Shown here piece after piece: positions 1 to 36,779 of a DNA stretch of 36,779 nt. Made by a program: the position numbers and the translations under genes. Below the pieces are notes generated by a model. It searched no databases. It had not been told where the DNA came from and saw only the letters and a program-made list of their open reading frames with translations. Position 1 is the stretch's first letter. Every line of letters begins with the position of its first letter. Location: the NCBI GenBank assembly GCA_020722315.1, contig DYLD01000011.1, forward strand, positions 1 through 36,779, given 5' to 3'. The DNA is from Syntrophus aciditrophicus (lineage in GTDB: Bacteria; Desulfobacterota; Syntrophia; Syntrophales; UBA5619).

Positions 1-13
1 CTTGAGGTATTGC

Positions 14-1099
14 ATGAAAAAAAACAGCCATGATAAGGGCCGCGAGGTGTTCAGGCGGGGTAAGAAGGCGGGACTACCGCCCGGAACGCCTGTTTTCATC
101 GGAGAACGAAAACAGGATGTGGTCAGAATCAGCATCATGAACTACTCCAGTGACGAGATCGAGGAAATTCATGATGCGAGCCTCGATGATTGCCGGCGCA
201 TCCGAGAAATGTCCAATATCGCGTGGATAAATGTCAATGGCATCCATGACGTCAGCACAACGCAGGCGCTGGCAAACCTGTTCGGTCTGCATCCGTTGAC
301 CACCGAAGACATCTCCAACACGAATCAGCGTCCGAAGGCGGAAGACTTTGACGACTACATCTTCTTTGCATTCAAGATGCTGTTTTACGACGAAGTGGCG
401 CATTCTATCGCCAATGAAAATATCAGCGTTATTTTAACGCAGAACAGTGTCATTTCGTTCCAGGAACGCGACAGCAATGTCCTTGATCCGGTTAAAGAGC
501 GAATCCGCTTCAGCAAGGGAAGAATCCGCAGCGAAGGTGCGGATTACCTCGCCTACGCGATCATGGACGGAGTGGTGGACGAGTATTTTGTCGTCCTTGA
601 AAAGCTCGGCGACCGCATCGGACAAATCGACGAAGAGATTGTGAAAGCGCCTCACAGGGTTCATATGGAAGAACTGCATCGCCTGAAACGTGAGATTGTG
701 TTGCTGCGAAAGGCAATCTGGCCGTTAAGGGACGAAATTGCAGCGATTGAGAAGGGCGGATCCCGGCTGATCGACGACTCTATCAGGCCTTTTTTGCGCG
801 ATCTATACGACCACACAATCCAGGTTATTGAAGTGGTCGAAACTTATCGTGACATCGTCGAAGACATGCAGGACACGTTTCTGTCCGGCATCAGCAACCG
901 TATGAACGAGATCATGAAGGTACTCACGATTATCGGGACGATCTTCATCCCTCTGACATTTATTGTCGGCGTCTACGGGATGAATTTCAAGTACATGCCT
1001 GAATTGACGTGGGAGTGGGGCTATTTTGGGCTCTGGGGAATTATGGTTGCGCTTGGACTGACGATGCTGGTGATTTTCAGGAAACGTAAATGGCTTTGA
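14..1099 (+). CDS. corA: CorA-family Mg2+/Co2+ transporter
   Basis: C-terminal YGMNF signature followed by a second hydrophobic helix and a basic tail; ATG at 14 preceded by GAGGT. Confidence 0.93.
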   Translation: MKKNSHDKGREVFRRGKKAGLPPGTPVFIGERKQDVVRISIMNYSSDEIEEIHDASLDDCRRIREMSNIAWINVNGIHDVSTTQALANLFGLHPLTTEDISNTNQRPKAEDFDDYIFFAFKMLFYDEVAHSIANENISVILTQNSVISFQERDSNVLDPVKERIRFSKGRIRSEGADYLAYAIMDGVVDEYFVVLEKLGDRIGQIDEEIVKAPHRVHMEELHRLKREIVLLRKAIWPLRDEIAAIEKGGSRLIDDSIRPFLRDLYDHTIQVIEVVETYRDIVEDMQDTFLSGISNRMNEIMKVLTIIGTIFIPLTFIVGVYGMNFKYMPELTWEWGYFGLWGIMVALGLTMLVIFRKRKWL

Positions 1100-1232
1100 G
1101 AAAGCACGCAGGTTTCCGAAAAAATGGGGGCAACAAAAAATCCTTGCAAGGCGATAAAATCTTCTTGCCGCGGTGTGACTGCGATGGTATGAATTTAGCC
1201 TCTTGAATCCAATTCTCAGGAAGGAAACAAAA

Positions 1233-2729
1233 ATGAAAGTCATCCTTGCCGGCCACAACATCGATCGAGATATCATCAATGAATTTCACGCTCTGTACCC
1301 GAACCGCAACGACCTCACGCCGGAGACCATTGCCGCCGCGTATGCCCGGATAAGCCGTAATCCCGCCCCGATCAACGAACTCCGCGTGATCGCGAGGGAC
1401 GACATTGAAAAGGCCCGCCTCTCGAACAAAAACATCGTCTTCGAGATGGGACACAGCTCGATTGCCGAGCATGCCGTCTTCAACATAGACATCATCGGCG
1501 TCTCGCGGCTTGTGGCAGAGGAAATCGAACACTCCCGCCTTGCCTCCTATACCGAGAAATCACAGCGCTATGTCCTTCTCTCCGATGACTTTGTCGTCCC
1601 ACAGGAGATCCGGGGGACCGATCTCGAAGAGCTCTTCATTCGTACCGTCCGCCGGCAAAACGCGTTTTACCACGAGCTTTACGAGAAGCTCCGACCGTAC
1701 GTTTTTGACAAAAACACCGAGCTGGCCTCTAAGCGCGCAAACAAATCGATGCTGGAAGGTTGGGCAAAGGAGGATGCCCGCTACTGCCTTCCGCTGGCGA
1801 CGGAGACCCAGATCGGCATGACGATCAACGCCCGCAACATCGAGACAATGATCCGCCGTCTTGCCTCGTCCGCGTCGGCCGAGGCGGTTGAAGCCGGCAG
1901 GATGCTCTACGACGCCGTTTACGATATAGCCCCTTCGCTTGTTCGTTACACCGAGCCGACTCCGTATGACCGCCAGAGGCCGGAGGTCCTATTTGAGGAT
2001 GTTTTGGCTCAGTATTCACTCAAACCTTCCCGCTTGCGCACAACAAGGACCGGCCGCGGAAAGGCGCCCAACGGGAACGCCGGTTTGATACGTCTTCTCT
2101 CTGTTGCGCCCGACGCCGATGACGTCATCGCGGCGGTGATGATCGCGAGGGCCATAAGTATCCCGTTTGCCGAATGTTTTGCGATCGTCCAGCGGATGAA
2201 GCAGAGCGAAAAGAAGAATCTGTTCAAAAAGGTCTTCAAAGAAATGAAGCCCCATGACTCCGCGCCGCGGGAATTCGAACATGTCTGGCTGACGTTTGAG
2301 CTTGTCGTCAGCGCGACATGTTTTGCCCAGCTCAAACGACACCGGATCGCGACGATAACGGCGCAGCCGTACGACCCGGCGCTGGGGATAACAGTTCCGG
2401 AATCCGTCACCGCGGTCGGAATGGAACCCGCGCTGAGAGATCTGTGCGCCGAGGCGGCTGAGACTGCGGAAAAAATCGCAAAGCACGCACCGGCGGCTGC
2501 CCCGTATATCCTGACAAACGCGCACCGCCGGAGGGTTATCATGAGCCTCAATGCGCGGGAAATATACCATATGGCCCGCGTCCGCGCCGATCAGAGCGCC
2601 CAGTGGGATATACGTCAGACCACGGTAAGGATGACCGAGCTTGCGACAAAGGCCATGCCGCTGAGTATGATGCTGGCAGCCGGAAAGGATGAGTTCAACG
2701 CCCGCTACGGCAGGGTGTTCGGCAAATAG
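1233..2729 (+). CDS. Tandem-domain FAD-dependent thymidylate synthase (ThyX)-like protein
   Basis: N half: GHSSIAEHAVFNIDIIGVSRL...HSRLASYTEKSQRYV; C half: CFAQLKRHRIATITAQP...SLNAREIYHMARVRADQSAQWDIR. ATG at 1233 has an AGGAAGGA RBS. Confidence 0.85.
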   Translation: MKVILAGHNIDRDIINEFHALYPNRNDLTPETIAAAYARISRNPAPINELRVIARDDIEKARLSNKNIVFEMGHSSIAEHAVFNIDIIGVSRLVAEEIEHSRLASYTEKSQRYVLLSDDFVVPQEIRGTDLEELFIRTVRRQNAFYHELYEKLRPYVFDKNTELASKRANKSMLEGWAKEDARYCLPLATETQIGMTINARNIETMIRRLASSASAEAVEAGRMLYDAVYDIAPSLVRYTEPTPYDRQRPEVLFEDVLAQYSLKPSRLRTTRTGRGKAPNGNAGLIRLLSVAPDADDVIAAVMIARAISIPFAECFAIVQRMKQSEKKNLFKKVFKEMKPHDSAPREFEHVWLTFELVVSATCFAQLKRHRIATITAQPYDPALGITVPESVTAVGMEPALRDLCAEAAETAEKIAKHAPAAAPYILTNAHRRRVIMSLNAREIYHMARVRADQSAQWDIRQTTVRMTELATKAMPLSMMLAAGKDEFNARYGRVFGK

Positions 2730-2796
2730 ATATTGGGCGTGGGCAATGGTGCGTGCGGTATCTTTCGGATCGCACTGGCGTTGAAAACCTCTTGTT

Positions 2797-3570
2797 GTGG
2801 TGGGCCGGTTTATGGGGACGAAAAAAAGGGGTCAGCCTGACGGATATCCGACTGTAGCAGGAATGAGCCGGGATCAGCATATCGGCATCGTCAAAGAGAT
2901 GTTTGCGACGATCCCGGGACGATACGATTTCCTGAATCATCTGCTCAGCCTCCGCAGGGATGTCGCCTGGCGCCGTTTCACTGTCAGGAAGATGCGTTTT
3001 TTCGATACATTCCGTCTTCTTGATGTTGCAACCGGCACGGCGGATATCGCGATTGAAGCGGCCCTGATGCACCCAAAAATCTCTGTTATCGGGATTGATT
3101 TCGTCTCGGAGATGCTTGTCCCGGGGAAAAGAAAGATCGCCGGGAAGAATCTTTCCGGGCGGATCGATTTGCTTCAGGCCGATGCGACAAGGCTTCCGTT
3201 TCCCGATGCGCGTTTCGACGCGGCTGTCATCGCGTTCGGCATCCGGAACATCCCCGAAAAGCCCAGAGCCCTCGGCGAGATGAGACGCGTCCTCGTCCCG
3301 AACGGAAGAGTTTATGTTCTGGAACTCAATGCCCCTCAAAACCGTCTCTGGCGCAAGATCTTCGCCCCGTATCTGATGCGTGTGCTGCCCGGTGTCGCAA
3401 AACTTTTTTCACGCAATCCGGCTGCCTATCTCTATCTTGTCGATTCGATCGTCCATTTTCCGAGTCCTGCCACCTTTCTCGGCCTGATGGAAGAGGCAGG
3501 CTTTTCCGAACTTAAACATTATTCGCTTACATTAGGCATTACCTCTTTGTACGTAGGCAGCAAGAGATGA
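2797..3570 (+). CDS. ubiE: Demethylmenaquinone/ubiquinone methyltransferase, UbiE/MenG family (start could be 2812 or 2863)
   Basis: MFATIPGRYDFLNHLLSLRRDVAWRR, DVATGTADIAIE SAM motif, AFGIRNIPEKPRALGEMRRVL. Confidence 0.92.
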   Translation: MVGRFMGTKKRGQPDGYPTVAGMSRDQHIGIVKEMFATIPGRYDFLNHLLSLRRDVAWRRFTVRKMRFFDTFRLLDVATGTADIAIEAALMHPKISVIGIDFVSEMLVPGKRKIAGKNLSGRIDLLQADATRLPFPDARFDAAVIAFGIRNIPEKPRALGEMRRVLVPNGRVYVLELNAPQNRLWRKIFAPYLMRVLPGVAKLFSRNPAAYLYLVDSIVHFPSPATFLGLMEEAGFSELKHYSLTLGITSLYVGSKR

Positions 3571-3862
3571 AAAATTGGGTTCAATCTGGGGCTTTCCGAG
3601 ATGTTTTATCGTTAAAAATTGTTTCGGGCTAATTGTATCTGATCCAATTCCCCCCGTATGACAATGGCTTGTAGGTATCAAATTTTCGATTTTTTGGGGC
3701 ACACTTGGGGATATGTTGTTTGTACGGGGGTCATACGCCTTGCCCGATTTAAGTGCTTTTTGAGTGACTCTTAAGGAGTTTTTAAAAGCTTCCCTTATAT
3801 AAAAACCGCCCGAGACGGTTCGGTCGAGCCCTCCTCTGCAAGATTGCACCCAAACGTAAACC

Positions 3863-5152
3863 TCAGCTCTGAGCCTTTTCTACCGGAAAGGTCGTGACGC
3901 TCCTGTAGTCGAAATAGCCGTTTTGTAATCCCGAGACAATCACGCGAACGACGGGAATCTGGAGGTCGGGGTGTGTTAAATCAAAGGCCAGGATGCGGTG
4001 GGCGGGTGTGAGGGCATTCACGAGATTCTCGAGACCGGGGGGTGAAGGCGGTATTTCGGCCAGCGGGACAGGATCGCCCCCCTGTCGTGTCCAGTGGCCG
4101 GACGGCACCTCATCGGCCAGTGAGGCGGGATGGATCTTTTCGCGGATGTATCGAATAATCGGAACATAACGACAATGGGTTCTATAATGATAGAAGAACA
4201 CCCAGGCCCGCTGCTGTGCAAGCTCGAGAATGGCCCGATGCAGCGCGATGCGAATGTCCGTCGAAGCGGCGGATCCCTGAAAAAGCATCCGGCAGTAAGG
4301 ATCGAAACTCGTCGCAAAGGCGGTATATATTCCGGGGACGTCCGCGCAATAAAAGCTCTTGAGGCCTAGACCGTTTTCCTCGAACAGCCGTTGAAGGGCC
4401 TCGAAGTGCGTATCCCCACGAATATCGATGGCGCGCGGCCCCGGTTGCATTTGGTGGGCCAGCCTGTATTGCGCATCGCGCTCAACGACCTCGCAGATGC
4501 CCGCAGATATCGCATCATCGAGGCTCCGACCAGCCGAAAGGCCGTTGGATACGAAGAATCCCATCCGGGTGCTGTTAAATCCGTCAAACGGATAAGCGGA
4601 ATCCGGAAAATCAATCAGCACGAATTCGAGCGGAACGAGCACCTCCGCCCGGCTGATCAGATCGCGTCCGCGAAACCAGATCAGACGTTTGTCCGGTGCG
4701 AAACTTACGCCGTCGGGTATAAAGAATTCCCGGGGATCAACGGCCTGATCACCGAGCTCTGCAAACGAGGCCTCCACAGTCCTCCCGTCCAGGGGGTAGT
4801 AGGCGCCGCTGTAGCGTTCCACGGCCTCCATGATGCAGGAGAGGCGCGACTGTTCCGGCGTGGCGCCCTTGCCCTTTTCGATCGAGAAGAACTCCATCTC
4901 GCCCCACTCTTTAAGAGGCGCAAACCGCGCCGGCTGCATCTCTGGCAACCGCAAAATCAGATGCACCGGAATACCGAGCGTATCGGTGAAGCTGATGTCG
5001 AACGGCAAAGACGCGTGGATACGCGGCAATAGAGGCTCCACGCGGGAAAGCATCTCTTCTGTCAGACTCCGGGATGATTCAAGATCGCGCTTCATAAAAC
5101 CAGTTTCTGAAAAAATCCGCCACGCCGGCCGCGTTACGGTGGGAATCGTCAC
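3863..5152 (-). CDS. YcaO-domain protein (stand-alone)
   Basis: YcaO ATP-binding-like motifs SCIMEAVERYSG, GICEVVERDA and AILELAQQRA; GTG start overlaps upstream stop (GTGA). Confidence 0.88.
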   Translation of the reverse strand: MTIPTVTRPAWRIFSETGFMKRDLESSRSLTEEMLSRVEPLLPRIHASLPFDISFTDTLGIPVHLILRLPEMQPARFAPLKEWGEMEFFSIEKGKGATPEQSRLSCIMEAVERYSGAYYPLDGRTVEASFAELGDQAVDPREFFIPDGVSFAPDKRLIWFRGRDLISRAEVLVPLEFVLIDFPDSAYPFDGFNSTRMGFFVSNGLSAGRSLDDAISAGICEVVERDAQYRLAHQMQPGPRAIDIRGDTHFEALQRLFEENGLGLKSFYCADVPGIYTAFATSFDPYCRMLFQGSAASTDIRIALHRAILELAQQRAWVFFYHYRTHCRYVPIIRYIREKIHPASLADEVPSGHWTRQGGDPVPLAEIPPSPPGLENLVNALTPAHRILAFDLTHPDLQIPVVRVIVSGLQNGYFDYRSVTTFPVEKAQS

Positions 5153-5436
5153 GCTTTAAACAGAGATTCTATTTTCGCCTTTGCCGCCTTTGCAGGATCC
5201 TTTCCGTTTTCAGTCATTGGGCTATCTTTAAAAACGAAAAATTCGCAGAAATTGCTTCGATCCTTCTCAATGACCCGCTCCGCCTGCGGTTCCCTGCAAT
5301 CATTGTAAGAACCGACATGATAATGGGCACAGTTCAGGCAGCAGTGCAAATCGGCTCCGCAAAACGGACAGGTCTCCGTCCTGCCGGCAGGGGTTTTGAT
5401 TTCCAAAACGTTCAAGCACGCATGACAGCGCTTCAT
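5149..5436 (-). CDS. Small Cys-rich zinc-ribbon protein
   Basis: CHAC...CPFCGADLHCCLNCAHYHVGSYNDC...C; located between thiE and ycaO, 4-nt overlap with ycaO. Confidence 0.75.
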   Translation of the reverse strand: MKRCHACLNVLEIKTPAGRTETCPFCGADLHCCLNCAHYHVGSYNDCREPQAERVIEKDRSNFCEFFVFKDSPMTENGKDPAKAAKAKIESLFKA

Positions 5437-5485
5437 TTTTCCCTCTTTTGGTTTGTGTTCGCGATGGAGCCTTTTTTACTCATGA

Positions 5486-6115
5486 TTACGATGCGTTGAG
5501 TGTTTCGAAAAGATGACGGGCCGCCTGCCGAACATCCTTTTGCGCCATGATCGCCGAGGCGACGGCGATCCCGTCTATCTTGGTTTTTGCAACTTTTGCG
5601 GCATTTTCCGCGTTGATTCCACCGATCGCGACGACGGGGATTTTCACGGCCGCCTTGATTTGTGTAAGCTCTTCAAGGGTAATACGGCCGGCGTCGATTT
5701 TCGTATCGGTTGGAAAGACGGCTCCTACGCCGAGATAATCGGCGCCCTCGGCCTCTAACATCAGAGCTTCCCTTAGGGTGTCGGCAGAGGCCCCAATGAT
5801 CTTTCCGGTTCCTAAAATCTTGCGGGCAACCGCAACGGGCAGATCGTCCGTGCCCAGATGGACGCCCGCGGCATCGCAGGCAAAGGCAATGTCGGTCCGG
5901 TCGTTGATGATAAGAGGAACGCGGTATCTGTCCGTCACCTCTTTTACGCTGACGGCTATTTGAAGATATTCTCTTGAGGATATCCCTTTCTCGCGGAGCT
6001 GGACGATCGTAACACCGCCCTGAATTGCCTGTTCAACCGCGCAAGCAAGGTCGCCGCCGCTAAGCCAGCGGCGATCGGTCACGAGATACAACCTGTAATC
6101 CAGTTTGTTGCCCAT
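5486..6115 (-). CDS. thiE: Thiamine-phosphate synthase
   Basis: LYLVTDR, VQLREKG, LIINDRTDIAFACDAAGVHLGTDDLP, GVGAVFPTDTK, AIGGI; ATG at 6115 with an AGGGGGG RBS. Confidence 0.93.
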   Translation of the reverse strand: MGNKLDYRLYLVTDRRWLSGGDLACAVEQAIQGGVTIVQLREKGISSREYLQIAVSVKEVTDRYRVPLIINDRTDIAFACDAAGVHLGTDDLPVAVARKILGTGKIIGASADTLREALMLEAEGADYLGVGAVFPTDTKIDAGRITLEELTQIKAAVKIPVVAIGGINAENAAKVAKTKIDGIAVASAIMAQKDVRQAARHLFETLNAS

Positions 6116-6287
6116 GATTTTTCCCCCCTGAGAGTGTTCAGTGAAATTCCCGAGCATAATGAATGCCTGGATCGGCAACAGCCGGGATGATAATCAAACA
6201 AAGGGATTATGCCGAAACCATTCTATAAAATCAATATCTTTAGGGAAGAAACACCTCGACACTTCCAGCCCGCCCGCGTGTACCTTT

Positions 6288-6376
6288 TGAAACCTTTGGA
6301 AAATGTTGCCTGAAGCACGATTTGAAGGTTTTTCGGTCAAAAAGACTCCCTGAGCGCGAAGGAAAACCGTCTGGGA
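6288..6376. repeat. Internally deleted copy (D) of the dispersed intergenic MITE-like repeat
   Basis: GAAACCTTTGGAAAATGTTGCCTGAAGCACGATTTGAAGG-TTTTTC end, then TGAGCGCGAAGG opposite-end motif; matches ends of copies at 13016, 23765, 27250. Confidence 0.6.
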
Positions 6377-6430
6377 CTATTCCGCAAGGGTGTCACTTAC
6401 TGTTCGGGGAGGAATTCGTGTGAGGGTGCT

Positions 6431-6463
6431 AACCCGTCGCCGGACCGATGCGCCGGACGGGTT
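6431..6463 (-). terminator. GC-rich hairpin downstream of the por-nuo-like operon (terminator candidate; no clear T-run)
   Basis: AACCCGTC-N17-GACGGGTT perfect 8-bp stem, located 28 bp past the stop codon at 6491. Confidence 0.35.
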
Positions 6464-6490
6464 GGCCCTACGATGAAATTCTTGATGTCT

Positions 6491-7216
6491 TCAGCGGCAA
6501 CTCGGACAGACCATCAGATCGTCGATTGGTACTCCAGTTTTTTCGCTGATGTATTTGAGCTGGTCCACCGGCGCAAAGTACCGACCGCAGATTTTGCATG
6601 CCGCCATCTTGAAATCACGGCCCCAGATCGTACGGACATCACCCGATGGAGATGTATGCATTTCAATATGCCCGGTGGGACAGACATACGCACACGCGCC
6701 GCAACCGATACAAACCGTCGACGGCTCCCTGAACGGCATCCCGACCGTTTTGTCCGGACCTCGATAGGAAAGACCGATGGCGCTGACACCGACGATCTGT
6801 TCACACGTCCGGACGCACAGACGGCACAGGATACATTTGTTGCCCTCATCCTTTCTCTTGAAGCGCGCCTCTGGGCCTATCCCCATTTCCCGGGCCATCT
6901 CCAGAAGCGGAAGTGACGCAGGGGCCTGGGCCAGAAGGAGCTGCATCACCGTTTTGCGGACATTCATCACCCGCTCGCTTTTCGTGTCGACAACGAGCCC
7001 TTCGGCCACCGGGAACAAACAGGATGCAACCACCCTTGATCTCTTGCCCTTGCCGTCCTTTACCTCAACGCTGCACAATCGGCATGCCCCCTGCGGCTCG
7101 AGAGACTCGTGGTAGCACAATGTGGGGATCGGTATGCCGTTCTGTCTGGCGACCTCGAGAACGGTTTGTCCTTCTTCCGCTTGAATATTTTTATTATCTA
7201 TTGTCAAATTAACCAT
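6491..7216 (-). CDS. NuoG/HoxU/HydA-N-terminal-like Fe-S subunit (2Fe-2S plus multiple 4Fe-4S) with extra C-terminal CxxC...CxxC
   Basis: CYHESLEPQGACRLCSVEV, NKCILCRLCVRTC, CIGCGACAYVCPTG; C-terminal ACKICGRYF...MVCPSCR; no H-cluster domain. Confidence 0.9.
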   Translation of the reverse strand: MVNLTIDNKNIQAEEGQTVLEVARQNGIPIPTLCYHESLEPQGACRLCSVEVKDGKGKRSRVVASCLFPVAEGLVVDTKSERVMNVRKTVMQLLLAQAPASLPLLEMAREMGIGPEARFKRKDEGNKCILCRLCVRTCEQIVGVSAIGLSYRGPDKTVGMPFREPSTVCIGCGACAYVCPTGHIEMHTSPSGDVRTIWGRDFKMAACKICGRYFAPVDQLKYISEKTGVPIDDLMVCPSCR

Positions 7217-7226
7217 TTTTCTTCCT

Positions 7227-9080
7227 TTACGTTACAATGATGGCATCGAACTGGCAGCTCTCTTTGCAGGCGCCGCACCTCGTGCATTTTGCGGGATCGA
7301 TCTTGTGGACCTTTTTCTTTTCTCCGGTTGCCGCGCCGACCGGGCATACCCTCGCGCAGAGTGTGCAGCCGGTGCATTTCGTCGGATCAATACTGTACGT
7401 GATAAGGGCCTTGCAGACACCGGCGGGACAGCGTTTCTCGTTGATATGCGCCTCGTACTCGTCGCGGAAGTAACGGATTGTGCTCAGAACCGGGTTCGGA
7501 GCGCTGGTACCCAGGGCACACAGAGCCCCGTCTTTCATCGCCATCGAGATAGACTCAAGGAGTTCTATATCCCCTTTTTGCCCCTTACCTGTCGCGATGT
7601 CGTCGAGAATTGCCTTCATCTGCTGGAGACCCTCCCGGCAGGGGACACATTTTCCGCATGACTCGTTGACGAGGAAATTCGTAAAGTAACGCGCCAGATC
7701 GACCATACAGGTGCCTTCATCCATGACGATCATACCGCCGGAGCCCATCATCGAGCCGACTTTGGTCAGCTCGTCATAGTCCACGGGCAAATCGAGAAAC
7801 TCCTCCGGGATGCACCCACCCGAAGGGCCTCCTGTTTGGATCGCCTTGAATTTCTTTCCGTTGGGAATTCCACCGCCGATATCGTAAACAATCTGGCGCA
7901 GCGTCGCACCCATCGGAACCTCGACAAGGCCGGTGTTGTTGATCTTGCCGACAAGAGAAAATATCTTCGTGCCTTTGCTTTTTTCCGTACCGATCCCGGC
8001 AAACCAGTCACCACCGTTGTTGATGATGAAAGGAACGTTCGCCCATGTCTCGACATTGTTGAGATTCGTCGGCTTGTCGTAGAGTCCCTTTTCGGTTGCA
8101 TGAACATATTTCGCGCGCGGTTCTCCCGCTCTTCCCTCCAAAGAGGCAAACAGGGCCGAGGATTCGCCGCAGACAAAGGCCCCGCCTCCGCGGTTGACCC
8201 TGATGTCGAACGAAAAACCGCTGCCCAGAATGTTTTCGCCGAGAAGCCCTAATTCTCTGGCCTGCTTTATCGCGATGTTGATATTCGTAACGGCGAGCGG
8301 ATATTCGTTGCGGACATACACGTATCCGTCGCTCGACCCGATCGCATAAGCACCGATGATCATACCCTCGAGGACAAGGTGGGGATTTCCTTCCAAGAGG
8401 CTGCGATCCATATACGCTCCCGGATCGCCCTCATCGGCGTTGCAAATCACATATTTCGGACTTCCGTTCGCCTTTCTGGTTTCTTCCCATTTGACCCCCG
8501 CCGGGAAGCCTCCTCCACCGCGCCCTCGCAGGTTGGCCTGTTTAACCTCCTGGATAATTTCGTCGGGTTTCATCTTCAAGGCCTTTGTCAGAGCGCTGTA
8601 GCCCCCCATCGCGAGATAATCCTCGATAATCTTCGGGTCTACCTTGCTGTTCATGCCGAAGACCGTCCTCGTTTGCCTGTTATAGAAAGGCACATCATCC
8701 TCATGCACGCATTTATCGCCGGTCTGGGGATTGACATAGACAAGGCGGTCGATAATTTCTTTGTTCAGTACGGTTTTTTCGATGATTTCCGCGACATCCT
8801 TCGAGCTTACGTGCTGATAAAAAATGTTTTCGGGAGAAATGACGACCATTGGGCCCCGTTCACAAAAGCCATGGCAGCCGGTCTTTCGGAAATCGAGCTT
8901 TACAAAGAGGTTTCTTTTATCAATCTCCTTCTGGAAACTCTCGGCCACTTCCATAGCCCCGTGCGCGAGGCACCCCGTACCGACACAGATTGTGATGCAG
9001 GGTTTTTTCGGGTCGCGTCCCGCCTTGATTTTTTCCCGCAACTTGTTTAGTTCACTGGCTGATTTAATTTTACTTGTCAT
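7227..9080 (-). CDS. NuoF/HydB-like NADH-binding flavoprotein with N-terminal thioredoxin-like 2Fe-2S domain and C-terminal 2x[4Fe-4S]
   Basis: [41 protein letters not shown]-terminal [15 protein letters not shown] and [11 protein letters not shown]. Confidence 0.95.
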
Positions 9081-9084
9081 CAGT

Positions 9085-9543
9085 TTAGCCCTTCTTCCCT
9101 AATTGCTTGAGGAGTTTCGTGGTTTTGGCGATGTTCATCTCACCGTGATAGACACCGTCGACGACGACCATCGGTCCAAGCGCGCATGCGCCGAGGCAGC
9201 CGACCGTTTCGAACGAATACTCAAGATCATCGGTTGTTTCCCCGTCTTTTATCCCCAGCAAATCCGTAATGCTGTTCAATATCAAATCCGCGCCCCGTAC
9301 ATGGCAGGCAGTGCCCATACACAGGCTGATATGATGGCGACCCTTCGGCTTTAAGCTGAATGCCTTGTAAAATGTAGCCACCTCATAAATACGGCTTATC
9401 GGCACACCGAGAGCGGCGCTCAACGCCGTCAGCGCATCCTTAGGAAGATAACCGAATTCTTTTTGAACGTCCTGCAGGATAGGAACCAGGTAGCTCTTGT
9501 CACCGCCGTAACTTTTTACAATCGCGTTTATCTTTTTTTCCAT
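9085..9543 (-). CDS. NuoE-like [2Fe-2S] thioredoxin-like subunit
   Basis: [53 protein letters not shown]. Confidence 0.94.
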
Positions 9544-9580
9544 TAGGTTTAACCTCGTCTTCGAATTATACCCTCGCTTG

Positions 9581-10576
9581 CTACTTCTTCAGCTGCTCCC
9601 GGATCTCGGTGTAGGATTTCGAACGTTCCATCTTGATTAAAAGCGCCTCCCACTCGACATCGACGCGTTCCTGTATCAACTTGACCTGATCGGGTGTAAC
9701 GTGCCGGAAACGACCCTGCCCTTTCAGGTAATCCTCGACCGGACGCCGTTTTTCAGGAACCGGCAACGTGAAGCGATACTTACCGTCTTCGACCTCATAA
9801 ATCGGAAAAACTCCCGTTTCGTAAGCAAGACGACCATACTGGATGCTTTTTTCAGACGGAATCCTCCATCCGGTCGGACACGGAACGAGACAATGGATAT
9901 ACGCAGGACCCTTGATCGCACGGGCCTTTTTGACCTTGTTCATGAAGTCGATCGGGTAGCTCGGCGATGCCGTCGCCGCGTAAGGGATATTGTGGGCGAC
10001 CATGATCTCCATGACGTTTTTCTTCCAGACCTGATTGCCGGAAATTTTCTTGCCCGCGGGCGACGTCGTCGTTGCACCCAGAAACGGAGTCCCGCTGGAG
10101 CGCTGGATGCCGGTGTTCATGTACGCCTCGTTGTCGAGGCAGACATACAGTATGTCGTGACCGCGTTCCATCGCCCCCGACAGAGACTGAAACCCTATGT
10201 CCATCGTCCCGCCGTCACCGCCGATCGCAACGGATTTGACGCGTTTATCGGGGATCTTGCCCTTGCGATGCAGGGCCGCCAGACCCGCCTCGACACCGGA
10301 GGCGACCGCCGCGGCATTGGGAAAGGCAACATGGATCCACGGCAGCTTCCAGGCTGTCGTCGGGTAGAGGCTCGAGATAACTTCCATACAGCCCGTCGCG
10401 TTGGTGATAATCGTATCTCTTCCAAGGGCCTTGCACATCAGCCGGATCGCCAGCGCCTCGGCACAGCCCTGGCAGGCGCGATGTCCCCAGCTGAAATACT
10501 CTTCCCGGTCGACCAATTTGGGGGCAAAAAGATCAAAATTCTGGACAATCGTAGGACTCAATGTTGCTGTAGTCAT
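9581..10576 (-). CDS. porB: Pyruvate:ferredoxin oxidoreductase beta subunit
   Basis: GHRACQGCAEALAIR, NATGCMEVISSLYPTTAWKLPWIHVAFPNAAAVASG, GGDGGTMDIGFQSLSGAMERG, CPTGW. Confidence 0.93.
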   Translation of the reverse strand: MTTATLSPTIVQNFDLFAPKLVDREEYFSWGHRACQGCAEALAIRLMCKALGRDTIITNATGCMEVISSLYPTTAWKLPWIHVAFPNAAAVASGVEAGLAALHRKGKIPDKRVKSVAIGGDGGTMDIGFQSLSGAMERGHDILYVCLDNEAYMNTGIQRSSGTPFLGATTTSPAGKKISGNQVWKKNVMEIMVAHNIPYAATASPSYPIDFMNKVKKARAIKGPAYIHCLVPCPTGWRIPSEKSIQYGRLAYETGVFPIYEVEDGKYRFTLPVPEKRRPVEDYLKGQGRFRHVTPDQVKLIQERVDVEWEALLIKMERSKSYTEIREQLKK

Positions 10577-11742
10577 TATCCCCTCACTCCGTAAAATTCA
10601 TAAGGCTCGGCGAGTTTTCCTTCCGCCGCCCTTTTTACCATCGTCACAAAGTCACCAACCTGGACATCTCTGCCGCCGAGTCCGATGATGAAGTTTGCGA
10701 TCTTCGGACGGACATCTTCATCATACAGGGCGGAACGTACCTCTGAGAAGACCGGCCCGCCCGGCCCGCCGAATGAGACCGCCCGGTCGGTGACGGCCAA
10801 AACCCGGATGCCCTTTAGAGCCTTTTTCAAATCTTCAAACGGAAACGGCCTCCAGAGTTTGATTTTAACAAGGCCGGCCTTCACGTCCTGCCGACGCAGC
10901 TCGTCAACGGCCACCTCCGCCGTCTCGCCCATCGATCCCATCGTCAACAGGGCGACGTCGGCGTCGTCGGTTCGGTAAGTCTCGACGGCCTCGTACTTAC
11001 GGCCGAAGAGTCTCTCCCATTCGTCCCAGACCTCTTTGATAACCCTAATCGAATTGACAAGGGCGACATCCTTGGCCTTCTGCGCTTCGGGAAAGATTTC
11101 CGGCATTCCCAGGGTTCCCATCGAGATAGGCCTGTCCGGATGCAGCGTCGCATACGGATTGTACGGGGGGAGAAATCGATCAACCTCTTCCTGATCAGGG
11201 ATGTTGATCGGCTCTACGACATGGGTCAGTTGAAAACCGTCCATCGTGACAATGACCGGAAGCATCACGTCCCGGTTCTCGGCTATCTTGTATGCCTGTA
11301 TGACCATGTCCACCGCGTCCTGTCCGTTTTCCGCAAATATTGTAATCCACCCGGTATCCCTCATCGGCATGATGTCGCTGTGATCGTTCCAGATGTTGAT
11401 CGGGGAGGAGACGGCGCGGTTCGCTACGATCATCACGATCGGCAGTCGCATTCCGGAGGCGATCGGCATGACCTCCCCCATATAGAGGAGTCCCTGGGAG
11501 CTTGTTGCCGTGATGACGCGCGCCCCGGTTGCCGAAGCCCCGATGACGGCGCTCAAAGCGGAATGCTCGCCTTCCACGGTAATAAACGAGGCATCAACCC
11601 GTCCATCATTGACAATATCCGAAAGATGCTCGGCCACGTGGGACTGCGGCGTGATGGGATATACCGCTGCGACCTCGAACCGGCACAATGCGGCTGCCTC
11701 GGCTGCAGCAAGAGCCACTTCCATTCCTACTAACTTTCCCAT
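10576..11742 (-). CDS. porA: Pyruvate:ferredoxin oxidoreductase alpha subunit
   Basis: VYPITPQSHVAEHLSD, GEHSALSAVIGASATGARVITATSSQGLLYM, INIWNDHSDIMPMRDTGW. Confidence 0.93.
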   Translation of the reverse strand: MGKLVGMEVALAAAEAAALCRFEVAAVYPITPQSHVAEHLSDIVNDGRVDASFITVEGEHSALSAVIGASATGARVITATSSQGLLYMGEVMPIASGMRLPIVMIVANRAVSSPINIWNDHSDIMPMRDTGWITIFAENGQDAVDMVIQAYKIAENRDVMLPVIVTMDGFQLTHVVEPINIPDQEEVDRFLPPYNPYATLHPDRPISMGTLGMPEIFPEAQKAKDVALVNSIRVIKEVWDEWERLFGRKYEAVETYRTDDADVALLTMGSMGETAEVAVDELRRQDVKAGLVKIKLWRPFPFEDLKKALKGIRVLAVTDRAVSFGGPGGPVFSEVRSALYDEDVRPKIANFIIGLGGRDVQVGDFVTMVKRAAEGKLAEPYEFYGVRG

Positions 11743-11745
11743 TGG

Positions 11746-12039
11746 CTATCCCTCCTCGTTTACCATCTTGATCGCGCCGGTCCAGCATTCGTTGGCGCAG
11801 ATGCCGCACCCTTTACAGTAGTCCATGTTCGCCTGAAAAAATCCCTCGGCATTTTCGGCGATGCAACCTTCGGGACAGTAGATATAACAAAGGCCGCACT
11901 TGATGCATTTCGTATTATCCCAGACCGGCCTCTTCGCCCTCCAGCTCCCGGTATGGTATTCGGAAGAGCTTCCCGGGCGAAAAACCATACAGCCGGGATT
12001 GACTTCTTGCCATGTTTCTGGCCACTTTTTATCTGTCAT
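11746..12039 (-). CDS. porD: Pyruvate:ferredoxin oxidoreductase delta (2x[4Fe-4S]) subunit
   Basis: CIKCGLCYIYCPEGCI and CKGCGICANECWTGAI. Confidence 0.92.
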   Translation of the reverse strand: MTDKKWPETWQEVNPGCMVFRPGSSSEYHTGSWRAKRPVWDNTKCIKCGLCYIYCPEGCIAENAEGFFQANMDYCKGCGICANECWTGAIKMVNEEG

Positions 12040-12059
12040 TACGATACCTCAAAGATATT

Positions 12060-12614
12060 TTATCCTTCGTTGATAATCCGGACCTCTTCGTAGGCCCTCT
12101 TCGCCGCTGTCTGATTCTTTATCGCGAGCCGTCCGAATCTGGCCTGAATAGGTTTCTCGAGAGAAGACAATTTCACGACATTCGTCACCCTGATCACCGC
12201 ACCCAGCATGGTCGTGTTTGTAATCGGAACACCGAGCTCTTTCCACGCGATGCCGGTCGCATCACAAACGGCGATTTTCCCCTCGAACTTGATGTTGGCC
12301 CGGAGTTCAGCCAGATTTCTCGTGGTATTGACAATCAACGTCCCGTTCCTCTTGAGTCCCTCGGCGACATCAACCATCGCAATCAGGCTCTCGTCAAGCA
12401 CGACGACTACGTCAGGGGTGTAAATACCCGAGCGGATTTTGATTTTTTTATCGTCCACTCTGTTGAAAGCCGCGACCGGCGCCCCACGACGTTCCGGTCC
12501 AAAACTGGGGAACCCCTGAGCGAATTTCCCTTCGCCAATGGCTGACAGGGCCAACAATTCCACCGACGTAACAGCACCCTGGCCGCCTCTTCCGTGCCAT
12601 CTGATTTCTAACAT
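12060..12614 (-). CDS. porC: Pyruvate:ferredoxin oxidoreductase gamma subunit
   Basis: EIRWHGRGGQGAVTSVELLA, QGFPSFGPERRGAPVAAFNR, TTMLGAVIRV. Confidence 0.92.
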   Translation of the reverse strand: MLEIRWHGRGGQGAVTSVELLALSAIGEGKFAQGFPSFGPERRGAPVAAFNRVDDKKIKIRSGIYTPDVVVVLDESLIAMVDVAEGLKRNGTLIVNTTRNLAELRANIKFEGKIAVCDATGIAWKELGVPITNTTMLGAVIRVTNVVKLSSLEKPIQARFGRLAIKNQTAAKRAYEEVRIINEG

Positions 12615-12660
12615 TCGTCAAATCTCCCGTAATGATTGGCTGTTCTTAGAACAGTGTTGA

Positions 12661-12689
12661 CTTCTACAATATTAAAAAAGGATTGTCAA
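12661..12689 (-). promoter_or_regulatory. Proximal sigma70-like promoter candidate for porC operon
   Basis: Minus strand TTGACA (12684-12689), 17-bp spacer, TAGAAG (12661-12666). Confidence 0.45.
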
Positions 12690-12845
12690 TTTAAAATGGA
12701 TTGTCCAGGCCGGGACCGGAAAAACACTTCATAATACGTTTTCTCTGCCATCAACCGCTCTTCGCTTAAAAATCCTGATCAAAAGGCTTCTTGCAGCAAG
12801 TAACAACTCCCCAGCACCGAAAGCGAAGTCAAAAAGTTGTCAGTT

Positions 12846-12874
12846 GTCATACAACCCCTAAAACCGACTGTCAA
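12846..12874 (-). promoter_or_regulatory. Distal sigma70-like promoter candidate for porC operon
   Basis: Minus strand TTGACA (12869-12874), 17-bp spacer, TATGAC (12846-12851). Confidence 0.45.
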
Positions 12875-13015
12875 GCGTTTTTTTGTTTGTTTTAGGACTA
12901 TAGAGATAAAAAGCGCAAAAAAAGAGAACCATTGGACTGCTGGTGCTTTGCAGGATCCCTGGAAATGGCTTCATGAAGCGCGGATGAAACCGTTTTTTTA
13001 AGAGTTCCGTAAGGC

Positions 13016-13210
13016 AAAGAACAAAAGGCTGCCTGAAGCGCAATTTATTGATTTTTCTTAGCTACCCCGCCGTCAAAGAGCAAGGCTCTAAAGGTGCTAA
13101 AAACGCAAAACTTTACACGAGCGTTCTAGCCCCCTAGAGCCCTTTTTTAAAGATGCCGCGGGGTCGAAAAAGATTTATGAGCGCGAAAGGCGGCGTTTTG
13201 CAAAGGTCTC
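13016..13210 (+). repeat. Dispersed intergenic MITE-like repeat, copy A
   Basis: GGCTGCCTGAAGCGCAATTTATTGATTTTTC...CTACCCCGCCGTC...GCGGGGTCGAAAAAGATTTATGAGCGCGAAAGGCGGCGTTTTGCAAAGGTCTC; shared ends and core with copies B and C. Confidence 0.8.
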
Positions 13211-13256
13211 AAAACTTTGATACTATCAGGAAAAACTCGACAATCTCAACCCTAGG

Positions 13257-13478
13257 CTATTCAACCCGGGGCGCCTCTTTCTCAAGCAATTCAGCCAGGG
13301 CCTTGTAGCCCTTGTTCCCGAATTCAGTCCCCTGCCATCGGATAAGCTGCGCATAGGAAAGCCCCTTGGTTTTCAGCCAATCCTTATGTTTTCTGTCGGT
13401 CTGGCCCAAGAAGTGCCGGGCTAAGTCCATCGTATCAGATGTAATTTTACGACAGCACGGACAACGATAATTCGCCAT
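13257..13478 (-). CDS. Small CxxC-containing protein at the end of the Mo-hydroxylase operon
   Basis: MANYRCPCCRKITSDTMDLARHFLGQTDRKHKDWL; begins 20 bp after the large-subunit stop. Confidence 0.6.
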   Translation of the reverse strand: MANYRCPCCRKITSDTMDLARHFLGQTDRKHKDWLKTKGLSYAQLIRWQGTEFGNKGYKALAELLEKEAPRVE

Positions 13479-13497
13479 TTTCAGCCCCCTTTTCGTT

Positions 13498-15786
13498 TTA
13501 TTTCCCGGCTCGATCCTTTTTCTCTTTTTCACGAATGGCTTTTAAAACCTTTTCAGGCCTTAAAACATTCGTATCAAATTCCGCTCCCACCGCGTGATAG
13601 ACGGCGTTCGCCAAGGCGGCAGCCCCGGGTGAGGCCGTGGCTTCCGCAGCCTCCTTTGCGCCAAATGGACCCTCAGGATCATACGTGGGAACATCGATCA
13701 GCTCGATCGGCGGCATATCGCGAAACCTGATGAGCTTGTAGTCCACAAAGGACGGATTGATTATCAAGCCGTTATCCATCAGTATCTCCTCGCATAGGCC
13801 GAATCCAAGCCCCATCTGCGTGGATCCCTCAACCTGACCACGAGCGCCTAAAGGATTGATCGTCTGGCCGCAATCATGAACGACGATCACATCCCTGAGT
13901 TCGATATGACCCGTTTCCCTGTCGACCTTTGCCCTGACCGCCTGGATTCCCATGCCGTAGGCGGGCGAGATCATCCCTTTATTATGGGGCGTATAATGGC
14001 CTATACCGATGAGCGGCTCGCCGTCATTTTCCTTGATCGCATCTCTGACAATGTCATAATAGGAAAAGCCTCTCTCCGGACGCAATTCGAGATAGATCCG
14101 CTTATTTTTCACGACCAGGTCATAGACGATATTCTCACCCAGCTTCATTCTTGCCACAGAGATGAGCTTCTTCTTTACCTCCTCCGCGGCCGCTTTGATC
14201 GCGTTGCCGTTCATCAGCGTTTCCCTGCTTCCCCACGCGCCGAGATCCGTCAGGGTTATAGCCGTATCACCGAGATGCAGCCTGATATCCTCAACGTCTA
14301 TACCCAGAACCTCCGCGCAGATCATCGCCGCCACGGTATTTGAGCCCTGGCCGATATCCGATGCCTGGGTAAAAAGGTCCACAGTGCCGTCGATATTGAC
14401 CTTTACCATGGCCCCGGAAAAGGCGTAGGGGGTATCAATCCAGTTGAAAATCCCGCCGGACATATACGCAAACGTCGCAAATCCTATCCCTTCATCCTTT
14501 TCAAGCTTCGGCCATTTCTCCTTGACCCTTTCCTTCATCTTATCGATGCACTCCAGGATGCCGCAGCTTTCGACCTTATACTGCCCCGGAGCCTCATAAC
14601 CGGGCGTCATTGCATTCCGGCGGCGGATTTCGAGAGGATCAATCCCCAGATCATGAGCAGCCCTGTCCAACTGGGTTTCCGCGGCGTATACGGTCGAAAC
14701 GGCTCCGAAGCCGCGCATCGACGAGGACCACATCGTATTTGTATAGGTCCGAAACCCATCGTATCTGTAATTGGGCGTTTTATAAGGGAACGTGATAAAC
14801 GTGCCCGCAAGATACAAAGTTGTTGCACCCAAGCCCGTATAGGCGCCGCCGTCTGTAATGATCTTGACTTCTTTGGCAAGTATCGTCCCGTCCTTTTTAA
14901 GCCCGATTTTTATAGCCAGATTCATTGCGGTACGATGCTCGGTTGCAATAAATTCCTCTTCCCGATTATAGACGATTTTCACCGGCCTTCCCGTCTTTTT
15001 GGAAAGAAGCGCGGCATTGACCGACTCGGGCATCGTCGAATTTTTGCCCCCGAAACCTCCGCCGACATGCGGCTTTATAACCCTGATGTCACCCTCTCTC
15101 ATCTTCAGCGCGTCCGCCAGGCCCAGCTGGAGAAAATACGGGGACTGGGTGGAAGCCCATACCGTCAGCCTTCCGGTGCCTTTGTCGTAGCTGGCCAGCG
15201 CATTATGCACCTCCATCGGGGCGTGATGCTGACTGGAGAGTGTAAATCTATCCTCCCGGATATAATCGGCGGCTTTAAAGGCCTCATCCACGTTGCCCCA
15301 TTCGATATGGCGCGTTGCGTTGATATTGTTTTCAAAATCCTCGTGGACCAGAGGCGCATCGTCCTTTATCGCCTCCAGCGGGTCGAATACGGCCGGCAGA
15401 GGCTCGTACTCTACCTGGATCAGGTCCAGGGCCCTCTCGGCAATATCAATACTTGTCGCGGCTACAGCCGCAACCGGCTCGCCTATGTAACGCACCTTCT
15501 CGGTGGCGAGGGCTGTTTGATCGCAGAGCTCCGGGTAGCGCCGCCAGAGCCCCCACTTCCCTCCGGGCGTGTCCTTGCCGGTGATAATCGCCTTGACTCC
15601 CGGCAGCTTTTGGGCCTCGGTAGTATCGATGCTGATAATTTTTGCATGGGGATGCGGACTTCTCAGGAGTTTTCCATAAAGCATGTTCGGCAACGTCATA
15701 TCGAAGGCGTATACCGCCTCCCCGGTAACCTTTGCCACCCCATCAACATTCTTTATTGGTTTGCCTATTACCGAATATTCGCTCAT
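13498..15786 (-). CDS. Xanthine dehydrogenase-family molybdenum hydroxylase large (Moco) subunit
   Basis: GGGFGGK, SMRGFGAVSTVYAAE, GQGSNTV, GPFGAKEAAEATASPGAAALANAVYHAVG. Confidence 0.95.
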   Translation of the reverse strand: MSEYSVIGKPIKNVDGVAKVTGEAVYAFDMTLPNMLYGKLLRSPHPHAKIISIDTTEAQKLPGVKAIITGKDTPGGKWGLWRRYPELCDQTALATEKVRYIGEPVAAVAATSIDIAERALDLIQVEYEPLPAVFDPLEAIKDDAPLVHEDFENNINATRHIEWGNVDEAFKAADYIREDRFTLSSQHHAPMEVHNALASYDKGTGRLTVWASTQSPYFLQLGLADALKMREGDIRVIKPHVGGGFGGKNSTMPESVNAALLSKKTGRPVKIVYNREEEFIATEHRTAMNLAIKIGLKKDGTILAKEVKIITDGGAYTGLGATTLYLAGTFITFPYKTPNYRYDGFRTYTNTMWSSSMRGFGAVSTVYAAETQLDRAAHDLGIDPLEIRRRNAMTPGYEAPGQYKVESCGILECIDKMKERVKEKWPKLEKDEGIGFATFAYMSGGIFNWIDTPYAFSGAMVKVNIDGTVDLFTQASDIGQGSNTVAAMICAEVLGIDVEDIRLHLGDTAITLTDLGAWGSRETLMNGNAIKAAAEEVKKKLISVARMKLGENIVYDLVVKNKRIYLELRPERGFSYYDIVRDAIKENDGEPLIGIGHYTPHNKGMISPAYGMGIQAVRAKVDRETGHIELRDVIVVHDCGQTINPLGARGQVEGSTQMGLGFGLCEEILMDNGLIINPSFVDYKLIRFRDMPPIELIDVPTYDPEGPFGAKEAAEATASPGAAALANAVYHAVGAEFDTNVLRPEKVLKAIREKEKKDRAGK

Positions 15787-16277
15787 TTTCCCCCCTCCTG
15801 TTGCTTTTGTGCCTGCAGCCTTTTTGCCGCATCCTGTATCGCCTCGCTGATCATGTTGTACCCGGTGCAGCGGCAGAGGTGCCCATCCATTGCTATCTTG
15901 ATCTCGTCAATGGTTGGATCAGGGTTTTCGTCCAGAAGGGCCTTGGCCGCCATAAGCTGCCCTGACGTGCAAAATCCGCACTGGAAGGCCCAGTTGTCGA
16001 TAAAGGCCTGCTGAAGGGGATGCAGTTCCGGCCCGTTTGCCAGCCCTTCAACAGTCATTACCTCTTTGCCGTTTACCTGCAGCGCCAATATCGAGCAGGA
16101 CTTGACCGCCCTTCCGTCAACCATGACGGTACAGGCGCAACAGGCGCCGCTATCACAAGCCCACTTGGTTCCCTTGAGTCCCAGCTCGTCTCTCAAGACC
16201 TGAACCAAAAGAGTTTTGGGTTCGACCCAGAGGTCATAATCCTCTCCATTTACCTTGAATTTTAACTCTTTTTTCAT
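15783..16277 (-). CDS. Molybdenum hydroxylase 2x[2Fe-2S] subunit
   Basis: CDSGACCACTVMVDGRAVKSC, CGFCTSGQLMAAKALL, GHLCRCTGY. Confidence 0.96.
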   Translation of the reverse strand: MKKELKFKVNGEDYDLWVEPKTLLVQVLRDELGLKGTKWACDSGACCACTVMVDGRAVKSCSILALQVNGKEVMTVEGLANGPELHPLQQAFIDNWAFQCGFCTSGQLMAAKALLDENPDPTIDEIKIAMDGHLCRCTGYNMISEAIQDAAKRLQAQKQQEGGK

Positions 16278-16296
16278 AGGGTACCCCCTTTATCTA

Positions 16297-17184
16297 TTAA
16301 GCCTTTTTTGCTCTTTCGAAGGCCTCTTTCGCCACCCGCTTTACCAAAACCTTCACCAACTCCCGCTTGTATTCCTCCGATACCTCCGCATCGGTCGTCG
16401 GACTGGCCTCTTCCGAAGCCGCCTGGCCCGCCCTGGCAAGTAAATCATCGCTGATCTTTTCCCCTCTCAGGATTTCCTCGGCCTTCTTGGCTCTCATCGG
16501 TGCAGGCGCCACGGCACCAAGTGCGATCCGGACATCGCTGCATGTCTTCTTCTTTGCCTCGAGGGTGATGGATACCGCGACCGAAGCGGTGGCATAATCT
16601 CCCTGTAACTGGCTGAATTTGGTGTATTTAACCCCGGTATGAGGCGGCAAAGCCGGGACCTGAATCTCGGTGAGCAACTCATCGTGGCCGAGGACCGTTT
16701 CAAAATACCCCAACGTAAAATCCTCCGCCTCAACAGTTCTTTCCCCGTTCAAGCCGGCGATCCTTAACCTGCCGTTTAGCGCAATAAATACCGGGGCAGG
16801 GTCTCCCGACGGATCGCCATGAGAAATATTGCCTCCTATCGTGCCCCAGTTTCTTGTTTCAACGGAGGATACATTTTGCTCCATTTCCGCCAGGACAGGA
16901 TAATACTTTTCTATGACAGGTGATTTTTCGATGGCCCGATGCGTTGTCAGAGCCCCGATTTTCAGCCCCTGCTGCTCGTCGAATGTGATATAATCCAGAG
17001 CTGATATACCTTTAATATCAATGAGGTATTTGGGTGTAACCAGTCTTTGCTTCATCAGGATGAGCAGGGATTGTCCTCCGGCAACGATTTTGCATTCTTC
17101 CTCGCCGTACCGGGAGAGCAAATCGAGCGCCTCCTCCACCGTTTTGGGGGCAAAGTGCTCAAAATCATTAAGAATGGTCTTCAT
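16297..17184 (-). CDS. Molybdenum hydroxylase FAD-binding subunit
   Basis: KIVAGGQSLLILMKQRL, ETRNWGTIGGNISHGDPSGDPAPVFIAL. Confidence 0.95.
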   Translation of the reverse strand: MKTILNDFEHFAPKTVEEALDLLSRYGEEECKIVAGGQSLLILMKQRLVTPKYLIDIKGISALDYITFDEQQGLKIGALTTHRAIEKSPVIEKYYPVLAEMEQNVSSVETRNWGTIGGNISHGDPSGDPAPVFIALNGRLRIAGLNGERTVEAEDFTLGYFETVLGHDELLTEIQVPALPPHTGVKYTKFSQLQGDYATASVAVSITLEAKKKTCSDVRIALGAVAPAPMRAKKAEEILRGEKISDDLLARAGQAASEEASPTTDAEVSEEYKRELVKVLVKRVAKEAFERAKKA

Positions 17185-17351
17185 GGCAGTGTAAACCTCC
17201 TTGAGCTTTTTTGTTTAACTAAGGCCTCTGATTTCTTCCTCCGAGTTTCCCGGAAGGCATTTGAACCGGTCGATTGGTAAGAACCCATTTCTATTCGAAA
17301 AAGACAAAAACTGACCGCGCATCAGGCCGGCCTTGTGTATTTGGCCCCTTA

Positions 17352-17807
17352 TTACGCGTTCAGGCTCTGGAGCGTCTTTTGCAGATTGCTGCCGAACGTT
17401 CGGCTTACTGATTCCGCCTTTGCGTGCATGATACGTTCGCCAAACGTCGCCAGTTTCCCCACGATGTTTACATCGGTAGTATAATCGACCTTAACGTTTC
17501 CGCCGGGTTCTTCGTTGAGAGTGACCCCCAGAACCATTGAGAATGTACCCAGCTTGCCCAGTGCCTCGCCGTTACCCACCGCTTTGACATATTTGGGAGG
17601 ATCCATTTCGGTTATCTTTACGGTAAATTTTAATTTCACGGAAATCGGGCCGACCGACTGTTTTACAAGACAATCATACGTCTTATCATCGGTTGCCTCG
17701 ATCTTTTCCGCTCCGGGGACACAGGAAGCCAATGTGCCCGGCTGAAGCAGCGTGTCCCATATCTTCTGCGGGGAACCTTTAAGATTGAACGTGCCGTCAA
17801 TTTTCAT
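17352..17807 (-). CDS. CoxG-like SRPBCC-family protein
   Basis: MKIDGTFNLKGSPQKIWDTLLQPGTLASCVPGAEKIE; first gene of the molybdenum hydroxylase cluster. Confidence 0.88.
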   Translation of the reverse strand: MKIDGTFNLKGSPQKIWDTLLQPGTLASCVPGAEKIEATDDKTYDCLVKQSVGPISVKLKFTVKITEMDPPKYVKAVGNGEALGKLGTFSMVLGVTLNEEPGGNVKVDYTTDVNIVGKLATFGERIMHAKAESVSRTFGSNLQKTLQSLNA

Positions 17808-17873
17808 GTTTATGCCTCTTTTCCTCCATACACAGCAGCGTTTCCGCTATGGACTTGGTGTTTCCTACCGAAA

Positions 17874-17921
17874 CGAAACAGACGTTTCGCGCCTATAGCC
17901 AGAAACGGATTTATCTGTCAA
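17874..17921 (-). promoter_or_regulatory. Promoter with downstream dyad operator for coxG-Mo hydroxylase operon
   Basis: Minus strand TTGACA (17916-17921), 18-bp spacer, TATAGG (17892-17897), then CGAAAC-N4-GTTTCG dyad (17874-17889). Confidence 0.6.
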
Positions 17922-17973
17922 GAAATATTTTGCGCGGAAACGCAACGGGGGGGGTCAAGAACTGCCGGGGTTT

Positions 17974-18681
17974 TTACGCCTTGGAATCGGTGAATTTGTA
18001 GCCTATTCCTCTGACCGTCAGGATATAGCGGGGGTTTTCCTTGTCGGGTTCTATCGCGCCTCGCAGACGGCTGATATGGACATCGACGGTCCTTGGTTCG
18101 ACGAAGGTCTCATCTCCCCAGATGCTGTCAAGCAACTGCTCGCGGCTGTAAACCCGCCCCGGGTGACCGATAAAAAACTGGAGGAGCTTGAATTCCCGGG
18201 AACTGAGTTCGACAGGCTGTCCGTTGACGGTAACCCTGTAAGAGCCGAAATCAACGTGAAGCCCGGCGAACGTGAATGAACCCGGCTGATCCTCATTCAT
18301 CTTTCGTTCGGTTCGTCGCAGCACCGATTTGATCCTTGCGATCAGCTCACGAACATGAAACGGTTTCGTTACGTAATCATCTGCACCCATTTCCAAACCG
18401 AGAATTTTGTCGAGCTGATCCGATTTTGCTGTAAGCATAATAACAGGAATATCCGCCGTGTCTTTGTTGCTGCGGATCATTCGGCAGACCTCCATGCCGG
18501 GGATCCGGGGCATCATCAAATCAAGAATGACCAGATCGGGCTTCTGCGATTTGAGTATTTCGATCGTTCTTTGTCCGTCATAGGCCTTTATTGCCAAAAA
18601 GCCTTCCTGTTCGAGATTGTAGGCGATCAATTCGACGATATCCTTCTCGTCGTCTGCAATAAGTATCTTCTTTTGTGCCAT
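17974..18681 (-). CDS. phoB: Phosphate regulon response regulator, OmpR/PhoB family
   Basis: KILIADDEKDIVELIAYNLEQEGF, LVILDLMMPRIPGMEVCRMIR, VTKPFHVRELIARIKSVLRR; wHTH GQPVELSSREFKLLQFF. Confidence 0.92.
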   Translation of the reverse strand: MAQKKILIADDEKDIVELIAYNLEQEGFLAIKAYDGQRTIEILKSQKPDLVILDLMMPRIPGMEVCRMIRSNKDTADIPVIMLTAKSDQLDKILGLEMGADDYVTKPFHVRELIARIKSVLRRTERKMNEDQPGSFTFAGLHVDFGSYRVTVNGQPVELSSREFKLLQFFIGHPGRVYSREQLLDSIWGDETFVEPRTVDVHISRLRGAIEPDKENPRYILTVRGIGYKFTDSKA

Positions 18682-18717
18682 GACTGTTATACCTAAAGGA
18701 ACTTCGCGGCGTTCCCG

Positions 18718-20472
18718 TCACACCGGCTTTTTAGCAACGGGAAAGAAAAGCAGAACCGCCGTCCCGCTGCCCAGAACGCTTTGTATTTCCATCCGGCCCT
18801 TATGGGCCTTCATCAGATGCTTGACGATGGATAGTCCAAGTCCCGTTCCACCCAGATCACGCGAGCGTGTCTTATCGACCCTGAAAAACCGCTCGCCGAG
18901 CCGGGGGATGTCCGCCGCAGGAATCCCAGGCCCGTTATCGGCGATTTTGATTGCGAGAAACTCGCCGTCCCTGAATGCCGCAATCGAAATCAAACCGCCG
19001 TCGGGCGTGAATTTAATCGCATTGTCCAGAACGTTTATCAAAATTTGCATCATCCTGTCTTTGTCTGCAAACACCATAGGAAAATCTTCCGGAATATCGC
19101 TATGGACAGCTATCCCTTTTTGCGAAGCCATGCCTCCTACAACATGCAGGACCCTCTGGATCTCTTCTTTAATCGACAGTTCTTCCAGCTTCAGGTTTTC
19201 CTCACCGAGCTCCAGACTGGAAAGGGTTTTGAGATCGTCAACCAGACGGTTCAGGCGCTCGGCGTTTTCCCTTATCGTACCCAAAAATTTCTTTGCTGTC
19301 TCGGAATCTTCAGGAACGCCATGCTGAAGGGTTTCGGTAAAACCGATAATCGCCGTCAGCGGGGTCCGGATTTCGTGGGTTGCATTGGCGATAAAATCCG
19401 TACGGACCCTTTCGAGTTTTTTGAGATGGGTAACATCATGAAAAACAAGGATGGTTCCCTTCCTCGCGGTTTTGTCCGCATCGACTGCAGAAATCGTCAC
19501 ATCCATGACAAGAGAGGCCTCCTCGCCCAGGTTGATCTCTTTGCAGACAACCCCCTTCGTTTGCTGCAAATGAGCCAGGGCATCATGAAGCTCCGCATTG
19601 TGACAGACTTCGAGAATCGTTCTGCCGATCATATCTCTGGAAGGTCTGCGGAGAATTCTCTCCATACTGGGGTTGACGGACTCGATTTTGTTTTCTGAAT
19701 CCAGAAGCATGACGCCTTCATTCATCCCGGCGAATACCGATTCGAGCTTGTTCTTTTCCTCGTCGGCCTTTTGGATCTTTTCCTTGAGTGATTCGACCAT
19801 GTTGTTGATGTTCTTCGTGAGCTCGGCGATTTCGCCGTCCGACTGAACAAGAAGCGTTCCGGAAAAATTGCCGCCGCGGACCTGACTCGTAAAAGCCGTC
19901 ATTCTGCGTATCGGAGCAAGCAATCTATCGCAGATGAGCAGGGCGGTCAGAAGATACGCAATGATCAGAACCAGCATGAAATAGAGGGAAGTTCTTGCCT
20001 GCCTGTCGGCAAAAAGGGAAACGTCGGCTGCCGGGCGGGAAAGAAGCAGATAGCCCTTCTCTGACTTTGCGTTACCTAGAGGGATGACAACATAGATCAT
20101 CTCCCGCCGGAGTGTTGTGCTGTAACGTCTGGCTGTCCCGACACCTCTCAAACGGGCCTCCTGCATTTCGGGGTGATGCAGGTAGCTGTCCATTTTTTCG
20201 GAGGCGGCCATCGTGTCGACAACAACCCTCCCTGCGGCATTGATCAGCGTAAGACGGCAGGCGCAGGCCCGGGCCAGTTTGTCGATGGTTGAGATGATTT
20301 TTTCCTGCGGCATCATCGCAATGATACGGCCGGATTGTGTCATCTCTTCTTCGAAGCTAACAAACAGGCTTTCGCGTATCTGACCGGAAAGGACAAGACA
20401 AAACAAGCCGACGGCAAAAGCCCCGATCAATAAAAAAACAACAACGGCTTTTCCGGAAGGGCTCAGTTTCAT
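18718..20472 (-). CDS. phoR: PhoR-like sensor histidine kinase (HAMP-PAS-HisKA-HATPase)
   Basis: FIANATHEIRTPLTAIIGFTETL H-box, NVLDNAIKFTPDGG, DNGPGIP, GGTGLGLSIVKHL; ATG at 20472 overlaps phoU stop (ATGA). Confidence 0.92.
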   Translation of the reverse strand: MKLSPSGKAVVVFLLIGAFAVGLFCLVLSGQIRESLFVSFEEEMTQSGRIIAMMPQEKIISTIDKLARACACRLTLINAAGRVVVDTMAASEKMDSYLHHPEMQEARLRGVGTARRYSTTLRREMIYVVIPLGNAKSEKGYLLLSRPAADVSLFADRQARTSLYFMLVLIIAYLLTALLICDRLLAPIRRMTAFTSQVRGGNFSGTLLVQSDGEIAELTKNINNMVESLKEKIQKADEEKNKLESVFAGMNEGVMLLDSENKIESVNPSMERILRRPSRDMIGRTILEVCHNAELHDALAHLQQTKGVVCKEINLGEEASLVMDVTISAVDADKTARKGTILVFHDVTHLKKLERVRTDFIANATHEIRTPLTAIIGFTETLQHGVPEDSETAKKFLGTIRENAERLNRLVDDLKTLSSLELGEENLKLEELSIKEEIQRVLHVVGGMASQKGIAVHSDIPEDFPMVFADKDRMMQILINVLDNAIKFTPDGGLISIAAFRDGEFLAIKIADNGPGIPAADIPRLGERFFRVDKTRSRDLGGTGLGLSIVKHLMKAHKGRMEIQSVLGSGTAVLLFFPVAKKPV

Positions 20473-21158
20473 GTATCCTTCGCCTGGACCGACTGATGAC
20501 GGATGATTCTTCCGGTAACCATGTAGACAACCATGTCGGCGATCCCTTCGGCATGATCGGCGATCCTCTCGAGGCTTTTTGAAATCTGCATGATATAGAG
20601 ACAAACCTGTATTTTGACGGGGTCTTCCAGCATGAACGTGACCAGCTCCCGGAATATCTGCTCATTGAGTTGATCCATAACTGCATCTTCCTCGCAAACC
20701 TTTACCGCCAACTTCGCGTCCTGATGAACCATCGCGTCCAGGCTGTTTCGTATCATTTCGCGGCTTATTTCTCCCATCCGCGGGAGATCGATGTAGGGCT
20801 TCAGTTGGGGGAAATCATTCAGGATGATGACCTTCTCCGCCATATTGACCACCATGTCCCCGATGCGTTCGAGATGGCCGGTGATTTTTATCGCCGTTGT
20901 AATAAAACGCAGATCGATAGCCGCCGGCTGCCTCAGTGCAAGAATCCGGATGCATTTTTCTTCCAGGTCGATATCGAGCCGGTCGATTTCGTCGTCGGCG
21001 CTGATGATCTGACGTGCGAGATTTGCGTCGCGCCCGACAAGTGCCTGCATGACCATTTCCAGCGCTTTCTCCGCCTTGGCGCCGAGGTAGAGTAACCCGT
21101 CTCGTATTTCCTGAAGCTCCTTCTCATATTCCCTGCTGGTATGCCTTAGTTCTTCCAT
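20469..21158 (-). CDS. phoU: Phosphate transport system regulatory protein PhoU
   Basis: Two PhoU repeats: RLDIDLEEKCIRILALRQPAAIDLRFITTAIKITGHLERIGDMVVNMAE and LYIMQISKSLERIADHAEGIADMVVYMVTG. Confidence 0.95.
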   Translation of the reverse strand: MEELRHTSREYEKELQEIRDGLLYLGAKAEKALEMVMQALVGRDANLARQIISADDEIDRLDIDLEEKCIRILALRQPAAIDLRFITTAIKITGHLERIGDMVVNMAEKVIILNDFPQLKPYIDLPRMGEISREMIRNSLDAMVHQDAKLAVKVCEEDAVMDQLNEQIFRELVTFMLEDPVKIQVCLYIMQISKSLERIADHAEGIADMVVYMVTGRIIRHQSVQAKDT

Positions 21159-21196
21159 TTCTTCTCCGTGCTTTAGAAAGGATCACCCTTTGTTGC

Positions 21197-21958
21197 CTAT
21201 CCGAAACGTCCTGTGATATAGTCCTCAGTCTGTTTGATATCGGGATTCGTGAATATCTTCTCCGTTAATCCAAATTCTATCAGTTTTCCCAGATAAAAGA
21301 AACCGGTATATTCGGAAACGCGGGCCGCCTGCTGCATGTTGTGGGTCACAATAATGATCGTATAGGATTCTTTTAGTTCGTCGACAAGCTCCTCTATTTT
21401 CGCGGTCGAGATCGGATCGAGAGCCGATGTCGGCTCGTCCATCAAAAGCACGTCCGGTTTCATTGCGAGCGCCCGGGCAATGCAGAGACGCTGCTGCTGG
21501 CCGCCGGAGAGCGTCATCGCCGATCTTCCCAGAATATCCTTCACTTCGTCCCATAAAACGGCCTGCTTCAAGCTGTCCTCTACGAGCGCATCGAGGCTTT
21601 CCTTGCTTTTGATCCCGGCCAGTCTCGGCGCATACGTGATGTTGTTGTAAATGGACTTGGGAAACGGGTTCGGCTTCTGGAATACCATCCCGATTCGCTT
21701 GCGGATCTCAACAGGATCAACGTCCGGCTCGTAGATGTTTCTTCCCTCGAAAAGGACCTCTCCCTCGACGCGGGTCTGGTCTATCAGATCGTTCATCCGG
21801 TTTAGGAGCCTCAGCAGTGTCGATTTGCCGCAGCCGGAAGGACCGATCAGCGCGGTTACCCTGTTTCTTTCGAAGTCCATCGTGATGTCCGTGAGGGCCT
21901 GAAAAGCGCCGTAGTAAAAATTGACATTTTTGGTAGTTATAATGGGCTGATTTTTCAC
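21197..21958 (-). CDS. pstB: Phosphate ABC transporter ATP-binding protein
   Basis: [75 protein letters not shown]. Confidence 0.97.
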
Positions 21959-21959
21959 G

Positions 21960-22832
21960 TTACCACCTTTTTTTCCTGCGGATCACGCTGCGGATGACGA
22001 TAGCCACCAGATCGATTCCGAGAACAAGCGCGATCAGTACCAGGGCCGTTCCATACTGGATCGGTCTTGTCTGCTCAATGTGCGTGCCGGCTGTCGCCAG
22101 CACATAGATATGGTAAGGCAGAGCCATGACCTCGTTGAAAACCGACTTCGGCAGAACCGCGGTGAAAAACGCGGCGGCGGTAAACATAATCGGCGCCGTC
22201 TCGCCTGCCGCACGACCGATCCCGAGGATTGAACCGGTCAGAATGCCCGGGACCGCGGACGGAATAACGATTCTGGAAATCGTGGCCCATTTGGAGACGC
22301 CGAGCGCAAGCGACGCCTCCCTGAATGTCTGGGGAACGGCCTTCAGCGCTTCTTCGGAAGCGCCGATAATCGTCGGCAGAATCAAAATGCCCAGTGTCAG
22401 CGCACCCGAGAGTATGCTCGAACCGAATCGGAGAAACACAACAAAGAAACCCAAGCCGAAAAGGCCGAAGACGACCGACGGCACGCCCGCCAAGCAGTTG
22501 ACTGCAACCCGTATAACGCGTATCAATTTCCCCTGTTTTGCGTATTCGGTCAGATAGATCGCCGAGGCGACGCCCAGCGGCAACGCGACGATGATTGCGC
22601 CGATCGTCAAGTAAAAGGTGCCGACGATAGCCGGCATAATGCCGCCCTTCGTCATCGAATCCGTCGGGGGGAGCGTAAGAAAATCCCAGCTGATTGCACC
22701 CAAACCATTGTAAAATAAAAAAAACAAAATGCCCACAAGGGCCAGCGTGATTACGAGCGCAGACAAACGCACAATCAAAAAAAAGGCGCGCTGTTTGAGG
22801 TAACGCCGCTTCATCAGGGATTGTTCGTTCAC
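21960..22832 (-). CDS. pstA: Phosphate ABC transporter permease
   Basis: [69 protein letters not shown] start overlaps the pstC stop (GTGA). Confidence 0.95.
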
Positions 22833-23746
22833 AGCGTTCCCGACCCCACTTCCTTGAAACGGTTCGATATGTAATCGGCTACCAGATTAAAGGCCAATGT
22901 GATAAAAAACAGGACAATACCCGTCGCAAACAATGCGTGGTAGTGATCCCCTCCGAACGGCGCCTCCCCCATCTCGGCCGCGATGCTTGCCGGCATCGGC
23001 CTGACCGAATCGAATATGCTGCCTGGCAGGGCCGCTGCACCGCCAGCGACCATAAGGACGACCATGGTTTCTCCAATCGCGCGGGCCATACCCAGGATAA
23101 CCGCCGTTGAGATACCGGATAGCGCCGCCGTAAACGTTACACGGGTTATCGTTTCATACCTTGTTGCACCCAGGGCATAAGAGGCCTCCTTGAAATCCCG
23201 GGGGACTGCGTACAGGGCATCTTCGGAAAGGCTGGAGATCGTCGGAATCGCCATCAGGGCAAGCATGATCGAGGCATTGAGAATATTCAGTCCCGTCGCA
23301 ATATCAAAGGTTTCCTGCAGCCAGGGCGCAAGAATTACCATTCCGAAAAACCCGAGGACGACGGACGGCAATCCGGCCAGCAGTTCGATGATTGCCTTCA
23401 ATACCTCCTTGAGGCGCGGCGGGGCTATTTCGGATATGTAAATCGCGGAAAGGACACCAAGCGGGACGGCGATGAGACTCGACAAAATCGTGACGACGAC
23501 GGAACCGACGATGAGCGGTCCGATGCCGTACTCCGGTGGGTCGTACGTCGGGTACCAGAACGGACCGAACAGGAAATCCGTCACCGAAACAACCCTGAAA
23601 ATCGGCAGACCCTCCCGGAACAGAAAAAAGACGATCAGTCCGAGCATGACAATGGAAAATAACGCGAAAACCGCAAAGATATTTTTGATAAGGGTTTCTT
23701 TGATGCGTCTGCTGATTACACTAGCTTTCTGTACCATACAAAACAC
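22829..23746 (-). CDS. pstC: Phosphate ABC transporter permease
   Basis: GIGPLIVGSVVVTILSSLIAVPLGVLSAIYISEIAP, ASIMLALMAIPTISSLSEDALYAVP, GMARAIGETMVVLMVAGG. Confidence 0.95.
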   Translation of the reverse strand: MFCMVQKASVISRRIKETLIKNIFAVFALFSIVMLGLIVFFLFREGLPIFRVVSVTDFLFGPFWYPTYDPPEYGIGPLIVGSVVVTILSSLIAVPLGVLSAIYISEIAPPRLKEVLKAIIELLAGLPSVVLGFFGMVILAPWLQETFDIATGLNILNASIMLALMAIPTISSLSEDALYAVPRDFKEASYALGATRYETITRVTFTAALSGISTAVILGMARAIGETMVVLMVAGGAAALPGSIFDSVRPMPASIAAEMGEAPFGGDHYHALFATGIVLFFITLAFNLVADYISNRFKEVGSGTL

Positions 23747-23764
23747 CTACCACGATTTCATTGC

Positions 23765-23948
23765 GAGAGCTTCTAAAACGCTGCCTTCGCGCTCATAAAT
23801 ATTTTTCGACCCCGCAGCGTCTCGCTACGGCGGCAAAGCCTAACCGCTCTCTACTGTTCGCGTTTTTAACGGCTTCGCCGCCTTGCTACGACGGCGGGGT
23901 ACCCCGAAAAATCAATAAATTTGCGCTTCAGGCAGTGTTTTTCTTTTG
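23765..23948 (-). repeat. Dispersed intergenic MITE-like repeat, copy B (inverted relative to copy A)
   Basis: Reverse complement reads TGCCTGAAGCGCAAATTTATTGATTTTTCGGGGTACCCCGCCGTC...GTTAAAAACGC...GCGGGGTCGAAAAATATTTATGAGCGCGAAGGCAGCGTTTT. Confidence 0.8.
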
Positions 23949-23987
23949 GTTGTGCAAAGCTTTCCGAGAGCTTTGCACAACTTTTTT
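23949..23987 (+). terminator. Perfect 13-bp stem-loop with T6 tract (terminator-like)
   Basis: GTTGTGCAAAGCT-TTCCGAG-AGCTTTGCACAAC-TTTTTT. Confidence 0.6.
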
Positions 23988-24060
23988 GCGCCGGTTCCAT
24001 TCGCACTCAGGAAACCATCTCCGGGGTTCTGCAAGAACCTCCTGAGTAGATATATATGAT

Positions 24061-24100
24061 GGAACAGAATTGTTACAGTTTTATGACAGAATTGTTAAAA
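24061..24100 (-). promoter_or_regulatory. Pho box array upstream of pstC
   Basis: Minus strand TTTTAAC-AATT-CTGTCAT-AAAA-CTGTAAC-AATT-CTGTTCC: 7-mers on an 11-bp period, resembling the CTGTCATAAAACTGTCAT Pho box; TATATA -10 candidate at 24051-24056. Confidence 0.8.
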
Positions 24101-24199
24101 ACAGGTTAAATAATCCCCCTATCCTGTCTCTTTTTTTGTCGCCGGTTTTGTGGTATGAGGCCGGCTACGACACCAAACAGGAAAGGGTCGCCCCATAAC

Positions 24200-26671
24200 A
24201 TGACGGAAGACGCACAGAGAGAAACGCCCCAAGTAGATTACGAAAGCCACTGTAAAACAATCGCGGCAGAACTCGGTATTGAAGAAAGCCGGGTCGCAGC
24301 AACGGCAAAACTCCTCACAGAAGGAGCGACAATCCCGTTCATCGCGCGCTACCGCAAGGAGGCGACAGGCTCTCTCGACGAGGTACAGATTGTCTCTATC
24401 CGGGATCGCCTCGATGAGCTTTTTGAACTGCAGAAAAGACGTGATGCGATTCTTAAATCTCTGACGGAACGGGGTCTGTTAACCGACGAGCTGCATGATA
24501 AAATCACGGCAGCAGGGACAATGGCTCTCCTTGAGGATTTGTATTTGCCGTTCCGCCCAAAGCGCAAGACACGGGCCTCCGCCGCACGGGAAAAGGGGTT
24601 GGAACCTCTCGCGAAGCGGATTTTCGACCAGCATGATGTCGATCCTGTTGCGGAAGCCGGTGAGTTTGTCAATTCTGAAATCGGTGTAGCGACGGCTGAT
24701 GACGCGCTGGCCGGCGCACGCGACATTATAGCCGAGTGGGTCAACGAAGACGAAAATGCCCGTGCCAGGATCAGGGATTTCTTCATGAAAAAGGCCCGGT
24801 TCCGCTCGCGGGTCATTGAGGGCAAGGAACTGGAGGGAAACCGCTACCGGGACTATTTCGATTGGGAAGAGGAGGCGGCAAAGGCCCCTTCCCACCGAAT
24901 TCTTGCGATGCGCCGCGGCGAAAAAGAAGGGTTTCTAACCCTGCGCGTAACCCCACCGGAAGACGAGGCGATTGCGTTGTTGAAGGCAATGTTCGTCACC
25001 GGCAACGGGCCTGCATCACAGCAGGTTTGTGTTGCTATAGAGGATTCTTATCATCGCCTTCTCGGCCCTTCGATGGAAACGGAGATACGCATGTTCCACA
25101 AAAAGCGGGCCGACAGGGAGGCGATCCAGGTTTTCGTTCAGAATCTCCGGCAGCTTTTGCTGGCCCCGCCGCTCGGTCAGAAGAGGATCCTCGCCATTGA
25201 CCCCGGTTTTCGCACCGGTTGCAAGATTGTCTGCCTTGACGCACAGGGCAAACTGTTACACAGCGATGTGATCCTTCCGCACCATTCGGAGAGCCTGCGG
25301 AAGGCGTCGGCCGAGACGGTGCGCCTGTTATGCAAACGTTTCAAGATTGAGGCGATTGCGCTGGGAAACGGCACGGCCGGGAGGGAGACGGAGACGTTTC
25401 TGAAGGAGCTGAACCTCCCCGCGGAGATACAGATTTGCCTCGTCAACGAAAGCGGTGCCTCAATCTATTCCGCTTCTAAAATAGCACGCGACGAATTCCC
25501 GAACGAGGATGTCACGGTGCGCGGCGCGGTATCGATCGGTAGACGTCTTGCCGATCCGCTGGCCGAGCTCGTCAAGATCGACCCGAAGGCGATCGGGGTC
25601 GGGCAGTACCAGCATGATGTCGACCAGGCCGAGTTAAAAAAGAGTCTCGACGACACCGTGATGAGCTGTGTTAATGCCGTAGGGGTTGAATTGAATACGG
25701 CAAGCGCCGCACTTCTGGGTTACGTTTCCGGCCTCGGCCCGGCGCTTGCAGCGAATATCGTCTCCTGGCGCGACCAACACGGCCCGTTTGCATCCCGCCA
25801 GGCCCTGATGGACGTCCCGCGCCTCGGCGCGAAGGCCTTCGTCCAGGCAGCCGGCTTCCTCAGAATCCGCGACGGTGAAAACCCGCTTGACGCGAGTGCT
25901 GTTCACCCGGAAAGTTACTTCATCGTCGAGAAGATCGCGGAGGATCTGGATTGTTCGGTCCGTGATTTGATCGGCGACGAGTCGCTGCGAAACAAAATAG
26001 ATCTGAACCGCTACGTCACAGGCGATATCGGTCTGCCGACGCTGAACGATATTCTATCCGAGCTGGCCAAACCGGGGCGCGACCCCCGAAGCCGGCGCGA
26101 AGAGTTTCATTTCACCGAAGGAATCGAAAGGATCGAAGACCTTATCCCCGGAACGAAACTGAAAGGGGTTGTGACGAACCTCACCGCGTTCGGTGCGTTT
26201 GTCGACATTGGCGTCCATCAGGATGGGCTGATCCATACGAGTCAGATTGCCGATCGGTTCGTCAAGGATCCGGCCGAAGTACTTAAACTCAACCAGATTG
26301 TCGAGGTGACTGTGCTTTCGGTCGATCTGGAGCGGAAAAGGATCTCTTTGTCGCTGAGGGAAAACAGCGCCGATCCCGCCGGCAGGAAAACATACAGAGA
26401 ACAGACAAGGCCTTGGGCGACCGAGGGGAAACCAGCCGAACAAAAGCAGAATAGACCCCCGATGGTGGAGTCTTCCGGGCTTGGAACAAAGCAGTGCCCC
26501 GGCGAAGCACCTGCAAAAAAACCGGACAACAAAAACGAAAAAAAGCCGCGGCCCCGTTTTGCCCCGGCTAAAAAGACCGAAAAGGGGCCTGAACGTAAAA
26601 AGGTTCCGTTCAACAACCCGTTTGTTTCTTTCTTCGGCAACAAGAAACCACACGCGCCGCAAGATGTCTAA
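24200..26671 (+). CDS. tex: Tex-like S1 RNA-binding transcription accessory protein
   Basis: ATIPFIARYRKEATGSLDEVQI, LAIDPGFRTGCKIVCLD, ISIGRRLADPLAELVKIDPKAIGVGQYQHDV-like region, C-terminal S1 domain GVVTNLTAFGAFVDIGVHQDGLIH. Confidence 0.95.
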   Translation: MTEDAQRETPQVDYESHCKTIAAELGIEESRVAATAKLLTEGATIPFIARYRKEATGSLDEVQIVSIRDRLDELFELQKRRDAILKSLTERGLLTDELHDKITAAGTMALLEDLYLPFRPKRKTRASAAREKGLEPLAKRIFDQHDVDPVAEAGEFVNSEIGVATADDALAGARDIIAEWVNEDENARARIRDFFMKKARFRSRVIEGKELEGNRYRDYFDWEEEAAKAPSHRILAMRRGEKEGFLTLRVTPPEDEAIALLKAMFVTGNGPASQQVCVAIEDSYHRLLGPSMETEIRMFHKKRADREAIQVFVQNLRQLLLAPPLGQKRILAIDPGFRTGCKIVCLDAQGKLLHSDVILPHHSESLRKASAETVRLLCKRFKIEAIALGNGTAGRETETFLKELNLPAEIQICLVNESGASIYSASKIARDEFPNEDVTVRGAVSIGRRLADPLAELVKIDPKAIGVGQYQHDVDQAELKKSLDDTVMSCVNAVGVELNTASAALLGYVSGLGPALAANIVSWRDQHGPFASRQALMDVPRLGAKAFVQAAGFLRIRDGENPLDASAVHPESYFIVEKIAEDLDCSVRDLIGDESLRNKIDLNRYVTGDIGLPTLNDILSELAKPGRDPRSRREEFHFTEGIERIEDLIPGTKLKGVVTNLTAFGAFVDIGVHQDGLIHTSQIADRFVKDPAEVLKLNQIVEVTVLSVDLERKRISLSLRENSADPAGRKTYREQTRPWATEGKPAEQKQNRPPMVESSGLGTKQCPGEAPAKKPDNKNEKKPRPRFAPAKKTEKGPERKKVPFNNPFVSFFGNKKPHAPQDV

Positions 26672-26729
26672 AAACGACAATCAGGACGCCGGATCCTCCC
26701 GCTGCAAATACAGGCCTGACGCTTCAGCA

Positions 26730-27155
26730 CTACGGGACAGGTATGAATACCCTCGCCTCGCCGGTGATTACGAAATCATTGTTCTGATTCAGGCAGACCG
26801 TCTCCAAAATGACGTGCCTTTTCTCGATGACCTTTTCAATAACCCTGACCTTTGCCGTGATCGTATCATTGACCTTTACCGGGGATAAGAATTTAAGGGT
26901 TTGAGAAAGATATATTGTGCCGGGCCCGGGGAGTTTCGTGCCCAGCAAAGCTGACAACAATCCGGCGGACAGCATCCCGTGCGCCACCTGCTCTTTAAAG
27001 AACGAGCCGGCGGCGAAGACCTTATTTACATGAACCGGGTTGAAATCACCGGTGATCCCGGCATACAGATAGATGTCCGTTTCCGTGATTGTTTTTGAGA
27101 AACACGCCTCATCCCCGACCGAAATCTTCTGAAAAGTGTCTATGTTATCATCCAT
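26730..27155 (-). CDS. MaoC-like (R)-specific enoyl-CoA hydratase family protein
   Basis: FSKTITETDIYLYAGITGDFNPVHVNKVFA, VAHGMLSAGLLSALLGTKLPGPGTIYLSQTLKFLSPV; likely start MDDNIDTF at 27155. Confidence 0.9.
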   Translation of the reverse strand: MDDNIDTFQKISVGDEACFSKTITETDIYLYAGITGDFNPVHVNKVFAAGSFFKEQVAHGMLSAGLLSALLGTKLPGPGTIYLSQTLKFLSPVKVNDTITAKVRVIEKVIEKRHVILETVCLNQNNDFVITGEARVFIPVP

Positions 27156-27249
27156 ACCGCCTCCCGAGGTGACTGAACTGTTCCCGTGTCTTAGCACAAA
27201 ACCGCTCCCCGGCAAATCTTCCATTGCTGCCTTTCCAGCTAGATGCACC

Positions 27250-27472
27250 GAGACCTTTGCAAAAAACACAGCCTGAGACCTTTGAACAATGCTGCCTGAA
27301 GCGCGATTTCAAAGATTTTTCGGGGTACCCCGCCGTGGCAGCAAGACTCTACAGGCTAAACGCTCTGGGATCGTTCGCGTTTTTAACGCCTTTAGAGCCT
27401 TGGGCTTCACGGTGGGGTAGCTCAAGAAAAATCAATAAATTTGCCCCTCAGGCAGCATTTTTCAAAGGTTTC
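27250..27472. repeat. Dispersed intergenic MITE-like repeat, copy C, with TIRs and putative 5-bp target-site duplication
   Basis: Left end GAGACCTTTGCAAAA; right end (revcomp) GAAACCTTTGAAAAATGCTGCCTGAG; flanked by GCACC at 27245-27249 and 27473-27477; interior forms a long imperfect palindrome. Confidence 0.8.
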
Positions 27473-27646
27473 GCACCCAATATCTTTACGCTGTTAGGAT
27501 AACAAATTTATCGCGATTCTGCATTCGTTTATAAAGCAAAAGATACCACACCGCGACAAGTGGCTCGGCACTATCCGTCCTGATAAGATCAGGCCTGAAG
27601 AGTTACCTAAAATCATTGGAACTGACCATTCCCCGTTTTAAAATGA

Positions 27647-27675
27647 TTGACTTCAATCGGGCACAATGATAGAAA
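27647..27675 (+). promoter_or_regulatory. sigma70-like promoter candidate for serS
   Basis: TTGACT (27647-27652), 17-bp spacer, TAGAAA (27670-27675). Confidence 0.45.
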
Positions 27676-27704
27676 ACGCGGACTTGCATGGAGGCAAGGC
27701 GGTT

Positions 27705-28982
27705 ATGCTGGACATTAAATATCTGAGACAGAACATCGAGTTCGTCGCCCTGAAGATGGCTCAGAGGGGGCAGGGGATGAATTTCGAGCGCTTTGCGTTG
27801 CTTGATTCCCACAGGCGGGAAATCCTCCAGGAGGTTGAGTGGCTCCGCAGCGAGCGGAACCTTGTCTCCAGGCAAATCGGCGAAAAAAAGAAAAAGGGAG
27901 AAAACGCGGACGAGATCATAGCCAAGATGGGCGACGTCTCGACAAGGATAAAAGCTCTCGAGCAGGATCTGAAAAAGACGGACGGGGATATCGAACAGAT
28001 CATGATGACGATCCCGAACATACCGCACGAATCGGTCGTCAACGGGGTGGATTCCAATGACAACCCGATCGTCCGTGTCTGGGGCGAAAAGCCGGAGTTT
28101 GCTTTCCCTCCGCGATCGCACTGGGACATAGGAGAAGACCTGCATATTCTCGACTTCGCCGCCGGGGCGAAACTTACCGGCGCACGTTTCACGGTGTACC
28201 GATCGATGGGTGCAAGGCTGGAGAGGGCGCTGATCAATTTTATGCTTGATCTCCATACAAAGGAACACGGCTATACCGAGATACTCCCACCGTTTATCGT
28301 CAACCGCGAAAGCATGACCGGCACCGGACAGCTCCCCAAGTTCGAAGAGGATCTGTTTAAAATAGAAAACCTGGACTATTTCCTCATTCCAACCGCTGAG
28401 GTCCCGGTCACGAACATACACCGCGGAGAGATCCTGGAGGAAAAGGAACTTCCCCTTTGTTACGCGGCGTATACCCCCTGCTTTCGGGCCGAGGCCGGCT
28501 CGTATGGAAAGGATACGCGGGGCCTGATCCGTCAGCACCAATTTAATAAGGTCGAACTGGTAAAATTTACGAAACCGGAGGATTCTTATCAGGAACTGGA
28601 AAAGCTGACGCTGGATGCCGAAGAGGTGCTCAAGAGGCTCAATATCCCGTACCGGGTTGTAAGCCTCTGCACGGGCGATCTCGGGTTTTCCGCCGCGAAG
28701 ACCTATGACATCGAGGTATGGCTTCCGGGACAGGGTACATACCGGGAGATATCTTCGTGCAGCAATTTTGAAGATTTTCAGGCCCGCCGGGCCTCGATCC
28801 GCTTCCGGCGGGAGCAGACCAGAAAGGTCGAATTGGCCCACACGCTCAACGGCTCCGGGCTCGCCGTCGGCAGAACCGTCGCTGCGGTACTGGAGAATTA
28901 CCAGCAGGCCGACGGGAGCGTCCTGATACCAGATGTTCTTAAACCCTATATGGGGGGCGTTGACATAATCAGGAATGAGTAG
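27705..28982 (+). CDS. serS: Seryl-tRNA synthetase
   Basis: [113 protein letters not shown]. Confidence 0.97.
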
Positions 28983-29065
28983 TAGTCTTTACCAGTATTA
29001 TTCCTTGCTGTTCTCGAGCGAAGTTTTCGCCGGATTTTTTCACGGTTTTTTATCTACAACAACCC

Positions 29066-29151
29066 GGAGGGATGGCCGAGAGGTCTATGGCGGCGGTCTT
29101 GAAAACCGTTGACCGAAAGGTTCGCGGGTTCGAATCCTGCTCCCTCCGCCA
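29066..29151 (+). tRNA. tRNA-Ser(TGA)
   Basis: GGAGGGA/TCCCTCC acceptor stem, anticodon loop CTTGAAA with TGA at 29100-29102, long variable arm, GGTTCGAATCC T-arm, encoded CCA. Confidence 0.95.
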
Positions 29152-29265
29152 TTTTTCCATCCCGAGAGGTTTAACAGGCCCGGAAGGCACAACGAGATGA
29201 ACCGCATCTGATAATCTCCCTTCCCGATACCCGCCTCAGCTCTAGACGATCGACGTCTTTTCGCC

Positions 29266-29294
29266 TTGACATCCGATGGATCGATTACTATATA
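29266..29294 (+). promoter_or_regulatory. sigma70-like promoter for the NEW3-ABC operon
   Basis: TTGACA (29266-29271), 17-bp spacer, TATATA (29289-29294). Confidence 0.65.
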
Positions 29295-29367
29295 GCTTGT
29301 CGAATGGAGTTCCTACTTTGATGTTTTGTACTATAACCCACTACAGATCGGCAGGAGGTTGCAAGTG

Positions 29368-30579
29368 ATGGTTCGCGAAATACGTTTGAAAAAATCCGTT
29401 GTGTTTATATTCGTTTTAATTCTGTTAACCTTTTCGCTAGTTGCCCAGACATCGGCGAAAGACGACAAAGACGACAACCGGCCGCTCAGGGGAATCGCCG
29501 TTTATACGGACTATTCCGGGGTCGATGTCGCCATCGGAGAAAGCGTGCAACTGGACGTAACAGTCGAGAACAAGGGAAAGACCGACGAGAATATCGACGT
29601 TCGTCTTGCCGCGGTGGCCAAGGGATGGAAGGCCGTCCTCAAGGGAACACGTTACCAGGTCAGTGGAATGTACGTCCCTGCGACAAAAACTAAGACGCTG
29701 ACGCTCAACCTCGATCCGGCCAAGGATACGGGCCCCGGCCGATACGCATTCCTTCTCGAAGCGAAGACGGCCGATGGAAAATTTACATCGTCGCATCAGT
29801 TGATGGTTAATGTGCAGGCAAGGAAAGTCGGCGCGGACGACATACAGATCAATGCCGCTTATCCGGTGCTCCGCGGGCAGACCGATGCGAAGTTCGAATT
29901 TTCGCTGGATGTCCTCAACAAAAGCCAGATCGACCGCACCTTCAACCTCTCCGCCGTGGGGCCGGAGGGCTGGGAAATAAACTTTAAACCCTCCTATGAA
30001 CAGAAACTTATTTCGACGATCCGGGTTAAGGAGGGACAGAGCCAGACCGTGAACGTCGAAGTCACCCCTAAACCGGCAGCCGGCGCCGGAGAATACCCGG
30101 TCATTGTCCGAATCGGCGCCGCGGAAAGCAAGGCCGAGGTGAAGCTTACCGTTGTCCTGACGGGAAACTACAAGCTTGACGCCGGGACGCCGAACGGCAT
30201 CCTTTCTCTTGAGGCTTATGCGGGGAAGCCGGCCAACTTTTCCCTCTTCGTCAAAAATACCGGCTCAGCGCCGAACAGAAACATCAACTTTTCGAGTTTC
30301 AAACCGGAAAACTGGGAAGTGACATTCAAACCGGAGAAGATCGATGCGCTTGCCCCCGGCGAGATGAAGCAGGTTGAGGTGACTGTGAAACCCGGTCAAC
30401 AGACCCTTGTGGGAGATTACTCGGTCGGCGTGATGGTAAACGGGGAAAAGTCCGACAAAACCGTCGAAATGAGGGTCACGGTAAAGGCATCATCGGCCTG
30501 GGGATGGATCGGAATAGGTCTTATCATCCTGGTCATTCTGGGCCTCGGATTTCTGTTCATGAAGATGGGGAGACGCTAA
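29368..30579 (+). CDS. Secreted/membrane-anchored NEW3-type domain protein associated with ABC transporter
   Basis: N-terminal signal peptide, repeated Ig-like segments (VENKGKTDENIDVRL; LNKSQIDRTFNLSAVGPEGWEI; VKNTGSAPNRNINFSSFKPENWEVTF), C-terminal TM helix; AGGAGG RBS before ATG 29368. Confidence 0.82.
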   Translation: MVREIRLKKSVVFIFVLILLTFSLVAQTSAKDDKDDNRPLRGIAVYTDYSGVDVAIGESVQLDVTVENKGKTDENIDVRLAAVAKGWKAVLKGTRYQVSGMYVPATKTKTLTLNLDPAKDTGPGRYAFLLEAKTADGKFTSSHQLMVNVQARKVGADDIQINAAYPVLRGQTDAKFEFSLDVLNKSQIDRTFNLSAVGPEGWEINFKPSYEQKLISTIRVKEGQSQTVNVEVTPKPAAGAGEYPVIVRIGAAESKAEVKLTVVLTGNYKLDAGTPNGILSLEAYAGKPANFSLFVKNTGSAPNRNINFSSFKPENWEVTFKPEKIDALAPGEMKQVEVTVKPGQQTLVGDYSVGVMVNGEKSDKTVEMRVTVKASSAWGWIGIGLIILVILGLGFLFMKMGRR

Positions 30580-30580
30580 C

Positions 30581-31336
30581 GTGGAAGCAAAAACCGTCAT
30601 CCAACTGGAAAATCTGACCAAGCGCTACGGGAGGCAGGCAGCCGTCAGCAACCTTAATCTGGAGGTCAAGGAGGGAGAGATCTTCGGTTTTCTCGGGCCG
30701 AACGGCGCGGGAAAGACAACGACGATGCTGATGATCCTCGGCCTGACCGAGCCTACCTCCGGAAAGGTCAGGGTCTTCGATTTAAACCCGACGCGTGAAG
30801 GGATGAAGGTAAAGCAGATGATCGGTTATCTTCCCGAAAATGTCGGTTTCTACGACGACATGGATGCGCGGGGCAATCTGCGTTACATCGCTCGTCTGAA
30901 CGGGATTCCCGATAATATATCCGATGGGCGTATCGAGAGCCTCCTCAACGATATGGATCTTGCCAAAGAGGCCGATAAAAAGGTCGGAGGCTATTCAAAG
31001 GGAATGAAACAGCGCCTCGGTATCGCCGAGGTTCTCCTCAAGGAACCGAAAATAGCCTTCCTCGATGAACCGACCATCGGTCTCGATCCCGACGGAACAA
31101 ACAAGATGCTCGATCTGATCCGGAGCCTGAGCAGGGAACGGAAAATGACGATCTTCTTCTCTTCGCATCTGCTGGATCAGGTCCAGCGTATCTCCGACAG
31201 GGTCGGTATCATGATAGCGGGAAACCTCGTCGCCGCCGGGCCGCTTGCGGAACTGGCCGAACGCGGGCTCGGCCTCAAGGAAGGGGAATCCTACACGCTC
31301 GAAGAAATCTACATGAAATATTTCAAGGAGGCGTAA
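30581..31336 (+). CDS. ABC transporter ATP-binding protein
   Basis: GFLGPNGAGKTTTMLMILG, YSKGMKQRLGIAEVLLKEPKIAFLDEPTIGLDPDG; GTG start. Confidence 0.95.
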   Translation: MEAKTVIQLENLTKRYGRQAAVSNLNLEVKEGEIFGFLGPNGAGKTTTMLMILGLTEPTSGKVRVFDLNPTREGMKVKQMIGYLPENVGFYDDMDARGNLRYIARLNGIPDNISDGRIESLLNDMDLAKEADKKVGGYSKGMKQRLGIAEVLLKEPKIAFLDEPTIGLDPDGTNKMLDLIRSLSRERKMTIFFSSHLLDQVQRISDRVGIMIAGNLVAAGPLAELAERGLGLKEGESYTLEEIYMKYFKEA

Positions 31337-31338
31337 CT

Positions 31339-32307
31339 TTGAACGGGGTTTTGACAATATACCGTAAAGAAATGGAAGACCATTTCAGCTCGATGCGGTT
31401 TCTTTTGATAACGATGCTGATCTTCATGGTCGGCGTCATCATTGCTTCGCTTTCCGGCATGTCGGTCAGGGATGAACTGAAGGGAATGGCCAAACCGGAT
31501 TTTATTTTCCTTCTTCTGTTCACCTCGACGGGAAAGCTCTTTTCATTTGTCCAGTTCATAGGGTTTTTTGGCCCTCTGATCGGAATCATCCTCGGCTTTG
31601 ACGCGATCAACCGGGAAAGATCGGGCCGGACGTTGAGCAAGCTCGTCGCGCAGCCGATTTACCGGGACGCGATCATCAATGGAAAGTTTCTCGCCGGCGT
31701 GACGATGATCACGATCCTGATGGTTTCGCTGATCCTGATCATAGCGGGGCTTGGAATCCGCCTTATCGGCGTCGTCCCGGGGGCGGACGAGATCTGGCGG
31801 CTTTTGATCTACCTTGTCTTAAGCATACTCTACATATCGTTCTGGCTCGGCGTCGCGATTCTTTTCTCGGTCGTCTTCCGCAGCACGGCGACATCGGCGC
31901 TGGCGGCCCTTGCGCTATGGATAGGTCTTTCGTTCTTCGTCGGGCTTGGCGGGAGCCTTCTGGCCGATGCGATCTCTCCGATCAAGGACACCGCCGATAT
32001 CGCGGAGGCGCAGGAGGCCTTCATCAAGAATGCCAACGTGCAGAGGGTCGCGTCGCTCATTTCCCCGGCGACACTTTATGGGGATGCGACATCGACGATT
32101 CTGGATCCGCTCCGCAAGACGCCGCGCTCGTTTATTCTGATGGGACCGCTGGAGAGGCTTTCCCTCTCACGTTTCCAGAATCCTCTCCCTCTCTCGCAGA
32201 GCATCGTTATCGTCATGCCGTTCATGGTTTCCCTTGTCTCGATTACATTCCTCTTTTTCGCGATCTGCTACGCGGTCTTCATGCGCCAGGAGATCCGATC
32301 GACCTGA
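31339..32307 (+). CDS. ABC-2 type transporter permease (NosY-like)
   Basis: Multiple TM helices; GFDAINRERSGRTLSKLVAQPIYRDAIINGKFLAG typical of the ABC-2 family. Confidence 0.9.
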   Translation: MNGVLTIYRKEMEDHFSSMRFLLITMLIFMVGVIIASLSGMSVRDELKGMAKPDFIFLLLFTSTGKLFSFVQFIGFFGPLIGIILGFDAINRERSGRTLSKLVAQPIYRDAIINGKFLAGVTMITILMVSLILIIAGLGIRLIGVVPGADEIWRLLIYLVLSILYISFWLGVAILFSVVFRSTATSALAALALWIGLSFFVGLGGSLLADAISPIKDTADIAEAQEAFIKNANVQRVASLISPATLYGDATSTILDPLRKTPRSFILMGPLERLSLSRFQNPLPLSQSIVIVMPFMVSLVSITFLFFAICYAVFMRQEIRST

Positions 32308-32346
32308 GTCGCGCCAGCGGGCTTAAAAAGATTAGGAGAAAAACTT

Positions 32347-32799
32347 ATGAATAAAGCAATCGTCCTGCTCGCGGCTCTTCTTGCAATTGCCGTTACCGGC
32401 TGTCAGAAACAGGAGGAACCGGCGACGGCTCTTTCGCCTCATCCTTCCCTCATGCAGCCTTCTGCACCCAATCAGGAAAGTCTCCAGGGTCAGGGAGGCT
32501 GTCCGGCGATGTCCCAGCAGAACCCGCACGCCGGTATGAAGACACAGGAAATCCCTCCGGGTATGGCGGCCCATAAGGGGACGGTGCGGCAAAAAATAGA
32601 CGCCGCAGGCTATACCTACCTGGAAATCGAAGAAAAAGGGAAAAAACTCTGGGTGGCTGTTCTTAAGGCGAATGTCGAGAAGGGCGATATCGTCGAAATC
32701 CCGGAGTCGCCGATGATGAGGAATTTCACAAGCAGGGCGCTGAATCGGACCTTCGATGAGATTCTGTTTGCGGGAGGGATACGCGTCGTCAAAAAGTGA
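32347..32799 (+). CDS. Small lipoprotein with NrfJ-like C-terminal domain
   Basis: Lipobox AVTGC; GTVRQKIDAAGYTYLEIEEKGKKLWVAVLKANVEKGDIVEI. Confidence 0.7.
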   Translation: MNKAIVLLAALLAIAVTGCQKQEEPATALSPHPSLMQPSAPNQESLQGQGGCPAMSQQNPHAGMKTQEIPPGMAAHKGTVRQKIDAAGYTYLEIEEKGKKLWVAVLKANVEKGDIVEIPESPMMRNFTSRALNRTFDEILFAGGIRVVKK

Positions 32800-32833
32800 C
32801 GCGCGCGCAGGAAACCTTTTCCAAGCTCTCCCT

Positions 32834-33679
32834 TCATGAACTGCCGTAGCTGTGCAACCCGGCAAGTATCAGATTGACGCCGAGGTAGCAGAACAGCGTC
32901 GCCGCGAAACCGACAATCGAAAGGACGGCCGCCTTCTTCCCCATCCACCCCCTGGTGATCCGGGCGTGGAGATACGCCGCATAGATAAACCAGACGATCA
33001 GAGACCATGTCTCCTTCGGGTCCCAGCTCCAGTATGACCCCCACGCGACGTTCGCCCAGAAGGCGCCCGTTACGATTCCGATCGTCAAAAGCGGAAACCC
33101 GATCGCGATCGTTTTGTAGCTTACCTCGTCAAGCGTGACAGAATCGGGAATAAAGCCCCAGAACCCTCCCGGGTTTCTTCCCGGATTTTGTTCCGACCTG
33201 ACTTTCATCAGGTAAAGAATGCTCAGGCCGAACGAGACCGCAAAGGCCGCATACCCGATAAAACACGTGATAACATGGTAGGTAAGCCAGTTGCTCTGCA
33301 GGGCGGGAATCAACGGACGAATCTCTTTCGAAGTCAATGATGCGTACGCCATGATGATAAACGGAAACGGGGAGACAAACGCCCCCATGATCCTGAGACG
33401 GAACTTTCTTTCCAGAAGGATATAGATAATTGCGACCGTCCACGCAAAAAAGACCAGGGATTCATACAGATTGGTAAGCGGGATGCGGCCGATCCCCATT
33501 TCATACGATTCGTACCAGCGCAGACCGAGGGCGGCGGTTTCGATGACGAATCCGGCAAAAAGCGTCCAGGATGCTAACCTGCCTACCCGTTGTGTCCGGA
33601 AAGACACATACGCTATGTAGAGCACCATCGCGAGAAAATAGACCAGGGTGCAGGCGTTAAAAAGAAGCGAATTGCTCAT
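32834..33679 (-). CDS. ccsA: Cytochrome c biogenesis protein CcsA/ResC-like
   Basis: [29 protein letters not shown] tryptophan-rich heme-handling motif; multiple TM helices. Confidence 0.94.
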
Positions 33680-35070
33680 CGGACAATCTCCTTCATAAGC
33701 CGGATGATGGCGTCGATTTCCCTTTTGTACGTGTCGCGGTTGCGGTTCGCCTTTCCGGCGATCGTAAGCTCGCTCTTGCCTTCAGCAGTAGCCTTTATAG
33801 AAACCCACAACTGCCGGTGGGAGATGAAAAAGGCCATCATAATCCCTAAAATCAGCATGATCGAACCCGTCCAGACCAAAAACTCGCCGGGGTCTTTGCT
33901 GACCTGCAGACCTGTATATTCCCTGACTACTATATTCTTGACGCGAAAAAAGTAATCCCCGCCGCGCATCCTGTCGTACCGCGGGTAGTTCTGCAAAAGC
34001 CAGACACCCCTTGCCCGGCCTTCTGGAGGGTAGATGTTTACGCCGAGCGCCGGGCCTGCATCCATCCCATTCGGGAGGACAAAATGCTCCTGATAATCCG
34101 CCGGCTCGACAGCATCGGGGATTCCTGAAACAGCCGTTCTTTCCCCGAAAAATGCGATTGCCGTCCCCCGCAGCGAGCCATCGTTGTTGATCGCTTCGAT
34201 GGTTGCCTTTTCGGGCAGCGCGCCGTAACTCGACTGAAAGAACGTAATTCCTTCGAATGTCAGAGGATCATTCACCCTGATCGTCTTTCTTATGACTTCC
34301 CGGCCGTCCTTTATCACGGAGAGATCGCTGCGGTAGTCTTTCGGTTCCCCGGTATTGTAGAACTCAACATCGAAGGCGTTGCACTTCACCTGAAAATCCA
34401 GCGCCCTGATCTTCCCCGACCGCGTCTGTAATCTTTGCAGCGTATCCCCCTCGAGCAGGTTGACATAGCCCCTGTAACCAAAAAAAGAGCCGATGATCCC
34501 GCCGAGGAAGATGATCAGGATGCTCAGATGGGTAAGAAAAAACGACAGACGGCTGTATCTCGCCTTTTCAAAGAAAAGGTGTCTGGTGCCGTCAGCGGTT
34601 ACGGTTTCGGTGTGTTTTCCGGTAAAGCGCCGGCTGACGATTCCGAGAGCCGCATCCCGGATTTTCTCCGGCGGAAGGTCATAGCAGATCGTTTCCTTGA
34701 ACGGCAGCGACCTCAGGAAGTGTTCGTCAAGGACAAGTGTTTTTTTCTTTACGCCGGCGAGGATCCCTTTATAGCGGCTGATCGTACATGCAATAAGATT
34801 GACGGCCAGAAGGACAAGGCACGAAACAAACCACCAGCTGTGGTACATGTCGAACAGACCGAGCCTGTTGAATATCTCCACGGTCAGGGGTTTGTAGTAA
34901 CGGTAATACTGCTGCAGCGGGAGACCCTGCTCAATGATCGTCCCGGCAATCGACAACGCGGCCAGAAGCAGTAAAAGAACGACAAGCAGCTTCAACGAAG
35001 AAAGAAAAGCCCACAGTGTTCGGGTTAGAGAGCGCTTTGTTTTTTTTCCCGTTTCTTCGGTTACAGACAT
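33676..35070 (-). CDS. resB: Cytochrome c biogenesis protein ResB
   Basis: [74 protein letters not shown] overlap with ccsA start. Confidence 0.93.
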
Positions 35071-35095
35071 AACTTCCTTTTCATATCGACCATTT

Positions 35096-35136
35096 TAAAT
35101 GGCGCCATTTATATGTGGTCGGCTTAGTTCTGTCAA
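35096..35136 (-). promoter_or_regulatory. resB-ccsA promoter with 16-bp palindrome over the -10/start region
   Basis: Minus strand TTGACA (35131-35136), 17-bp spacer, TATAAA (35108-35113); TAAATGGCGCCATTTA perfect palindrome at 35096-35111. Confidence 0.65.
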
Positions 35137-35249
35137 GATAATTCGTTCGGCCGAATCCGCTTACCGTCAAATGCCCGTTACACCGGCCGTGAGTCCAGCC
35201 GTCTGCCGGCATCGAGATGGCGGTTGAGCTCACTTTCCTTACCGGGCAC

Positions 35250-36446
35250 TCATACGGAAAACCATTCTGCCGCCGGCGTGAGAAGGAACTTCTCCAAGGA
35301 AATGCCGTCGCCGCCGACCAGCAGTTTCCGCTTCGGCGCAAAGGCCTTGTCAAAGGCATCCATGCCGGGCATCACGATCTTGTGGGAGCCGCTCTTGACC
35401 TCGATGGCGACCAAGTCGTTGCCCGAACGGAGAATAAAATCGACTTCCCGGCCGCGCTCGCGCCAGTAGAACACCTCGATCCCCGTTGTTGAGGCGCTGT
35501 TGATCAGATGAGCGCCGACCGCCGATTCTACCAGCCGGCCCCAGAACTCCCTGTCCTTGCGGGCCTCATCGAAGGTCAGCCGCGACTGCGCACTGATGAG
35601 GGCCGTATTCAATACCTGAAGTTTGGGGCTTGACGACCGCTCGCGGACCTGGTGCCCGGCAATCTTTTGTAGCCCTGTCAGCATCCCGGCCCCGGTCAGC
35701 AGTTCCAAATAATGGGCCAACGTCGTCGTGTTGCCGGCATCCTGAAGTTGTCCGATCATTTTCTGGTACGAGAGAATTTGTCCCGAGAAGGTGCAGCCGA
35801 GCTGGAAAAGCCGCCGGAGCAGCGCGGGTTTATCGACACGCGTCAAAAGCAGGATGTCACGGGAAAGGGTCGTCTCGATGAGTGAATCAATAATGTAGCG
35901 CGACCAGCGCTGCCGGTCGTCAATCAGGCACGCCGCACCTGGATAGCCCCCGAAATAGACATAGTGTTCAAGATCCCAGCCGAAAGCCTCCTGCATCTCG
36001 GCATAAGACCAATGGGTTACGGGAAGTATCTCGAACCGCCCGGCGAGACTTTCCGTCAGCCCCCGCTGAATCAAAAGCGGCGCCGATCCCAGCAGAAGAA
36101 CCTTGAGGGAGCGTTTCTCGCGTGTATCGGCATCCCAGAGCCGTTTGACCACCTCGGACCAACCGGTCACCTTCTGGACTTCATCTAAGACGAGGATCGC
36201 CCCGCCTTTTTCTTTCGTCTCCCGATCCAGGAGCCTTCCAGTGTCCCATTGCTGTTCGATCCATGTCCGATTCTGGAGGGTGGGTTCATCCGCGGAGGCA
36301 TAGTGGACCGGAAGGGGGGTATCGTCGGCAATCTGGCGCACCAGCGTGGTCTTTCCCGTTTGCCGCGGCCCGGCGAGAACCTGGAGGAACCGGCGCGGTT
36401 CCTGCATCCTTCCGACCAAAGCCGCGTAGAGGGGGCGGTGATACAT
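35250..36446 (-). CDS. AAA ATPase with C-terminal DUF4143 domain
   Basis: LAGPRQTGKTTLVRQIADD, AILVLDEVQKVTGWSEVVKRLWD, VLLLGSAPLL; C-terminal WRERGREVDFILRSGNDLVAIEVKSG. Confidence 0.93.
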   Translation of the reverse strand: MYHRPLYAALVGRMQEPRRFLQVLAGPRQTGKTTLVRQIADDTPLPVHYASADEPTLQNRTWIEQQWDTGRLLDRETKEKGGAILVLDEVQKVTGWSEVVKRLWDADTREKRSLKVLLLGSAPLLIQRGLTESLAGRFEILPVTHWSYAEMQEAFGWDLEHYVYFGGYPGAACLIDDRQRWSRYIIDSLIETTLSRDILLLTRVDKPALLRRLFQLGCTFSGQILSYQKMIGQLQDAGNTTTLAHYLELLTGAGMLTGLQKIAGHQVRERSSSPKLQVLNTALISAQSRLTFDEARKDREFWGRLVESAVGAHLINSASTTGIEVFYWRERGREVDFILRSGNDLVAIEVKSGSHKIVMPGMDAFDKAFAPKRKLLVGGDGISLEKFLLTPAAEWFSV

Positions 36447-36779
36447 CTCGTTGAATCTCCTCGGTGAATGACGTCAATAAAACCAGTTTAACAATTTACT
36501 CAATACGCTGATGAATTTTACTCAAGACCTTTCTGGATGTCAAGTGCATTCAGCAAATAGCCCAATCCTTCAAATAGCCGTTCAGCTTATCCCAAGTTCA
36601 GCGTTGTTCAAAAATAAATGTGTATAATTGAGCTGTTGTAAGACACACATCTTGCGTTTTGGCACTACATGTTAATAATCTTTACACAATCGTTTTGATC
36701 GTTTTCCCTGGTCGGTGGGGTAGATTAAGCACATCGTAAATCCGGGAATGGAAAGGTTCCGGACGGGACGATTTCCGGA

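Follow-up and report, generated by a model that had tools for sequence, protein, structure and literature searches.

The tandem ThyX gene and its two halves

The window, the whole 36,779-nucleotide stretch analysed here (contig DYLD01000011.1 of Syntrophus aciditrophicus), carries on its plus strand an open reading frame (ORF) at 1233-2729 that encodes a 498-amino acid protein, P0001. This ORF is a real gene: the start codon (ATG at 1233) is preceded by AGGAAGG, a Shine-Dalgarno-like ribosome-binding site at 1218-1224 (+). A pseudogene or assembly artefact was ruled out, as the gene is intact in dozens of genomes. Its same-strand neighbours encode a CorA Mg2+ transporter (2-1099) and a UbiE/COQ5 methyltransferase (2797-3570), with no evident link to thymidylate. 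On the minus strand, a YcaO protein adjoins a small cysteine-rich protein with two CxxC pairs (3863-5436).

The first-pass annotation of this DNA had described the ORF as ThyX in tandem, and profile matches bear this out, since the Thy1 family (PF02511) matched twice within the single frame, at 1317-1937 (+, 127.9 bits) and at 2094-2660 (+, 87.6 bits). Between the two domains lies a linker (1980-2081, +) that is variable in the alignment. The protein as a whole scored well above the curated cut-off of PF02511 (210.7 against 24.8 bits) and above that of the NCBIfam thyX equivalog TIGR02170 (129.9 against 87.9), and P0001 gave no Pfam match to the ThyA domain PF00303.

The annotation had also proposed that the ThyX signature RHRX7S has decayed in complementary fashion, and this was confirmed in the sequence. 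The N half (HSR-LASYTEK-S) reads HSR at residues 100-102 (1530-1538, +) and keeps the serine, and the C half (RHR-IATITAQ-P) has an intact RHR at residues 369-371 (2337-2345, +) and ends the motif in proline. A complete RHRX7S is absent from any single domain and is obtained only by combining both halves. The N-half triplet is indeed degraded, but only in part, as the third arginine of RHR is still there.

Further motifs divide in the same manner (all on the plus strand; T. maritima numbering unless stated). The N half contains the GHSSIAEH and ARYCLP segments that had been reported for it; GHSSIAEH (residues 73-80, 1449-1472) holds the equivalents of H53 and S/T55, found in this half only. 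Its S-x-R-Y motif, SQRY at residues 110-113 (1560-1571), provides S110, R112 and Y113 as equivalents of S88, R90 and Y91 and is invariant in all tandem proteins. R183 (1779-1781), also confined to the N half, corresponds to R147, whose role we take to be the one annotated in UniProt. R92 (1506-1508) corresponds to M. tuberculosis (Mtb) Arg87, a dUMP ligand in the subunit C role (PMC6514825), and is again found in the N half only. The C half lacks the serine, both dUMP arginines and GHxS: REFE (residues 346-349, 2268-2279) replaces GHxSxxEH and places an arginine at the Ser/Thr55 position, and P424 (2502-2504) occupies the position of the lost R147. What the C half does have is RHR, R451 (2583-2585; R174 in T. 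maritima, R199 in Mtb) and AQWDIR (residues 456-461, 2598-2615), the last in this half only. Both NARE and RVRADQSAQWDIR, earlier assigned to the C half, are present there, but NAR also occurs in the N half (INARN). An arginine near the R174 position is present in the N half too, if a one-residue gap is allowed.

Distribution, conservation and origin of the split

A scan of genome contigs recovered relatives at 37 loci, mostly full-length and 44-57% identical, chiefly from Syntrophales and Smithella but also from Aminicenantes, Omnitrophota and one Cloacimonadota genome. Further relatives came from a search of 297 genomes belonging to the host's phylum, in which tandem proteins also occurred in a second family (f18); the other matching families mostly had single-domain ThyX. 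In the Aminicenantes phylum (that of locus L028), 57 of 99 genomes gave matches, many of them in open frames of tandem length. Three MAG contigs (L036, L038 and L039) have the tandem ORF in two or three open frames, reflecting either assembly frameshifts or true split genes. An apparent fusion to the upstream gene at L033 and L043 (ORFs of 1165 and 988 amino acids) was rejected, since in this GC-rich DNA the frame simply stays open over a long stretch, antisense to another ORF.

Tandem ThyX was also found on plasmids of Bacillus, Paenibacillus, Miltoncostaea, Euzebya and Parabacteroides, annotated merely as FAD-dependent thymidylate synthase. These proteins, of about 520-565 amino acids, show the same tandem Thy1 architecture and N/C split, although their identity to P0001 is only about 24-29%. 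The Bacillus/Paenibacillus group has RHNR in the C half where the window protein has RHR, and the actinobacterial/Bacteroidota plasmid group has GDDS in place of GHSS. Three of the Bacillus/Paenibacillus plasmids (L070, L071 and L074, about 205-229 kb), on which a helicase gene lies downstream of the RHNR-type gene, look like phage-plasmids. Viral contigs of jumbo-phage size and phages carry tandem ThyX as well (L076-L081 and L092-L094, the larger ones about 289-470 kb), among them Tunturi_5 and the Vibrio phages Yong XC31 and BONAISHI. In Tunturi_5 the gene adjoins one for dCMP deaminase.

To describe how the two halves are conserved, 46 close homologues were aligned. In their N halves, H53, S/T55, S88, R90, R147 and Mtb R87 were each present in 46/46, and in their C halves H53, S/T55, R87, R90 and R147 were found in none (0/46). 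The reverse held for the other wall of the site: Q75, R78, H79, R80 and R174 were present in every C half, and Q75 and H79 were missing from all N halves, where the R78 position is occupied by Lys (39), Arg (6) or His (1) and the RHR position usually reads K-F-R. Both halves retain R80, N163, R165 and Y91, with R174 in the N half as an addition if the one-residue gap is accepted, so that on these common positions the degeneration of the halves is not total. The same partition was evident at positions invariant in 15 single-domain ThyX proteins of the same phylum, of which 13 were kept in the N half only (including H53, S55, Mtb R87, R90 and R147), 8 in the C half only (including Q75, H79, Q180 and W181) and 11 in both; S88 and R78 split in the same direction.

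Among 55 tandem proteins sampled more widely, every N half had S88, R90, Y91 and R147, and every C half had R174 together with either RHR or RHNR (55/55 each). H53, R87 and R165 were not universal in the N halves of this set, so N-half chemistry may vary in the distant subfamilies. The arginine of the C-half REFE motif was present in all 46 close relatives and in 48 of the 55, a level of conservation that suggests a new role in the vacated pocket. Around the S88 position, alignment of the C half requires a two-residue gap and is ambiguous; the C half of one protein (L099) contains an STRY string, but outside the conserved position.

Taken over 92 distinct tandem proteins, i.e., the 46 close homologues and 46 further, much more distant ones, the core of this pattern had no exception: the N half has SxRY and R147 and lacks RHR, and the C half has RH(N)R and R174 and lacks SxRY and R147. 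As judged from these alignments, the complementary split is far beyond chance.

Phylogenetic analysis of the separated halves of the close set placed all N halves in one clade and all C halves in another, each with 100/100 support. In a wider quick tree, a supported branch kept the C halves together and the N halves required two changes, with subfamilies recurring in matching order in the N and C clades. Separate clades with matching topology indicate that the specialisation is ancient. The trees fit one old duplication followed by specialisation; the deep branches are long, and a few such events are possible.

Subunit roles and predicted composite sites

Published structures assign the residues of the ThyX active site to different subunits. 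In Mtb ThyX, FAD is held by RHR 95-97 of subunit A, and subunit B contributes Ser71 and Arg190; the dUMP ligands are Arg95 and Arg199 from A together with Arg87, Ser105 and Arg107 from C, and Tyr108 of subunit C serves as a lid (PMC6514825). The PBCV-1 ThyX structure shows Gln75 and Arg182 contributed by one monomer and Ser88 and Gln89 by the other (PMC3498832). With the C half of the tandem protein in role A and the N half in both B and C, every residue with an assigned role was present where needed, and across the window protein the set of site residues was complete, each residue lying in the half expected to contribute it. Wherever a residue was missing from one half only (Q75, R78 and H79; S71, R87, S105 and R107), that half was the one with no need of it.

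Canonical ThyX assembles as a homotetramer of 222 symmetry. Its members (PF02511, TIGR02170; e.g., T. maritima TM0449 and M. tuberculosis ThyX) share with the window protein the common fold, the FAD and dUMP residues and the sites shared between subunits. However, canonical chains have 216-270 amino acids, each with a full RHRX7S, and form four equal sites, whereas here each chain has two specialised halves; a single-domain homotetramer is impossible for the fused chain and a pseudo-tetramer is predicted instead.

We therefore favor, at a probability of roughly 0.86, a fused protein that is a flavin-dependent thymidylate synthase built of two specialised ThyX domains, in which a dimer of the fusion mimics the tetramer and forms two complete composite and two vestigial sites. 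It would convert dUMP to dTMP using methylene-tetrahydrofolate, FAD and a reductant. The C-terminal domain would act in role A, as the RHR wall that holds FAD, and the N-terminal domain in roles B and C, as the dUMP wall. Under the presumed 222 symmetry, two complete and two dead sites would result if the C halves took positions A and D and the N halves B and C; with the halves placed in any other way, no site would have all its residues. A complete site would need one C half and two N halves, which means that the chain would have to dimerise, with one active site per chain and two sites per four domains. We infer the dimer, the domain arrangement, the number of sites and catalysis from the residues and the published subunit roles. 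The earlier suggestion that a fused protein could assemble composite sites from two specialised halves is strongly supported, because the residues kept in each half fit those roles (PMC6514825, PMC3498832) without exception and the rule applies throughout the tandem class.

An AlphaFold2 model built with 42 family members had a mean pLDDT of 85.4 and a pTM of 0.83. Confidence was low at residues 65-74 and 104-109, which by analogy with ThyX would be active-site loops contacting other subunits, and at 268-281, which is the linker. The best PDB matches of the model in Foldseek were all T. maritima ThyX chains (TM 0.63-0.69, normalised to target). A solved structure of a tandem ThyX was not found in the PDB, where all matched chains had 270 residues or fewer.

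It could be argued that one half alone is the enzyme, through contacts with its own kind, leaving the other as an inactive domain with a structural or regulatory part to play. The N half has the fuller ThyX signature and the higher Thy1 score (127.9 vs 87.6 bits), but neither half is complete: across the 46 close relatives, the N half is without H79 and Q75 and the C half without R90, R147, H53 and S55. Moreover, a C half carried as dead weight would not have kept RHR, R174 and AQWDIR invariant over those relatives. We consider this arrangement very improbable.

Thymidylate synthesis genes and the standing of the tandem class

The first-pass annotation had left room for a non-thymidylate function, and the presence of thyA or another thyX in the genome bears on that possibility. 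In the host genome, which is 98% complete, we found no match to ThyA (PF00303), no Thy1 match outside the ORF at 1233-2729, no thymidine kinase and no dihydrofolate reductase (DHFR). Among 24 genomes bearing tandem ThyX, none had ThyA or a second Thy1 gene, with one tandem gene cut by a contig end; in 29 further ones, Thy1 matches were confined to the tandem ORF and one genome had a partial ThyA match. Overall, ThyA was absent from 52 of 53 tandem-bearing genomes and a second Thy1 gene from all. The lone ThyA-family match (genome G377, contig C15, 128691-129131, minus strand) is partial, scores 36 bits within a 501-amino acid open frame and may be another ThyA-like protein. A search for thymidine kinase in 14 genomes gave none that was convincing and two weak matches. 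Given these absences, the enzyme that makes thymidylate de novo is very probably the tandem protein, barring an unknown enzyme in that role or a gene missed in the unassembled 2%. Neither of the outcomes that the first-pass annotation had named as refuting its proposal was seen: the protein has more than one ThyX domain, and there was no lack of pocket residues alongside a separate thyA or thyX.

The same gene content disfavors a protein that methylates a different pyrimidine, such as UMP or a modified nucleotide, and is no thymidylate synthase. Such altered use has a precedent in PolB, a ThyX homolog that acts as a UMP C5 methylase (PMC5003785) and belongs to polyoxin biosynthesis, and the sites of the tandem protein are indeed rearranged. 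However, the dUMP-binding set of Ser, Arg and Arg is invariant, and with the tandem gene as the sole Thy1 gene we hold this alternative to have little chance of being correct. Independent random decay of the two copies, pseudogene-like or neutral and complementary by coincidence, would draw on the commonness of decay among duplicates, but it is in practice refuted by 92 proteins from several phyla with the same split and by seven residues with published roles whose one-sided losses all lie in the predicted direction (sign test about 0.016 with either labelling, sites treated as independent).

Tandem ThyX is thus best read as a synthase with composite sites, and it is a real, widespread and uncharacterised ThyX variant. 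The architecture itself was already known: a "domain duplication" in Chloroflexi ThyX was remarked on, uncharacterised, by Valas and Bourne (2009; PMC3224940). The window protein shares with those proteins two ThyX domains per chain and, going by the paper's description, likely belongs to the same group; neither residues nor a mechanism are analysed in that paper. Our literature search, with preprints and most subscription papers outside its reach, returned this 2009 remark and no account of the split site. What the present analysis adds is the universal complementary split together with the sole-synthase context.

Cells normally cannot do without thymidylate synthesis, and the ThyX enzyme, with its sites placed between identical subunits, is a drug target. 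A naturally fused form with one half-set of residues per domain is a ready-made dissection of the ThyX site, showing which residues must be supplied by which subunit, and it permits one composite site to be mutated with the other face of the same domain untouched, which is impossible in a homotetramer. It is also a clear example from nature of how the copies of a duplicated, self-associating enzyme can undergo complementary loss, here kept in 92/92 aligned proteins.

More speculatively, tandem ThyX may be a separate, ancient class of synthase with obligatorily split sites, spread across phyla, plasmids and jumbo phages, whose vacated pockets have acquired a new purpose, e.g., allosteric nucleotide sensing or a tuned response to oxygen or NADPH; we regard this extension as unlikely. 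In the vacated pockets of the close relatives, an invariant Arg replaces the FAD-contacting Ser, and R80, N163, R165 and the Arg near R174 persist.
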